NCBI RefSeq assembly: GCF_016025255.1
Contig: NZ_CP065592.1
Span: forward strand, 725,122-789,121
DNA from: Sphingosinicella flava
GTDB lineage: Bacteria; Pseudomonadota; Alphaproteobacteria; Sphingomonadales; Sphingomonadaceae
Reading direction: 5' to 3'
DNA length: 64,000 bases
Shown here: positions 1-64,000 of the stretch, one piece after another
How the letters are laid out: each line of letters opens with the position of its first letter
How positions within the stretch are numbered: position 1 is the stretch's first letter
The notes under the pieces: model-generated
What the model was told of the DNA's origin: nothing
Databases searched by the model: none
What the model saw: only the letters and a program-made list of their open reading frames with translations
Made by a program: the position numbers and the translations under genes

Positions 1-2
1 CC

Positions 3-593
3 AAGAACACGATCCTCAAAGCCTATGACGGCCGCTTCAAGGACATCTTTCAGGAAGTTTTCGACAGCGAATTCAAGGAGAAATTCGCCGAAGCGAAGAT
101 CGTTTATGAGCATCGCCTGATCGACGACATGGTCGCCTCCGCCTTGAAATGGAGCGGCAAGTTCGTCTGGGCCTGCAAGAATTATGACGGCGACGTGCAG
201 TCCGACCAGGTGGCGCAAGGCTTCGGCTCGCTTGGCCTCATGACGTCGGTGCTGATGAGCCCGGACGGCAAGACCATCGAGGCGGAAGCGGCGCATGGCA
301 CCGTCACCCGCCACTACCGCATGCACCAGCAGGGCAAGGCGACCTCGACCAACCCGATCGCGTCCATCTTCGCCTGGACCGGCGGCCTCAAATATCGCGG
401 CAAGTTCGATGGCACGCCGGAAGTGACGCGCTTCGCTGAAACCCTCGAAAAGGTGTGCATCAAGACGGTCGAAAGCGGGCAGATGACCAAGGATCTCGCC
501 ATCCTGATCGGCCCGGAGCAGAGCTGGATGACGACGGAGCAATTCTTCGAGGCGATCCGCGCCAATCTTGAGAAGGAAATGTCTATAGCCTAA
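3..593 (+). CDS. icd: NADP-dependent isocitrate dehydrogenase, 3' part
   Basis: The C-terminal ~196 codons are present; the 5' end lies before the window. The enzyme oxidatively decarboxylates isocitrate to 2-oxoglutarate with NADP+ in the TCA cycle. The visible sequence has the dimeric eukaryote-like IDH signatures [45 protein letters not shown] and [12 protein letters not shown], the last two contributing to metal and NADP binding. The type is the one usual in alphaproteobacteria rather than the E. coli type. It ends in TAA at 591 and is followed by a repeat pair that separates it from the convergent monooxygenase gene. Confidence 0.95.
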
Positions 594-609
594 GCCTCGC
601 GATGATGCG

Positions 610-775
610 CCCCTCCCCCTCGATGGGGGAGGCTGGGTGGGGGTGATCTACGACGTAGGGCACGATCCTTCCGGATGCATCACCCCCACCCAACCAGCGC
701 CGGGTCGGCCATGCTCCCAGCATGGCCTGAACAGCGCGGGGCGCTGTTCACCCGGCACTCCCATCAAGGGAGAAG
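610..775. repeat. Paired inverted repeat (family A) with nested three-way-junction insert
   Basis: A hairpin (CCCCCTCGATGGGGG type) is followed by a GGGTGGGGGTGAT tail, a core containing CTACGACGTAG, an inverted ATCACCCCCACCC tail and a second, diverged hairpin ending near 775. The same layout recurs at 12483, 19524, 19944 and 44420. Here a 58-nt multi-stem insert (699-756) lies between the inverted tail and the last hairpin. The element fills the gap between the convergent icd and monooxygenase genes and may also act as a terminator. Confidence 0.85.
699..756. repeat. Three-way-junction palindromic element, copy 1
   Basis: The outer stem GCCGGG (699-704) pairs with CCCGGC (751-756). Hairpin 1 is GGCCATGCT, loop CCC, AGCATGGCC (707-727). 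Hairpin 2 is TGAACAGCGC, loop GGG, GCGCTGTTCA (728-750). All stems are perfect. The fold, the loop identities and the CGGG/CCCG outer core match the element inside trmFO (9733-9796) and the one at 20030-20087, although most stem sequences differ. Whether it acts as RNA or DNA cannot be told from sequence. Confidence 0.8.
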
Positions 776-777
776 GC

Positions 778-1992
778 TCAGGATGGCGAGCGCACATGCT
801 CCGGGCGAATCCCAAAGCCCAGGAAGGCGGCGGGGATTCGGCGGAGCAAGGGCCAACGATCCAGCCACCGGAGCACGCGCGGCGGTTCGAACGCGCCGCC
901 TCGATCGGCCAGCAAGGGCTGGATGATCCGTTTCTGCGCCGCGTCCTGAAATGCCTGGATCGTGCGGACCTGCAGCCTTCGCCTCTTCTCGACACGGCCA
1001 AGCAAAGGATCGACATCCTCGCCCCGCGCCATCGGCCCGGCGAGGATGTTCGCCGCCGCCACCGCATCCTGCACCGCGACGTTGATGCCGACGCCGCCAA
1101 TGGGCGACATGGCGTGGGCGGCATCGCCGATCACCAGCAACCCGGGCTTGTGCCACGTTTCCAGCCGGTCCAGCGCGACGCTCAGGAGCTTGACGTCGCC
1201 CCAACTCTGGATCGCGCCCACCGCGTCCGCCACCATCGGTGCCGCGCGTGCGACGTCGGCGCGGAAGGCGTCCAGCCCGGAAGCCTTGACCGCCGCCTCT
1301 TGGCCCTTGCCGAAGACATAGGCGCATTGCCAGTAATCGCCGCGATCGATGAGCGCCATGATCCGCCCGGCGACGAACACGCCCGTGCTGCGATTGTCCG
1401 GCGTGCGCGCCTTGGGCAGGCGGAACCAGAAGACGTCCATCGGCGCGCCCATTGAGCGAATTTTGAAACCGGCCTCCTCGCGGAGGACCGAGCGGCGGCC
1501 GTCCGCGGCGATGACGAGGCGGGCGCGTATTTCCCGTTCGGCACCGCTTTCCTCGTACCTGACGCCGGTGACGCGTCCCCCTTCAGCGATCAGTCCTGTG
1601 GCCTCGGCATGCATGATGAGCCGGAAATTGGGGTAGAGCCGGGCTTCGTCCGCGACGAAATCGAGAAAGTCCCATTGCGGCATCATCGCGATGAAATTCC
1701 AGCGCGGGTTGAAGCCGGAGAAATCCGCGATCTTCAGGTAGCGGTCGCCGATGAAGCCGCCGAGGCCATGGACCTTGTCGTGCGGGCGCCGGAGCAGCTT
1801 TTCCAGCAGGCCCATTTCGTGGAACAACCGCAACGTGGAGGGATGGACGGTGTCGCCCCGGAAGTCGCGCAGGAAATCGCCATGCTTTTCGAGGACGATG
1901 GTGCGCACCCCGGCGCGGGCGAAGAGGAGGCCCGCCACCATGCCCGCCGGACCGCCGCCGACGATGCAAAGATCGGCTTCAAGCGCTTCCAT
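778..1992 (-). CDS. FAD-dependent aromatic-hydroxylase-type monooxygenase
   Basis: A 404-residue flavoprotein of the p-hydroxybenzoate hydroxylase/UbiH superfamily. It has the Rossmann dinucleotide motif GGGPAG (residues 12-17), the DG motif in VIAADGRRS (~160-168) and the GD motif GDAAHAMSPIGG (~286-297) that binds the FAD ribityl chain. These enzymes use NAD(P)H and O2 to hydroxylate an aromatic or polyketide-like substrate; the substrate is not evident here. No signal peptide or membrane segment is visible. It is divergent from the Kef-type gene, with only 37 bp between their starts. Confidence 0.85.
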   Translation of the reverse strand: MEALEADLCIVGGGPAGMVAGLLFARAGVRTIVLEKHGDFLRDFRGDTVHPSTLRLFHEMGLLEKLLRRPHDKVHGLGGFIGDRYLKIADFSGFNPRWNFIAMMPQWDFLDFVADEARLYPNFRLIMHAEATGLIAEGGRVTGVRYEESGAEREIRARLVIAADGRRSVLREEAGFKIRSMGAPMDVFWFRLPKARTPDNRSTGVFVAGRIMALIDRGDYWQCAYVFGKGQEAAVKASGLDAFRADVARAAPMVADAVGAIQSWGDVKLLSVALDRLETWHKPGLLVIGDAAHAMSPIGGVGINVAVQDAVAAANILAGPMARGEDVDPLLGRVEKRRRLQVRTIQAFQDAAQKRIIQPLLADRGGAFEPPRVLRWLDRWPLLRRIPAAFLGFGIRPEHVRSPS

Positions 1993-2029
1993 GGGCTGAC
2001 ATCAGCGCCTTTTGCGGCATAAAGGCAAT

Positions 2030-3811
2030 ATGCACGGTCATTTCCCCACATCTGGCTTCAGCGACGCGCTGGTGATCCTGGGCGCGGCGGGGGTGGTCAT
2101 TCCCGCCTTCGCGCGCATCCGGATCAGCCCGGTCATCGGCTTCATCCTCGTCGGCCTGCTGGTCGGCCCGGCGGGTCTCGGCGCGATGGCGGGCGATGTG
2201 CCCTGGCTCAACTACGTCACCATCTCCAATCCCGAAGCGGTGGAGCCGTTTGCCGAATTCGGCATCGTCCTCCTCCTCTTCGCCATCGGGTTGGAGCTTT
2301 CCTTCCGGCGGCTGTGGGGCATGCGGCGGCTCGTCTTCGGAGTCGGGGCGGCGGAATTGCTGTTCTCGGCGGTACTGATCGGGCTGGCCCTTTACGGATT
2401 GGGGCAAAGCTCCAGCGGCTCCATTGCCCTCGGGCTGGCGCTCGCTCTTTCATCGACGGCGCTGGTGCTGCCGCTGGTCGGAACGACAAGCGCGGTGGGG
2501 CGGTCGGCGCTCGCCATGCTGCTGTTCGAGGATCTCGCCATCGTGCCGATCATCTTCGCCTTGAGCGCGATGGGACCGCAGAGCACGGAGGGCTTTGGCG
2601 GCCTTATGACCACCATCGCGCTCGGCATCGCGACCATGGCCGCGATGCTGGTGCTGGGCCGCATCCTCCTTCCCCGCTTGTTCGCCCAGGCGGCGCGGAC
2701 GAAGAGCCCGGAATTGTTCCTGTCGGCAAGCCTGCTGGTCGTGATCATCGCCAGCCTGGTCACCACGGCGGCCGGCCTCTCCCCGCTGATGGGGGCCCTC
2801 CTCGCCGGGATTCTCATCGCCGAGACCGATTATCACAGCGAGGTGGAAGTCATCACCGCGCCATTCCGGGGCCTGGCGCTCGGTATTTTCCTGATCACGG
2901 TCGGGATGAGCGTGGACGTGCGCCTGATCGTGGAAAACTGGAGCGAGGTATTGGCGGCGGTCGTCGGCGTTTTGTTGCTGAAGGCGGTCGTGACGGGCGT
3001 TCTGCTGCGGTTGAATGGCGCCCGGAAATCGGTCGCGGCGGAGGCGGGCCTCATCATGGCCTCGCCGTCCGAAACCACGTTGATCGTGCTCTCCGCGGCC
3101 TCGGCGGCGCAGCTCATACAGCCGGAAACCGCCGCCTTCTGGCAGATCGTTACCGCGATCGGCCTCACCATCACCCCCCTTCTCGCGAAGCTGGGCCAGG
3201 TGACCGCACGGCGGGTGGACCGTCAGGCCGATGTCGAGCCGCAGGGCATCGCCACGGGCCAGGATGCGCCCGACGTGGTCGTCATCGGCTTCGGGCGCGT
3301 GGGACGGCTGGTCGCGGATATGCTGACGGCGCATGGGCGCAGCTTCATTGCGGTGGAATCGAATGTCGACACGGTCGCCGCCTGCCGCCGCGAGGGGCTG
3401 CCGGTCATCTTCGGCGACGTCGCGCGGCCGGAATTTGTCGACCGGCTGAACCTCGGCCATGCCCGGTCGCTGGTGCTCACCATGGACGATCCGGTGCTGA
3501 CCGTGCGGCTCACGAGGAAGGTGCGCGGCTGGTGCCCGAACCTCGCCATCGTCGCCCGCGCCCGCGATGCGCGGCACGCGGCCGAGCTTTACAAGGCGGG
3601 CGCGACGGACGCGGTGCCGGAGACGCTGGAATCCTCGCTCCAGCTGTCGGAAGCGGTGCTGGTCGACCTCGGTATCGCCATGGGCCCGGTCATCGCCTCC
3701 ATCCACGAGAAGAGGTCCGAGTTGCGCAAGGAAATCATGGAATTGGGCGATCTGGAGGATGAGCCGGTGCTGACACGGCGGCGGCTGAGGGATGCGATCA
3801 ATCCGGGTTAA
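2030..3811 (+). CDS. Kef-type (CPA2) cation/proton antiporter with TrkA-N domain
   Basis: A 593-residue inner-membrane antiporter. The first ~385 residues are a hydrophobic Na+/H+-exchanger fold of about 12 segments (LLLFAIGLELS, LALSSTALVLPL and the LLFEDLAIVPI signature). A cytosolic RCK/TrkA-N Rossmann domain follows, with GFGRVG near residue 420 and the acidic NADH-contacting stretch VIFGDVARPEF. The architecture matches KefB/KefC/YbaL proteins, which exchange K+ or Na+ for H+ in response to nucleotide or thiol ligands. I chose ATG 2030 because AAAGG lies just upstream; a TTG at 2012 would extend it by six residues without such a site. It is convergent with alaS. Confidence 0.88.
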   Translation: MHGHFPTSGFSDALVILGAAGVVIPAFARIRISPVIGFILVGLLVGPAGLGAMAGDVPWLNYVTISNPEAVEPFAEFGIVLLLFAIGLELSFRRLWGMRRLVFGVGAAELLFSAVLIGLALYGLGQSSSGSIALGLALALSSTALVLPLVGTTSAVGRSALAMLLFEDLAIVPIIFALSAMGPQSTEGFGGLMTTIALGIATMAAMLVLGRILLPRLFAQAARTKSPELFLSASLLVVIIASLVTTAAGLSPLMGALLAGILIAETDYHSEVEVITAPFRGLALGIFLITVGMSVDVRLIVENWSEVLAAVVGVLLLKAVVTGVLLRLNGARKSVAAEAGLIMASPSETTLIVLSAASAAQLIQPETAAFWQIVTAIGLTITPLLAKLGQVTARRVDRQADVEPQGIATGQDAPDVVVIGFGRVGRLVADMLTAHGRSFIAVESNVDTVAACRREGLPVIFGDVARPEFVDRLNLGHARSLVLTMDDPVLTVRLTRKVRGWCPNLAIVARARDARHAAELYKAGATDAVPETLESSLQLSEAVLVDLGIAMGPVIASIHEKRSELRKEIMELGDLEDEPVLTRRRLRDAINPG

Positions 3812-3820
3812 TCAGCGATT

Positions 3821-3844
3821 GTGCTCCTGCAAAAGCAGGAGCAC
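3821..3844. terminator. Palindromic hairpin between convergent genes (family D repeat)
   Basis: A perfect hairpin with 10-bp GTGCTCCTGC arms and an AAAA loop lies 9 bp after the antiporter stop and 11 bp from the alaS stop. A near-identical hairpin is at 11312-11334, also between convergent genes, and a paired version is at 46645-46713. Position and symmetry suit a bidirectional terminator, but there is no strong U-tract, so this is inference. Confidence 0.6.
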
Positions 3845-3855
3845 GCTGTAGTCAA

Positions 3856-6516
3856 TCAGGCCGCCACCGCTTCGGCTTCCAACGCAGATTTGATCGCCGC
3901 GAGGGCATCGGCGGCCTTGCCGCCGTCCGGGCCGCCGCCCTGGGCCATGTCGGGCCGTCCGCCGCCGCCTTGCCCGCCGAGCGCCGCGACGGCGGCGCGG
4001 AGGAGGTCGACGGCGTTGCGGCGTCCGGCGAGATCGTCGGTCACGCCGACGGCGATGCTGCCGCGCCCGTCATTGACCGCGATCATCGCCACGACGCCGG
4101 AGCCGACGCGCGCCTTGGCTTCGTCGACCAGGCCGCGCAGGGATTTGGGGTCGAGGCCGTCCATGACCTGGCCGATGAAGCCGTGGCCGCCGACCTGCTC
4201 GGTGCCCGCGGCATCCGCCGCCTTCCCGCCGCCGAGCGCCAAAGCCTTCTTCGCTTCGGCCAGCTCCTTTTCGAGGCGGCGGCGTTCTTCGAGGAGGCTC
4301 AGGACGCGGGCCGGAACTTCGTCCGGGGTCGCTTTCAACGCCGAAGCGGCTTCCTTCAATTTGTCCTCGCGATCGGTGAGCCATTTGCGAGCCGCTTCAC
4401 CGGTGAGGGCTTCGACGCGGCGCACGCCCGAGGCGACGGCGCTTTCCGAGACGATCTTGAAGAGCGCGATGTCGCCGAGCGCGTCGACATGGGTGCCGCC
4501 GCACAATTCGACCGAATAGCTGTTTTCACCGCCCTGCCCCATGGAGAGGACGCGGACTTCGTCGCCATATTTCTCCCCGAACAGGGCCATGGCGCCCGCG
4601 GCGATGGCCTCGTCCGGAGTCATGAGGCGCGTGGTGACGGCGTCATTCTCGCGAATGTGGCGATTCACCTCGACTTCGATCGCTTCGATATCCTCGCTCG
4701 TCAGCGCCTTGGGATGGGAGAAGTCGAAGCGGAGGCGATCGGGCGCGACGAGGCTGCCCTTCTGCGTGACATGGGTGCCGAGGCGGTTGCGAAGCGCGGC
4801 GTGGAGCAGGTGGGTGGCGCTATGGTTGGCGCGAACACGCGCGCGGCGTTCGGCATCAACCTGCTGACCCAGGATTTCGCCGGTCGCGGCGATGCCCTCC
4901 TCGACGATGACATGGAGCGCATGAAGGCGGCCGAGCGGCTTGGACGTGTCGGTAACAATGGCTCGGAAACCACTGTTATTGCTGAGCGTTCCGGCATCGC
5001 CCATCTGGCCGCCGCTTTCGCCGTAGAAGGGCGTCTGATTGAGGATGAAGGTGACTTCATCGCCCGCCTCTGCGCGCTCGACGCGAACGCCATTCTTAAC
5101 GATGGCGAGCAATTGGCCCTCGCCTTCATGGCCGGAATAGCCGGTGAATTCGGTCGAGCCGAATTCCTCGGCGATGTCGAACCACACGTCCTCCGACGCC
5201 TTCTGGCCCGAGCCCTTCCAGGCGGCGCGGGCGGCGGCCTTCTGCTCGGCCATAGCTGCGTCGAAACCTGAACGATCGACCTCAAGTCCTTGCGAACGCA
5301 GGGCGTCTTCGGTGAGATCGTAGGGGAAGCCGTAAGTGTCGTAGAGCTTGAAGGCGACGTCACCCGGAAGGGTGTCCCCTTCCTTCATAGAGCCCGTGGC
5401 TTCGTCGAGGAGGCGAAGCCCCTTGTCGAGGGTCTGGCGGAAGCGGGTTTCCTCCAGCTTCAACGTTTCCTCGATCAGCGGCTGGGCGCGGACGAGCTCG
5501 GGATAAGCGGCACCCATTTCGGCCACCAAGGCGGGAACGAGGCGGTGCATCAGCGGCTCCGACGCGCCGAGAATGTGGGCGTGGCGCATGGCGCGGCGCA
5601 TGATGCGGCGGAGGACATAGCCCCTGCCCTCATTGGCCGGGAGCACGCCGTCGGCGACCAGGAAACCGGAGGTGCGCAGGTGATCGGCGATGACGCGGTG
5701 GCTTGCCTGGCGCGCGCCGGTGGTTTCGGTCTTGGTGAATTCGCCCGAAGAGGCGATCAGCGCCTTGAACGTGTCCGTGTCGTAATTGTCGTGAACGCCC
5801 TGCAGGACGGCGGCGATGCGTTCGAGCCCCATGCCGGTGTCGATGCTGGGCTTTGGCAGATCGCGGACGATTTCGTTATTCTCCTGCTCATATTGCATGA
5901 ACACGAGGTTCCAGATCTCAACGAAGCGGTCGCCATCCTCGTCCGGCGATCCCGGTGGGCCGCCCGGAATGTGATCGCCATGGTCGAAGAAGATTTCGGA
6001 ACAGGGTCCGCACGGGCCGTTATCGCCCATCGCCCAGAAATTGTCCTTGGTCGGGATGCGTATGATGCGGCTTTCGGGGAGGCCGGCGATCTTCTTCCAC
6101 AGGTCGAACGCCTCGTCGTCCGTGTGGTAGACGGTGGCGGTGAGGCGATTGGGGTCGATGCCCCATTCCTTCGTGATCAGGGTCCAGGCATGGGTGATCG
6201 CCCTTTCCTTGAAATAATCGCCGAAAGAGAAATTCCCCAGCATTTCGAAGAAGGTATGGTGCCGGGCCGTATAGCCGACATTGTCGAGATCGTTATGCTT
6301 GCCGCCGGCACGCACGCATTTCTGGCTGGACGCGGCGGTGGAATAAGGCCGGGTTTCGAGGCCGGTGAAGACATTCTTGAACGGCACCATGCCCGCATTG
6401 ACGAACATCAGGGTCGGATCGTTCTGCGGCACGAGCGGCGCGGACGGCACGACCCGGTGTCCGGTGGACCCGAAATAGTCGAGGAAGGAGCGGCGGATGT
6501 CGTTGGTCGATGTCAT
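3856..6516 (-). CDS. alaS: Alanine--tRNA ligase
   Basis: An 886-residue cytosolic class II synthetase that charges tRNA-Ala; full length for the family. The N-terminal catalytic domain begins at [21 protein letters not shown] and contains [19 protein letters not shown] and the [10 protein letters not shown] region. The editing domain shows the zinc-ligand pairs HSATHLLH and CGGTH, followed by the C-Ala coiled coil and a glycine-rich region ([16 protein letters not shown]) typical of the family. The start MTSTNDIRR matches the usual alphaproteobacterial N-terminus. Confidence 0.98.
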
Positions 6517-6559
6517 GCCCGCGATTTAGGCGAGGCATGCGGGACGGGCAAGCGGGGAG

Positions 6560-7084
6560 CTACATGCCGACGGGCTGGCAGAGATCGTCGGGACCGCAGG
6601 CCGGGGCGGCGGTTTGATCGGCGACCGCAACAGCTTCGGGCCTTTCCTCCTGGGCCGGAGGATCGGTCGCGTCGACGGGGTAGTAGGCGTAACGCGCAAG
6701 GCTACGCTGCGGGAGGGGCTCGGGCTCGGCGGGCATGACGGCATAATCGTCCGCGACATAGGCGGCGGTTTCGACCGGCACGCTTTCCGCGATGCCCAGC
6801 TCCGCATCGGAGAAAACGGGATGCTGGAGCCAGGGAAAGCGCCCGGTGCCAAGTTCGCAGCCGTCGCATCCAGCGGTTTGAACGCTCAAACCTGCCTCCT
6901 CGCCGGGATATTGGCCGTCATGGGCGGCGCTATATTGGGCGAAGCTGTGATAGTCGTCCCACATGCGGTAGAAGCCGGGATCGATTTCGGCGACCGCGGA
7001 ACGGCCGAACTGGACGCCAAGGAGAGTGCCGCCGAAGATGAGGGCGGTCGCATAAAGCGCAAGGGACTTCCGGCGGCTCCGCAT
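6560..7084 (-). CDS. Uncharacterised membrane-anchored or exported protein
   Basis: About 174 residues with no domain I recognise. A basic start (MRSRRKS) is followed by one hydrophobic segment (~residues 8-27), consistent with a signal anchor or uncleaved signal peptide, then an acidic, Pro/Ala-rich tail. The tail contains two possible disulfide pairs (CDGC and a C-terminal CGPDDLC). I prefer ATG 7084 because GGAAG sits at good spacing; an in-frame ATG at 7096 lacks a ribosome site. It lies between alaS and the GST gene on the same strand but shows no coupling to either. Confidence 0.6.
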   Translation of the reverse strand: MRSRRKSLALYATALIFGGTLLGVQFGRSAVAEIDPGFYRMWDDYHSFAQYSAAHDGQYPGEEAGLSVQTAGCDGCELGTGRFPWLQHPVFSDAELGIAESVPVETAAYVADDYAVMPAEPEPLPQRSLARYAYYPVDATDPPAQEERPEAVAVADQTAAPACGPDDLCQPVGM

Positions 7085-7164
7085 TTCCGCTTCCATCGAA
7101 CTGGTTAAAAACCGACAATGGAATAACGGGTTAGCCTTCGGGTCGTTCCGTGGAGGATCTCAAC

Positions 7165-7788
7165 TCAGGCATAAGCGTAAGCGCCGCCTTCTTTCAGCGC
7201 GGCGCCATAAGCCGGTCGGGCATGGATGCGGTCGAGCCAGTCGATGAGGTGCGGCCGCCGGTCGTCCAGCCCCGCGCGGTGGCGGGCGGCTTCGAGCGGG
7301 AAGCTCATCATGATGTCGGCGGCGGTGAAGGTATCGCCCGCGAACCAGTCGCGGCTCGACAGCTCGCTTTCCAGCCAATCGAGATGCGCGTCCAGCATGC
7401 GCTGGATCGGCGCGCGGGCGGGCCTGCCGAGGATGCCGAGGCGGTTGACGACCAGCATCGCGAAGAGCGGCGGCATCATCGAGCCTTCCGCATAGTGGAT
7501 GAATTGGCGGTAGCGCAGGACATCGTCGCGCTTGGCCGGGGGGCCGAGCTTTCCACCCGCTTTCTCGACGAGATATTCGACGATGGCGCCGCTTTCGGCG
7601 ACGATCCGGCCCTCATCCTCGATGACCGGCGATTTGCCGAGCGGATGAACCTGGCGCAATTCGCGCGGGGCGAGCATCGTCTTGGGATCGCGCAGGTAAC
7701 GATGCACGCGATAGGGCATGCCGAGTTCCTCCAGCAGCCAGAGGACGCGCTGCGAGCGCGAATTTTCGAGATGGTGGACGACGATCAT
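7165..7788 (-). CDS. Glutathione S-transferase family protein
   Basis: About 207 residues. The N-terminal thioredoxin-like domain includes the conserved GKSPVIEDEGRIVAESGAIVEYL stretch, where the cis-Pro and the ES pair contact glutathione. An all-helical C-terminal domain follows, with FTAADIMMSFPLE matching the GST_C N-capping region. It probably conjugates or reduces hydrophobic electrophiles in the cytosol; the substrate is unknown. ATG 7788 is preferred over an upstream TTG because GGAGG lies nine bases before it. It is divergent from the MFS gene. Confidence 0.88.
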   Translation of the reverse strand: MIVVHHLENSRSQRVLWLLEELGMPYRVHRYLRDPKTMLAPRELRQVHPLGKSPVIEDEGRIVAESGAIVEYLVEKAGGKLGPPAKRDDVLRYRQFIHYAEGSMMPPLFAMLVVNRLGILGRPARAPIQRMLDAHLDWLESELSSRDWFAGDTFTAADIMMSFPLEAARHRAGLDDRRPHLIDWLDRIHARPAYGAALKEGGAYAYA

Positions 7789-7909
7789 CTTGGACAACCT
7801 CCGTCCGCTGTCCTATCGGCCTTTCGACCGAAGGGAAATGGAACCTGACCGTTCCTGCCGCGTCCCATCCCCGCGCGGGCGCGCCCTGCCCCGTTACGAA
7901 AGACGAAGC

Positions 7910-9130
7910 ATGACAGACGCCCGCCCCGCGGACAGCCCGCTTTGGACCGGCCCGCGGCTTCACGAATTCGTCGCGATGATGGCCGCGTTGATGGCGGTGA
8001 ACGCGCTCGCCATCGATTCGATGCTGCCCGCGCTTCCGTCCATTGGTGCGTCCCTGAACGTCGCGGACGAAAATCAGCGGCAGCTGGTCATCACGGCGTA
8101 TCTGCTGGGCTTCGGGGTGGCGCAGCTTCCCTATGGGCCGTTTTCCGACCGGTTCGGGCGCAAGCCGATCCTGGTCGTCAGCCTGCTCTTCTACGCCGTT
8201 TTCGCCTTGCTGGCGGGGATCGCATCCAGCTTCACCCTGCTGCTCGGCGCGCGGTTCTGCCAGGGGCTCGCGGCGGCGGGAACGCGGGTGCTGGTCGTAT
8301 CCATCGCGCGGGACCGGTTCCAGGGGCCGACCATGGCGCGAGTCATGTCCATCACCTTCATCGTCTTCATGCTGGTGCCGGTGCTTGCGCCCGCGCTTGG
8401 ACAAGCGATCCTGGCCGTCGCGACATGGCGCGTCATCTTCATCACGCTCGCCATTTACGGCGCCGCCGTCCTGACATGGGCGCTGATCCGCCTGCCCGAG
8501 ACATTGCCCGTCGAGAAACGACGCCCTCTCTCGCTGAGCAAGATTCGGGAAGCGGTGAGCATGACGCTTACGCATCGCCTGTCGATCGGCAACACATTGG
8601 CGCTGACCCTGGTGATGGGCGGACTCTTTTCCTTCATCAACTCGATCCAGCAGATCGTGTTCGACGTGTTCAAGCGTCCGGACCTGATGGCGGTCGTCTT
8701 CGCCAGCATCGCGGGGCCGATGGCGATCAGCTCCTATCTCAACTCCCGCATCGTCGAACGGATCGGATCGCGGCGGATCATGCTCGCGGGCCTGGCGCTG
8801 TTCGCGGGGATCGCCACGCTGCACCTCGGCATCAGTTATTTCCTGGGTGAAAACCTGCTGACTTTCATCGTCCTGCAGGCGCTGACTATGGCCTGTTTCG
8901 GGCTGATTTCGGCCAATCTCGGCTCGGTCGCGATGCAGCCGCTGGGCCACATTGCCGGGACGGCTTCGTCGGTGCAGGGCCTCATCACCACGGTTGGCGG
9001 CGCGTTGATCGGCCTGTGGGTCGGCCAGCATTTCAACGGGACGACCATTCCGCTGCTCGCCGGCTTCGCGCTGTGCGGCTTTGCGGGCCTGCTGCTCGCC
9101 GTCTGGGCCAACCGCCCGCAACCGGCCTGA
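7910..9130 (+). CDS. MFS multidrug exporter, Bcr/CflA type
   Basis: About 406 residues with ~12 predicted transmembrane segments. The drug:H+ antiporter-1 signatures are visible: D in AIDSMLPALP of the first helix, the loop 2-3 motif GPFSDRFGRKP, and the helix-5 region FIVFMLVPVLAPALGQ. Bcr/CflA proteins export drugs such as bicyclomycin, chloramphenicol or sulfonamides across the inner membrane; the true substrate cannot be read here. The start MTDARPADSP is preferred because upstream in-frame sequence is low-complexity and runs into the promoter region of the divergent GST gene. Confidence 0.87.
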   Translation: MTDARPADSPLWTGPRLHEFVAMMAALMAVNALAIDSMLPALPSIGASLNVADENQRQLVITAYLLGFGVAQLPYGPFSDRFGRKPILVVSLLFYAVFALLAGIASSFTLLLGARFCQGLAAAGTRVLVVSIARDRFQGPTMARVMSITFIVFMLVPVLAPALGQAILAVATWRVIFITLAIYGAAVLTWALIRLPETLPVEKRRPLSLSKIREAVSMTLTHRLSIGNTLALTLVMGGLFSFINSIQQIVFDVFKRPDLMAVVFASIAGPMAISSYLNSRIVERIGSRRIMLAGLALFAGIATLHLGISYFLGENLLTFIVLQALTMACFGLISANLGSVAMQPLGHIAGTASSVQGLITTVGGALIGLWVGQHFNGTTIPLLAGFALCGFAGLLLAVWANRPQPA

Positions 9131-9169
9131 ACGGTTTCCCCCCGGCCCCGCCCGCGCTATGGCCCGCGC

Positions 9170-10552
9170 ATGACGGCACAGGTTCATATCATCGGCGGCG
9201 GCCTCGCGGGGTCGGAAGCGGCATGGCAATTGGCGCAAGCAGGCGTGAAAGTGCGCCTGTCCGAAATGCGCGGCGTGGAGGCCACGCCTGCCCATCACAC
9301 CGACAGCCTTGCCGAATTGGTCTGCTCGAACAGCTTCCGATCGGACGATGCGGACAATAATGCGGTCGGGTTGCTCCACGCGGAGATGCGAGCCTTAGGT
9401 TCGGTCATCATGGCTTGCGCAGACGTGCATAAGGTTCCAGCAGGATCCGCGCTGGCCGTGGACCGCGACGGCTTCTCGGCCGCGGTGACCGAGAAGGTCG
9501 CGGGGCACCCGAACGTCGAGCTGGTACGCGAGCGGGTGGATGCCCTGCCCGCCGACGCCTCCACTCCCGTCATCGTCGCGACCGGACCATTGACCGCCGC
9601 CAAGCTCGCCGAGTCCATCGGCGCGGCGACCGGGAGGGATGCGCTCGCCTTCTTCGATGCCATCGCGCCCATCGTCCATCGCGACACGATCGACATGGAG
9701 GTGTGCTGGTTCCAGTCGCGGTGGAACAAGGGATCATCGGGCCGTCGATCCCCCGGATCGACTGAAGATTGCCGGGGGCAATCTTCACCCGATGATGGCA
9801 AGGACTACATCAACTGCCCGATGGACAAGGAGCAATATCATGCCTTCGTCCAGGGCCTGATCGACGGCGAGAAGACCGACTTTCGAGAGTGGGAGAAGGA
9901 CACGCCCTATTTCGAAGGCTGCATGCCGATCGAAGTGATGGCGGAACGCGGTATCGAGACCCTCCGCCATGGGCCGATGAAGCCAGTCGGCCTCGACGAT
10001 CCGCGCACCGGGCGCTGGCCCTATGCGGTGGTGCAGCTGCGCCAGGACAATGCGCTCGGCACATTGTGGAACATGGTCGGCTTCCAAACCAAGCTCAAAT
10101 ATGCCGAGCAGGTGCGGCTGTTCCGCACCATTCCGGGCCTTGAAAATGCCGAATTCGCGCGGCTGGGCGGGCTGCACCGGAATACCTTCATCAATTCGCC
10201 GCAACTGCTGGATGGAACCTTGCGGCTGAAGTCGCATCCGCATATCCGCTTCGCCGGGCAGATCACCGGCTGCGAGGGCTATGTGGAATCGGCGGCGGTG
10301 GGCCTCCTCGCGGGGCGGTTCGCGGCGGCGGAGCTTGCAGGCGGCATCCTGCCCCCGCCCCCGCCCGAAACCGCATTGGGCGCATTGCTCGGTCACATCA
10401 CCGGCGGGGCGGAGGCGGACAGCTATCAGCCGATGAACGTCAATTTCGGCCTCTTCCCGCCGATCCTTGGAAAGACCAAAAAGGCGGACAGGAAACAAAT
10501 GTACACGGCGCGGGCGCGCGAGGCGCTTGCCGGATGGCGGGAGGCGATATGA
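9170..10552 (+). CDS. trmFO: Methylenetetrahydrofolate--tRNA-(uracil-54-C5)-methyltransferase with in-frame insert
   Basis: A 460-residue flavoenzyme that forms ribothymidine at U54 of tRNA using methylene-tetrahydrofolate and FAD. It shows the FAD motif GGGLAGSEA (9-17), [16 protein letters not shown], the WFQSRWNKG...GKDYINCP active-site region, and the [11 protein letters not shown] and [14 protein letters not shown] signatures. In relatives WDKGD continues almost directly into GKDYINCP. Here about 20 extra residues ([21 protein letters not shown], ~189-209) interrupt that motif and are encoded by a palindromic element. The reading frame stays open, so the protein is probably made; whether it is active is uncertain. 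It overlaps the next gene by ATGA. Confidence 0.95.
9733..9796. repeat. Three-way-junction palindromic element, copy 2, inside trmFO
   Basis: The outer stem ATCATCGGG (9733-9741) pairs perfectly with CCCGATGAT (9788-9796). Hairpin 1 is GTCGATCC, loop CCC, GGATCGAC (9744-9762). Hairpin 2 is TGAAGATTGCC, loop GGG, GGCAATCTTCA (9763-9787). The layout and loops match copy 1 at 699-756. It has no stop codon in the trmFO frame and sits at a surface-loop position of the family alignment as I remember it. This resembles in concept the palindromic elements inserted in Rickettsia coding genes, without claimed homology. Confidence 0.88.
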
Positions 10553-11310
10553 GGATTTTCGCGGAACTTCTTCTATCCATCCTGATGCTGACAGGCTGCA
10601 CGTCGCCGCAGCCGGACCGTTCGCTCTTCGCTTCGAAGCGGGTGCTGATCTTCAGCCACACGACCGGCTACCGGCATGAATCCATCGCGGTGGCAGTGCC
10701 CGCTTTGTCCAGGCTGGTGCGCGAGCAGGGGCATACGCCGGTCGCGACCGAAACGCCGGATATTTTCACACTGAAGAGTCTCGAAGGCTTCGACGCCATC
10801 ATCTTCCTCAGTTCGACGACCGACCCCAAGAACCCGGCGAGCGAATGGTTGACGGGCACGCGGGCCGAGGCGCTGCAAAAATTCGTGCGCAAGGGCGGCG
10901 CGATCGTCGGCATCCACGCGGCGTCCGATTCCCATTATCATTCGCCCTGGTATGCAGCCTTGCTCGGCGGCCAGTTCGAGCGGCATCCGCCGGGCACGCC
11001 CCAGGGCCGGTTGACGGTGACCGATCCGTCCCATCGGGCAACCCGTGACATTCCGACATCGCATGCGCGGATCGACGAATGGTATCGTATCCAGAAATAT
11101 GATCCGAAGGCCCGGTTGCTCATGACCCTCGACCCCGCATCGATCGGCGAACAAGGTGGGGCCTGGCCGATCTCATGGGCCCGCACGGAAGGCAGTGGCC
11201 GGATTTTCTATACGGCGCTGGGCCATACCAGCCAGAGTTATTCCGATCCGTATTTCCTCGCCCATGTGAAGGGTGGCCTCGCCTGGGCGCTCAACGATAG
11301 CAGGAGATAG
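10549..11310 (+). CDS. ThuA-like lipoprotein
   Basis: A 253-residue lipoprotein: the signal peptide ends in the lipobox LTGC, with Cys17 as the predicted lipidated residue, giving export and membrane anchoring. The mature part is a ThuA/trehalose-utilisation domain of the class I glutamine-amidotransferase-like fold ([54 protein letters not shown]). ThuA domains occur in sugar-catabolic and glycosidase contexts, but the reaction is poorly defined. The ATG overlaps the trmFO stop (ATGA), indicating translational coupling. Confidence 0.85.
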
Positions 11311-11311
11311 A

Positions 11312-11334
11312 GTGCTCTGCGAAAGCAGGAGCAC
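11312..11334. terminator. Palindromic hairpin between convergent genes (family D repeat)
   Basis: GTGCTC-TGC pairs with GCAGGAGCAC around a GAAA loop, with one bulged base. It begins 1 bp after the ThuA gene stop and ends 8 bp before the stop of the opposing EF-hand gene. It is the same sequence family as 3821-3844 and is placed as a bidirectional terminator would be. Confidence 0.6.
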
Positions 11335-11342
11335 TTATTCGA

Positions 11343-11783
11343 CTAGCAGGCGCACTTCTTCCGCTTGGGCGGCTTCGGCTTGGTGGTTTCATACTCCCTG
11401 GGGCTGAGCCAGCCGGAGCGGTCCTTGTCGGCACCGTCGAATTTCTCGACCGTGGTCGCGGCCCATTCCTCGAAGGACAGGCTGCCATTGCCGTTCTTGT
11501 CGAGCTTGGCGAACGGCTTCTGGCGGGGCTGGAGCAGTTCGGCCCGGGTGATGCGGCCGTCATCATCCTTGTCGGCGCGGGCGAAGCGTTTCTCTTCCTT
11601 CGTTTTCTCCGAAGCGGCGGGCGGCTCGGGCACCTGCTGAAGGAGCGGCGAGACGCCTGCTTGCCGCGCGGCGGGCGCGGGCGGAATCGGGTCTTCGGAT
11701 TCGGCCCGGCTTTTCCAAATGAAGAAACCCGCCAATACGAGCAACAGCGCCGACCCGACGCCCGCCAAGAAACGCCCCATCAT
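11343..11783 (-). CDS. Membrane-anchored EF-hand protein
   Basis: A 146-residue protein with an N-terminal hydrophobic anchor (~5-23), a proline-rich linker, and three canonical EF-hand loops: DKDDDGRITRAE (71-82), DKNGNGSLSFEE (95-106) and DKDRSGWLSPRE (119-130). Each has Asp/Asn at positions 1, 3 and 5 and Glu at position 12, so Ca2+ binding is likely. The tail is very basic and ends KKCAC. It is probably periplasmic and anchored in the inner membrane; its partner is unknown. Confidence 0.8.
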   Translation of the reverse strand: MMGRFLAGVGSALLLVLAGFFIWKSRAESEDPIPPAPAARQAGVSPLLQQVPEPPAASEKTKEEKRFARADKDDDGRITRAELLQPRQKPFAKLDKNGNGSLSFEEWAATTVEKFDGADKDRSGWLSPREYETTKPKPPKRKKCAC

Positions 11784-11831
11784 TCTTTCCCCTTTCCGCC
11801 GAGGCTAAAGGAAGATTCCCGACATTCCAAG

Positions 11832-12479
11832 TCAGCGGCCGGTGAGGCGGTGCGCCAGCATCGCGGCCATGCGACGCGGCGCGCCTTGCGGCTCGAAGGG
11901 CAGGCCGCAGCTTGCATCGCGGCGGGCGAGCTTGGCGAGCATCGTCAAGGGACGGATGGCGCGGGGCATGGACGTGCCTTTGTCCCGCAACCTCTCCCAG
12001 GCAGCGATCAGGGCCGCATTGCGCTCGCCGGGATCGCTAGCGTTGCGGGCGAGATCGGCGAGGGCCCATCCCTCCCCCCAATTCGGGGCCGGGCTGCTTG
12101 CCGCGAGAAGCTGGGCGGTCAGGCGGAACAACAGGCCGCCGCGTTCGGCTGCATAAATGTCCAGTGCCGCTCCATCGAGATTGCCGGCGAGGAGCATGCG
12201 CCAGCCCTCCTCCAATCCTGCCAGCGCGCCACCGGCGACGCCGCGCGGGAGGACATGGGTTTCCAGCGCCTGGAGGACCGGCTCGGCGGGCGCGGGCGCG
12301 GTGTCGAGCCGTTCCAGGGCCTCGCGCCACCAGGCGAGCTTGATCTGGCGGATGGCGGGTTCGCGGCCCGTGGTGAGGGCGGCGCCGAGGGCTGCGTCCA
12401 GGGTCCAGAGGGCGCGGACGGCCTCGCGATGGCGAGCCGGGACGTAGGCCAAAGCGAGAGTGCGATCGGGGTCGAGCAT
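11832..12479 (-). CDS. Squalene/phytoene-synthase-like protein lacking the Asp motifs
   Basis: A 215-residue protein with the family hallmark IRQIKLAWWREALERL and an all-helical composition similar to the squalene/phytoene synthase and NDUFAF6 fold. The two aspartate-rich DxxxD motifs needed for prenyl-diphosphate ionisation are not apparent, and the protein is shorter than typical synthases (~280-300). A non-enzymatic or divergent role is therefore likely. I chose ATG 12479: upstream in-frame sequence is repeat-derived, and the GGGAGGGG preceding the ATG, which is part of the repeat, serves as ribosome site. Confidence 0.7.
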   Translation of the reverse strand: MLDPDRTLALAYVPARHREAVRALWTLDAALGAALTTGREPAIRQIKLAWWREALERLDTAPAPAEPVLQALETHVLPRGVAGGALAGLEEGWRMLLAGNLDGAALDIYAAERGGLLFRLTAQLLAASSPAPNWGEGWALADLARNASDPGERNAALIAAWERLRDKGTSMPRAIRPLTMLAKLARRDASCGLPFEPQGAPRRMAAMLAHRLTGR

Positions 12480-12482
12480 TAG

Positions 12483-12633
12483 CCCCTCCCCTCGATGGGG
12501 AGGGGTTGGGGAGGGGTGATGTTCGGGCAAAGCTCGGTGCGGGTGGAGAGATCACCCCCACCAGCAAGGCGGCAGGTTTGTCCCCCGGACAAACCCAAGA
12601 GCCGCCTTGCTCCTCCCCCATCGAGGGGGAGGG
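12483..12633. repeat. Paired inverted repeat (family A variant) with reduced junction insert
   Basis: The flanking hairpins are CCCCTCGATGGGG (12483-12505) and CCTCCCCCATCGAGGGGGAGG (12612-12632, nearly). The core differs from the other family A pairs: the CTACGACGTAG block is replaced by unrelated sequence. A reduced junction element is nested at 12563-12611: outer stem AGCAAGGCGGC/GCCGCCTTGCT, hairpin GGTTTGTCC, loop CCC, GGACAAACC, then CAAGA where the GGG-loop hairpin sits in other copies. Confidence 0.8.
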
Positions 12634-12639
12634 TTCTTA

Positions 12640-14049
12640 TCACCGATACGTGACCTTCTTTGCCGCCGCGACGACGTCGTCGACCTTGATCAGCGCGGCC
12701 TTTTCGAGGTTCGCGGCATAAGGCAGCGGCACGTCTTCGTTGGTGACGCGGAGGACCGGGGCGTCGAGGTCGTCGAAGCCCTTCTCCATCGCGACGGCCA
12801 TGATCTCGGACGCGATCGAGCAGACCGGCCAGCCTTCCTCGACCACCACCATGCGGTTGGTTTTGGCGAGGCTCTTCAGCACCGTTTGCGTATCGAGCGG
12901 GCGAAGGGTGCGGAGGTCGACGACTTCGGCCTCGATGCCCTCGGCGGCGAGCTTTTCGGCCGCGTCGAGGGCGACGCCGACGCCGATCGAGTAGCTCACC
13001 AGCGTCACGTCCTTGCCCTCGCGGGCAATGCGGGCCTTGCCGATGGGCAAGACGTAATCGTCGAGTTTCGGCACGTCGAAGCTCTGGCCGTACATCAGCT
13101 CGTTTTCGAGGAAGACGACCGGGTCTTCGCTGCGGATCGCGGCTTTCAAAAGGCCTTTCGCGTCCGCCGCCGTGTAGGGCGCGATGACGATGAGGCCCGG
13201 GACGCTCGCGTACCACGGGCCGTAATTCTGGCTGTGTTGCGCGCCGACGCGCGCCGCGGCGCCGTTGGGCCCACGGAACACGATCGGGCAGCGCATCTGG
13301 CCGCCGGACATATAATTCGTCTTGGCCGCCGAGTTGATGATGTGGTCGATCGCCTGCATGGCGAAGTTGAAGGTCATGAATTCGATGATCGGGCGGAGGC
13401 CGCCCATCGCCGCGCCAGTGCCAACGCCCGCGAAGCCATATTCGGTGATCGGCGTGTCGATGACGCGGCGGTCGCCGAATTCGTCGAGCAGGCCCTGAGT
13501 GACCTTATAGGCGCCCTGATATTGCGCGACTTCCTCGCCCATCACGAAGACGCGATCGTCGGCGCGCATTTCCTCGGCCATCGCGTCGCGGAGCGCTTCG
13601 CGGACCGTGGTGCGGACCATTTCGGTGCCTTCCGGCACTTCGGGGTCGGCTGCTTGGCGGGAGGCGGGTGCGGTGAGCTGGGTCGCGCCGGTGTCCGCCT
13701 TCGCCGGCTGTTCCTGGCCCTTGGACTGGACTTCGGTTCCCTGATCGCTCGGCTGCTGGACCGACGCGGCCGAAGCTGTCGGAGCGGTAACGTTCGACGC
13801 ATCCTCCCCCTCGCCCGCGATCATCGCGATGACGGTGCCGACCTTCACGCCGTCGGATCCTTCCGGCACCAGGATCTTGGCGACAGTGCCTTCGTCGACG
13901 GCCTCGAATTCCATCGTGGCCTTGTCGGTTTCGATTTCGGCGAGGATGTCGCCGGACTTCACTTCGTCGCCTTCCTTCACCAGCCATTTGGCGAGCGTGC
14001 CTTCCTCCATGGTAGGGGAAAGGGCGGGCATTTTGAGTTCGATGGCCAT
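12640..14049 (-). CDS. pdhB: Pyruvate dehydrogenase E1 component subunit beta with lipoyl domain
   Basis: A 469-residue protein. The N-terminal lipoyl domain (~1-80) has the [11 protein letters not shown] motif with lipoylated Lys43. An Ala/Gln/Pro-rich flexible linker (~80-140) precedes the transketolase-like E1 beta domain. With PdhA it decarboxylates pyruvate using thiamine diphosphate and passes the acetyl group to E2. A lipoyl domain fused to E1 beta is known in alphaproteobacterial PDH complexes. Its start overlaps the pdhA stop by one base, so the pair is one operon. Confidence 0.97.
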
Positions 14050-15113
14050 CAGTATGTTTCCACCAGGACGTCGGTGTAGAGTTCGGACAGATCGGGCTCC
14101 GGCGACTGTTCAGCAAAGTCGGCCGATTCAGCGACGATGCGCTTGATGTCGGTATCGATTTTCTTGACCTCGTCGGCGGTGACGCCGGCGGCTTCCAGCT
14201 CGCGCTTCAGATGCTCGATCGGATCGGACTTGTCGCGCACCGCCTGCACTTCGTCGCGCGAACGGTATTTCGCCGGGTCGGACATGGAATGGCCGCGATA
14301 ACGGTAGGTCTTGAGCTCGAGGAGGATCGGCCCCTTCCCCGCGCGCACCCATTCGAGCGCCGTTTCGGCCGCGCCGCGCACCGCGAGGACGTCCATGCCA
14401 TCCACCTGGATGCCCGGAATGCGGAAGCTTTCGCCGCGCTTGTAGAGCTGGTCTTCGGAGCTGGCGCGGTTGACGCTGGTGCCCATGGCATACTGGTTGT
14501 TCTCGATCACATAGATGATCGGGAGCTTCCAGAGCTCGGCCATGTTGAAGCTTTCATAGACCTGACCCTGGTTCGCGGCACCGTCGCCGAAATAGGCCAT
14601 GCACACGCCGCCGTCGCCCGCATATTTGTGCTTGAAGGCGAGGCCGGTGCCGAGCGAGACTTGCGCGCCGACGATGCCGTGGCCGCCGTAGAATTTATGT
14701 TCGACGCTGAACATGTGCATCGAGCCGCCCTTGCCCTTCGAAATGCCGGCGGCGCGGCCGGTCAGTTCGGCCATGATGACGTTGGGATCGATGCCGTAAG
14801 CGAGCATGTGGCCGTGGTCGCGATAGCCGGTGATGACCGAATCCCGGCCCGGCTCCAGCGCGGATTGCAGGCCGACCGCGACCGCTTCCTGGCCGATATA
14901 GAGGTGGCAGAAGCCGCCGATCAGGCCAAGGCCGTAAAGCTGGCCCGCTTTCTCCTCGAAGCGGCGAATGAGGAGCATCTGCCGGTAATATTCCAGCATT
15001 TCCTCTTTCGAGGCCTCGTAACGCCGCGGCTCGGCCGGGCGTTCGCGATTGGAGAGTTGCGGCGCTGCCGTAGCGGTTTCGGCGCTGCCTTTCGTGGTTG
15101 GGGTCTTGGCCAC
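14049..15113 (-). CDS. pdhA: Pyruvate dehydrogenase E1 component subunit alpha
   Basis: A 354-residue thiamine-diphosphate-binding subunit. The [17 protein letters not shown]...VIENN stretch (~170-200) is the GDG-N ThDP/Mg motif, and [20 protein letters not shown] is the phosphorylation-loop region typical of E1 alpha. The start is GTG, preceded by AGGAAAGAC; the first ~30 residues are low-complexity. It is transcribed ahead of pdhB. The E2 and E3 genes are not in the window. Confidence 0.97.
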
Positions 15114-15357
15114 GCTGGTCTTTCCTGACGGTTCTTCTCTAGAAGCGGCTCTATGGCCTCAAAGATCGAACGGTGCAAGCGCACGTCGATAGAAGAACCA
15201 AGGAGGTTAGATTACTCCGCCGCCCCTTTTTGAATTTTGCTTCTCAGAAGAACGTGGCTCCCAATCCCAGTTTAAGGATGGCACTTGAACTCAGAAACGC
15301 CAAGAAAGTTGGGAATCCAGTTTCACCCGAGGAAATAACCGATTTGGCTAATCTCGG
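15114..15357. other. Intergenic region, AT-richer, possible small ORF
   Basis: This 244-bp gap lies between the pdhA start and a small convergent gene. An open frame runs to TAG at 15359-15361 on the plus strand; from ATG 15281 it would encode MALELRNAKKVGNPVSPEEI and seven more residues. Base composition is lower in GC than the neighbours and there is no clear ribosome site, so I do not call it a gene. The pdhA promoter should lie near its right end as read here. Confidence 0.35.
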
Positions 15358-15537
15358 CTAGCGTATGGAGCGGCGTGTTTCGCGCTCGTCTTCATCTTCA
15401 TCGAGATCATTGCGCTGCTGCTTGATGAGCCGGTCCGATTGATCGAGCAGCTGCTTCGTATTCTCAATGCTGTCGCGGAGCGCCGACTGGTTCGCTTCGA
15501 TCTGGTTGAGCGTATGTTCTCTAGACTGCTTCGACAT
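15358..15537 (-). CDS. Small charged helical protein, unknown function
   Basis: 59 residues (MSKQSREHTLNQIEANQSALRD...), almost entirely polar, predicted helical and possibly coiled coil. It has an acidic DLDEDEDERE run and no hydrophobic segment, so it is cytosolic. An in-frame GTG four codons upstream (15549) is better spaced from a GGAGG than the ATG is, so the true start is uncertain. An FNR/FixK-like box lies just upstream (15569-15582). It is downstream of ftsB on the same strand. No family is recognised. Confidence 0.55.
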   Translation of the reverse strand: MSKQSREHTLNQIEANQSALRDSIENTKQLLDQSDRLIKQQRNDLDEDEDERETRRSIR

Positions 15538-15568
15538 AGTTAATTCCACACCCCTCCGCGCAATAACC

Positions 15569-15582
15569 TTGATCTGGATCAA
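15569..15582. promoter_or_regulatory. FNR/FixK-type operator
   Basis: TTGATCTGGATCAA is a perfect match to the TTGAT-N4-ATCAA consensus of FNR/FixK regulators. It lies between the ftsB stop and the start of the small gene at 15537. Its centre is ~38 bp from that ATG, so a class II start site would fall almost at the start codon. It could therefore drive a very short leader or act as a repressor site. Confidence 0.5.
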
Positions 15583-15648
15583 GAGTTCCAGCGCGGAAGC
15601 AGTAAAATTTTCGTATGGTGAAAAAGCGTATCCGGCATAGCCAAATGC

Positions 15649-15963
15649 TTAGTCCGCGATGGGAATGACCACTTCGTCCTGACGGACCAGGCCCAGTTCG
15701 CTGCGCACCATTTCCTCAGCGAGGTCCGGGTCGGCCCTGCGCGGATCGAGAAGGTTGGCACGGTGAGCGAGGCGATCGCGTTCCTGCTCGAGCTGGGCGA
15801 GCTGAATGGAGCGTTCCGCCTTCAGGCGGCGATAATCGCCATATTGCAGGATGCCGTTCGAGCCGAACACCGCATAGCCCGCGAAGTTCGCGATGATGAG
15901 GATCGCGAGCGCAGGCAAGGCCGCGCGGCGGATCAGCAGGATGGCGTTATTCGCGTTCGTCAT
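15649..15963 (-). CDS. ftsB: Septum formation initiator FtsB/DivIC family
   Basis: A 104-residue bitopic membrane protein: a short cytosolic start, one transmembrane helix (~13-33, ALPALAILIIANFAGYAVFG), then a periplasmic coiled coil (YRRLKAERSIQLAQLEQERDRLAHR) and the conserved DPDLAEEMVRSELGLVRQDEVVIP tail. FtsB forms a complex with FtsL and FtsQ in the divisome. A position downstream of enolase and upstream of pdhA is the common order in alphaproteobacteria. Confidence 0.9.
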   Translation of the reverse strand: MTNANNAILLIRRAALPALAILIIANFAGYAVFGSNGILQYGDYRRLKAERSIQLAQLEQERDRLAHRANLLDPRRADPDLAEEMVRSELGLVRQDEVVIPIAD

Positions 15964-16102
15964 CGTGGCGTCACAGAATCAGTAAAAGCAGGACGAATCA
16001 AGTTCTTTCCCGCCCTTATGGTAAATAAATGCGGATTTCGAGGGCGAAGGTGGGGAAATCGAGGAATTCTGGTCGCTTCCGTCAGCCTCCGCCCCTCCCG
16101 TC

Positions 16103-16175
16103 ATTTCGGCGAAAGCCGGAATCTTGCGGCGGGTGAGACGCACTTTTGCGCCGAGACCCTGGCTTTCGCCAGGGT
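16103..16175. repeat. Paired hairpin repeat (family D, CGAAAG loops)
   Basis: Two hairpins, ATTTCGGCGAAAGCCGGAAT (16103-16122) and ACCCTGGCTTTCGCCAGGGT (16156-16175), face each other across a 33-bp spacer. The same style recurs at 46645, 50527 and 53761. The copy lies in the ~290-bp gap between the ftsB start and the enolase stop; I see no gene in that gap. Confidence 0.75.
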
Positions 16176-16251
16176 GACGTTAAGATGGCGGGAAAACCTT
16201 CTTATCAAAGAGCCCTTAGAAAGGAGGGCGCTAGAAAAGGGATCAGAGTCT

Positions 16252-18646
<2,395 letters not shown>

Positions 18647-18650
<4 letters not shown>

Positions 18651-19081
18651 GCAAGGTCGATACAGCTGAAAAGATCCGCCTCGCGCGGATCGAGGCCGAA
18701 CGGGCGCGGAGGCAGCTCGATTCCACCTTCGTCGCGACGCGCGCCGCGCTCCGGCCCCAAACCATTGCCAGCAACGCCTGGGACAATGTGAAGGATCTTG
18801 GCGGCGGCATCGCGGCCGAAGTGGTGGACACGGTGAAAGGCCAGCCCATCACGGCCTCCGCGGTCGGCGCCGCGCTGGCCGTCGCGGTGGCGAAGCGGCC
18901 GCTGCGCTGGCTGTCGCATAAATTGTCGGATCGGGAGGATAAAGCGCCGCTCGTGTCCAAGCCTTATGCAACCGACGCCCTGCCCGCGACGTTCACGGAA
19001 CCTGCACCCAATAGTCCCCTTTCTCCTCGCGAGGTTCATTCTCCCGAGGAACGCAAGATGAGTGAAGGAATAAGCGTATGA
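18647..19081 (+). CDS. DUF3618-type protein
   Basis: 144 residues. The start IRLARIEAERARRQLDSTFVATRAALRPQTIASNAWDNVKD fits the DUF3618 pattern of a short helical motif ending in a conserved RP and W. It is followed by a weakly hydrophobic helix (ITASAVGAALAVAVAKRPLRWL). It overlaps the upstream gene and the downstream gene by ATGA, so translation is coupled. Function unknown. Confidence 0.7.
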
Positions 19082-19506
19082 CGAAGACCGACCTGATCGA
19101 CGATGACACCACCATCGCAACCCAGCCCAAAGGCCGTTTTTCCAGCGCGACCAGCCGGGTCCGCGGCACGGCCAGCTCCGCCCGCGACCGGGCCAGCGAA
19201 GCCTATCGCAGCGCCCGCGAACGGACGAGCAATGTCCGCCGCCGCACAACCGACGGCATCGGTTCCAATCCGGTCGGCGCGGTGGTCGGGGCGCTGGCGG
19301 TCGGCGGCCTGATCGCCGCCCTCCTGCCCAAGACCCGCCGCGAAGTGGAAACGCTGGGCGCCGCCGGGGCCAGGCTGACCGACAAGGCGCGCGAAGCCGC
19401 GAAGAGCGCGACCGACGCGGGCCGCGAGAAACTGGACGAGCTTGGCTATGCGGCCGTGAAACAGAAGATCGGCGAGATCGTCGGCGGCAAGAAAAGCGAG
19501 GCCTGA
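19078..19506 (+). CDS. Uncharacterised basic helical protein with a membrane segment
   Basis: 142 residues. Repetitive Arg/Ser/Ala heptad-like sequence (SARDRASEAYRSARERTSNVRRR) leads to a hydrophobic helix (VGAVVGALAVGGLIAALLP, ~64-82) and a charged helical tail. It is compositionally similar to the first protein of the operon, so the operon encodes two soluble-helix/one-TM proteins, a holin-like protein and a DUF3618 protein, probably acting together at the inner membrane under stress. This is inference. Confidence 0.7.
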   Translation: MTKTDLIDDDTTIATQPKGRFSSATSRVRGTASSARDRASEAYRSARERTSNVRRRTTDGIGSNPVGAVVGALAVGGLIAALLPKTRREVETLGAAGARLTDKAREAAKSATDAGREKLDELGYAAVKQKIGEIVGGKKSEA

Positions 19507-19523
19507 AATTGACTTAGGTAAAG

Positions 19524-19628
19524 CCTCCCCCTTGATGGGGGAGGTTTGGTGGGGGTGATTTACGACGTAGAGCGGAGTGCTTCCGGACGCATCACCCCTC
19601 CCCAACCCCTCCCCATCAAGGAGAGGGG
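19524..19628. repeat. Paired inverted repeat (family A)
   Basis: Hairpin CCTCCCCCTTGATGGGGGAGG, tail TTTGGTGGGGGTGAT, core TTACGACGTAGAGCGGAGTG, tail ATCACCCCTCCCCAACC, and hairpin CCCCTCCCCATCAAGGAGAGGGG. There is no nested junction element. It lies between the stress operon and the DUF4170 gene. Confidence 0.85.
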
Positions 19629-19708
19629 CTATTTACAACCAGCCCCCTTGCCTCTGGCGCCGATCCTGCCTAGGCGGACGGCGTTTCCGGCAAGTCGGGG
19701 TTTAAAGC

Positions 19709-19936
19709 ATGAACAAGCTGCATCTGGTGTTCGGCGGACGCGTCCGCGATCCGCAGGGGCTGGATTTCGTCGACCTCGACGCGGTGCACCTTGTCGGCCT
19801 GTTCCCCGATTATGCCAGCGCGCTCGATGCCTGGCGGGCCAACGCCCAGCGCACCGTGGACGATGCCGAGATGAAGTATGTGGTCGTCCACCTCCACCGG
19901 CTGCTCGAACCGAGCCTTGGGGACAAGGTAGGATAA
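19709..19936 (+). CDS. DUF4170 family protein
   Basis: 75 residues, cytosolic, with no signal or membrane segment. LHLVFGGRVRDPQGLDFVDLDAVHLVGLFPDYASALDAWRANAQRTVDDAEMKYVVVHLHRLLEP fits the short DUF4170 alphaproteobacterial family. Function unknown. It is flanked on both sides by family A repeat pairs. Confidence 0.8.
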   Translation: MNKLHLVFGGRVRDPQGLDFVDLDAVHLVGLFPDYASALDAWRANAQRTVDDAEMKYVVVHLHRLLEPSLGDKVG

Positions 19937-19943
19937 TCTATAG

Positions 19944-20107
19944 CCTCCCCCTTGATGGGGGAGGTTGGTGGGGGTGATCTACGACGTAGAGCGCGCCTTT
20001 TCGGAAACATCACCCCCCACCCCAGCAGCACCGGGTGAATACCACCCCGTGCTATTCAGGTCATGCCGAGGACATGACCGACCCGGTACTCCCATCAAGG
20101 GGGGAGG
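19944..20107. repeat. Paired inverted repeat (family A) with nested three-way junction
   Basis: The terminal hairpins and the GTGATCTACGACGTAGAGCG core match the copies at 610 and 44420. The nested element at 20030-20087 has outer stem ACCGGGT/ACCCGGT, hairpin 1 GAATACCAC, loop CCC, GTGCTATTC (one mismatch), and hairpin 2 GGTCATGCC, loop GAG, GACATGACC (one mismatch). It is inserted at the same point of the repeat pair as in the 610 copy. It ends 4 bp before the rhomboid stop. Confidence 0.85.
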
Positions 20108-20110
20108 GAA

Positions 20111-20749
20111 TCAGGCTTTCCGGTAACGGTAGAGCAAAAGCGGCTTCATCAGGACGAGGCCGGCGAGGAAGCCGCCGATATGAGCGGCAATGGCGACCTG
20201 CTGGCCGACCGTGTCGAAGGTAATGCTGGTCAGGAGCTGGAGTCCGATCCAGGTCGCGCCGAGCCAGAGCGCGTGAAGCCATTGCGCGGCGACGGGATTG
20301 GCGACCTTCACCCGGTTGCGGCCGAAGAGAAGCGCATAGGCGCCGAGCAAGGCGGAGATGGCGCCGCTCGCGCCGATCATCGGGGCGATTTCGGAGGGTC
20401 CGGCCGCATATTGCGCCGCGGCGGCGGCATAAGCGCCCGCAATGTAGAGAGTAATGACGCTGCCCGGGCCCAGGATCGGTTCGACCGACCGGCCGCAGAA
20501 AAGCAGGATCAGCATGTTGAAAGCGAGATGGAATATCCCGCCATGGACGAGGGTCGCGGTGAGCGGGGTGAGCCAGACCGGCGCCATGCCGCCCTCGTCG
20601 CCATAAGTGATGCGCGCGGGGATAAAGCCAGCCCAGACGGCCATATAGTCGTCGGCGCGGAGCGTGGTGGTGAGGAGCCAGGCGAGCGCAGTGACAGCCG
20701 CGATGGCGAGGGTAACACGGGCGGTGCGCCAGTTTTGGGGCGGGCGCAT
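20111..20749 (-). CDS. Rhomboid family intramembrane serine protease
   Basis: 212 residues with ~6 transmembrane segments. Catalytic residues are visible: GASG with nucleophile Ser128, and His190 in AAHIGGFLAG, forming the rhomboid Ser-His dyad. HGGIFHLAFNM (His69, His74, Asn78) matches the HxxxN oxyanion-hole helix. It should cleave transmembrane segments of other inner-membrane proteins; no substrate is indicated. It is in tandem with greA but separated from it by a repeat pair. Confidence 0.9.
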   Translation of the reverse strand: MRPPQNWRTARVTLAIAAVTALAWLLTTTLRADDYMAVWAGFIPARITYGDEGGMAPVWLTPLTATLVHGGIFHLAFNMLILLFCGRSVEPILGPGSVITLYIAGAYAAAAAQYAAGPSEIAPMIGASGAISALLGAYALLFGRNRVKVANPVAAQWLHALWLGATWIGLQLLTSITFDTVGQQVAIAAHIGGFLAGLVLMKPLLLYRYRKA

Positions 20750-20757
20750 GGCTTAAG

Positions 20758-20889
20758 CCCTCTCCCGCCGGCGGGAGAGGGTTGGGTGAGGGTGGCGAGC
20801 GACAGCGAGCTTTGAGGCGCCTTCAGCGGCGTTTAGCCGCTTCAGCCGCACACCCTCACCCCAGCCCTCTCCCGCTAGCAGGAGAGGGA
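20758..20889. repeat. Paired inverted repeat (family B)
   Basis: Hairpin CCCTCTCCCGCCGGCGGGAG plus AGGG, tail TTGGGTGAGGGTG, core with a GCGGC-GTTTA-GCCGC stem, tail CACCCTCACCCCAGC, hairpin CCCTCTCCCGC-TA-GCAGG with AGAGGG. Same topology as family A, different sequence. A solo half (GGAGAGGGTTGGGT) occurs at 56774-56787 beside trxA. Confidence 0.8.
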
Positions 20890-20924
20890 GTAAGAGGGCG
20901 GAATCGCTCAACTCTTGCGCCAAC

Positions 20925-21404
20925 TCAAATGAACTCGATCTTCTCGATCTCGTAATATTTGTCGCCAGACGGGGCGGAGACTTCGACTTCGTCGCCGACC
21001 TGGCGGCCGATGAGGGCGCGGCCGAGCGGCGAGGAATAAGAGATGCGGCCGACCTTAGCGTCCGCCTCCGTCTGGCCGACGACCTGATATTTGATCGGCT
21101 TGTCATTTTCGTCGAGCAGGTGGACGGTCGCGCCGAACACGACCTTGTCGCCCGACAGGGTCGTCGGGTCGATCACCATGGCGCGGCTCAGGCGATCCTC
21201 GATATCGGCGATCTGCGCCTCGATCTGGCCCTGGCGCTCCTTGGCGGCGTGATATTCGGCATTTTCGGACAGGTCGCCATGCGCGCGCGCTTCCTCGATC
21301 GCGTCGATGACGGCGGGGCGCTCGACCATTTTCAGGTGCTTGACCTCGGTCTGGAGCCTTTCATAGCCCTCGGCCAGCATCGGCATCTTGTCGACCGTCG
21401 CCAT
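20925..21404 (-). CDS. greA: Transcription elongation factor GreA
   Basis: 159 residues, full length. The N-terminal coiled coil with acidic tip is recognisable ([19 protein letters not shown], containing the D-E pair that enters the RNA polymerase secondary channel). The C-terminal FKBP-like domain follows ([21 protein letters not shown]). It rescues backtracked polymerase by stimulating transcript cleavage. ATG 21404 is chosen; an adjacent GTG at 21407 would add one residue. It lies downstream of carB on the same strand. Confidence 0.95.
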
Positions 21405-21433
21405 CACTCAAGCCTTTCGTCAAAATCATATGC

Positions 21434-21458
21434 CGGACGACTTCAATAAAGCCGTCCG
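21434..21458 (-). terminator. Possible carB terminator
   Basis: The stem CGGACGGCTT/AAGTCGTCCG (minus-strand reading, one G-U pair) with a TATTG loop lies between the carB stop and greA. It is followed by only a weak T-rich stretch (ATTTTG), so termination may be partial. Confidence 0.4.
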
Positions 21459-21482
21459 CAGTCAAAGAAAATGTGCGGAAAA

Positions 21483-24400
21483 TTACGCGTCGGAGCAGGA
21501 ATAATAATCCTGCAGGGAGCGAACTTCAAGGCTATGGCCTTTTTGAGCTTCGATTGCCTGCACGACCGCCGCGCTTGAGGCCGCAGTCGTGAAGTAAGGC
21601 ACCTTCGCCATCAAAGCCGCGACGCGGATCGATTGCGAATCCTTGTGGCTTTGCCAGCCTTCTGTCGTGTTGAAGATGAGGTCGATGCCGCCGTCCTTGA
21701 TCTTGTCGACAATATGCGGGCGGCCCTGCGCGACCTTGTTGACGCGTTCGACGTCGAGGCCTTGGGAGACGAGATAATCGGCGGTGCCGCCGGTGGCGAC
21801 GGCCTTGAAGCCCATGCCGAGAAGCGCGCGGACGGGTTCCAGGATCAGGGTTTTGTCGCTGTCCTTCACCGACACGAACAAGGTGCCGCCCGCGGGAAGC
21901 GTGACGCCGCCGCCGAGCTGCGATTTCAGGAAGGCGGTCGGAAAATCGTTGGCAATTCCCATGACTTCGCCGGTGGATTTCATTTCCGGTGAGAGGACCG
22001 GATCGACGCCCGGGAAGCGCGCGAAGGGGAAGACGGCTTCCTTGACCGCGATATGATCGACGCTGCGGGCGAGCGGCAGGAATTTCGCTAAAGGCTCCCC
22101 CGCCATGACGCGGGCGGCAATCTTGGCGACCGGGGTGCCGATCGCCTTGGCGACGAAGGGCACGGTGCGGCTGGCGCGCGGATTGACTTCGATCAGGTAG
22201 ACCTGGCCGTCCTTCACCGCGAACTGGACGTTCATCAAGCCCTTCACACCCAAAGCGAGGGCGAGCGCCTTCGCCTGGCGTTCGATCTCATCCACAATGG
22301 ACTTATCGAGGCTGTAGGGGGGTAACGAGCAGGCGCTGTCGCCCGAATGGACGCCCGCTTCCTCGATATGCTGCATCACGCCGGCGATGGCGACTTCCGT
22401 GCCGTCGCTGATCGCGTCCACGTCGACCTCAATGGCGTCGCGCAGATATTGATCGATGAGGACCGGGCTTTCGCCGGACACCTGCACGGCGGTGACGATA
22501 TAGTCTTCGAGCTGGGCGGGGCCGTCGACGATCTCCATGGCGCGGCCGCCGAGCACATAGGACGGACGGGTGAGGACGGGATAGCCGATACGCTCTGCGA
22601 CGACGAGCGCCTCTTCCCGGCTGCGCGCCATGCCATTGCGCGGCTGCTTGAGGCCCAAGCGAGTGACGAGATTGGCGAAACGCTCGCGGTCTTCGGCGAG
22701 ATCGATGGCATCGGGCGAGGTGCCGAGGATCGGAATGCCGGCCCTTTCGAGCGCGGCGGCGAGCTTTAGCGGGGTCTGGCCGCCGAACTGGACGATGACG
22801 CCGTGAAGCGTGCCGCGCGACTGTTCGACGTGGAGGATTTCGAGCACGTCTTCGACGGTGAGCGGCTCGAAATAGAGGCGGTCGGACGTGTCGTAATCTG
22901 TCGACACCGTCTCCGGATTGCAATTGACCATGATGGTTTCATAGCCCGCCTCATCGAGCGCGAAGCAGGCGTGGCAGCAGCAATAATCGAACTCGATCCC
23001 CTGCCCGATCCGGTTCGGGCCGCCGCCCAGGATGACGACCTTCTTCGCGTCGGACGGCTGGCTTTCGTCCTCGGGCGCGCCGAAGCTCGGCGCCTCGTAG
23101 GTCGAATACATGTAAGGGGTCTTCGCCGCGAATTCGGCGGCGCAGGTGTCGATGCGCTTGAACACCGGACGGACGCCGAGCCTGTGGCGGAGCGCGCGGA
23201 CCTCATCCTCGCTGGTGGCGCCGGTCATCGCCTTCACCGTGTCATGGATGAGCCCGTGGCCCTGAGCCATCGTCTTGCCGCCCACGACATTGGCCGCCCT
23301 GATCGCGAGATCGGCGAGGCGCTTGTCGGAAAAGCCCATGGCCTTCAAACGGCGCAGTCCTTCGGCATCGCGCGGCAGGCCGTTCTTGCAGACCCCCTCT
23401 TCCGCCTCGACGATTTCCTTGATCCGCTCCAGGAACCAGGGGTCGTATTTGGCGATGGCGTGGATTTCCGCGACGGTAAAGCCTTCGCGCAGGGCCTGGG
23501 CGGCCACCAGCAGGCGGTCGGGCGACGGCGTGGCGAGCGCGGCCTCAATCTCCTCACGCGGGGCGCCGTAGAGCGATTTGACGCCGTCGAAGCCGGTGAG
23601 GCCGGTTTCGAGGCCGCGCAGGGCCTTTTGCAGGCTTTCGTGGATGTTGCGGCCGATCGCCATCACCTCGCCCACCGATTTCATCGCGGTGGAAAGGAGG
23701 GCTTCCGAGCCCTTGAACTTTTCGAAGGCGAAGCGCGGGATCTTCGTCACGACATAGTCGATGGTCGGCTCGAAGCTCGCCGGGGTCGCGCCGGTGATGT
23801 CGTTGTCGATCTCGTCGAGGGTATAGCCCACGGCGAGCTTCGCGGCGACCTTGGCGATGGGGAAGCCGGTGGCCTTCGACGCGAGCGCCGAGGAGCGGCT
23901 GACGCGCGGGTTCATTTCGATGACAACGAGGCGCCCGTCCTTCGGATTGACTGCGAACTGGACGTTGGAACCACCTGTTTCGACACCGATTTCACGCAAG
24001 CAAGCGATGCTCGCGTTGCGCATGATCTGATATTCCTTGTCGGTCAGCGTCAGCGCCGGCGCGACAGTGATCGAATCCCCGGTATGGATGCCCATCGGGT
24101 CGATATTCTCAATCGAGCAGATGATGATGGCATTGTCCGCGCGGTCGCGGACCACCTCCATCTCATATTCCTTCCAGCCGAGGACGGATTCCTCGATCAG
24201 CACCTCGGTCGTCGGGCTGGCGTCGAGGCCGCCCGTCACGATGCGGACGAATTCGTCCTTATTGTACGCAATGCCGCCGCCCGTGCCGCCGAGGGTGAAG
24301 GACGGGCGGATGATCGCGGGGAGGCCCACGACGTCCAGCGCCTTCATCGCATCATCGAGGCTGTGGGCGATCTGGCTCTTCGGGCTTTCGAGCCCGATCT

Positions 24401-24812
24401 TGTCCATCGCGTCGCGGAATTTCAGGCGGTCCTCGGCCTTGTCGATGGCCTCGGCATCCGCGCCGATCATGGTGACGCCGAACTTGTCGAGCGTGCCGTC
24501 GCGGAAGAGCGCGAGCGCGGTGTTGAGCGCCGTCTGCCCGCCCATCGTCGGGAGCACCGCGTCGGGCCGCTCCTTCTCGATGATCTTGGCGACGACTTCC
24601 GGCGTGATCGGTTCGACATAGGTCGCGTCGGCTAGCTCCGGATCGGTCATGATCGTCGCGGGGTTCGAATTGACGAGGATGATGCGATAGCCCTCCTCTC
24701 GCAGTGCCTTGGCGGCCTGCGTCCCCGAATAATCGAACTCCGCCGCCTGCCCGATAACGATGGGCCCCGCGCCGATGATGAGGATGGAGGAGATGTCGGT
24801 TCTTTTGGGCAT
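21483..24812 (-). CDS. carB: Carbamoyl-phosphate synthase large subunit
   Basis: 1109 residues, full length. It has two homologous ATP-grasp halves ([11 protein letters not shown] and [40 protein letters not shown] and [27 protein letters not shown]) and a C-terminal MGS-like allosteric domain ([14 protein letters not shown]). It makes carbamoyl phosphate for pyrimidine and arginine synthesis, using ammonia channelled from CarA. Its ATG is 4 bp after the stop of an unrelated gene that separates it from carA, so that gene must be co-transcribed if the carAB operon is intact. Confidence 0.98.
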
Positions 24813-24816
24813 ATAC

Positions 24817-25371
24817 CTACCGGATCAGTTTAGAGATTGCCTCAATGAGAGGTAGTAAATCTTTGACTTCCTTTAACCATCCCAAAATGCGTTTCAGTAG
24901 GCCGAGCTTGGGAGTGGGCAAATCAACGATGTCTTCGCAGATCTTTATTAAGCCTAAGACCTGCGCCTTCTCACTTTGAGAAAGGTCCGATTCCACCATC
25001 AACTTGACGCATTGGCCTAAGTGAAATCGTATTGTTGCTAATTTAACCTGGGAGACAGGTGCCGTAGCGTCCGGCTCGTTCCAGTGGTCAACAATTAATC
25101 GCTCCGTATTCGCAAAGCGCCAGTCAGATTCAACTAAGGCCATTCCGGCTTCCGAGATGGCATATTTTTCGCCCGGCTCATGCAGGCGGAGGTAGCCTTC
25201 ATCGACAAGTGAATCGAGTAGGACGCAAATATGCTGACTCGACACTTCCAATTGGAGCGCGCGCTTTAGCGATGTGGCGGAGGCCCTACGATCAGATTTT
25301 CCTTTGATTGCTCGGTCATAGAGCGCCAGCAATAGCTGATTTTTCAGCTCTGGATGAGATAGAGTGCTCAT
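24817..25371 (-). CDS. Uncharacterised winged-helix-like protein inserted between carA and carB
   Basis: 184 residues, cytosolic. The first ~75 residues look like a winged helix ([62 protein letters not shown]). The remainder is helical, with a hydrophobic C-terminus ([27 protein letters not shown]). The DNA is visibly AT-richer than carA and carB, with many A/T third positions, suggesting acquisition. Its ATG overlaps the carA stop (ATGA), and carB starts 4 bp after its stop, so it is translationally embedded in the operon. I do not recognise the family; regulator and defence-type accessory protein are both possible. Confidence 0.8.
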
Positions 25372-26543
25372 TTCTCCTGAGCTGCAATGTGACGGATGAA
25401 CTTTTTGAACAGGTAGATGCTATCCTGCGGCCCTGGGCTCGCTTCCGGGTGATATTGCACCGAGAAAGCCGGGCGATCCGTCAGTTCCAGCCCCGCGAGA
25501 CTCCCGTCGAACAAGGAAATATGCGTCGCCCGCGCATTGTCCGGCAACGTTTCGGTTTCGACCGCGAAGCCGTGGTTCATGCTGGTGATTTCGACGCGGC
25601 CGTCCTCCAGGCGCTTCACCGGATGGTTGGCGCCGCGGTGGCCCTGGTGCATCTTGGCGGTCTTGGCGCCGACGGCGAGGCCGAGGAGCTGGTGGCCGAG
25701 GCAGATGCCGAAGAGCGGCTTCCTAGTTTCGAGCAGCTGCCGGATCACCGGCACGGCATATTCGCCGGTGGCGGCGGGATCGCCGGGGCCGTTCGACAGG
25801 AAGATGCCGTCGGGCTTGTGGGCCATCACGTCTTCATAGGTCGCGGTGGCGGGCAGCACGGTGACGCGGGCGCCGGCGGCGGCGAGGTTGCGGAAGATGT
25901 TGCGCTTCGAGCCGTAATCGATGGCGACGACATGCGGCAGGCTCTCGTCGTCGGAACCGGGGGCATAACCCTCGCCCCGCTTCCACAGGCCGCCCGACCA
26001 GCGGTACATCTGGCGGCAGGACACTTCCTTGGCGAGGTCCATGCCCTCAAGGCCCGGCCAGGCCCGCGCCTTTTCCTTCAGGGTTTCGATATCGAACGCG
26101 CCCCTGGCATTGTGCGCGATGACGCCGTTCGGGGCGCCTTTTTCGCGGATCAGGCGGGTCAGGGCCCGGGTGTCGACGCCGGACAGGCCGATGCGGCCGT
26201 TCGCCTTCAGCCACTGGTCGAAATCCTGCACGGCGCGGAAATTGGACGAATGGGTCACGTCCTCGCGGACGATACAGCCGAGGGCGAAGGGATTGTCCGC
26301 TTCGACGTCCTCATAATTGGCGCCGACATTGCCGATATGGGGGAAGGTGAAGGTGACGATCTGCGCGGCGTAGGAGGGATCGGTCATGATCTCCTGATAG
26401 CCAGTCATCGCGGTGTTGAAGCACACCTCGCCGACCGCATCGCCCTCGGCGCCGAAGCCCCTGCCCCAGATCACTGTCCCATCCGCCAACACCAATACGC
26501 CCGTGGCTCCGTGTGGCGCAGGCATATGTCTGGTGTCGGCCAT
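25368..26543 (-). CDS. carA: Carbamoyl-phosphate synthase small subunit
   Basis: 391 residues. The N-terminal CPSase domain (VCFNTAMTGYQEIMTDPSYAAQIVTFTFPHIGNVG) is followed by a class I glutamine amidotransferase with nucleophile Cys in FGICLGHQLL and the His/Glu pair in YHPEASPGP. It hydrolyses glutamine and feeds ammonia to CarB. ATG 26543 (MADTRHMPAP) follows an AAGGAG; a longer frame to 26621 has no family similarity. It is divergent from yqeY. Confidence 0.98.
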   Translation of the reverse strand: MADTRHMPAPHGATGVLVLADGTVIWGRGFGAEGDAVGEVCFNTAMTGYQEIMTDPSYAAQIVTFTFPHIGNVGANYEDVEADNPFALGCIVREDVTHSSNFRAVQDFDQWLKANGRIGLSGVDTRALTRLIREKGAPNGVIAHNARGAFDIETLKEKARAWPGLEGMDLAKEVSCRQMYRWSGGLWKRGEGYAPGSDDESLPHVVAIDYGSKRNIFRNLAAAGARVTVLPATATYEDVMAHKPDGIFLSNGPGDPAATGEYAVPVIRQLLETRKPLFGICLGHQLLGLAVGAKTAKMHQGHRGANHPVKRLEDGRVEITSMNHGFAVETETLPDNARATHISLFDGSLAGLELTDRPAFSVQYHPEASPGPQDSIYLFKKFIRHIAAQEK

Positions 26544-26686
26544 AAGGCGGGCACTCCTTGCAAGAGGTTCTGGCGATGTCGCTAAGGCTCGTCCGCTAGA
26601 GACCGGCGCGGGCAGCGTCAATCTATTAAACCGGCTTTATGCGGGCTATCGTGCGTCCTTTCCGCTGAAAGCAAGAATGAGAGACC

Positions 26687-27139
26687 ATGATTCGCGACGA
26701 CATCAAAGCCGCGCTCGTCACCGCCATGAAGGGCGGCGACAAGGAGCGGACGGCCACCATCCGCCTCATCCAGTCCGCGATCAAGAATAGGGACATAGAG
26801 CTGCGCACGGCGGCGAGCGCGCCGGATGACGACGTTTTGGTAACCGAAGTGCTGCAGAAGATGATCAAGCAGCGCCGCGAATCGATCACCATGTATGAAC
26901 AAGGCGGACGGCAGGAATTGACCGACCAGGAAAAGGCCGAGGTCGCGGTGATCGAGGGCTTCCTGCCCGCGCAGATGAGCGAGGACGAGGCCAATGCCGC
27001 CATCGATGCGATCATCGCGGAAGTGGGCGCGAGTTCGGTGAAGGACATGGGCAAGGTGATGGCGGTGCTGAAGGAACGCCATGCGGCCAGCATCGATATG
27101 AGCAAGGCGAGCGGGCTCGTGAAGGGGCGATTGGGGTGA
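26687..27139 (+). CDS. GatB/YqeY domain protein
   Basis: 150 residues, all cytosolic. MIRDDIKAALVTAMKGGDKERTATIRLIQSAIKNRDIELR is the YqeY N-terminus; the rest matches the tRNA-interacting tail domain of GatB (EGFLPAQMSEDEANAAIDAII, GKVMAVLKERHA). The role is unproven but related to amidotransferase/tRNA binding. It is the first gene of a yqeY-dnaG-rpoD cluster, a common alphaproteobacterial arrangement, interrupted here by the DUF559 unit. Confidence 0.9.
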   Translation: MIRDDIKAALVTAMKGGDKERTATIRLIQSAIKNRDIELRTAASAPDDDVLVTEVLQKMIKQRRESITMYEQGGRQELTDQEKAEVAVIEGFLPAQMSEDEANAAIDAIIAEVGASSVKDMGKVMAVLKERHAASIDMSKASGLVKGRLG

Positions 27140-27146
27140 AAATGCC

Positions 27147-27560
27147 CCCCTCCCGCTTGCGGGAGGGGCTGGGGGTGGGCATGGCCTTATTCAAACCACG
27201 GCCGACGAAAATAGCGCGCACTCTTCGCAACAATGCCACGCCTGCCGAGAAGCTGCTTTGGAGGCATTTGTCGGGCCGCCAGCTCGCCGGATTTAAGTTT
27301 AGCCGGCAGATGCCCGTTGCCGGTTACGTTACTGACTTCATGTGCCGAGAAGCTAGGCTGATCATCGAACTGGATGGCGGCCAACATGCCTTGGCAGTGG
27401 AGCGCGATGAAATCCGGACTAAGGCAATCGAAACCGAGGGCTTTCGCGTCATACGCTTCTGGAACAATGATGTGCTTGAACGGACGGAAGGTGTGCTGTT
27501 GGAGATTAAGCGGGTTTTGGGGCCATGCCCACCCCCAGCCCCTCCCGCTTGCGGGAGGGG
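27147..27560 (+). mobile_element. Putative DUF559-endonuclease unit with 40-bp inverted termini
   Basis: The left end (27147-27186) and right end (27521-27560) are inverted copies of each other over 40 bp, differing only in the two loop bases. Each end is a hairpin (CCCCTCCCGC, TT, GCGGGAGGGG) followed by an 18-bp tail CTGGGGGTGGGCATGGCC. The only gene between them is a DUF559 endonuclease whose start codon lies in the left tail. The layout equals the non-coding repeat pairs elsewhere in the window. The unit sits exactly between yqeY and dnaG. Mobility is inferred. Confidence 0.7.
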
Positions 27561-27570
27561 AGGTTTGTGA
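27181..27570 (+). CDS. DUF559 (Vsr-like, PD-(D/E)XK) endonuclease
   Basis: 129 residues. The fold signature is complete: RTLRNNATPAEKLLWRHLSG, FSRQMPVAGYVTDFMC with the first acidic residue, LIIELDGGQHA (E-x-D, metal site), then RTKAIETEGFRVIRFWNNDVLE. DUF559 proteins resemble the very-short-patch repair nuclease Vsr and are thought to be nucleases. The C-terminal ~15 residues (GPCPPPAPPACGRGGL) are encoded by the right inverted repeat. The start ATG 27181 lies in the left repeat; a longer frame from 27136 would only add repeat-encoded residues. Its TGA overlaps the dnaG GTG. Confidence 0.85.
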   Translation: MALFKPRPTKIARTLRNNATPAEKLLWRHLSGRQLAGFKFSRQMPVAGYVTDFMCREARLIIELDGGQHALAVERDEIRTKAIETEGFRVIRFWNNDVLERTEGVLLEIKRVLGPCPPPAPPACGRGGL

Positions 27571-29426
27571 GCCTTTCCCCCCAATTCCTGGATGAACTCC
27601 GCGCCCGCACTCTGCTTTCGTCCGTCATTTCCAAGCAGGTGAAGCTGCTCCGGGCGGGGCGGGAATGGAAGGCGTGTTGCCCGTTTCACAAGGAGAAGAC
27701 GCCGTCCTTCACGGTGAATGATGACAAGGGTTTCTACCATTGCTTCGGTTGCGGCGCCCATGGGGATGCGATCCGGTTCTTGACCGATGCGCAGGGGCTC
27801 CCCTTCATGGATGCGGTGAAGGAGCTTGCCGACAAGGCGGGGATGGAGGTTCCGGCGGCCGATCCACGGGCGCGGGAAAAGGCCGACAAGGCGGCGGGGC
27901 TGTACGATGTCATGGCCGCGGCAGCGCGCTGGTTCGAGGAGCAGCTCGATGGGATCGATGGCGCCGATGCGCGCGATTATCTGAAACGGCGCGGGATTAC
28001 CGAAAAGACGAAGGCGCGCTTCAACTTCGGCTTCGCGCCGGATTCGCGGTCGAAGCTCAAGACAGCGCTCAAGGAGTTCGGAGTTGAGAAGCTGGTCGAA
28101 TGCGGCCTCCTCATCCAGCCCGAAGAGACGGGCAAGGAGCCCTATGATCGCTTCCGGGGCCGCCTGATGATCCCCATCCGCGACCCGCGCGGGCGGGTGA
28201 TCGCGTTCGGCGGACGCATCCTTGGTGACGGCGAGCCCAAATATCTGAATTCCCCGGAAACGCCGCTTTTCGACAAGGGACGGACGCTCTACAATCTCGA
28301 CCGCGCCTCGCCCGCGAGCCGCGATGCCAAGCGCGTCGTGGTGGTCGAAGGCTATCTGGACGTGATCGCCCTCGACCAGGCGGGGATCGGGGAAGGCGTC
28401 GCGCCGCTCGGGACCGCGCTGACCGAGGGACAGTTGGAGCGGCTGTGGCGGCTCTCCCCTACCCCCCTCCTCTGCTTCGACGGGGACGCGGCGGGGCAGA
28501 AGGCGGCAGTGCGGGCGGCCTTGCGCGCCCTACCCCATGTCGGGCCGGGACGGTCGCTCGGCTTCGTCACGCTTCCGGCCGGGCAGGATCCCGACGACCT
28601 CATTCGCGCCAAAGGGCGCGGGGCGCTGGAGGAATTGCTGGGAAACCCGGAAAGCCTGGTCGACCGCTTGTGGCGGCATGAAAGCGCCGCCGAGCCGCTC
28701 GACACGCCGGAGCGCAAGGCGGGCCTCAAGCGCCGTTTGCTCGATCATGTCGGGAGCATCGCCGATCCCGACGTGCGCGATCAATATCGCAGCGCGCTGA
28801 TGGACCGCTTCTATGCGCTGATCCGTCCGCCGCGCCGGGAATGGGTACCCAATCGTCCCGTGCGGGGACAGAGTTTCCAGCGCTTCGCCCCGCCCCGCCC
28901 GGCATCGGCGGAAGCAAAGGCGGTGGGCGCGCGGGGGTTGGCGCCTCATGAAATGCGCGCCGTTCTCGCCGGATTGCTGCGTTTTCCGGGCGCGATCGCG
29001 CCCCATGCCGAGGCCGTGGCGGCGCTTCCGATGGGCGATGCGGGGGCCGCCCGATTGCGCGATGCGATGGTCGATGCGGCCCTGATGCACGGCGAACTTG
29101 ATCAGGAGCGGCTAAATACCATATTGGCGGACGAAGGCGTCGCTGCTCTGGTGGAGCAATTGCGCCTGCAAAAGGGATTGGGCTTTTCCTTCACACGCCG
29201 TGCCGCCGACCCGGAACGCGCCTTTCGCGATCTCGTTCTGGTGATCGAGACATTGGCGGCCAGGCCCGCGCTGGATGCGGCTTTCGAGGCGGCGACGGCA
29301 CGGCTGAAGGAAGATGGAAATGAAGACGCGTTCGCGGAGCAGCAACGGCTCCGGGCGGCGCGGGATGAGGCTGACAGGAGGCTCGCGGCGTTGATGGAAA
29401 GCGACGCGGACCAACCCTCAAGTTAA
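27567..29426 (+). CDS. dnaG: DNA primase
   Basis: 619 residues. The CHC2 zinc finger has ligands Cys38, His41, Cys59 and Cys62 (CCPFHKEKTPSF ... FYHCFGCGAHGD). A primase core with a TOPRIM motif follows (VVVEGYLDVIALDQAG and LLCFDGDAAGQKAA), then a C-terminal helicase-binding domain. It makes RNA primers for replication. The start is GTG 27567: the GGGAGGGGAGG before it, contributed by the DUF559 unit's right repeat, is the only good ribosome site. A frame extending to 27525 would be repeat-encoded. Confidence 0.95.
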   Translation: MSLSPQFLDELRARTLLSSVISKQVKLLRAGREWKACCPFHKEKTPSFTVNDDKGFYHCFGCGAHGDAIRFLTDAQGLPFMDAVKELADKAGMEVPAADPRAREKADKAAGLYDVMAAAARWFEEQLDGIDGADARDYLKRRGITEKTKARFNFGFAPDSRSKLKTALKEFGVEKLVECGLLIQPEETGKEPYDRFRGRLMIPIRDPRGRVIAFGGRILGDGEPKYLNSPETPLFDKGRTLYNLDRASPASRDAKRVVVVEGYLDVIALDQAGIGEGVAPLGTALTEGQLERLWRLSPTPLLCFDGDAAGQKAAVRAALRALPHVGPGRSLGFVTLPAGQDPDDLIRAKGRGALEELLGNPESLVDRLWRHESAAEPLDTPERKAGLKRRLLDHVGSIADPDVRDQYRSALMDRFYALIRPPRREWVPNRPVRGQSFQRFAPPRPASAEAKAVGARGLAPHEMRAVLAGLLRFPGAIAPHAEAVAALPMGDAGAARLRDAMVDAALMHGELDQERLNTILADEGVAALVEQLRLQKGLGFSFTRRAADPERAFRDLVLVIETLAARPALDAAFEAATARLKEDGNEDAFAEQQRLRAARDEADRRLAALMESDADQPSS

Positions 29427-29444
29427 ATTGGAACAGGCTTGCGA

Positions 29445-31475
29445 ATGGCGAAGACGAACACGGTCGACACGGCGGACAAGAGCGAAGGTGGCGATGCCCC
29501 GCTGATCGACCTCAACGAGGCGTCGATCAAGAAGCTGATCGCCCGCGCCAAGAAGCGCGGCGTCATCACCTATGACGAATTGAACGATGCGCTGCCGCAG
29601 GACCAGATGTCGTCCGAGCAGATCGAGGACATCATGTCGGCATTGAACGACATGGGCGTCAACATCGTCGAGAATGACGACAGCGACGAAGAGGAAGGCG
29701 GCGAGGACGCCGGCGCCGAAGTCGAGGAAGTCGGCGAGGAAGGCACCGAGGGCGAGCGCTTCGTCATCGAAAAGAAGAAAGAGACGGTCGATCGCACCGA
29801 CGATCCCGTCCGCATGTATCTGCGCGAAATGGGCGCGGTGGAATTGCTGTCGCGCGAGGGCGAGATCGCGATCGCCAAGCGCATCGAGGCCGGCCGCGAC
29901 ACGATGATCTGGGGGCTGTGCGAAAGTCCGATCACCTTCAACGCCATCATCGAATGGTCGACGGCCTTGAACGAAGGCCGCATGCAGCTGCGCGAGATAT
30001 TGGACCTCGATGCCATGCTGTCCAAGGGACCGACTCCCGAGCAGGTCGAAAGCGCCGAGGACGAGAACGAGGACGAGATTTCCGAAAAGACGGCCGGGCC
30101 CTCCTTCAAGGAAGAAGAGGAGCCGGAAGAGGAAAGCGTCGACCAGGAGGAAGACGAGCTTACCGAACGCCGCACGCCGCGTCCCACCGAGGATGAGGAC
30201 GAGGATAACGCGCTTTCTCTTGCCGCGATGGAAGAATTGCTGAAGCCGCAGGCGCTGGAGAAATTCGCCAGCATCACCGCGCTCTTCAAGAAATTCTCCA
30301 AGCTGCAGAATGCGCGCATGGAAGCGATGGGCGCCGGGCAGGATTTCCCCAAGGCGGACGAGAATAAATATCAGAAGCTGAGTGAGGAGCTGACCGCCGA
30401 GGTCGAAAGCGTCCAGTTCCACCAGCAGAAGATCGAATATCTGGTCGATCAGCTCTACAGCTACAACCGCCGCCTCACCGCGCTGGGCGGCCAGATGCTG
30501 CGCCTCGCCGAGCGCCACAAGGTGCCGCGCAAGGCGTTCCTCGACAATTATATGGGCCACGAGCTCGACGAGAATTGGTCGGAACGCGTCTGCAATCTCG
30601 ACAAGAAATGGAACGCCTTCTGCACCCAGGAAGCGGCTTCCATCGAGCGTATCCGCACCGAAATCAGCGAGATTTCCCAAGCGACCGGCATGAGCCTGGG
30701 TGAGTTCCGGCGCATCGTCAATCAGGTGCAAAAAGCCGAGCGCGAGGCGCGGATCGCGAAGAAGGAAATGGTGGAGGCCAACCTTCGCCTCGTGATTTCG
30801 ATCGCCAAGAAATATACCAATCGCGGCCTGCAGTTCCTGGACCTCATCCAGGAAGGCAATATCGGCCTGATGAAGGCGGTCGATAAGTTCGAATATCGCC
30901 GCGGCTACAAGTTCAGCACCTATGCGACGTGGTGGATCCGGCAGGCGATCACCCGCTCGATCGCCGACCAGGCGCGCACGATCCGCATCCCGGTCCACAT
31001 GATCGAGACGATCAACAAGCTGGTCCGCACCGGCCGCCAGTTCCTGCACGAGTTTGGCCGCGAGGCGACTCCGGAGGATCTCGCGGAACGTCTGTCGATG
31101 CCTCTCGAGAAGGTCCGCAAGGTGATGAAGATCGCCAAGGAGCCGATCAGCCTCGAAACGCCAATCGGCGACGAGGAGGACAGCCACCTCGGCGATTTCA
31201 TCGAGGACAAGAACGCCGTCATCCCGGTCGACGCGGCGATCCAGGCGAACCTCAAGGAAACCGTGACGCGCGTTCTGGCCTCCCTCACCCCGCGCGAGGA
31301 ACGCGTGCTGCGCATGCGCTTCGGCATCGGCATGAACACCGATCACACGCTCGAGGAAGTCGGTCAGCAGTTCAGCGTGACTCGTGAGCGCATCCGCCAG
31401 ATCGAAGCGAAGGCGCTCCGGAAGCTGAAGCATCCGAGCCGGTCAAGGAAGATGCGGAGCTTCCTCGATCAGTAA
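29445..31475 (+). CDS. rpoD: RNA polymerase primary sigma factor (sigma-70)
   Basis: 676 residues. It has an N-terminal region 1.1 ([22 protein letters not shown]), a long acidic non-conserved region (~200-270), region 2 ([21 protein letters not shown], with the promoter-melting aromatics), [19 protein letters not shown], region 3, and region 4 with the helix-turn-helix ([26 protein letters not shown]). It directs transcription of housekeeping genes. It lies 18 bp after dnaG in the same operon. ATG 29445 is preferred to a TTG two codons upstream. Confidence 0.97.
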
Positions 31476-31567
31476 TCTCGCCAACGCACCACTTTTATGG
31501 TTGCGATACTTCGACGCGACGGCGGTTTGGCAGGCTTATAGCAATATGAAATGCATGCACCATGCGC

Positions 31568-31597
31568 CGCGGATGATAGAGCGGTTCATCATCCGCG
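31568..31597. terminator. Bidirectional terminator candidate after rpoD
   Basis: A perfect 10-bp stem CGCGGATGAT/ATCATCCGCG with a 10-base loop lies between rpoD and the convergent gene at 31611, followed by CATCTTTATATT on the plus strand. Nothing else is evident in the 135-bp gap. Confidence 0.55.
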
Positions 31598-31610
31598 CCG
31601 CATCTTTATA

Positions 31611-33536
31611 TTAATCTCGCTTGCTATCGCTGCGCTGTGGCTCCGCGACAGGTTTAATTGTGCCGTAGGCTCTCGGGGTCGTGCTTATATAATCTTGATA
31701 TTCTCTCAACGTTCGCGCGACGGCTTCATTGGCTTGGTCATATATTTGCTTTGCCTCGTTCTCAGCGGTCGCATCTCCCTCTGCAGCGGCCATTCGCTCC
31801 TGCGCCTCCCTGACTGCATTGCGACTGCTTTCCAATTTGTCGACAAGTGCTTGTTCTTCAGGGGGCATGCCGCCCCCTTCCCCGTCGGGGCCGTCATATT
31901 CGGGAAGTGCCTTCTGTTCCGGCGATGACCCGGCAGTGGCGGCAGAGCCGATCGGCTGATCCAAGGCGCTTCGTCCCGACAGGTCAAATGGGGAGTTTTC
32001 CGGGTGAGGTTCAGCGCGCAAATAATCCTGATACAGGTCCGGCGCGTTCTTCCTCAAATATTCGCTATATGCATTCTCCGACCGAACGACTTCCCTACGG
32101 GCTTCGGTGAACATTCTGTTGGCCTCCTTATCCGCTGGATGATCATCTCGATAACGAGCAGCTTCTTCCAGCTTGGCCCGGGCCTTGTCGTAATTGCTTT
32201 TCAGCTCTTCCCGAACGGCTTGATGCGCGAGGTCATTCGCGCGCGCTTCGGTCTGGCTGCTGGTTTCATAGTCTGCTTCCGCCGAGGCGCTGTCGCCCTG
32301 TTGACCGACGCTGCTGATGAAATTGCCCGGATCGCGATCGAAGCTGAAGTTCATCGGCTCGGCCGGGTGCCGCACGGAATAATCGATGCCGGCGAGGCCG
32401 GTGATGGCAGCCTTGCCATTCTGGAACGACAGCCGCGCAGTATCGGATTGACCGCGCGGCAGATCGAGTTGGATGACGAGGCCTCCCCAAGGATCGGTGT
32501 TGATGACGCCGCCTGCCTCCATCTCCTTGATATGATGATCTTTCAAATAATAGATGACCCCCGCGCGCGGAGGCTCGGCCATATAGTCGATCTCGAGTTT
32601 CGCAGAGTCGACCACCATGGCCGGTTGCTCGGCATCGTAAGGCTGTTCTTTACGCGGGCCCGGGACGGTCTGGCTTCTGCGGTCCCAAAACGTGCAGCCG
32701 CTGACCATCTTGCCCTGCCGCATGATCGCTTCGGGCGCGCATATCGATTCGAGATAACCTTCGAGGTCGGTGATGACGGGGCCCTTTTCCTTACCAGGTT
32801 GGGCTTCCTTTACCGGTGGCTTTGCCGGTGCTTTGGACGTCTCGGGTACGGCGCCTTCAGTCCATTTGTTGAGCTGGCGGAAGGCATCCTGTAGCAATGC
32901 TCTTGCATGACCCAGCTCCCCACGCGCGCTAGCGATCCGCTCGATATGCTCAGCACTGAAAGGATTCTTGGTCGCCTCAACAATCGCGCGGCCTAGATCT
33001 GTCTGCGCTTCATCGATCACTCTCTGCAAGTGCAACATGAAAGCGTGGGCACCATCGTGCCACCCTTGCCTATCGACCGTCATATCTTCGCCGTCAGGCA
33101 GGAGGCCGGCATCACGAAAAGAGATGATTGCGATATAGTCGGCGGTGGCGGTTTGCAGCGCGCCCGCATCCGTACCGGATTCCGCTGCCGCCTGAGTGAT
33201 GCGAGCGGAAACATTCGCCGCCGCCGCGGCTTCTCCGCGCAAAGCGCTCAAGACCGCCGCGACCGGTTCGTCTTCAGGGGTCGGGATATTGGCGAGCCTG
33301 GCCAGTCCGGTTAACTGTCGCGCGACAACCTCGCATGTCGCGGGCGAGCTGGCCGCAGCGCGGGAAGCGATTTCATAGTTTAGCTCAAAGCTCTGCCGCA
33401 GCGGATCGGCGGTTGCGCCGGCCCCGTTAAAGGCGGTACGTGCGGCCTCGACATCTCCAAGACAATCCGCCCGCGCTGCGGAGGGCATCGCCGCGCAGAG
33501 CAAAATGGCGGTACCGGCCAACAAGGTGAAACGCAT
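31611..33536 (-). CDS. Large secreted protein of unknown function
   Basis: 641 residues with a Sec signal peptide (MRFTLLAGTAILLCAAMPSAARA, cleavage after ARA). The middle holds a beta-rich segment (PAMVVDSAKLEIDYMAEPPRAGVIYYL, WGGLVIQLDLPRG). The last ~200 residues are charged, Glu/Ala-rich and likely coiled coil (KARAKLEEAARYRDDHPADKEANRMFTEARREVV; ESSRNAVREAQERMAAAEG). No domain is recognised. GC is somewhat lower than the flanks. GGGAGGG precedes the ATG. It stands alone, convergent with rpoD and divergent from the PspC gene. Confidence 0.8.
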   Translation of the reverse strand: MRFTLLAGTAILLCAAMPSAARADCLGDVEAARTAFNGAGATADPLRQSFELNYEIASRAAASSPATCEVVARQLTGLARLANIPTPEDEPVAAVLSALRGEAAAAANVSARITQAAAESGTDAGALQTATADYIAIISFRDAGLLPDGEDMTVDRQGWHDGAHAFMLHLQRVIDEAQTDLGRAIVEATKNPFSAEHIERIASARGELGHARALLQDAFRQLNKWTEGAVPETSKAPAKPPVKEAQPGKEKGPVITDLEGYLESICAPEAIMRQGKMVSGCTFWDRRSQTVPGPRKEQPYDAEQPAMVVDSAKLEIDYMAEPPRAGVIYYLKDHHIKEMEAGGVINTDPWGGLVIQLDLPRGQSDTARLSFQNGKAAITGLAGIDYSVRHPAEPMNFSFDRDPGNFISSVGQQGDSASAEADYETSSQTEARANDLAHQAVREELKSNYDKARAKLEEAARYRDDHPADKEANRMFTEARREVVRSENAYSEYLRKNAPDLYQDYLRAEPHPENSPFDLSGRSALDQPIGSAATAGSSPEQKALPEYDGPDGEGGGMPPEEQALVDKLESSRNAVREAQERMAAAEGDATAENEAKQIYDQANEAVARTLREYQDYISTTPRAYGTIKPVAEPQRSDSKRD

Positions 33537-33805
33537 GAGAAATCCCTCCCGATAACGCTGCCTTTACCTGCCTTTAGCCGGTTTCCGCCACCCCAATCGA
33601 CGAGACCCGTCATTGCGTCGACGATGTCGGCTGCGGATGCGGAGGGCAAAGCTGGCGGGATTTCCCAATTGTTGGCAACGCAATGCCCCATTTGAATGGG
33701 CAGGCTGCTTCATCTCTTCCAGAAACCGCATGAATTCGCCATTTTCTTCATCTGGCATGGCGTTTGCTTTTGCTTGCCGTGAGCATGTTTCAAAAGGAGC
33801 AAAAT
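33537..33805. other. Divergent intergenic region
   Basis: This 269-bp gap separates the secreted unknown protein from the PspC gene. It is AT-richer than the genes around it and should hold both promoters, but I see no convincing consensus element and no coding frame with a ribosome site. Confidence 0.5.
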
Positions 33806-34096
33806 ATGGAAGCCGCCATCCGCCAGAACCTTTTCACCCGCGACGACACTTTCCTGGGCATTTGCCAGGGACTGGGCGAAGATCTGGGCATCAGCCCCGA
33901 TCTCTTTCGCGTCGCGATGATCCCGGCCTTGTTCTTCTTCCCGGTCCAGACCCTTGCCGCCTATTTCGGCACGGGCGCGGTGGTTCTTTTCTCGCGTCTC
34001 GTTTTCCCGGCTGCTCCACGCGTTCGCAAGGGCACGGGACCGCGCGTCGAAGCAAAGCCCGCCGGGATCGAGACCGAATTGCAGATGGCGGCATGA
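33806..34096 (+). CDS. PspC domain protein
   Basis: 96 residues. NLFTRDDTFLGICQGLGEDLGISPDLFRVAMIPALFFFPVQTLAAYFGTGAVVLFSRLVFP is a PspC domain: the aromatic-LGICQGLG motif and one or two transmembrane helices. PspC proteins sense or relieve envelope stress at the inner membrane; no pspA or pspB is adjacent. ATG 33806 is chosen because AAAGGAG lies six bases before it. Confidence 0.85.
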   Translation: MEAAIRQNLFTRDDTFLGICQGLGEDLGISPDLFRVAMIPALFFFPVQTLAAYFGTGAVVLFSRLVFPAAPRVRKGTGPRVEAKPAGIETELQMAA

Positions 34097-34223
34097 TCGT
34101 CCATTTCGGCGCAAAATGCGCCCTCTGTCCCCGATCGGGACGAGGCGTAAACTTCGCCTTTACCTAACCCCTGCTAGCCGGGGAGGCACCGCACCGGAAG
34201 GACGGGATCAAGGGGAGACGAGA

Positions 34224-34895
34224 ATGGCGATGGCGAAAATTGCGGCACTGGAAGTCTCCCGGGGCGCCAGCCTGCTCTTCGCGCACGTCATGGAGCGCGG
34301 GAGCGTGGCGCATCCCTATGTGCGGAGCCCCTTACTCTCATCGGGGCCCGCCGCGGAAGCGAACCTTGCCGACGCGATCCATTTCCTTTGCACGCTTCAT
34401 GCCCGCTATCCGAGCATCATCGAAATGGCGCAGGACCGGAATGCCGATTCGCTGGCCGGCCAATGGTTCGCCGCCGCCTCGCGCGCCTTCACGACCGAGC
34501 GCAACCTGCTCGCCAAATTGGTCGTGACCGTCGGCCCCCTGCCCGCGACGCCGGGCGCCGGGGCGAGCGATGCGATGGCGCTGGGGCAGCAGCGGGCGAT
34601 CACCTTGCTCGCCCAATCGGAGCGGCGCGGCTGCGGGCTTGGCGCGGCGCTGGCGCTGGCGCTCGACTGGTTTCACATTCGCCATGTCCTGAACGCAGCC
34701 GCCCTGCATTTCGGCATCGTGCCGCCGCCCAACCGCTTCACCGATGAAAATGCCGTCGCCGAAGTTGCGCACGCCGCGATGGAAAATCCGGCGGTCGAAC
34801 GTGCCCTTCTCTTCGGGGCCGAGCAGATCCTCCTCCAGCATCACGGCCTGTGGGGCGTACTCGAAGCCCGGCAACTGGCGCGTAGCGAGCGCTGA
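34224..34895 (+). CDS. Uncharacterised sphingomonad-type helical protein
   Basis: 223 residues, cytosolic, helical and Ala-rich, with no signal peptide. Several His/Trp/Arg positions look conserved-type (IHFLCTLHARYPSII, LALDWFHIRHVLNAAALHFGI, QILLQHHGLWGVLEA), but I cannot assign a family with confidence. AAGGGGAGACG precedes ATG 34224. It lies upstream of moxR on the same strand with a 71-bp gap. Confidence 0.7.
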   Translation: MAMAKIAALEVSRGASLLFAHVMERGSVAHPYVRSPLLSSGPAAEANLADAIHFLCTLHARYPSIIEMAQDRNADSLAGQWFAAASRAFTTERNLLAKLVVTVGPLPATPGAGASDAMALGQQRAITLLAQSERRGCGLGAALALALDWFHIRHVLNAAALHFGIVPPPNRFTDENAVAEVAHAAMENPAVERALLFGAEQILLQHHGLWGVLEARQLARSER

Positions 34896-34966
34896 ATTCC
34901 GGGAGGCGGCTTGCCTCTCCCCTCCCCCTCGCTTATTCCCGCCTTACGCTTACGTAAGAGGGCAGA

Positions 34967-35809
34967 ATGCGTTTCGAGGGCACCAGGGATTATGTCGCGA
35001 CCGACGATCTGAAGGTCGCCGTCAATGCCGCGGTGACGTTGCGCCGCCCCTTGCTCGTGAAGGGCGAGCCGGGAACCGGCAAGACCGTTCTCGCCCACGA
35101 AATCGCGAAGGCCGCGAAGGCGCCGCTCATCGAATGGCATGTCAAATCGACGACCAAGGCGCATCAGGGTCTCTACGAATATGACGCGGTCGGGCGCCTC
35201 CGCGACGGCCAATTGGGCGATCCGCGCGTCCACGACATCGGCAATTATATCCGCAAGGGCAAGTTATGGGAGGCGTTCACGTTCGAAACGTTGCCCGTCC
35301 TCTTGATCGACGAGATCGACAAGGCGGACATCGAATTTCCCAACGACCTCCTCCAGGAATTGGACCGGATGGAGTTCCACGTCTATGAGACGGGGGAGAC
35401 GGTGAAGGCGAAGGAGCGGCCGATCGTCGTCATTACGTCGAACAATGAAAAGGAGCTGCCCGACGCCTTCCTGCGCCGCTGCTTCTTTCACTATATCAAG
35501 TTTCCGGACCGGGAGACGATGCAGGCGATCATCGATGTCCACTTCCCCGGCATTCAGCAGATTTTGGTCAGCAAGGCGATGGACATTTTCTACGAGGTCC
35601 GCGACGTGCCCGGCCTCAAGAAGAAGCCCTCGACGAGCGAGCTGATCGATTGGCTGAAGCTGCTGCTCCACGAAGACATGCCGCTCGACGTGCTGCAATC
35701 GCGCGATCCGGCAAAAGCGATCCCGCCGCTGCACGGCGCGCTGCTCAAGAATGAAGCCGACATCATGCTGTTCGAGCGCCTGGCCTTCCTGTCGCGACGG
35801 GGCGGCTGA
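34967..35809 (+). CDS. MoxR-type AAA+ ATPase
   Basis: 280 residues. Walker A is GEPGTGKT (33-40), Walker B is VLLIDEIDKAD (~110), sensor 1 is VVITSNNEKELPDAFLRRC. MoxR ATPases act with VWA-domain partners as chaperones that insert cofactors or mature protein complexes. The expected VWA (CoxE-like) partner is at 38215, separated by two unrelated genes. The start MRFEGTRDYVATDDLK matches relatives. Confidence 0.92.
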   Translation: MRFEGTRDYVATDDLKVAVNAAVTLRRPLLVKGEPGTGKTVLAHEIAKAAKAPLIEWHVKSTTKAHQGLYEYDAVGRLRDGQLGDPRVHDIGNYIRKGKLWEAFTFETLPVLLIDEIDKADIEFPNDLLQELDRMEFHVYETGETVKAKERPIVVITSNNEKELPDAFLRRCFFHYIKFPDRETMQAIIDVHFPGIQQILVSKAMDIFYEVRDVPGLKKKPSTSELIDWLKLLLHEDMPLDVLQSRDPAKAIPPLHGALLKNEADIMLFERLAFLSRRGG

Positions 35810-35815
35810 ACGGGG

Positions 35816-36688
35816 GTGCCGAAGCATACCCGCTTTGAGCAGGTTCGCACCGCTCTTGAAAATGCAACGGTCGCTGGCGGTTGGCCAAGCCATATCTACG
35901 AATTCCTGTTGTTCGGGTTCAAGCAAGCCTGGGCTTGCCTGTTCGGCGCACTGATCCTGTTTCTGTTGATCGCGACACATCTTTTCTACCCGGATGACGC
36001 ACCGCTTGCCCGCTACGATTTTCTGACGCTCGCGGCGATCGGCATCCAGATCGCGCTCCTGCGCTTTCGACTGGAGACATTGGAAGAAGCCAAGGTGATC
36101 CTGGCTTTTCATATCGTTGGAACCGTGATGGAATTGTTCAAGACGGCGGCGGGATCCTGGGTCTACCCGGAGCCCGCCATTCTGAAGATTGGCGACGTGC
36201 CGCTCTTTTCCGGTTTCATGTATGCGGCCGTCGGCAGCTATATCGCGCGCATCTGGCGCATTTTCGATTTCCGTTTTACCCATTATCCGCCGCGCTGGGC
36301 AACGATGCTGCTCGCGGCGGGCATTTACGTCAACTTCTTCGCCCATCACTGGGTTGCCGACATGCGGGCGCCGCTCCTCGCCGTGACCGCAATCCTGTTC
36401 CTTCGCTGCCGCATCTATTACACGCCGTTCCGGACGCCGCGATGGATGCCCTTGCTGATCGGCTTCTTCCTGGTCGCGGGTTTCATCTGGCTGGCCGAAA
36501 ATATCGCCACGTTTTCGAATGCGTGGATCTATCCCGATCAGAAAGACGGCTGGCGCATGGTCTCGTCGGCGAAACTCGTCGCCTGGTATCTTCTGATAAT
36601 CATCTCATTCTTGCTAGTATCGCTGCTTCATCGCCCGGAGGCGGTTAGCGAGAGGATGCCAGAGAGAACCGCCGGAGCCCGAGGCTAG
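35816..36688 (+). CDS. DUF817 family membrane protein
   Basis: 290 residues with ~8 hydrophobic segments (WACLFGALILFLLIATHLFY, MLLAAGIYVNFFAHHWV, LLIGFFLVAGFIWLAENIAT). The motifs FGFKQAWACLFGALIL, VGTVMELFKTAAGSWVYPE, MYAAVGSYIARIWR and ENIATFSNAWIYP identify DUF817, an integral membrane family of unknown function. It starts with GTG 6 bp after moxR, which suggests co-transcription with it. Confidence 0.88.
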   Translation: MPKHTRFEQVRTALENATVAGGWPSHIYEFLLFGFKQAWACLFGALILFLLIATHLFYPDDAPLARYDFLTLAAIGIQIALLRFRLETLEEAKVILAFHIVGTVMELFKTAAGSWVYPEPAILKIGDVPLFSGFMYAAVGSYIARIWRIFDFRFTHYPPRWATMLLAAGIYVNFFAHHWVADMRAPLLAVTAILFLRCRIYYTPFRTPRWMPLLIGFFLVAGFIWLAENIATFSNAWIYPDQKDGWRMVSSAKLVAWYLLIIISFLLVSLLHRPEAVSERMPERTAGARG

Positions 36689-36694
36689 GGCCGG

Positions 36695-38107
36695 TCAGGC
36701 CACGATATCGTCCCTGTAGGCCAGTTCGAAATTGCCCCACCGGCGTCCCTTGATATGTAGGGGGATGAAGACGTTCTTTACCGGGATGTAATTGCCGTCG
36801 CCGAGCTGAACGCTGTACACGGCGAGCATGGCCGGCGCGTCGCTCGCAAGGGCGCGGCTGGTGGGATCGTCCATCATGATCCGCCGGTTGCGGCAATGCT
36901 TGACGTTCCATTTCGGATCGGGGCCCTGCTTGTGGCAATGCTCCGTCCGGTGGGTCGGCAGATAGCCGTTCATGTCATTGATCACCGGCCCGACATAATA
37001 ACGGGGATTGCTGGCATTGATGCGATCGAGCAGCGGTCGGACATAGGTGTCGGCGAAATCGCTGAAGGCCGTATCATATTGCTGCGGATTGGAACCAGGG
37101 ACCGGGCGGTAATCCTGATCGAAGACTTGGGCGAGAGTGATTTCGCCCCGGTCGATCCCGGCTTCTATGACGGCAGCGACCTCATCGCGATACCCCTGTG
37201 CGGCTTCGATGATTTCCGTGTCGTCGATACGCACACCGCAGCTCGCCAGCTTGTCCAGCATGAAACTGGAGAGCTGTTCCAGCTTCGTCAGGCGATCCTG
37301 TGCCTGAACGAGCTGACCGCCATTAGCGCGGGCGTCGACCGCGAAGGCCGCGAGACCGCCCTTCACATTATCGAAGCTCTGCTGGATGATGCTGGTCGAT
37401 TGCGCGATGCCATCGGTCTGCCGGTCGACCATCGCGACGAGTTCCGCCACATCGTGGATCGTGTCGTTAATGGTGCTGAAGCCACTTTGCGCTGCGCGGC
37501 TGCGATCCACGCCGGTTTTAATTTCGGAAATGACGAGGGACGCCTCGCGCGTGAGGGAGGCGATGGTCGTCCCGATCTCGCTGGTTGCGGCGCGCGTGTC
37601 GTGAGCGAGTTTCTTCACTTCCGCCGCGACGACGGCGAAGGACCGGCCCGCCTCGCCTGCCCGTGCCGCTTCGATGGTGGCGTTCAAGGCCAGCATATTG
37701 GTCTTGTTGGCGATCGCCTCGATACTCGAGGTGACGTTCTGCACCTGCTCCATCGCGGTCGCGAAACCGGCCATGCGGTCGCCCAGTTGGACAACCAGAT
37801 CGGCAAGTCCGCTGAAGATTCCGATCGTGTCGACGATGGCGCTGCGTCCGTTTTCCAGCTTTTCGCGCGCGCGTTCGGCCAGGATGCGCGCTTCGTCCGT
37901 CGATTCGGCGACCCGCGCCTGATCAGCGAGCAAATGCCGGGTGACGTCTTCCAATTTGTCGAGGGTCTTCAGATTCGCGGCGATGCGGTCCGAAACCACG
38001 GAAACATAACCCGAGACGTCCGTGCATTCGATCGCGAGAGAGCCACAATTGCGCGCCACTTCGTTGATCGCATTGCTGTCCAGTTCTTCTACCGCCGAGC
38101 TTGCCAC
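36695..38107 (-). CDS. Soluble methyl-accepting chemotaxis protein with C-terminal sensor region
   Basis: 470 residues with no transmembrane segment. The signalling hairpin comes first: [44 protein letters not shown] (~129-172) is the canonical CheA/CheW contact tip. The C-terminal ~170 residues form a separate domain ([13 protein letters not shown]..., [67 protein letters not shown]) that resembles a cache/PAS-like sensor. Sensor placement after the signalling domain is unusual. GTG start with AAAGGGG upstream. Two TTAACC hexamers (38140, 38165), CtrA half-site-like, lie in the shared upstream region. Confidence 0.85.
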
Positions 38108-38214
38108 CGCTTACCCCTTTGTCATCGATAAGAGGCGGCTTAACCCCAAAATATTGAAAGGCCGTTAACCAGCGGGCGCTGGCGTGAAGGCCGTGCGAAC
38201 GCTAGCATGCCCCC

Positions 38215-39393
38215 ATGTTCTTCTCCTTCGTCGACGCGCTCCGCGCCGCGGGCATCCCAGCCTCCCTGAAGGAACATCTGACCCTGCTCGAAGCGCTCGA
38301 CGCCGAAGTGATCGCGGCACGGCCCGAGGATTTCTATTATCTGGCGCGGGCGACGTTCGTGAAGGACGAAAGCCTGATCGACCGTTTCGACCAAGTGTTC
38401 GGCAGGGTCTTCAAGGGGCTCGAGGCGGCCTATGGGACGGAAGAAGCGCCAATCCCCGAGGAATGGCTGAGGAAGATCGCCGAGCTTTACCTGACGCCGG
38501 AACAGATGGCGGAGATCAAGGCGCTCGGATCGTGGGAAGAAATCATGGAGACGCTGAAGAAGCGTCTGGAGGAGCAGAAGGAGCGGCATCAGGGCGGATC
38601 GAAATGGATCGGCACCGGCGGCACCTCCCCCTACGGCCATGGCGGCTACAATCCCGAGGGCGTGCGGATCGGCGGCGAAGGACGGCACGGGCGCGGGATC
38701 AAGGTGTGGGACAAGCGCGAGTTCCGGAATCTCGACAGCAGCAAGGAACTGGGCACTCGCAACATCAAAGTCGCGCTCCGCCGCCTGCGCCGCTTCGCGC
38801 GCGAGGGCGCGGCGGAGGAGCTGGACATCGACGGCACGATCGACGGCACGGCGCGCAAGGGCTGGCTCGACATCCGGATGCGGCAGGAGCGGCACAATGC
38901 GGTGAAATTGCTGCTCTTCCTCGATGTCGGCGGATCGATGGACCCGCATATCAAGGTGTGTGAGGAACTGTTCAGCGCCGCGACGAGCGAATTCAAGAAC
39001 CTCGAATTCTTCTACTTCCACAATTGCGTCTATGAGGGCGTGTGGAAGGACAATGCCCGCCGCTTCACGGAGCGGACGCCGACCTGGGACGTGCTCCACA
39101 AATATGGACATGATTACAAACTCGTCTTCGTCGGAGACGCGTCGATGAGCCCCTATGAAATCAGCCATGCGGGCGGATCGGTCGAACATTATAACGAGGA
39201 ATCGGGCGCGGCGTGGATGCAGCGGCTGGTCGGCACCTATCCCGCCGCGGTGTGGCTCAACCCGCTGGGCGACCAGCATTGGGGCTATTCCCATTCCATA
39301 GGGATGATCCGCGAATTGATGCGCGGGCGCATGTATCCGCTGACGCTCGATGGGCTGGACGATGCGATGCGGGAGCTTTCCCGCAAGAACTGA
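38215..39393 (+). CDS. VWA domain protein, CoxE-like
   Basis: 392 residues. The N-terminal ~190 residues are helical with a Gly-rich segment (GGSKWIGTGGTSPYGHGGYNPEGVRIGG). The C-terminal von Willebrand A domain has the MIDAS-type motif LLFLDVGGSMDPH, where the usual DxSxS reads DxGxS, as in other proteobacterial members. It is the likely partner of the MoxR ATPase at 34967. It is cytosolic, with no signal peptide. Gene neighbours that would name the client complex are absent. Confidence 0.9.
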   Translation: MFFSFVDALRAAGIPASLKEHLTLLEALDAEVIAARPEDFYYLARATFVKDESLIDRFDQVFGRVFKGLEAAYGTEEAPIPEEWLRKIAELYLTPEQMAEIKALGSWEEIMETLKKRLEEQKERHQGGSKWIGTGGTSPYGHGGYNPEGVRIGGEGRHGRGIKVWDKREFRNLDSSKELGTRNIKVALRRLRRFAREGAAEELDIDGTIDGTARKGWLDIRMRQERHNAVKLLLFLDVGGSMDPHIKVCEELFSAATSEFKNLEFFYFHNCVYEGVWKDNARRFTERTPTWDVLHKYGHDYKLVFVGDASMSPYEISHAGGSVEHYNEESGAAWMQRLVGTYPAAVWLNPLGDQHWGYSHSIGMIRELMRGRMYPLTLDGLDDAMRELSRKN

Positions 39394-39437
39394 ATGCCCG
39401 GCAATGCGTTGGCGAGGCAGATGAGGAGAAGCGCGAG

Positions 39438-40796
39438 ATGTTCACCAGCGTCAATCCCGCCACGGGCGCCGAAATCGCGACCTATGAGGAGCTGAAGCCC
39501 GAGGAGGTCGAAGCGAAGCTTCAATGCGCGGCCGATGCTTTTGCCCGCTGGCGGACGACCAGTCCCGGAGAGCGGGCCGAGCTGCTGTCGCGGATCGCCG
39601 GGCAATATGAGACGCATAAGGCCCGGCTCGCCCGCACCGTCACCGAAGAGATGGGCAAAACCTACAAGTCCGCCGTCGCCGAGATAGAGAAGTGCATCGC
39701 GGGCTTCCGCTATTATGCCAAGCGCGGACCGGCGATGCTGGAGCCGGAGAAAGCAATGCTGGCGAACGGGCGCCAGGGGGAAACGCACCTCCTTCCCCAG
39801 GGCCCGGTGCTGGCCGTCATGCCGTGGAATTTCCCTTTCTGGCAGACGGTGCGGTTCCTCGCTCCGACGATCATGGCGGGGAATGTCGGACTTTTGAAGC
39901 ATGCCAGCATCGTGCAGGGCTGCGCCGGACTGATGGAGGAGATGATGGCGGCGGCTGGAGCGCCGGAAGGCCTGTTCCAGAATCTACGCATCAAATCCGG
40001 CGCCGTGGCAAGCATCATCGCGGACGAGCGAATCGTAGCGGTGACGCTGACAGGAAGCGAAGGCGCGGGCGCGTCGGTTGCGGAAGTCGCGGGCAGACAT
40101 CTCAAGAAAGTGGTGCTGGAGCTCGGCGGTTCCGATCCTTTCATCGTCATGCCTTCTGCCGATATCAATGCAGCGATCCCCCAGGCGGTGACGGCGCGCG
40201 TCCAGAATACCGGCCAATCCTGCATCTGCGGCAAGCGAATGATCGTCCATGCCGATATCCATGACGACTTCCTGAAAGGCTTTACGAACGCCATGCTGGC
40301 GGTGCGCGCGGGCGATCCGATGGATGAAGCGACGGACATGGGCCCCCTTTCCAGCTTCGAGCAGCTCGATACGGTGCTGGATCAATTGGAGCGTGCCAAA
40401 GCCGCGGGCGGAACGCTGACAGGGGGTGAGCGGATCGGCAATGCGGGTGCCTTCATCTCGGCGGGCGTGCTGACCGGCGTTCCGTGGGATAGCGAGATCG
40501 CGCGCGAGGAGATTTTCGGGCCGGTCGCGATGGTGTTCAAGGCGAAGGATGCGGACGAAGCGATCCGCATTGCCAATGCCGTGCCTTTCGGCCTCGGTTC
40601 GTCGGTCTGGACGAACGACGAAGCCGAAAAGCGCCGCTTCATCACGGAGATCGAAGCGGGCATGACGGCGGTGAACCAGATGCTCGCCTCCGCGCCCGAA
40701 GTGCCGTTCGGCGGGATCAAGCGGTCGGGGCACGGCCGGGAATTGGGACGCGAGGGCTTGCGCGAATTCGCGAATTTGAAGACCGTGATGCTGTGA
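39438..40796 (+). CDS. NAD(P)-dependent aldehyde dehydrogenase, succinate-semialdehyde type
   Basis: 452 residues. Class signatures: MPWNFPFWQTVRFLAPTIMAGNVGLLKHAS (cofactor binding), VVLELGGSDPFIV with the general-base Glu, GQSCICGKR with the catalytic Cys, EEIFGPVAMVF and PFGGIKRSGHGRELG. The compact length and sequence are most like the GabD2/YneI-type succinate-semialdehyde dehydrogenases, so the substrate is a small semialdehyde by inference. The following acetyltransferase starts with a GTGA overlap, so the two are translationally coupled. Confidence 0.9.
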   Translation: MFTSVNPATGAEIATYEELKPEEVEAKLQCAADAFARWRTTSPGERAELLSRIAGQYETHKARLARTVTEEMGKTYKSAVAEIEKCIAGFRYYAKRGPAMLEPEKAMLANGRQGETHLLPQGPVLAVMPWNFPFWQTVRFLAPTIMAGNVGLLKHASIVQGCAGLMEEMMAAAGAPEGLFQNLRIKSGAVASIIADERIVAVTLTGSEGAGASVAEVAGRHLKKVVLELGGSDPFIVMPSADINAAIPQAVTARVQNTGQSCICGKRMIVHADIHDDFLKGFTNAMLAVRAGDPMDEATDMGPLSSFEQLDTVLDQLERAKAAGGTLTGGERIGNAGAFISAGVLTGVPWDSEIAREEIFGPVAMVFKAKDADEAIRIANAVPFGLGSSVWTNDEAEKRRFITEIEAGMTAVNQMLASAPEVPFGGIKRSGHGRELGREGLREFANLKTVML

Positions 40797-41269
40797 CTTC
40801 CGTTTCAGACTGGACGGTCCGGCGCCTTGGGTCGGACGATATTTCCCTCTTCCGCGGCCTGAACGCGATGTTCTGCAAGGCGTTTGAGGATCATGAAAGC
40901 TATGGGGCTAATCCACCGGACGATGCCTATGCACACTCCCTGCTTGCCAAGGAGCATGTGATCGCGCTCGCCGCCGTGGCGGACGGTGCGGTGATCGGCG
41001 GGCTTGTCGCTTATGAATTCGACAAGTTCGAGCAGGCGCGGCGGGAAATCTATATCTACGATCTTGCCGTCGAGGAAGCGTATCGGCGGGAAGGTATTGC
41101 GACCGCCTTGATCGAGGCATTGCGCGACATCGCCCGAAACAGCGGAGCCTGGGTCATCTTCGTGCAGGCCGATCATGGCGACGATCCGGCCATTGCCCTT
41201 TACGACAAATTGGGCGTGCGGGAGGAGGTTCTGCACTTCGACATCCCGATCGAAGGCAAGGACGCTTAG
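40793..41269 (+). CDS. GNAT acetyltransferase, AAC(3)-I-like
   Basis: 158 residues. YIYDLAVEEAYRREGIATALIEALRD is the GNAT acetyl-CoA motif. SGAWVIFVQADHGDDPAIALYDKLGVREEVLHFDI matches, almost residue for residue, the C-terminal pattern of aminoglycoside 3-N-acetyltransferases of type I as I know them (YVQADYGDDPAVALYTKLG). FDKFEQARREIYIY and the N-terminal LNAMFCKAFEDHESY also fit. It may acetylate gentamicin-type aminoglycosides, but chromosomal relatives can have other substrates. GTG start overlapping the dehydrogenase stop. Confidence 0.85.
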   Translation: MTSVSDWTVRRLGSDDISLFRGLNAMFCKAFEDHESYGANPPDDAYAHSLLAKEHVIALAAVADGAVIGGLVAYEFDKFEQARREIYIYDLAVEEAYRREGIATALIEALRDIARNSGAWVIFVQADHGDDPAIALYDKLGVREEVLHFDIPIEGKDA

Positions 41270-42465
41270 TAGCGCAGGAAGGGCCGCCGTTCCACATCCC
41301 ATGCCTGTTCGTCGGGAAGGGTCAACGCGTCGAGCTCGGCCGGTGCCGTGGCGGGATCGTCGACCCACTCGCGCAGCAGCGGGCTGCCGTTGATGACGTC
41401 GATGGGGAGCTTTCCGAATTCATATTCGTAGGGGAAATCGCGCCACAGGTCGTAATCCGGATAGAGGCGGCGGATCGCCTTGAAGGCGAGCGCCTGGACG
41501 CGCCAGGGCTTGAAGGCGTGATGATCGTAGAAGGCGCCTTCCGCATGAATGTGAACGCCGCTGCACAAGCGCCCGACATGCTTGTGGAATGTCGGTTCGA
41601 ACCAGCAGTCGCGGAGCTTGCAGCCTTGAAGCCACTGTGGCGCGAGGTTCTGCATTTCACCGATGATGGCGCGGGCGTCGATATCCGGCGCGCCGAACAG
41701 TTCGAGGGGGCGGGTCGTGCCCCTGCCCTCCGACAGGGTCGCCCCTTCGAGCATGACGGTTCCGGCATAGGCGCGGGCCATGTTGAGATTGGGGGCGTTG
41801 GGGCTGGGATTGATCCAGAGGCGCTCCTGGGGCCAGCCGAAACCCGGCGCGGCGTCGGGCTGATAGCCATCCATCTCGATCAAGCGGTAGGCGACGTCGA
41901 GCTTGTAATGATCGATGAACCAAAGGCCGAGCTCGCCCAGGGTGAGGCCGTGGCGCATCGGCATCGGCCCGGCGCCGACGAAGCTTTCCCAGCCTGTGCG
42001 GAGCGTCAGCCCCTCGACGGGACGCCCGGCGGGATTGGGGCGGTCGAGTACCCAGACTTCCTTGCCGTGGGTGGCAGCGGCTTCCAGCACGTAGAGAAGC
42101 GTGGTGATGAAGGTGTAGATGCGGCAGCCCAAATCCTGCAGGTCGATCAGGATGACGTCGAACGTGTCCAGCATCGCGTCGGTCGGGCGGCGGACTTCAC
42201 CATAGAGGCTGAAGACGGGAATGCCGTGAGCGGGATCGCGGAAATCCGGCGATTCCATCATATTGTCCTGCTTATCGCCGCGCAGGCCGTGCTGGGGGCC
42301 GAAGGCGGCGGTGAGCGTCACGTCGTCCAGCGCCGCGAGCGCATCGAGGCTGTGCGCGAGGTCTTCCGTCACCGATGCGGGATGGGCGAGCAAAGCAACG
42401 CGACGTCCTTCGAGCGGGGCGCGGAGGGTGGGGTCGGCGAGGAGGCGGTCGATTCCGAATTTCAT
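41266..42465 (-). CDS. Exo-beta-N-acetylmuramidase NamZ-like (DUF1343)
   Basis: 399 residues. The DUF1343 signatures are present: RRVALLAHPASV, AFGPQHGLRGDKQDNM, PVFSLYGEVRRPT, VILIDLQDLGCRIYTFITTLLYVLEAA, VLDRPNPAGR, WINPSPNAPNLN and EGRGTTRPLELFGAP. Family members remove terminal MurNAc from peptidoglycan fragments in recycling. No signal peptide is visible in this copy, so it is probably cytosolic. ATG 42465 overlaps the stop of the upstream gene (ATGA). Confidence 0.88.
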   Translation of the reverse strand: MKFGIDRLLADPTLRAPLEGRRVALLAHPASVTEDLAHSLDALAALDDVTLTAAFGPQHGLRGDKQDNMMESPDFRDPAHGIPVFSLYGEVRRPTDAMLDTFDVILIDLQDLGCRIYTFITTLLYVLEAAATHGKEVWVLDRPNPAGRPVEGLTLRTGWESFVGAGPMPMRHGLTLGELGLWFIDHYKLDVAYRLIEMDGYQPDAAPGFGWPQERLWINPSPNAPNLNMARAYAGTVMLEGATLSEGRGTTRPLELFGAPDIDARAIIGEMQNLAPQWLQGCKLRDCWFEPTFHKHVGRLCSGVHIHAEGAFYDHHAFKPWRVQALAFKAIRRLYPDYDLWRDFPYEYEFGKLPIDVINGSPLLREWVDDPATAPAELDALTLPDEQAWDVERRPFLRY

Positions 42466-43100
42466 GACGGCATCGCTGCCGGGAGTTCGAGCGCAAAGCA
42501 ATCCTGATGATGGAAATCCGGCTTTCCCGGCGGGTGTTTCAGCGCCCAATAGGAGATGCGGCCGTTCCGTTCCTCGATCACGGCGGAGAGGGCGAGATGC
42601 CAGGGCGCATCGAGGGGAAGCATGGTGGGTTGGAGCTCCAATGTCGCGGTCAGCATGAAGAAGGGCGTATCGAAGCGGTCGAGCGGCCCTAGGCCAGCGG
42701 CGAGGCCGTCATCGTGGTCGCTCAGCGGCTCGTGCCGCAGGTAGGTTCCAATGGCTGGATCGCCCACGTGCTTTTCGGGCACCATGCCTTCGCGGTAGCG
42801 GGTGAAACGGTAGCAATTCCATTCGCCTGACGGAGCGAAGTTGAATTCGCGATAGGCGCTGTCCTCGCCGACCCGCAGGAAGGCTTCGAAACAAGTGGTG
42901 CGCCAGAGCTCATCCTTCCGCGCGTGGCCCTTCACGTGATGGGCAAAGCGGAGGGCGTCGATCTTGCCGGTGGCGATGAAGCGCAGCGCGATGCGGCGGA
43001 GGCCCGAACGGCTGCCGTGGCGGCCGACCTCGACTTCCATCCCGGTGAGCGGACCGCAGGGCGTATCAGGATGGCATTGAAGGGCGACGCTTTTGGCCAT
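42462..43100 (-). CDS. DOMON-like domain protein
   Basis: 212 residues, beta-rich, without signal peptide. LRFIATGKIDALRF, RKDELWRTTCFEAFLRVGEDSAYREFNFAPSGEWNCYRFTRYREGM and ISYWALKHPPGKPDFHHQDCFALEL match the DOMON-like family common in alphaproteobacteria, which may bind a ligand or sugar. It is coupled to the downstream NamZ-like gene by ATGA, hinting at a shared role in cell-wall or carbohydrate recycling. This is inference. Confidence 0.8.
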   Translation of the reverse strand: MAKSVALQCHPDTPCGPLTGMEVEVGRHGSRSGLRRIALRFIATGKIDALRFAHHVKGHARKDELWRTTCFEAFLRVGEDSAYREFNFAPSGEWNCYRFTRYREGMVPEKHVGDPAIGTYLRHEPLSDHDDGLAAGLGPLDRFDTPFFMLTATLELQPTMLPLDAPWHLALSAVIEERNGRISYWALKHPPGKPDFHHQDCFALELPAAMPS

Positions 43101-43190
43101 GCATCCGGCCTAAGTGAAGGACAGGGCTTCGACAAGCGCGGCCCGAACGGTGTTGGTCGCAGGAGAAGGCCGTGCTAACCGCGCCCCGCT

Positions 43191-44414
43191 ATGACCGAAT
43201 ACAAATCCGATCTCCTTCGCCTGCTGTCCGAGCGCGGCTACATCCATCAGGTGACCGACGCGGAGGGCCTCGACGCCCTCGCCGCGAAGCAGATCGTGCC
43301 CGGTTATATCGGCTTCGACGCGACCGCCCCTTCCCTTCATATCGGCAGCCTGGTCCAGATCATGATGCTGCGGCGGCTCCAGCAGGCGGGGCACAAGCCG
43401 ATCGCGCTGATGGGCGGCGGCACGACCAAGGTGGGCGACCCGTCCGGCAAGGACGAAAGCCGCAAGATGCTGAGCAACGAGGCGATCGACGCGAACATCC
43501 AGACGATCCTGACGCCGTTCCGCAACATGCTGACATTCGGCGACGGGCCGACCGATGCCGTCATGGTCAACAATGACGACTGGCTGTCGAAATTAGAGTA
43601 TATTCCTTTCCTGCGCGACATCGGGCCGCATTTCACGATCAACCGGATGCTGACGTTCGACAGCGTGCAGCTGCGGCTGGAACGGGAGCAGCCGCTGACC
43701 TTCCTCGAATTCAATTACATGATCCTGCAGGCCTACGACTTCCTGGAATTGTCGCGGCGGCGGGGCTGCCTGCTGCAGATGGGCGGAAGCGACCAGTGGG
43801 GGAATATCGTCAACGGCGTCGAGCTGACGCGCCGAATGGACGGTCGCCAAGTGTTCGGCCTGACGACCCCGCTCATCACCACGGCCGATGGCGCGAAGAT
43901 GGGCAAGACGGCGGCGGGCGCGGTGTGGCTGAATGCCGATCAGCTTAGCCCTTACGATTATTGGCAATTTTGGCGGAACACGCAGGATGCCGATGTCGGT
44001 CGGTTTCTGAAATTGTTCACCGATCTGCCGCTGGACGAGATCGCGCGGCTGGAGGCGCTGCAGGGTAGCGAGATCAACGAGGCTAAGAAGGTGCTGGCCG
44101 ATCATGCCACGGCATTGGCGCACGGCGGGGATGCAGCACTGGAAGCGGCGGAGACGGCGCGCAAGACCTTCGAAGAAGGCGCGGCGGGCGAGGCGCTGCC
44201 GACTTTTTCCGTGCCTTCGGGGGAGATCGGGATCATCGATGCGATGGTGGCTTTGGGGCTGTGTGCGTCCAAAGGCGAGGCGAAGCGGCTGATCGCGGGT
44301 GGCGGTGCCAAGGTGGATGGCGAGAAGGTTGAGAGCGAAACGGCGACGGTGTCAGTCGAGGGCCAGGTCCGCGTTTCTGCAGGCAAGAAGAAGCACGGGA
44401 TTTTGACGCGGTGA
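43191..44414 (+). CDS. tyrS: Tyrosine--tRNA ligase
   Basis: 407 residues, class I synthetase charging tRNA-Tyr. The HIGH motif reads HIGS, the KMSKS motif reads KMGKT, and [15 protein letters not shown] is the tyrosine-binding stretch. The C-terminal S4 RNA-binding domain is intact ([26 protein letters not shown]). The start [20 protein letters not shown] is typical. It is followed by a family A repeat pair and the convergent recG. Confidence 0.97.
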
Positions 44415-44419
44415 GAATG

Positions 44420-44527
44420 CCCCTCCCCCTTGATGGGGGAGGCTGGGTGGGGGGTGATCTACGACGTAGAGCGCGTTCCTTCCGGAGACATCACCCCTCC
44501 CCAACCCCTCCCCATCGAGGGGAGGGG
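44420..44527. repeat. Paired inverted repeat (family A); doubles as terminator
   Basis: Hairpin CCCCTCCCCCTTGATGGGGG, tail CTGGGTGGGGGGTGATC, core TACGACGTAGAGCGCG, tail ACATCACCCCTCCCC, hairpin CCCCTCCCCATCGAGGGGAG plus GGG. The last hairpin is followed by CTTTTTG, so on the plus strand it could terminate tyrS. There is no nested junction element in this copy. Confidence 0.85.
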
Positions 44528-44534
44528 CTTTTTG

Positions 44535-46592
44535 TTAGCCACTCCTGAGCAAGTCCACCGCCGCATCCCTTTCGAAAAGATAGAGAAGGTTGCGCGCCGT
44601 CTGGCCGCGTTCGCCCTTGAGGCCGCCGTCGCGGTCGATGAGGAGACGGGCATCTCCGGTTGCGACGGGCGCAAGTTCCTGGAGGAGTTCGGGCGTGGCG
44701 AGGCGGAATTGCGCTTCGCCCGACTGGCGGGTGCCGAGAATTTCTCCAGCGCCGCGCAGACGGAGGTCTTCCTCGGCGATGCGGAAGCCGTCATTGGTTT
44801 CGCGCATCAGGGCGAGGCGCGCGCGGGCGGTTTCGCTCAAGGCGTTGCCGCGGAGGAGGAGGCAGACGGAGCGCTGGTCCCCCCGCCCAACGCGGCCGCG
44901 CAGCTGGTGGAGCTGGGCGAGGCCGAAGCGGTCTGCGCCCTCGATGATCATCAAGGTTGCATTGGGGACATCCACGCCAACCTCGATCACCGTGGTCGCG
45001 ACGAGGACGGAGAGGCTGTTGCGCTGGAAGGCCGCCATGACAGCGTCCTTTTCCGGGCCCTTCATGCGGCCATGGACGAGGCCGATCCGGTCGCCGAAGC
45101 GCTGGCGGAGGGTGCGGGCGCGTTCCTCGGCGGCGGCCTGATCGGAGGCTTCGCTTTCCTCGACGAGGGGACAGACCCAATAGGCCTGACCGCCGGCCTC
45201 CATGTGACGGCCAAGGGCGTCGACGACTTCGGCGAGGCGATCGACGCTCAGCACGCGGGTTTCGATCGGCTGGCGGCCCGGCGGCATTTCGTCGAGGCGG
45301 CTCACGTCCATCTCGCCATATTGGGTGAGCGTCAGCGTGCGCGGGATCGGCGTTGCGGTCATGACGAGGAGGTGCGGCGGGTGAGCGGCCTTGCTCGCCA
45401 ACATCATGCGCTGTGCGACGCCGAAGCGGTGCTGCTCGTCCACCACGGCGAGGCCGAGATTCTTGTAGCCGACCGCCTCCTGAAAAATGGCATGGGTGCC
45501 GACGAGGATGTGGATCGAGCCGTCCGCTAGGCCCATCAAGGTGGCGTCGCGCGCCCTGCCCTTCTCGCGGCCGGTGAGGATCGCGACATTGACCGGAAGG
45601 CCGGAGAGTTGGCGGATCAGGGTTTCGAAATGCTGGCGGGCGAGAATTTCGGTTGGGGCGAGCAGCGCGCCCTGCGCCCCGGCCTCCACGGCGATCAGCA
45701 GGGCTTCGAGCGCCACGAGCGTCTTGCCGGAGCCGACATCGCCCTGGAGCAGGCGGAGCATCGGCATGTCCTGCTGCATGTCGCCCTCGATCTCGCCCAT
45801 GGCGCGGCGCTGGGCGCCGGTGGGAGCATAAGGGAGGTTGAGCATGGCGCGGAGGCGGCCGTCGCCCTTCAGGGGCACGCCCTTGCGCTTGCGGGACGAG
45901 GCGCGGACGAGGCTGAGCGCAAGCTGGTTGGCGAAGATTTCGTCATAAGCGAGGCGGTGGCGGGCGGCATCGGCCTCCGGATCGCGATGGGCCTGATGAA
46001 GCGCCTTCTGCCAATCCGGCCAGCCGCGTTTCGCCATCAGGCTCGGTTCGATCCATTCGCCGAGGCTGGGGAGGCGTTCGAGCGCCTGTGCGGCAAGCTG
46101 GCCCATGCGGTTGTTGGTGAGGCCTTCGGAGAGCGGATAGACGGGCTCGCGGAGCGGCAGCGTTCCGGCCTCGGCGGGTGGCAAGACATAGTCCGGATGA
46201 ACCATCTGCAATTCCTGGCCGTAGCGGTCGAGCTTGCCGGAGATGATCTTGGGCTCGCCAAGGGGAAGCTGCTTCTTGGCCCAGCCCGGATTGTTGAAAT
46301 ATGTGAGGGTCACGTAATTGCCCGCCTTGTCCGTGGCGTGGACACGGAACGGCCCCCTGCCCCCGCTTTGGCGGTAATCGACGGGCGTCACCTCGACGAC
46401 GATGATGCGGCCGACATCGGCCTCGTCCAGCTCCGCGACGCGGCGGCGCTCAATCCAGCTGACCGGCAGGTGGAACAGGATGTCGGCGACCTTTTCCAGC
46501 CCCAGCCGCTTCAGCGGCTTGGCAAGGCCTGGGCCGATGCCCTTCAGCACCTCCACTTCGGCGAACAGCGGATTGAGTCTATCGGGCCGCAT
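44535..46592 (-). CDS. recG: ATP-dependent DNA helicase RecG
   Basis: 685 residues. The N-terminal wedge/OB domain recognises forks (TPVDYRQSGGRGPFRVHATDKAG region). The superfamily-2 helicase motifs follow: RLLQGDVGSGKTLVAL (Walker A), VVDEQHRFGVAQR (DEQH box), LVMTATPIPRTLTL, IEVGVDVPNATLM and RFGLAQLHQLRGRVGRG. It remodels stalled forks and Holliday junctions. It is convergent with tyrS; its start faces sdhE across a family D repeat. Confidence 0.96.
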   Translation of the reverse strand: MRPDRLNPLFAEVEVLKGIGPGLAKPLKRLGLEKVADILFHLPVSWIERRRVAELDEADVGRIIVVEVTPVDYRQSGGRGPFRVHATDKAGNYVTLTYFNNPGWAKKQLPLGEPKIISGKLDRYGQELQMVHPDYVLPPAEAGTLPLREPVYPLSEGLTNNRMGQLAAQALERLPSLGEWIEPSLMAKRGWPDWQKALHQAHRDPEADAARHRLAYDEIFANQLALSLVRASSRKRKGVPLKGDGRLRAMLNLPYAPTGAQRRAMGEIEGDMQQDMPMLRLLQGDVGSGKTLVALEALLIAVEAGAQGALLAPTEILARQHFETLIRQLSGLPVNVAILTGREKGRARDATLMGLADGSIHILVGTHAIFQEAVGYKNLGLAVVDEQHRFGVAQRMMLASKAAHPPHLLVMTATPIPRTLTLTQYGEMDVSRLDEMPPGRQPIETRVLSVDRLAEVVDALGRHMEAGGQAYWVCPLVEESEASDQAAAEERARTLRQRFGDRIGLVHGRMKGPEKDAVMAAFQRNSLSVLVATTVIEVGVDVPNATLMIIEGADRFGLAQLHQLRGRVGRGDQRSVCLLLRGNALSETARARLALMRETNDGFRIAEEDLRLRGAGEILGTRQSGEAQFRLATPELLQELAPVATGDARLLIDRDGGLKGERGQTARNLLYLFERDAAVDLLRSG

Positions 46593-46644
46593 GACTAGAT
46601 GCGTGTCCTAATCAAAGGGGAGGTGGGAAACCAGTGCCTCTCTC

Positions 46645-46713
46645 GTGTTCCTGCGAAAGCAGGAACCCAGTTTCACCTTTAGCGCCGCTGGGCTCCTGCC
46701 TTCGCAGGAGCAC
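46645..46713. repeat. Paired hairpin repeat (family D)
   Basis: GTGTTCCTGCGAAAGCAGGAAC (46645) and GCTCCTGCCTTCGCAGGAGC (46692) face each other around CCCAGTTTCACCTTTAGCGCCGCTGGG, which is itself able to pair. It lies between the divergent starts of recG and sdhE, so it overlaps their regulatory region. Confidence 0.75.
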
Positions 46714-46728
46714 AGCGAGCATGGAGCC

Positions 46729-46998
46729 ATGATGGATCGCGACAACCGCCTGAAACGCCTGCGCTTTCGCGCCTGGCACCGGGGCACGAAGGAGGCCGAC
46801 CTGCTGATCGGCGGCTATTTCGACGCGCATCATGCAGGCTGGAGCGAGGCGGAGATCGGCTGGTTCGAGGCTCTGCTCGGCGAGGAGGATGTCGAGATCA
46901 TGGCCTGGGCCATCGGCACCCAGGCGCCGCCCGCGCGTTACGAGGGGCCGATGATGAGCAAGCTCCAGACCCTCGATTATATCAGGCATTTGCGGTGA
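46729..46998 (+). CDS. sdhE: FAD assembly factor SdhE
   Basis: 89 residues. RDNRLKRLRFRAWHRGTKEADLLIGGYFDAHHAGWSEAEIGWFEALLGEEDVEIMAWAIG contains the RGxxE signature (RGTKE) needed for covalent flavinylation of succinate dehydrogenase. Two ATG codons are adjacent (46729 and 46732); GGAG precedes them. A recG-sdhE-mfd order is common in alphaproteobacteria. Confidence 0.92.
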   Translation: MMDRDNRLKRLRFRAWHRGTKEADLLIGGYFDAHHAGWSEAEIGWFEALLGEEDVEIMAWAIGTQAPPARYEGPMMSKLQTLDYIRHLR

Positions 46999-47015
46999 TG
47001 GCGGGCGTAGTCTCG

Positions 47016-47036
47016 CCCCTCCCCCTTGATGGGGGA
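47016..47036. repeat. Solo half of a family A repeat upstream of mfd
   Basis: A single CCCCTCCCCCTTGATGGGGG hairpin without a facing partner lies 26 bp before the mfd start. It suggests that the halves can exist alone, or that a partner was lost. It could affect mfd translation initiation. Confidence 0.65.
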
Positions 47037-47062
47037 TGGCTTTCTTGGGCGAGCGGCAGGGC

Positions 47063-50000
47063 ATGAGCGACCTTTCCAAGATTCTTTCCGCCAAGGCGCC
47101 CATCACTCTCGCCGGCGCGCCTTCAGGCTTCCTCCCGTGGCTCGCCGCCGATCTGGCGCGGGCCGCCAAGGGTCGCGCCGTGTTCATCGCGCCCGATGAA
47201 GCGGCGATGCGGGCGATCGTCGACGCAGCGCATTATTTCGCGCCGGAATTGGAGACGCTGTCTTTCCCGGCTTGGGACTGCCTTCCCTATGACCGCGCCT
47301 CCCCGTCCCTGCGCGCTTCGTCGGAACGTCTGGCCGCGCTTCATGCGTTGCAGGGCAAGCCGAAGGGGCCGCAGCTGCTCGTCACCACGGTCAACGCCGC
47401 GACCCAGCGCACGCTGACGCCGTTTCGCATTCGCCAACTTGTCGCACGCCTCGCGCCGGGCGAGCGGATCGACCGGGATCGGCTCGCGATGCTCCTCAAT
47501 GCCAATGGCTATGTCCGGGTGGAAAGCGTTCAGGACGCGGGGGAATATGCCGTGCGCGGCGGCCTTGTCGATCTTTTCCCTTCGGGTGAGGAAGAGGCTT
47601 TGCGCCTCGACTTCTTCGGCGACGAGATCGAGACGGTGCGCCGCTTCGACCCGGCGACGCAGCGGACGACGGGGACGGTGGAGGGCTTCACCCTCCTCCC
47701 CGCGTCCGAGGCTTTGCTGGACGAGGAGAGCATCAAAAGGTTCCGGTCGCGCTACCGCGAATTGTTCGGCGCGGCTGCGACCGGCGATCCGCTCTATCAG
47801 GCGGTATCGGACGGGCGGCGGCTGGCCGGGCTCGACCATTGGCTGCCCCTCTTCGAGGAGCGGCTGGCGACCCTGTTCGATCATCTGTCCGATGACGATA
47901 TCGTCGTGCGCGATGCGGGGGATGCGGGAGCGGCCGAGGCGCGGTTCGAGGCGATCGCCGATTATTTCGAGAACCGGAAACGCGCACAATCGAGCGATCC
48001 GGGCAGCTACCGGCCGCTCGAGCCCAAAACGCTCTACCTGACGCGCGAGGAATGGCAGACGCTGATCGAGGATCGGCCGCTGCATCTGACGACGCCTTTC
48101 CACGAGCCGGAAAGCGCGAGCGTCGTCGACTTCGAAGTGGACGGCCCGCGCGACTTCGCGCCGGAGCGGGCGCAGAACGCCAATGTCTATGAAGCGGTGG
48201 TCGCGCATGTGACGGCGCTCCGGCGCTCAGGGCACAAGGTGGTGTTGGCGAGCTATACGGGCGGCGCGCGGGAGCGGTTGAAAGGCCTGCTTGCCGACCA
48301 TGGCCTCACCAAGACGGTCGAGGCGAATGGCTGGCAGGAGGCACTGGGCGCGGCGGCGAAGAACCAGGTCGCGCTGACCGTCGTCCAGCTCGACCACGGC
48401 TTCACGACCAAGGACGTGGCCCTCCTCACGGAGCAGGACATGCTCGGCGACCGGCTTGTGCGGCGCCGCAAGCGGAAGAAGAGCGCGGATGCTTTCCTGT
48501 CCGAGCTTGCGACGCTGAGCCCCGGCGATCTTGTCGTCCATGCCGATCACGGCATCGGGCGTTACGAGGGGCTGACGCAAATCCCGGTCGGTACCTCCCC
48601 GCACGATTGCGTGGCGCTCGAATATGCGGGCGGCGACAAGCTCTACGTGCCGGTCGAGAATATCGACGTGCTTTCGCGCTATGGCAGCGGCGAGGAAGGC
48701 GTCACGCTCGACAAATTGGGCGGCGAGGCCTGGCAGCGGCGCAAGGCGCGGATGAAGGAGCGGATTCGCGAGATCGCGAACGAGCTTATCAAGACCGCCG
48801 CCGAGCGCGCGCTCCGTCCCGGCGTGGTGGCGGAGCCGGACACCGGCTATGCCGCCTTCGTCGACCGCTTCCCCTATGAAGAAACCGACGACCAGGATCG
48901 CGCGATCCAGGATGTGATCGACGACCTCGGGGCGGGCAAGCCCATGGACCGGCTGGTCTGCGGCGATGTCGGCTTCGGCAAGACCGAAGTGGCCCTGCGC
49001 GCGGCCTTCATCGCGGCGATGGCGGGGTATCAGGTGGCGCTCGTCTGCCCGACCACCCTCCTGGCCCGCCAGCATTATAACAGCTTCAAGGAACGGTTTC
49101 AGGGTTTCCCGCTCGAGATCGGGCGCCTGTCTCGCCTCGTTCCCGCCGCCGAGGCGAAGGCAACGAAGGAAGGCCTGACCGAGGGCAAGGTCGATATCGT
49201 CATCGGCACCCATGCCCTCCTCGCCAAGGGCGTCGAGTTCAAGAAATTGGGTCTCGTCATCGTCGACGAGGAGCAGAGGTTTGGCGTCACCCACAAGGAA
49301 CGCCTGAAGGCGATGCGGGCGGACGTGCACGTCCTCACCCTCACCGCGACGCCGATCCCGCGCACGCTGCAAATGGCCATGTCGGGCCTGCGCGAACTGT
49401 CCGTCATCCAGACGCCGCCGGTCGACCGCCTGGCGGTGCGCACCTATGTCATGCCCTGGGATCCGGTGGTGCTGCGCGAGGCCCTGCTCCGCGAACATTA
49501 TCGCGGCGGGCAAAGCTATTTCGTCGTGCCGCGCATCGCCGACCTGCCGGAGATCGAGAAATTCCTGCGCAACGAGGTGCCGGAGGTGCGCTATGTCGTC
49601 GCGCACGGGCAGATGGCGGCGACGGACGTGGAAGAGCGCATGTCCGCTTTCTACGACCGGAAATATGAGGTGCTGCTCTCGACCACGATCATCGAGAGCG
49701 GGATCGACATTCCGACGGCCAACACGCTCATCATCCACTGTGCCGACCGCTTCGGCCTCGCCCAGCTCTATCAGCTCCGTGGGCGCGTAGGCCGGGCGAA
49801 GACGCGGGCCTACGCCTATTTCACCACGCCGGAGACGCGCACGGTCACGGAAAGCGCGGACAAGCGCCTGCAGGTGCTCGCCAATCTCGATAGCCTGGGC
49901 GCGGGCTTCCAGCTGGCGAGCCACGACCTCGACATTCGCGGCGCGGGCAACCTGCTCGGCGACGAGCAGTCCGGGCATATCAAGGAAGTGGGCTTCGAGC

Positions 50001-50524
50001 TTTACCAATCGATGCTCGAGGATGCGATCGTCGGCGCCAAGGCGGGCGACGCCGGCCTTGCCGCGGGCCGTGAGGAATTCTCGCCGCAGATCACCGTCGA
50101 CGCGCCGATCATGATCCCGGACGATTATGTGCCCGATCTCGACCTCCGCATGGGTCTCTACCGCCGCATGAACGAGCTTGAGACGGCCCAAGAGATCGAG
50201 GAGTTCGCGGCCGAGATGATCGACCGCTTCGGGAAACTACCCGAGGCGACGGACAACCTCCTCAAGATCATCGAGACGAAGAACAATTGCCGCAAGGCCT
50301 GCATCGTGAAGCTGGACGTGGGTCCGAAGGGCGCGCTCGTCAGCTTCCAGAATGACGAGTTTCCCGACCTTCAGGGGCTGATCGCCTACGTCCAGCGCCT
50401 GAAGGGCACGGCGAAGCTGCGGCCGGATTCGAAGCTCGTCATCACCCGCAGCTGGCCGGACCCGCAGGCGCGGATCAACGGGGCGGTGCAGCTGTCAAAG
50501 GGGTTGGCGAAGATATTGGGATAG
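47063..50524 (+). CDS. mfd: Transcription-repair coupling factor
   Basis: 1153 residues. The UvrB-like N-terminal region is followed by the RNA-polymerase-interacting Tudor-like domain (LSPGDLVVHADHGIGRYEGL). The RecG-like translocase has RLVCGDVGFGKTEVALRAAF, IVDEEQRFGVTHKERLK, TLTATPIPRTLQMAMSGLRELS and QLYQLRGRVGRAKTRAYAYF. The C-terminal TRCF domain is intact. Mfd removes stalled polymerase and recruits UvrA. ATG 47063 is chosen because upstream in-frame codons are repeat-encoded. Confidence 0.97.
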   Translation: MSDLSKILSAKAPITLAGAPSGFLPWLAADLARAAKGRAVFIAPDEAAMRAIVDAAHYFAPELETLSFPAWDCLPYDRASPSLRASSERLAALHALQGKPKGPQLLVTTVNAATQRTLTPFRIRQLVARLAPGERIDRDRLAMLLNANGYVRVESVQDAGEYAVRGGLVDLFPSGEEEALRLDFFGDEIETVRRFDPATQRTTGTVEGFTLLPASEALLDEESIKRFRSRYRELFGAAATGDPLYQAVSDGRRLAGLDHWLPLFEERLATLFDHLSDDDIVVRDAGDAGAAEARFEAIADYFENRKRAQSSDPGSYRPLEPKTLYLTREEWQTLIEDRPLHLTTPFHEPESASVVDFEVDGPRDFAPERAQNANVYEAVVAHVTALRRSGHKVVLASYTGGARERLKGLLADHGLTKTVEANGWQEALGAAAKNQVALTVVQLDHGFTTKDVALLTEQDMLGDRLVRRRKRKKSADAFLSELATLSPGDLVVHADHGIGRYEGLTQIPVGTSPHDCVALEYAGGDKLYVPVENIDVLSRYGSGEEGVTLDKLGGEAWQRRKARMKERIREIANELIKTAAERALRPGVVAEPDTGYAAFVDRFPYEETDDQDRAIQDVIDDLGAGKPMDRLVCGDVGFGKTEVALRAAFIAAMAGYQVALVCPTTLLARQHYNSFKERFQGFPLEIGRLSRLVPAAEAKATKEGLTEGKVDIVIGTHALLAKGVEFKKLGLVIVDEEQRFGVTHKERLKAMRADVHVLTLTATPIPRTLQMAMSGLRELSVIQTPPVDRLAVRTYVMPWDPVVLREALLREHYRGGQSYFVVPRIADLPEIEKFLRNEVPEVRYVVAHGQMAATDVEERMSAFYDRKYEVLLSTTIIESGIDIPTANTLIIHCADRFGLAQLYQLRGRVGRAKTRAYAYFTTPETRTVTESADKRLQVLANLDSLGAGFQLASHDLDIRGAGNLLGDEQSGHIKEVGFELYQSMLEDAIVGAKAGDAGLAAGREEFSPQITVDAPIMIPDDYVPDLDLRMGLYRRMNELETAQEIEEFAAEMIDRFGKLPEATDNLLKIIETKNNCRKACIVKLDVGPKGALVSFQNDEFPDLQGLIAYVQRLKGTAKLRPDSKLVITRSWPDPQARINGAVQLSKGLAKILG

Positions 50525-50526
50525 AT

Positions 50527-50584
50527 ATTCCGGCGAAGGCCGGAATCCAGCTTCAGCGCCGCTGGACCCCGGCCTTCGCCGGGG
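50527..50584. repeat. Paired hairpin repeat (family D) between convergent genes
   Basis: ATTCCGGCGAAGGCCGGAAT (50527-50546) and CCCCGGCCTTCGCCGGGG (50567-50584) flank CCAGCTTCAGCGCCGCTGG, a third stem. The copy lies 2 bp after the mfd stop and 5 bp before the stop of the EAL gene, so it probably serves as the shared terminator. Confidence 0.75.
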
Positions 50585-50589
50585 AACAC

Positions 50590-51807
50590 TCAGCGCCTGA
50601 CCAGCTCTGCCAGCGCCGCGCTCGTGATGGGCGGGGAGTGCAGATAGCCCTGGGACAGGGCGCAGCCTTGCGCGGCGAGCAGTTCCAGCTGCTCCTCGGT
50701 CTCCACACCTTCCGCGACGACGCGCAGGTCCAGCGAGCGGGCCAGATCGATGATGCTCTTCACCACGATCCGGTCGCGCGTCGATCCCGCAATGTCGACC
50801 GACAGGGACTTGTCGACCTTCAGATAGTCGATCGGCAACGCCTGCAGGTAAGCGAGGCTGGAATATCCCGTGCCGAAATCGTCGATGGCGACATGGAGCC
50901 CCGCCTCGCGCAACTGTGAGAGCAAGGTCGCTGCGGCGGGCAGGTCTTTCATGAGGCCGCTTTCCGTCACTTCGACGGTCACGCACGTCCTCTCCACCCC
51001 TGCCCCGTCCACCAGCGCGAGGAAATTTCGCACGAAACCCGGCGCGGCGAGATCCTCCGCCGTGATGTTGATCGACACGCGGATATCGGAAAGATGCGCG
51101 GGCCAGGACGCCACTTCGCTCAGCGCCTTGGCCTGGATGGTGCGCGACAAGGCCAGGTGCAGGTTCGACCGCTCCGCGGCGTCGAACAGGGTTTCAGCGC
51201 CGATCACGCCCAGCGCCGGATGGTGCCAGCGGGCCAAGGCCTCGGCGCCGACGATACGGCCGCTCGCAATATCGATCTGAGGCTGGAACAATATCTGGAT
51301 CTCGCCCCGCTCCAGCGCCATCGGCAGATCGATCTCCAGCCGCTTCCTGCGCCGCTTACGCTTGCTTTCGGTCAGCATCGCGGCCGGGCGGGTCTGGCCG
51401 CGAAGCCCGCGCCGCCGCCCGCCGGACAGGCGCTCGGCATAACGGGCGGCGTAATTGACCGCTTCGGTGAAGGTGCGCGCGGTAAGCGGAGTCAGCACGA
51501 AATGGGTGACGCCGTTGCGGCGGAACCAGGTCAGCTGGTCGGCATCGTCCTCCTCGAGAATGAGGAGAAGGGCGCTACGGTCCTCCTCGGCGACCTCCGT
51601 GATGGCCGCCACGGCGCGCCGCGCCGGCCCCATCGCGCCCCGTGCGTCGACCACCGCGACCCAGGCGCCGGATTCGGCGAAAGCGTCAGCGCTATGCTCG
51701 GCTTGGCCAGGAAAGACGGGGCACCAGCCTGCTTCCCCGCACAATCGCTCCAATTCCTCCCGGTGACGCGGAGAAAAGACGAACAAGGGCGATTGGGATT
51801 CCGGCAT
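50590..51807 (-). CDS. EAL-domain cyclic-di-GMP phosphodiesterase with degenerate receiver-like domain
   Basis: 405 residues. The first ~125 residues resemble a response-regulator fold (WVAVVDARG, ALLLILEEDDADQLTWFRRNGVTHFVLTPL) but lack a clear phospho-acceptor arrangement. A basic linker (ESKRKRRRKR) follows. The EAL domain keeps its catalytic residues: EALARW, SINITAEDL, VEVTES, IDDFGTGYSSLAYL, LKVDKS, AEGVET and QGY. It should hydrolyse c-di-GMP to pGpG, linking to motility or biofilm control. No GGDEF domain is attached. Confidence 0.9.
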   Translation of the reverse strand: MPESQSPLFVFSPRHREELERLCGEAGWCPVFPGQAEHSADAFAESGAWVAVVDARGAMGPARRAVAAITEVAEEDRSALLLILEEDDADQLTWFRRNGVTHFVLTPLTARTFTEAVNYAARYAERLSGGRRRGLRGQTRPAAMLTESKRKRRRKRLEIDLPMALERGEIQILFQPQIDIASGRIVGAEALARWHHPALGVIGAETLFDAAERSNLHLALSRTIQAKALSEVASWPAHLSDIRVSINITAEDLAAPGFVRNFLALVDGAGVERTCVTVEVTESGLMKDLPAAATLLSQLREAGLHVAIDDFGTGYSSLAYLQALPIDYLKVDKSLSVDIAGSTRDRIVVKSIIDLARSLDLRVVAEGVETEEQLELLAAQGCALSQGYLHSPPITSAALAELVRR

Positions 51808-51916
51808 CTTCTCTCCGTTGCGAAGGCCCCTTAGCTAGGCCCCGCGCGAGCGCGCGGCAACGGCGATTTTCCGCGCTTCCTTGCCGGATCGGCCTTGCCG
51901 TCCTAGCAATGGACTT

Positions 51917-52693
51917 ATGGCAGATCCGAAGAAGATGGCGCTCGTCGCCTCGCGCACGCCCGCCGCGAAGGCGGCCGAAGCGGAGCTGAAGGCGCTGTAC
52001 GATTTCGTGCCTACGGATGAAGCCGATCTCCTTATCGCATTAGGCGGCGACGGTTTTCTTCTCCAGACGTTGCACGCCATGCTTCGAAAGAAGAAGCTGA
52101 AGCCGGTCTTCGGCATGAACCGGGGCACCTACGGCTTCCTGATGAACGAATGGCGGCCGCAGCTGCTGGAAGCCCGTGTCGAAGCCGCCAAGGCCTTTTC
52201 CGTCCTCCCGCTCGCCATGAAGGCGGTGAGCGTGAAGGGCAAAACCCACCGCAGCCCCGCCATCAACGAAGTGTCGCTGCTCCGCGAAACGCGCCAGACG
52301 GCGTTGATCGAAGTGTCGGTGAACGGCCGGGTGGTGATTCCGGAACTGGCTTGCGACGGCGTATTGGTCGCGACGCCCGCGGGCTCCACCGCTTATAATT
52401 TCTCGGCGCAGGGCCCTATCCTGCCCTTGGGATCGAAGCTCGTCGCGCTGACGCCGATCAGCCCCTTTCGCCCGCGACGCTGGCGGGGCGCGATCCTGCC
52501 CGACGACATGACGATCACCCTGCGCGTACTCGACCCCGACAAGCGTCCCGTCTCGGCAGTCGCCGACCAGTTCGAGGTTCGGCAAGTCGAACGGGTGGAG
52601 GTGAAGGCCGACCGGGCGGAGGCTCTGACCCTGCTCTTCGACCCGGAACATGCGCTCGACGAGCGGATCGCCATGGAACAATTTACGGTTTGA
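51917..52693 (+). CDS. nadK: NAD kinase
   Basis: 258 residues. LLIALGGDGFLLQTLH is the GGDG catalytic motif, AINEVSLLRETRQTALIEV the NE/D motif, and CDGVLVATPAGSTAYNFSAQGPIL the third motif. It phosphorylates NAD to NADP in the cytosol. ATG 51917 (MADPKKMALVAS) is preferred over an upstream frame start. It lies upstream of tRNA-Asn. Confidence 0.95.
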   Translation: MADPKKMALVASRTPAAKAAEAELKALYDFVPTDEADLLIALGGDGFLLQTLHAMLRKKKLKPVFGMNRGTYGFLMNEWRPQLLEARVEAAKAFSVLPLAMKAVSVKGKTHRSPAINEVSLLRETRQTALIEVSVNGRVVIPELACDGVLVATPAGSTAYNFSAQGPILPLGSKLVALTPISPFRPRRWRGAILPDDMTITLRVLDPDKRPVSAVADQFEVRQVERVEVKADRAEALTLLFDPEHALDERIAMEQFTV

Positions 52694-52706
52694 CGCGCCA
52701 AGCCGC

Positions 52707-52736
52707 TTGCCATTCCGAAAAAAGCGCTGCTATAGC
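52707..52736 (+). promoter_or_regulatory. Sigma-70 type promoter for tRNA-Asn
   Basis: TTGCCA (52707-52712) and TATAGC (52731-52736) are separated by 18 bp and end 21 bp before the mature tRNA. Both hexamers match primary-sigma consensus in most positions. Confidence 0.55.
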
Positions 52737-52757
52737 CCTGCTCGCCCATGAGGCTGT

Positions 52758-52832
52758 TCCCCGGTAGCTCAGCGGTAGAGCATCCGACTGTTAATCGGAC
52801 GGCCGCCTGTTCGAATCAGGCCCGGGGAGCCA
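52758..52832 (+). tRNA. tRNA-Asn (anticodon GTT)
   Basis: The acceptor stem TCCCCGG pairs with CCGGGGA; G discriminator and encoded CCA (52830-52832). The anticodon loop CTGTTAA (52788-52794) gives GTT, flanked by a TCCGA/TCGGA stem. The T arm is CCTGTTCGAATCAGG and the D arm begins GCTCAGC. The gene is 75 nt. It decodes AAC and AAU. Confidence 0.97.
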
Positions 52833-52859
52833 CTTGGCTCTAGCGACCCCTCGGCATGA

Positions 52860-52885
52860 AGCCCCGGCCCCGGCCGGGGCTTTTT
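52860..52885 (+). terminator. Rho-independent terminator after tRNA-Asn
   Basis: The stem AGCCCCGG/CCGGGGCT with a 6-base loop is followed directly by TTTTT. This is the strongest intrinsic terminator in the window. Confidence 0.85.
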
Positions 52886-52977
52886 CGTTTGCCCCCCCCG
52901 CCCATGAGGGCCGTCGCAGAGATAGAGCGGCTTGCCGTTTCACGCCCGTTTTCAACGCTTTGAACACCGCGCACTGC

Positions 52978-53003
52978 GGAACCCAGGAGCCTCGGTGGCG
53001 GTT
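52978..53003 (+). promoter_or_regulatory. Candidate EcfG-type stress promoter
   Basis: GGAAC (52978) followed 17 bp later by GGTT resembles the GGAAC-N16/17-CGTT stress promoter with one mismatch, 25 bp before the hemerythrin start. The stress-type operon at 17680 has the same spacing. The transcription start would fall close to the ribosome site. Confidence 0.4.
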
Positions 53004-53028
53004 CAACCGGCAGAAGAAGGAGGCCCTC

Positions 53029-53751
53029 ATGGCAACGCGTGAAACGAGCAGAAGCAGCAGCAGGAATAATGGCACGACGAGCCGCAGCCGGACGGTCGAT
53101 CGTGGCGCCACAAGCGCCAACAAAAGCAATAGAAGCAGCACCAGCGAAAACAGCAGCAATGCGGGAACCGGCCAGCGCGGCGGTTCGGGACGTAGCGCGT
53201 TCAGCTGGGACAATGGCGGCCGCACGGCGGTAATCGGCGCGGCGGTGGCGGGGGTCGCGGCGGGCTTTGCCGCCAATTTCGGCCGCAAGTTCATCGTGCA
53301 ATTCGCGACTGGCCGGTCGGACTGGTTCGAAAGCCTCAGGAACGAGCACGAGATGACGCTCGCCATCTTCGACAAAATCGAAGCGACGCGCGACGATCAG
53401 GCGATGATGCGCGGTATGCTGACCATGCAGTTGAAGCATGCGCTCAGCAAGCATGCGATGGAGGAAGAGAATGTCATCTACCCCGCGCTTCGCGAAGCGA
53501 ATGAAGCGGCGGATGCCGATCACCTCAATTCCGATCACGGCTATGTGAAGACGTTCCTCTACGAAATGGACAATATCCCCAAGGACAGCCCGCAATGGCT
53601 CGCCAAGGTGAAGGAATTCCGCACCATGTTGGAAGCCCATATCCGGGAAGAGGAAGACCGCATCTTCCCCGAGTTCCATTCCATGCTGTCGGAAGAGCAG
53701 AACAAGAAACTTACGGCCGCAATGCACAAGGAAGGGCTGAAGCTGGCCTGA
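53029..53751 (+). CDS. Membrane-associated hemerythrin HHE domain protein
   Basis: 240 residues. A Ser/Arg/Asn-rich disordered N-terminus (~1-60) precedes a small hydrophobic helix (AVIGAAVAGVAAGFAANFG, ~67-85). The HHE four-helix domain follows, with candidate Fe ligands in LRNEHEMTLAIFDKI, LKHALSKHAMEEENVIYPAL, LNSDHGYVKTFL and LEAHIREEEDRIFPEF. Hemerythrin-like domains bind di-iron and may sense or store O2 or NO. AAGGAGG precedes the ATG. The unusual N-terminal tail suggests attachment to membrane or nucleic acid; that is inference. Confidence 0.85.
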   Translation: MATRETSRSSSRNNGTTSRSRTVDRGATSANKSNRSSTSENSSNAGTGQRGGSGRSAFSWDNGGRTAVIGAAVAGVAAGFAANFGRKFIVQFATGRSDWFESLRNEHEMTLAIFDKIEATRDDQAMMRGMLTMQLKHALSKHAMEEENVIYPALREANEAADADHLNSDHGYVKTFLYEMDNIPKDSPQWLAKVKEFRTMLEAHIREEEDRIFPEFHSMLSEEQNKKLTAAMHKEGLKLA

Positions 53752-53760
53752 ATTAGTTGT

Positions 53761-53818
53761 GCCCCGGCGGAGGCCGGGGCCCAGCTTTTAATGCACCCGA
53801 TCCCGGCCTTCGCCGGGA
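53761..53818. repeat. Paired hairpin repeat (family D) between convergent genes
   Basis: GCCCCGGCGGAGGCCGGGGC (53761-53780) and TCCCGGCCTTCGCCGGGA (53801-53818) flank CCAGCTTTTAATGCACCCGA. The copy lies between the hemerythrin stop and the secA stop and likely terminates both. Confidence 0.75.
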
Positions 53819-53828
53819 CAGGGCTATC

Positions 53829-56564
53829 TCACAAAGCCCCGTGGCAATGCTTGTACTTGCGGCCCGAACCGCAGGGACATGGGGCGTTGCGGCTGATCGG
53901 CTCCTCGCCCGTCATCACCGCTTGCGTGACGTTGGCGGGCATTTCCGGCCGGTCGCCTTGCATCGGCGCAAGGCGCGACATGATGTTGCCGGTGGCCGCG
54001 TCGATATCGGCGGTATCGTCGTCGCCCGTCAGCGGGTCGATATGCGTCGTCACGAAGTCCGGCAGGACAGGCTCGGGCGGCGGCGACCAGTTGAATTGGG
54101 CGAAGGCCAGGGTGCGGGTCACGTCCTCCCGGATCGCGCCCAGCATGCGCTCGAACATCTGGAAGGCTTCGTGCTTATATTCGTCGATCGGCTTCTTCTG
54201 CGCATAGGCGCGCAGGTGGACGACCTGGCGCAGCGCGTCGAGCATCGCGAGATGCTCCTTCCAATGATGGTCGAGCGATTGAAGCAGGATGCTCTTTTCG
54301 ACCTGCACATAGGTTTCGGGCGGAAGCTGCGCGGTCTTTTCGTCGACTTGGGCGGTCGCGAGGGCAAGCACGCGTTCCACCAGCATTTCGGGGTCCACGG
54401 CCTCTTCCTGAACCCAATCGTCGATCGGGGGCGTGAGGCCGAAAACCTGCTGCAGCCGCTCTTTCAAAAGCGGGACGTCCCACTGCTCGGGATAGGAGTT
54501 CGGCGGACACGCCTCGCCGACGATGCCGTTCACCGTTTCCGACCGCATGTCGACGACCACGTCGCCCACCGTCTCGGCGTCCATGATGTCGGCGCGCTGT
54601 TCGTAAATGACCTTGCGCTGATCGTTCATCACGTCGTCATATTCGACGACCTGCTTGCGGATGTCGTAATTGCGCGCCTCGACCTTCTTCTGCGCGGTCT
54701 CGATCGCCTTGGATATCCAGGGCGACACGATCGCCTCGCCGTCGGCAAGATTCTTGTTCATCAAGCGCGCAAACATGGTCTGCGGGCCAAATATCCGCAG
54801 CAGGTCGTCGTCGAGGGAAAGGTAGAAGCGCGACAGGCCCGGATCGCCCTGGCGACCCGAACGGCCGCGCAGCTGATTGTCGATGCGACGGCTTTCGTGC
54901 CGCTCGGTGCCGAGTACGAACAGGCCGCCCGCGGCGAGCACGCGCTGCTTTTCCTCGGCGATCTCGGCGCGGATCTCGGCGGCTTTGGCGTCATATTCGG
55001 GCGTGCCGTGCGTCAGGTCCGCATGCTCGTCGGCCATGCGGAATTCGAGGTTGCCGCCAAGCTGAATGTCGGTGCCGCGGCCCGCCATGTTGGTCGCGAT
55101 GGTGACGGCGCCGATCCGGCCCGCCTGCGCCACGATATGCGCTTCCTGCTCGTGATATTTGGCGTTGAGGACATTGTGCTTGATGCCCTCCGCGGTGAAA
55201 TATTTGGACAAGGCGGTCGATTTTTCGATCGACACGGTGCCGACCAGAACCGGCTGCCCCAGCTCCTGCTTCTCCTTCACCGCCGTCGTGATTGCGGCGA
55301 ACTTGTCGGCCTGATTCTTGTAGAATTCGTCATCCTCGTCGAGGCGCTGCACCGGCACGTTCGTCGGAATGGTCACGACGTTCATCTTGTAGATGTCGTA
55401 AAATTCCGGCGCTTCCGTCGCGGCGGTGCCGGTCATGCCCGAAAGTTTCGGATACATGCGGAAATAATTCTGGAAGGTAATCGAGGCGAGCGTCTGGTTC
55501 TCCGGCTCGATGGTGACGCCTTCCTTGGCCTCGACCGCCTGATGAAGGCCGTCCGACCAGCGGCGGCCTTCCAGCATGCGGCCGGTGAATTCGTCGATGA
55601 TGCAGACCTTGCCCTCGTAGATCAGGTAGTCGACGTCGGCCTTGAAGATCACGTTCGCCTTCAGCGCCTGATTGACGTGGTGGACGACCTGCGTGTTCTC
55701 GAAATCGTAGAGGTTGGCGCCGACGAGCAGGCCCGCTTCCTCGAGCAGGCGCTCCATCTTCTCGGTGCCGTCTTCGGTGAGGACGACGGACTTCTGCTTC
55801 TCGTCCACCTCATAATCTTCCGGGACCATGTTCCGGACGATGGCGTCGACGCTCTTGTAAAGCTCGGACTTGTCGTCGGTCGGGCCGGAGATGATGAGCG
55901 GGGTGCGCGCCTCGTCGATCAGGATCGAGTCCACCTCGTCGACGATGGCGTAGTTGAAGGGCCGCTGCACCATCTGCGCGCGGTCGTACTTCATGTTGTC
56001 GCGAAGATAGTCGAAACCGAGCTCGTTGTTCGTCGCGTAGGTGATGTCGCTGTGATAGGCGTCGCGGCGCTGCACGTCGCTCAGGTTCGGGACGATCACG
56101 CCGACGCTCATGCCGAGGAAGCGGTAGACCTGCCCCATCCAGTCCGCGTCGCGGCGGGCGAGATAGTCGTTCACCGTGACGACGTGGACGCCGTTGCCGG
56201 GAATGGCGTTCAAATAGGTGGGAAGCGTCGCCACCAGCGTCTTGCCCTCGCCCGTCCGCATTTCGGCGATCTCGCCCCGGTGCAGCGCGATGCCGCCGAT
56301 CAGCTGGACGTCGAAATGACGCATGCCGAGTACGCGGACCGATGCCTCGCGCACGGTGGCGAAGGCTTCGGGCAAGAGCGCGTCGAGAGTTTCGCCAGCC
56401 TCGTACCGCTCGCGGAAGCGCGCGGTCTGGCCCTTCAATTCCTCGTCGCTCATCGCCTGGATTTCGGGCTCGAGCGCATTGATCTTGTCGACGATCTTGC
56501 GGAGCGAACGGACGTAGCGGTCGTTGGAAGATCCGAAAATGGCTTTGGCAAATCCGCCGAACAT
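53829..56564 (-). CDS. secA: Protein translocase subunit SecA
   Basis: 911 residues. DEAD motor: [15 protein letters not shown] (Walker A), [21 protein letters not shown] (Walker B), the [20 protein letters not shown] motif, [16 protein letters not shown] and [13 protein letters not shown]. The C-terminal zinc-binding SEC-C motif [14 protein letters not shown] binds SecB and phospholipid. It drives preproteins through SecYEG. The start [18 protein letters not shown] is the usual alphaproteobacterial one. Confidence 0.98.
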
Positions 56565-56787
56565 GGGCGATCCTGTCTTAAATCTATTGTGTTATTTCAC
56601 AGACGGCCGTGACGCGCCGCGCCCCGCGAAATGGTCGCGGGCGATGTAGGGTTACACCCCATGCAAGTCAATTGAACCAGGGAGAAGAAGGCGCGCGGGT
56701 TGCAGCGCCTTCATATCTCGTCACCCGTATGAAGCGGCATTGGCCATGCCCCTCTTTAATCCCTTCTTCACCGGGGAGAGGGTTGGG
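56565..56787. other. Intergenic region between secA and trxA
   Basis: The 223-bp gap holds an 8-bp perfect stem GAAGGCGC/GCGCCTTC (56687-56712, 10-base loop), which could terminate trxA or lie in the secA leader. A solo family B half-repeat (GGAGAGGGTTGGGT) abuts the trxA stop. No gene is seen. Confidence 0.5.
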
Positions 56788-57108
56788 TTAGAGCTGCCCC
56801 TCGATCCAGCTCTGGATCGCGCCCTTCGGAGCGGCGCCCACCTTGGTGGCGGCGGGCTGGCCGTCCTTGAACAGGATCATCGTCGGGATGCCGCGCACGC
56901 CATATTTGGCGGGAGCATCGGGGTTTTCGTCGATATTGATCTTGGCAATCGTCACCTTGCCATTGAGATCGTTGCTGATCTCCTCGAGCGCCGGGGCGAT
57001 CATCCGGCACGGACCGCACCATTCCGCCCAAAAATCGACCAGAACGGGCCCGGAAGCGCCCAGCACGTCCTGCTGGAAGGAAGCGTCGGTGACGGTCTTG
57101 GTAGCCAT
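56788..57108 (-). CDS. trxA: Thioredoxin
   Basis: 106 residues, full length. The active site WCGPC has Cys31 and Cys34, with [20 protein letters not shown], the cis-Pro loop [13 protein letters not shown] and conserved Asp25. It reduces disulfides in cytosolic proteins. ATG 57108 is preceded by AGGAGAAC; longer upstream frames have no thioredoxin sequence. It follows addA on the same strand, as in many alphaproteobacteria. Confidence 0.96.
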
Positions 57109-57161
57109 GGATGTTCTCCTGAAGAATCTTGGGTCGCATTTAGGAAAGCAAATGCCGCGCC

Positions 57162-60100
57162 TCAAGCCGCTCCGGGCCGGTAGCGGTCGATTAAGGCGGC
57201 GGGAAGCGGGTGAAGCACCGGCGTGCTGGTGTAAAGCAAGGCCGCATCCACCCTCTTGCCGGGAAAAATAACTTCCAGGGCCGCGACATAGGCCGCCATT
57301 TGGCGCAGATGAGGTACGGGAATGCCGTCGGGCGCGGCCGGCGCACGGTGGCCGGTCTTGAAATCGGCGACGAGGATGCGCTCCTTGCCGATGAGCAGGC
57401 GGTCCGCCGTTCCGGAAATGACCGAACCGTCGGGTGTCACCGCCGCGATCGGGGCTTCGGCGAAGGCATCCGTCCCGAAAAGGTCGCGATAGCGCGGATC
57501 GGCGATGATCGCGCAGGCGCTGTCCACCAATTCCTTGCGCAAGGCGGAATCGTCGACGCCCCGCGCCCGCGCCAGCCAATCATCGGCGCGTTGGGCACGA
57601 AGGCCAGGCGGCACGCCAGGCAGCCGCTCGAACAATTGATGGAGCAGCTTGCCGCGTTCGGCGGCAAGGCGAAGAGCCGGGGAAGGCGGCGGATCGGCGA
57701 CATCGTCATCGGCGATCGACGAAGGCGCCAATGGTCGCGGCGGGCGCGCTTCCTCCGGCGCCGGGCGAAACAGCCACCCGGGAAGCGGCGGCGGAGCCTG
57801 CCGGGCGGCGTCGACGGAGCGTCTCCCCGGCATTTCGGTCTCGCCATGGATACGGGCACGCTGCCACAGGGGCATGTCCCGCCATTCCGCGCCAAGGCCG
57901 GTCAGCGTCCGTTCGATGGCGGCATACCAGCTGTCGGCTGGCGGACCGCTGCGGTCGGCAGGGCCGAGCGCGCCGCCGATATAAAGCCGCTCCTCCGCCC
58001 GCGTCAGCGCGACGTAGAGAAGGCGCCAATGCTCCGCGCGGTCCCGCGCCTCCTGCGCTGCGATCCCGGATTTCATCGGCTCGAACAGTTCATCCTTGCG
58101 CGGCCGGAAGACCGGCACCTCTAGATCGCCGTCCAAGCGCAAGGCTGCCTTGCTCTCCCGCTTCCGCGACGGATCGACCGTTGCGTCGGCAAGGATGACG
58201 ACAGGCGCCTGAAGCCCTTTCGACCCATGGACGGTCATGACCCGGACGGCGTCGAGCGGCGCGGAAGGATCGCGCACGATTTCGACATCGCCGCGCGCGA
58301 ACCAGTCGAGGAAACCCTGAAGCGACGGCGTGCCCCTGCTTTCGAAATCCAGGGCGGCGGCGAGCAATTCCTCGATCGGGTCGCGCGCTTCATGGCCCAG
58401 GCGCTCGATGAGCTTGCGCCTGCCCTGCATCGGACCGGACAGAATCGTTTCAAGAAAGCGGTGAGGCGTCGTCAGATCGGCCATGCCAAGGAGGCCGACG
58501 AGAGCTTCCACCGTATCCGGCACCCCCGCCTTGGCGCGGAGATGCGGCCAGAGTGCGCCCTGACGACCGCGCGCCGCCGCATAAAGGGCATCCTGGGTCC
58601 AACCGAAGAGCGGCGAGACGAGCAGGTTGGCGAGGTTGAGATCGTCGAGCGGCTGAAGCGCGAAGCGTATGGCTGCGATGAGGTCGCGCACGGCGAGGGG
58701 CGCGTTGAGGAGCAGACGGTCGATGCCTGCCACCGGCACGCCTTCGGCATGCAGACGCGCGACGATCAGGCCGGCGAGCGTGCTCCTGCGGCGGACGAGG
58801 ATCAGGATATCCTCCGGCCGCAGCGGCCGTTTCCCGCCCGCCACCAGGAAAGGCCGGTCGAGCCAGTTGCGGATCTGCTTGGCGAGCGCGGCGGCGTAGC
58901 GGCGGGTGGCATCGCCGATCCACCCCTCCTCGCCTTCATCCATCTCCTCTCCCTCCCCGCCTTCGGCGGTAAAGGGGGCCCAGAGCGTCACCGAACCGGC
59001 CCGGCCGCGATGGTGGCTTTCGTGCGCCTCCGCCGGAGCGAGCAGCCCCAGTCCTTGCGGTCCCAGGTCATCGAGCCAGGCGTCGACGAAAGACAGGATG
59101 GCGGGTGAGGAACGGAAGCTGCGGCTGATCGACAGGTCGAGGAAGCGGGTTGCCACCGCCTCCGCCTCGCGCCCGAACCAGGCGCGCGCGACTTCGAACG
59201 CTTCCGGATCGGTGCCCTGGAAACCGAAGATCGCCTGCTTGTAATCGCCGACGGTGAAGATGGTGCGCCTGCCCGGCGGTTCGAATTCGCCGCCGCCGCG
59301 CGCGCCCTCGCCTGCGAAGAATTCCAGAGCGAGGGCGCGGACGATGTTCCACTGCCGCTCGTTCGTGTCCTGCGCTTCGTCGATCAGGATATGATCGGTG
59401 CGCTGGTCGAGCTTGTAACGCACCCAGTCGCCCATGCCTGGCGTCAGCAGCAGCCTTTCGGCGGTCCGGATCAGATCGTCGAAATCGACCGCCCCCGCCG
59501 CGCGCTTGGCATCGGCATAAGCGAAAGCAAAGGCTTGCCCCGCGCGCAGCCCGGCCGCGAGCGCCTTTGCCAAAGCCGCCTTGGCCCGCATTTCGATTAG
59601 GGTTTTGCAGCATTCCGCCAGGTCGGCGGCGAGCCGTTCATAATCGGGATCTGCGCCGATCTGTCCTTTGGCGACTGCGCGCATTTCACCGTCCTTGCGG
59701 AGCACGATTTCGGCCAGGTCCGATAAGGCCGCCGCCCTTTCACCAGCATGGCGTGCCCGCCAAGCCGTGATCGCTTCGCAGCATTTGAGGCCCGTCGCGG
59801 TGCCCCAGGCGCGATTGGCGGCCGAAATGCGATCGAGCAAACCGAGATCGAACATGGCGTCGTCGCAAAGACCTGCGATCCGTTCTTCGATATTGCCGGA
59901 CGGAAGATCGAAGGCCCGCCGCAGCCGCGCCTCAATCCCAGGCGCCGCGCCGAGGGCCGCCATCGCGTCCGGCGCCCGCGCGCATTGCATCAGGAAGCCT
60001 TCCGCCCCGGCCTCGCCCAGCCGATGGCTGAGCGACTGCACGTCGGCGATCAGGGAGAGATTCCCACCCGTTTCGGCGCGAACCAGCAAGTCGGCCAGGG

Positions 60101-60587
60101 TCTGCCGTGCGAGCTGCTTTTCCTCCCGGCCGTCGAGGGGCTTGAAGCCCGGAATCATCCCGGCTTCGGCGGGAAAAGCCGCGAGCAGCGCTTGCGAGAA
60201 AGCATGAATCGTCTGAATGCGGAGCCCGCCGCCTGCGGCATCGAGCACGCGGGCGAAAAGGGTTCGTGCCCGCGCCCTGCCTTCCGGCCCCGGATCTTCG
60301 CCAAGGGCGATCAGCTCCTGCCCCAAATCTGTATCCTTCAACCGCACCCAATAAGCGAGCCGCGCATGGATGCGGTCGGCCATCTCGGCAGCACCAGCCT
60401 TCGTGAAGGTGAGGCAAAGAATGGAAGATGGATCGGCGCCGCGAAGCAGGAGGCGCAATACCCGAGCGGTCAAGACATGAGTTTTCCCCGTCCCCGCCGA
60501 CGCGGACAGAGCGGCGTGATGGCCGGGATGCGAAGCGCGGAGCTGGTCGCCCTCCAGCCGCGCAAGCGGCCTCAACCTGTTCAACAC
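57162..60587 (-). CDS. addA: Double-strand break repair helicase-nuclease AddA
   Basis: 1141 residues. UvrD-type helicase motifs: [13 protein letters not shown] (Walker A), [29 protein letters not shown] (Walker B), [13 protein letters not shown], and [15 protein letters not shown]...[15 protein letters not shown]. The C-terminal RecB-like nuclease has [23 protein letters not shown] (D and D-x-K residues). With AddB it resects double-strand breaks before RecA loading. addB normally precedes addA; here the upstream neighbour is an unrelated secreted-protein gene. GTG start; a GGGAG lies ~9 bases before it. Confidence 0.95.
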
Positions 60588-60589
60588 GA

Positions 60590-60640
60590 ACGAACGCTCC
60601 CGCTCATGTCCCTTCTATAGAAGCCGCCGGGAGCGTTCGT
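60590..60640. promoter_or_regulatory. Inverted repeat in the addA 5' region
   Basis: ACGAACGCTCCCG (60590-60602) and CGGGAGCGTTCGT (60628-60640) are perfect 13-bp arms. Inside lies the 12-bp palindrome CTTCTATAGAAG (60612-60623), whose TATAGA may be a -10 element for addA. The structure covers the addA ribosome site and could be an operator, an attenuator or a deletion scar. Confidence 0.5.
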
Positions 60641-60678
60641 CACCCGCTAAGATCATCGCTTATGCAGATGGGGTCTGG

Positions 60679-61197
60679 TCAGCGAACCTCAAACCACTTC
60701 TCATTCTTGGGGTTAAGGCAATACAACCTATAGGCCACAGCCTTGCCCGCCGCATTGCCACGAATGACGTTGGTCGGGTTGCTCATCGTCCATTCTACCT
60801 GGCGGCAAGTGTGGGGACCGACAAGCTCCGCCCCAACGAGCTTGAATTGCCCGTTATAGCCTTTGCCCTTCCAAGTCTCCACATCGCCAACGTTCATTTC
60901 GCTGATGCGCTGTAAAATACCGTAGCCGTTCAATTCAGGACGATAATCCCCCTCCCGATGGAAGGGGCGCGCCATTCCCGACGCATGGCGTTCCATCGCG
61001 AAGTCGGTGTAGTCGTTAAACGCCTTCTTCTGCGCATCGCTCAAAACGAGCATTGTCACATCATCGGGATTGTTGAGCGGCCACAGCGTCTCCCACGGAT
61101 AGGTCTCCGGCCGGGCCATATCTTCCGGCCATTCCTGCGCACCCGCGGCGGCGGCAACGAAGCCGAGTCCGGCCAGGACGAATTTCATGGTCTTCAT
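60679..61197 (-). CDS. Small secreted protein, tandem paralogue 1
   Basis: 172 residues with a Sec signal peptide (MKTMKFVLAGLGFVAAAAGA-QE). The mature region starts EWPEDMARPETYPWETLWPLNN and has two Cys (HTCRQVEWTM and YRLYCLNPKNEKWFEV) that could form a disulfide. It is clearly homologous over its full length to the protein at 61377. The family is unknown to me. GGGAGCGAGT precedes ATG 61197; a second in-frame ATG follows three codons later. Confidence 0.8.
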   Translation of the reverse strand: MKTMKFVLAGLGFVAAAAGAQEWPEDMARPETYPWETLWPLNNPDDVTMLVLSDAQKKAFNDYTDFAMERHASGMARPFHREGDYRPELNGYGILQRISEMNVGDVETWKGKGYNGQFKLVGAELVGPHTCRQVEWTMSNPTNVIRGNAAGKAVAYRLYCLNPKNEKWFEVR

Positions 61198-61231
61198 ACT
61201 CGCTCCCTAGTCAAAATACCCCCGCCTCCAG

Positions 61232-61320
61232 CTTCGACTGGACCTTCAAAGCTCTATTCTGCCAGCATGAATCGACGAACATGCGGTTTTCCGGAGATGA
61301 AGACCGGAGCGGCGCGGCAG
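61232..61320. pseudogene. Duplicated remnant of the M24 peptidase 5' region
   Basis: This stretch aligns colinearly, at a constant 708-bp offset, with 61940-62028, the promoter region and first codons of the peptidase gene (CTGCCAGCA, AATCGACGA, CATG, TTTC, and GGAGATGAA versus GGGGATGAA). After ATG 61297 the frame closes within ten codons (MKTGAARQR stop). It shows that the tandem duplication of the secreted-protein gene carried the start of its divergent neighbour. Confidence 0.65.
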
Positions 61321-61376
61321 CGGTGAGGCAAGGCCGGCTGGAACCGCGACGCTGCCAAACTGGTGAGGAAAGAGGT

Positions 61377-61916
61377 TTAGCCTGCTGTCGACGTAGCATT
61401 CTTAACCGGGAACCAGGATTTCTTGGCGGGATCAAAGCAATAGAGTTCAAGTTTGGATACATATCCAGCCTTGTTGCCCACGATCACGTTGGACGTTTTG
61501 CGCATTGTCCATTCCACCTGCCGGCAAGTATGAGGGCCCAGCGGCTCCGTTCCAACAAGCTTGACCTGTCCACTAATCCCGGTGCCGGTAAATGCTTCCG
61601 TGTCACCGATGTTCATGACCGAGATCCGGCTCACAATATTACCGCCAGGCAAATCCGCGCGAAAACGTACATTGACGGAATAATTATCTGCCATCCCGCT
61701 AGGGTGCCGCTCGGTAGCGAAATCATAATAATTTCTGCTCTGCGCAAGATAAGACCTGCCAAGCAGAATTTTGGTGACATCGTCGGAATTGTTGAGCGGC
61801 CAGAGCGCTTCCCAAGGATAGGTGGCAGGCCGCGCCATGTCTTCCGGCCACTCTTGAGCCGCAGCCGGTGCAGCAAAGCTCGCAATCGCCGTGGCCAACA
61901 AATATAGCTTCTTCAT
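61377..61916 (-). CDS. Small secreted protein, tandem paralogue 2
   Basis: 179 residues with a Sec signal peptide (MKKLYLLATAIASFAAPAAA-QE). The mature N-terminus EWPEDMARPATYPWEALWPLNN is nearly identical to the paralogue at 60679, as are RHPSGMA, GPHTCRQVEWTM and SNVI. The central part has diverged (KILLGRSYLAQSRNYYDFA). GGGAGG precedes ATG 61916. Likely periplasmic or extracellular, function unknown. Confidence 0.8.
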   Translation of the reverse strand: MKKLYLLATAIASFAAPAAAQEWPEDMARPATYPWEALWPLNNSDDVTKILLGRSYLAQSRNYYDFATERHPSGMADNYSVNVRFRADLPGGNIVSRISVMNIGDTEAFTGTGISGQVKLVGTEPLGPHTCRQVEWTMRKTSNVIVGNKAGYVSKLELYCFDPAKKSWFPVKNATSTAG

Positions 61917-62004
61917 GTTGCCTCCCTTCACATCCCTTGCTTGAGTGGATCGCCAAAAGCTTTATCCTGCCAGCACAAATCGACGAGCATGGGACTTTCG
62001 GGGG

Positions 62005-63252
62005 ATGAATATCGAAACGGACCGCCGGCACTTTCTGGCGATAGGCAGCGGGGCGGCGGCGATGATGGCGGTGCCGGGCTGGACCCAGGGTGCCGCACTC
62101 CCCAACTTCGCGGCGCGCGCCGTGCCGATCGGGCGCGAGGAACGGCTTGCGCGCATCGCGAAGGCGCAGCGGCTGATGCGCGAGAGGGGCATGAGCGCCC
62201 TCCTCATCGAGCCTGGCGCATCGCTCGTTTATTTCACCGGCATACGCTGGTGGCGGAGCGAGCGGCTGACGGCGGCGATCCTCCCAGCGGAGGGCGATAT
62301 CGGCATCGTCACGCCGTTTTTCGAGGAGCCGTCGATCCGGGAAAGCCTGGCGGTGCCCGGCGATGTGCGTGTGTGGCAGGAGGACGAGGATCCGATCGCC
62401 CTAGTTGCCGGGTGGCTGAAGGACCGGAAGCTCGGCCAAGGCAATATCGGGATCGAAGAAACGGTGCGCTTCTTCGCCAGCGATGCGCTGGCCCACGCTC
62501 TGCCCCAGGCACGCGTCACGGCGGGCGCGCCGGTCGTCCGCGCCTGCCGGATGATCAAGTCGCCCGCCGAGATCGCGCTGATGCAGGTCGCGAGCGATAT
62601 CACCATGGCCGCCTATCGCCATGTTCACGCCCGGGTCGAAAAGGGCATGGCGGCGCGCGACATTTCGCGCATGATGACCGAAGCGATGGCCGCGCTCGGC
62701 GGATCGCCGGAATTCGCGCTCGTCCTGCTCAACGAGGCGTCGGCCTATCCGCATGGATCGGAAAAGCCGCAGGTCGTGCAGGAAGGCGGGATCGTGCTGA
62801 TGGACAGCGGCTGCACGGTCGAAGGGTATCAATCCGACATTTCCCGCACCTTCGTGTTCGGAGAGCCGACGAAGGAGCAGCGCGAGGTTTGGGAAACGAT
62901 GCGGCGCGGCCAGGGCGTCGCACACGCCGCCGCGAAGATCGGCGCGAGCGCGGGCAGCGTCGATGATGCCGTGCGCGGCTGGTACGAGAGCTTGGGTTAC
63001 GGCCCGCGCTACAAGCTGCCCGGCCTGTCGCACCGCACCGGGCACGGCATCGGCCTTGAAGGGCATGAGCCGGTGAACCTCGTCCATGGCGAAACGACTC
63101 CGCTCGCGCCCGGCATGTGCTTTTCCAACGAGCCGGGTCTTTATTTCCCCGGCAAGTTTGGCGTGCGGATCGAAGATTGCTTCCATATGACGGCGGAAGG
63201 CCCGCGCTGGTTCTCCGTGCCGCCCACATCCTTGGATAACCCAATCGGCTGA
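62005..63252 (+). CDS. TAT-exported Xaa-Pro peptidase (M24 family)
   Basis: 415 residues. The twin-arginine signal TDRRHFLAIGSGAAAMMAVPG predicts folded export to the periplasm. A creatinase-type N-terminal domain (RLMRERGMSALLIEPGASLVYFTG) precedes the pita-bread catalytic domain with metal ligands in LMDSGCTVEGYQSDISRTFVF (two Asp), HRTGHGIGLEGHE (His) and FSNEPGLYFPGKFGVRIED (two Glu). It likely cleaves N-terminal residues before proline in peptides. ATG 62005 is chosen to retain the TAT signal at the N-terminus. Confidence 0.92.
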   Translation: MNIETDRRHFLAIGSGAAAMMAVPGWTQGAALPNFAARAVPIGREERLARIAKAQRLMRERGMSALLIEPGASLVYFTGIRWWRSERLTAAILPAEGDIGIVTPFFEEPSIRESLAVPGDVRVWQEDEDPIALVAGWLKDRKLGQGNIGIEETVRFFASDALAHALPQARVTAGAPVVRACRMIKSPAEIALMQVASDITMAAYRHVHARVEKGMAARDISRMMTEAMAALGGSPEFALVLLNEASAYPHGSEKPQVVQEGGIVLMDSGCTVEGYQSDISRTFVFGEPTKEQREVWETMRRGQGVAHAAAKIGASAGSVDDAVRGWYESLGYGPRYKLPGLSHRTGHGIGLEGHEPVNLVHGETTPLAPGMCFSNEPGLYFPGKFGVRIEDCFHMTAEGPRWFSVPPTSLDNPIG

Positions 63253-63418
63253 ACGGCTCGCCGCGCGCAAGGCAGCATCCGGCGCGCGCGCGCCTCGAAA
63301 GCGCCGAGAACCGAATTGGGGCGCCGGAGACTTTTGCCGCAAAGGTTCGTTTTATCCCCAACAGAGCATGGGGGCGTGTACGGCGCCCATATGGGCTGCC
63401 GAAACGGGAGCCTTTGAG

Positions 63419-63865
63419 ATGAAGACCAAGATGATGATGTTCGCCGCTGTTGCCATGTCGATGGGCAGCGCGGCCTCCGCACAAATGATGTGGAACAATG
63501 GCAGCTGGAGCCCGACGCCCGTCACGTCGGCCTATCCGGCTTGCTCGGGCGCCGAAAGCGACGACCGCTGCATTCAGCTTTACGAGCGCGGCGTCCGCAC
63601 CAGCGCGAACCTCGCCATGAACCGGGACATGAACGGCACCGCCACCGCCGCCATGGACGACAGCATGACCATGCCCGCCGACGGCAGCGGCACCTATACG
63701 GGCCAGGGCGGCCCTTACGAACCCGTCGACGCATCCGGTTATGCGGCGATGAGCGGCATGGCGACGCCGACCAGCCGTAGCGGCTATCCCCCCTGCCCGC
63801 GCAGCGACGCGGCCGACAGCTGCATCCAGCTTTATGAGCGGGGCGTCACCGGCAACGGCAATTAA
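63419..63865 (+). CDS. Small secreted protein with duplicated Cys motif
   Basis: 148 residues with a Sec signal peptide (MKTKMMMFAAVAMSMGSAASA). Two copies of a ~23-residue motif, AYPACSGAESDDRCIQLYERGV and GYPPCPRSDAADSCIQLYERGV, flank a Met/Thr/Gly-rich middle. Each copy has a Cys pair suited to a disulfide. The family is unknown. GGGAG precedes ATG 63419. It is followed by a hairpin terminator. Confidence 0.75.
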   Translation: MKTKMMMFAAVAMSMGSAASAQMMWNNGSWSPTPVTSAYPACSGAESDDRCIQLYERGVRTSANLAMNRDMNGTATAAMDDSMTMPADGSGTYTGQGGPYEPVDASGYAAMSGMATPTSRSGYPPCPRSDAADSCIQLYERGVTGNGN

Positions 63866-63876
63866 GCCGCGCCATC

Positions 63877-63900
63877 GCGGGAGCCCATCGCGGCTCCCGC
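63877..63900. terminator. Terminator between convergent genes
   Basis: A perfect stem GCGGGAGCC/GGCTCCCGC with a 6-base loop, followed by ACTTTCTTC on the plus strand, lies between the secreted-protein gene and the partial minus-strand gene. Confidence 0.6.
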
Positions 63901-63907
63901 ACTTTCT

Positions 63908-64000
63908 TCAATCCTCGCGCCCATACCATTCGTCGAGGCGCATCAGCTGATCGTAATCGCCGTAAGGCGCATATTCGGGATGGAGCTTGGCGGTGAACGG
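63908..64000 (-). CDS. 3' end of an unidentified gene
   Basis: The last 30 codons of a minus-strand frame enter from the right edge (PFTAKLHPEYAPYGDYDQ, then LMRLDEWYGRED and TGA). Codon composition is like that of real genes here, and the terminator at 63877 fits. It is too short to name a family. Confidence 0.5.
   Translation of the reverse strand, partial: PFTAKLHPEYAPYGDYDQLMRLDEWYGRED

Follow-up and report, generated by a model that had tools for sequence, protein, structure and literature searches.

Integron attC sites combine a variable sequence with a conserved fold that is recognised as a folded single strand; each forms one long hairpin and is linked to cassettes and an integrase. 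MITEs are small and non-autonomous and have inverted-repeat ends. Among palindromic repeats, the accessible part of PMC3733652 describes GTAG- and CGTC-tagged REP palindromes and REP dimers within palindromes, and it reports that CGTC repeats have no transposase dedicated to them; Y1 proteins and REP hairpins are described in the accessible part of PMC6006769. Rickettsia palindromic elements (RPEs) sit in frame in protein genes and add a peptide to the product (PMC10969869, accessible sections), and template switching is reported to maintain stems (PMC8794818, accessible sections).

In the stretch of 64,000 nt from Sphingosinicella flava analysed here (the window), the covariance model R2 recovered three full copies and a weak reduced copy of one element (Table 1), confirming as real the recurring element that a sequence-only reading had picked out; its CGGG/CCCG core, CCC loop, and GGG or GAG loop were all present in the copies. 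In the common orientation, the plan consists of a 9-bp outer stem, a 10-bp hairpin 1 with loop CCC, an abutting 9-bp hairpin 2 with loop GGG, a GA bulge, and the closing strand of the outer stem. In a second size class, which includes the copy in trmFO, the hairpins measure 11 and 8 bp. The length is exactly 64 nt in 111 of 156 copies (57 from alignment A6 and 99 from alignment A7).

The element resembles each of the described systems in part. With attC sites, as generally described, it shares the variable sequence and conserved fold, but it forms a three-way junction rather than a single long hairpin. It is small and non-autonomous with inverted-repeat ends like a MITE, yet it makes no target duplication, 4 bp of the target are lost, and its ends are variable stem sequence. 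It resembles REP, REPIN, and BIME repeats in being short, GC-rich, palindromic, and present in many copies with paired inverted hairpins, and some of those families also lie within other palindromes (PMC3733652, accessible part). In contrast to them, its outer feet pair into a third stem, its stems vary while pairing is kept, its triloops are CCC and GGG, its length is ~64 bp, no GTAG or CGTC foot is found in the 58 aligned copies inspected, and it occurs in genomes without a Y1 transposase. Like an RPE it enters protein genes in frame and adds a peptide, but RPEs are ~150 bp long and belong to Rickettsia (PMC10969869, accessible sections), whereas the element exchanges 64 bp for 4 bp, lies mostly outside genes, occurs in Sphingomonadaceae, and has a conserved three-way junction. 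A literature search, with most subscription papers outside its reach, found no published description, and none of the window copies matched Rfam 15 at gathering thresholds; within this scope, the earlier statement that no element with the same plan was known holds. Based on sequence comparisons, we consider it probable that the element is a ~64-bp non-autonomous, REP-like mobile DNA palindrome whose fold would be the signal for a putative enzyme that mobilises it in trans.

Table 1. Positions of element copies, host palindromic repeats, and trmFO in the window.
Feature	Position	Strand	Description	Evidence
Element copy 1	696..759	-	64 nt; outer stem 9 bp, hairpin 1 loop CCC, hairpin 2 loop GGG, GA bulge	R2 84.8 bits
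Element copy 2	9733..9796	-	64 nt, in frame within trmFO; hairpins 11 and 8 bp	R2 68.4 bits
Element copy 3	20027..20090	+	64 nt; 25/28 pairs Watson-Crick; second loop GAG	R2 66.7 bits
Reduced copy	12564..12610	-	Outer stem and one hairpin, loop GGG on the model-matching strand	R2 34 bits, E 3e-4 (252-kb search)
Host palindromic repeat (REPIN-like), left part, split by copy 1	609..695	+		D1-D3 repeat families
Host palindromic repeat, right part after copy 1	760..777	+		Sequence, empty/filled comparison
Host palindromic repeat, left part, split by copy 3	19941..20026	+		Repeat families
Host palindromic repeat, right part after copy 3	20091..20107	+		Repeat families
Host palindromic repeat, left part, split by reduced copy	12481..12562	+		Repeat families
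Host palindromic repeat, right part after reduced copy	12612..12633	+		Repeat families (I11)
Empty host palindromic repeat, no element	19521..19634	+		D1/D2 families
Empty host palindromic repeat, no element	44419..44533	+		D1/D2 families; 96% to query
trmFO	9170..10552	+	Copy 2 encodes a net 20-residue insertion, about residues 189-209	NCBIfam NF003739 675.9 bits, cut-off 262

A junction with an outer stem of ~9 bp, abutting hairpins of ~10 and ~9 bp, triloops CCC and GGG, and a GA bulge can be folded on either strand of the copies; both strands of a good copy fold alike, and R2 detects many copies on both strands. For copies 1 and 2, the three-way junction is the predicted fold of the single-stranded DNA, and it is far better than that of shuffled sequences (z -7.4 and -7.5; matched by 0 of 200 shuffles). 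Three pairs are imperfect in copy 3, whose lowest-energy DNA fold differs from the junction (z -3.3, matched by 1 of 200 shuffles; z -3.6, matched by none, in a second run). Watson-Crick pairs make up 27 of 28 in copy 1 and 25 of 28 in copy 3, and copy 2 is paired at 28 of 28 positions despite its divergence (33 of 64 nt identical to copy 3 without gaps). A descriptor scan for two abutting perfect hairpins within an outer stem gave three matches in the window compared with 1, 0, 1, 0, and 0 in five shuffles; two of them were copies 1 and 2, and the third, at 58790, was unrelated. Pairing between the CCC and GGG loops was also considered. Where the first loop had changed, GGG was kept in 7 of 8 cleanly parsed copies of one set and 3 of 3 of another, and this lack of compensation leaves loop-loop pairing unsupported.

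The plan is nearly unchanged by reverse complementing, so the sequence-only reading, which took copies 1 and 2 on the strand opposite to copy 3, had compared copies on opposite strands. Its statement that the stems differ almost completely was not confirmed for the window: after re-orientation, 49 of 64 positions are identical between copies 1 and 3 (30 in the original reading), as are 33 of 44 hairpin positions (13 in the original reading). Of the full copies in the window, only the one in trmFO shows real stem turnover. The reduced copy does have the outer stem attributed to it, but on the matching strand its hairpin does not carry the reported CCC loop (Table 1). It is probably a deletion derivative and is missing among the 16 matches listed for the genome scan with model R1.

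In the host genome of the window (2.42 Mb, a single contig), a pattern search returned nine places, seven of them true copies by inspection, while the reversed pattern gave three matches; model R1, built from six copies, found nine places at 52 bits or more, with the next best at 20.5. In a scan of 60 genomes, our own included, at least 23 matched (22 of 26 in the genus, 1 of 10 in the rest of the family, and 0 of 24 in the rest of the order). With R2, at least 53 of 396 genomes of the order matched (9 of 84 genera, a single family), as did at least 2 of 385 genomes of the class, both in Sphingomonadaceae; the large scans used stricter filters, and the order and class scans scored only 13 candidates per genome, so that these counts are lower bounds and an element-free genome is one in which none was found there. 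A fuller search of 14 element-bearing genomes gave 15 to 36 matches in seven (36 in G412 and 20 in G313) and 5 to 9 in seven. Queried with one 64-nt copy, phages gave no match, and plasmids gave 6 records, all from S. parapaucimobilis. From these scans the element appears to be a family of Sphingomonadaceae, a single bacterial family.

Many short inverted-hairpin copies were thus found per genome, as is characteristic of REP/REPIN. A classic REP/REPIN, with two inverted REP-like hairpins and complementary feet, would be moved by TnpA-REP (RAYT, HUH/Y1), and the two inverted hairpins with inverted feet, the many copies, and the association with other palindromes would suit it. Y1_Tnp (PF01797) was also present in 7 of the 14 element-bearing genomes compared with 1 of 14 genomes with no element found (Fisher P 0.03; the two groups also differ in genus). 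However, Y1_Tnp was absent from our own genome and from the element-rich G412, G313, G216, and G311, and a Y1 transposase was rejected as the mobiliser, given that none occurs in our own genome with its nine places, in G412, or in G313. The outer feet, moreover, pair and covary, and A5 shows neither of the tagged feet. A classic REP/REPIN is unlikely on this evidence. Based on the absence of Y1_Tnp from our own genome, G412, and G313, the element is filed as REP-like in behaviour and not as a RAYT-associated REP.

Across the family, the claim that stems turn over while pairing is kept was borne out, mean identity among 58 copies being 59% in the stems and 96% in the loops. In alignment A5, whose 58 of 95 listed copies were picked for clean parsing and under-represent weaker copies, 96.4% of 1599 stem cells were paired (67.2% in shuffles), 26 of 28 pairs varied on both sides, and 444 cells showed double changes (119 in shuffles). 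The covariation score was 0.731, compared with 0.178 for shuffles and at most 0.118 for versions with slid partners, although model-fitted alignments and the choice of better copies bias towards pairing; covariation was lost once partners were slid by one column. The check proposed by the sequence-only reading, a scan of the genome and its relatives with covariance models, thus turned up additional copies that stand well clear of background and covary very strongly, so that structure is what is conserved, as that reading had suspected.

RNA stems are expected to tolerate G-U pairs. Alignments A6 (57 copies) and A7 (99 copies, from the best 150 of 178 R2 matches) together hold 155 distinct copies, and their 4330 paired cells contained 41 G-T/T-G, 54 A-C/C-A, and 77 other mismatches (8 and 13 of the first two kinds in A6, 33 and 41 in A7). 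There was no wobble excess in these stems (P 0.11, opposite direction). A5 gave 24 G-T/T-G and 23 A-C/C-A in 1541 cells, the basal pair of hairpin 2 (columns 37-57) being excluded because the 8-bp type was misaligned there. In contrast, tRNAs from the same loci gave six G-T and no A-C in 96 pairs (8 of 11 tRNAs used; a small sample). The loops and junction are therefore conserved by sequence and the stems by pairing, without the wobble tolerance of RNA, and since G-T and A-C are about equally rare, the fold seems to be conserved at the level of DNA rather than RNA.

An RNA gene, an RNA regulatory structure, or a transcription terminator could also account for strong covariation, stable folds, and GC-rich hairpins that are often intergenic. 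Besides the mismatch counts, which differ from those of the tRNAs, the plan is similar on both strands, and genes contain copies in either orientation. No T-run was found directly 3' of the nine own-genome copies on the element strand. No window copy matched Rfam at gathering thresholds, the sole window match being a tRNA (Rfam 15), and ten weak matches at 600-800 scored well under their gathering scores. An RNA or terminator identity is thus very unlikely. Covariation is commonly read as proof that an RNA is functional; in this element, a clean natural example, it seems to be maintained on DNA instead. Pipelines that rely on covariation could take elements of this kind for RNAs, and comparing G-T with A-C mismatches separates the two.

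The most frequent setting in our own genome is a REPIN-like host repeat of ~109 bp (CCTCCCC...GGGTGATC...ATCACCC...GGGGAGG; 79 genome-wide matches, both strands counted). Seven of the nine own-genome places lie at one point of this repeat, in both orientations; the remaining two are the trmFO copy and a copy in a different palindromic repeat, which lies between genes read as prfA and prmC. In relatives, the element was found within several other host repeats and adjoining terminator-like hairpins. A stem of at least 7 bp was present at the insertion site of 67 of 162 copies compared with 95 of 581 control positions, which were not confined to intergenic DNA (P 1.5e-10); insertion sites are enriched for hairpins. 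The central spacer of the abundant host repeat was itself seen in both orientations. A second palindromic repeat (CCCCTCCCGCTTGCGGGAGGGG) forms an inverted pair at 27134-27186 and 27521-27573, 334 bp apart, and a 127-nt inverted repeat (44882-45008 and 49670-49796, 72% complementary) lies in opposite long ORFs, 44535-46592 (-) and 47036-50524 (+), which are perhaps paralogous genes.

The concentration of own-genome places at one host-repeat point, and the many G412 copies that lie in two composites, raise the possibility that the element is a passive part of host palindromic repeats, copied along with them and itself immobile. Many copies in host repeats may indeed have been copied in this way rather than moved themselves, as in G412. 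As an account of the whole family, immobility is nevertheless improbable: several different host repeats are used, the trmFO and queE copies stand without any host repeat, empty host repeats are common, both orientations occur at the same point, and identical 64-mers in G279 stand in host repeats with differing flanks.

Copies have inserted at sites where relatives lack them, with 64 bp in place of 4 bp where closely compared, often in palindromic repeats or hairpins and sometimes in frame within genes. This exchange (+60, in frame) was found in trmFO, in queE, and in the host repeat. The commonest empty arm in our own genome reads ...CACCCAACC-CTCC-CCCATCAAGG (11 of 60 arm matches, overlapping loci kept); against the empty host repeat CACCCAACC/CTCC/CCCATC, the filled form has 64 nt replacing CTCC, and 4 of 5 distinct filled arms listed begin with CACCCAACC followed by the 64 nt. 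No target-site duplication was seen at the compared filled and empty sites, 4 bp of the target being lost. The filled repeats of G412 lack CATG, and the empty form with CATG was found in only four loci of other genomes (L034, L051, L278, and L300) and in none of the G412 loci, so that the 4-bp loss is weaker evidence there. A derivation of the element ends from the target was considered because one end resembles the lost 4 bp in trmFO and queE. The CTCC of the host repeat matches the ends AGYN...NRCT at two bases at most, and the idea of an inverted target copy was therefore dropped as a general one.

In trmFO, copy 2 adds 20 codons net, and the sister genome G027 is empty at this site (AAGGG-TGAA-GG), with TGAA where the element stands. 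Among the trmFO matches listed, Allosphingosinicella vermicomposti is the nearest named relative (87%). The G027 locus includes the trmFO locus of this species, so that the two empty sisters are one genome. The copy was absent from all 23 other parsed loci, some of them of one genome; 28 loci were unparsed. The insert was modelled without structure, as a disordered loop between two strands (insert pLDDT ~31-33, model mean 74.6; residues 185-210 under 50). The queE gene of G030 (NCBIfam TIGR04508 332.6 bits, cut-off 240) carries a weak copy (R2 40.2 bits). All 11 aligned orthologues are empty, and 3 of these 11 read TGGGG-CGAG-G while the others vary there. In Sphingomonas parapaucimobilis YK209, copies lie within annotated, uninterrupted cobN and cysteine desulfurase frames. 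In-frame presence within protein genes, as known for RPEs, was thus found in trmFO and queE by comparison with empty orthologues and in cobN and cysteine desulfurase by annotation; ORFs that span elements are mostly what GC-rich DNA yields by chance, and they were left out of the genes considered. The cobN and cysteine desulfurase frames lie on YK209 plasmids, and in both the element comes with a host repeat (about 4495-4558 of L382 and about 1993-2058 of L383). By sequence reading, a GFA-like gene of G003 (L196, G003:C77) holds at least three packed copies, the first of which creates a stop, and looks like a broken gene that is collecting insertions.

At a locus read as xerC, G033 and G030 are filled at the orthologous place and 11 orthologues are shown empty; the two filled copies have nearly the same hairpins and a different outer stem. 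The net gain here is 62 rather than 60: the filled stretch has 94 nt, and 7 of the 9 empty sites that were parsed have 32 nt. G006 (L337) and G007 (L338) have a longer stretch at this locus in which R2 finds no element, perhaps another insertion.

The number of open frames out of six averaged 3.51 over the 155 distinct copies, and the 110 copies of 64 nt gave 3.53 compared with 3.51 for a pair-shuffled control. Selection for open frames was rejected on this equality; an element can insert in frame without being specially designed to code. How a repeat comes to lie in frame within genes is a question that the Rickettsia palindromic elements pose as well, and for genes like trmFO and queE the exchange of 64 bp for 4 bp suggests a simple route.

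In the favoured reading of a mobile palindrome, a putative enzyme supplied in trans would recognise the folded strand, on the lagging strand or in an extruded cruciform, by its loops and junction, cut it, and join the element at exposed hairpins. With the fold as the signal, only well-paired copies would spread, and stem letters would then drift in matched pairs, perhaps aided by template-switch correction of imperfect palindromes during replication. Effects on the host, such as hairpins at gene ends and extra protein loops, would be a by-product. Tentatively, and with more doubt than confidence, we propose the stronger form that this is a chromosomal mobile element signalled by a folded three-way junction rather than by its letters, for which a structure-specific enzyme acting in trans would swap 4 bp for 64 bp. 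If true, the swap would keep reading frames automatically and free the stems to drift in paired steps.

As an alternative to selection on structure, the sequence-only reading had suggested a replication mechanism, such as template switching, that rewrites stems. The comparison of stem changes covered the 96 copies of 64 nt in which 23 or more of the 28 pairs are formed. Near-identical copies with one altered pair comprised 7 matched and 6 one-sided cases, and those with two altered pairs comprised 8 matched, 10 mixed, and 2 one-sided cases, matched double changes being as frequent as one-sided ones. Of the 129 paired changes, 85 were transitions, the pattern that point mutation with subsequent repair or compensation would leave. 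Altered pairs were adjacent at a frequency of 0.67 compared with 0.30 expected from uniform placement, about twice as often, among copy pairs that are not independent. Wholesale rewriting from foreign templates is not favoured by these changes, which would fit either point mutation followed by selection of well-folded copies or template-switch correction; of the earlier suggestion, only the latter form may hold.

Quasipalindrome correction by template switching accounts for perfect stems and paired DNA-level changes (PMC8794818, accessible sections), but it is a mutation process rather than an element and leaves the spread and the conserved loops unexplained. The same source reports, in those sections, that template switching makes and mends perfect stems; together with the frequent adjacency of paired changes and the hairpin-enriched sites, this could suggest that copies arise locally at hairpins and are unrelated by descent. 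Such an origin is extremely improbable, since different genera share the loops, bulge, junction, and length and matches lie within one family, which is not expected of local origin. With well over 100 copies, empty sites, and close relatives, the family is a test bed for how perfect palindromes are kept, by selection on the fold or by template-switch correction. The orthologous filled xerC site of G030 and G033 (L153 and L166) is a good case for this question: the hairpins are nearly identical, and three adjacent outer-stem pairs are altered, two of them on both sides.
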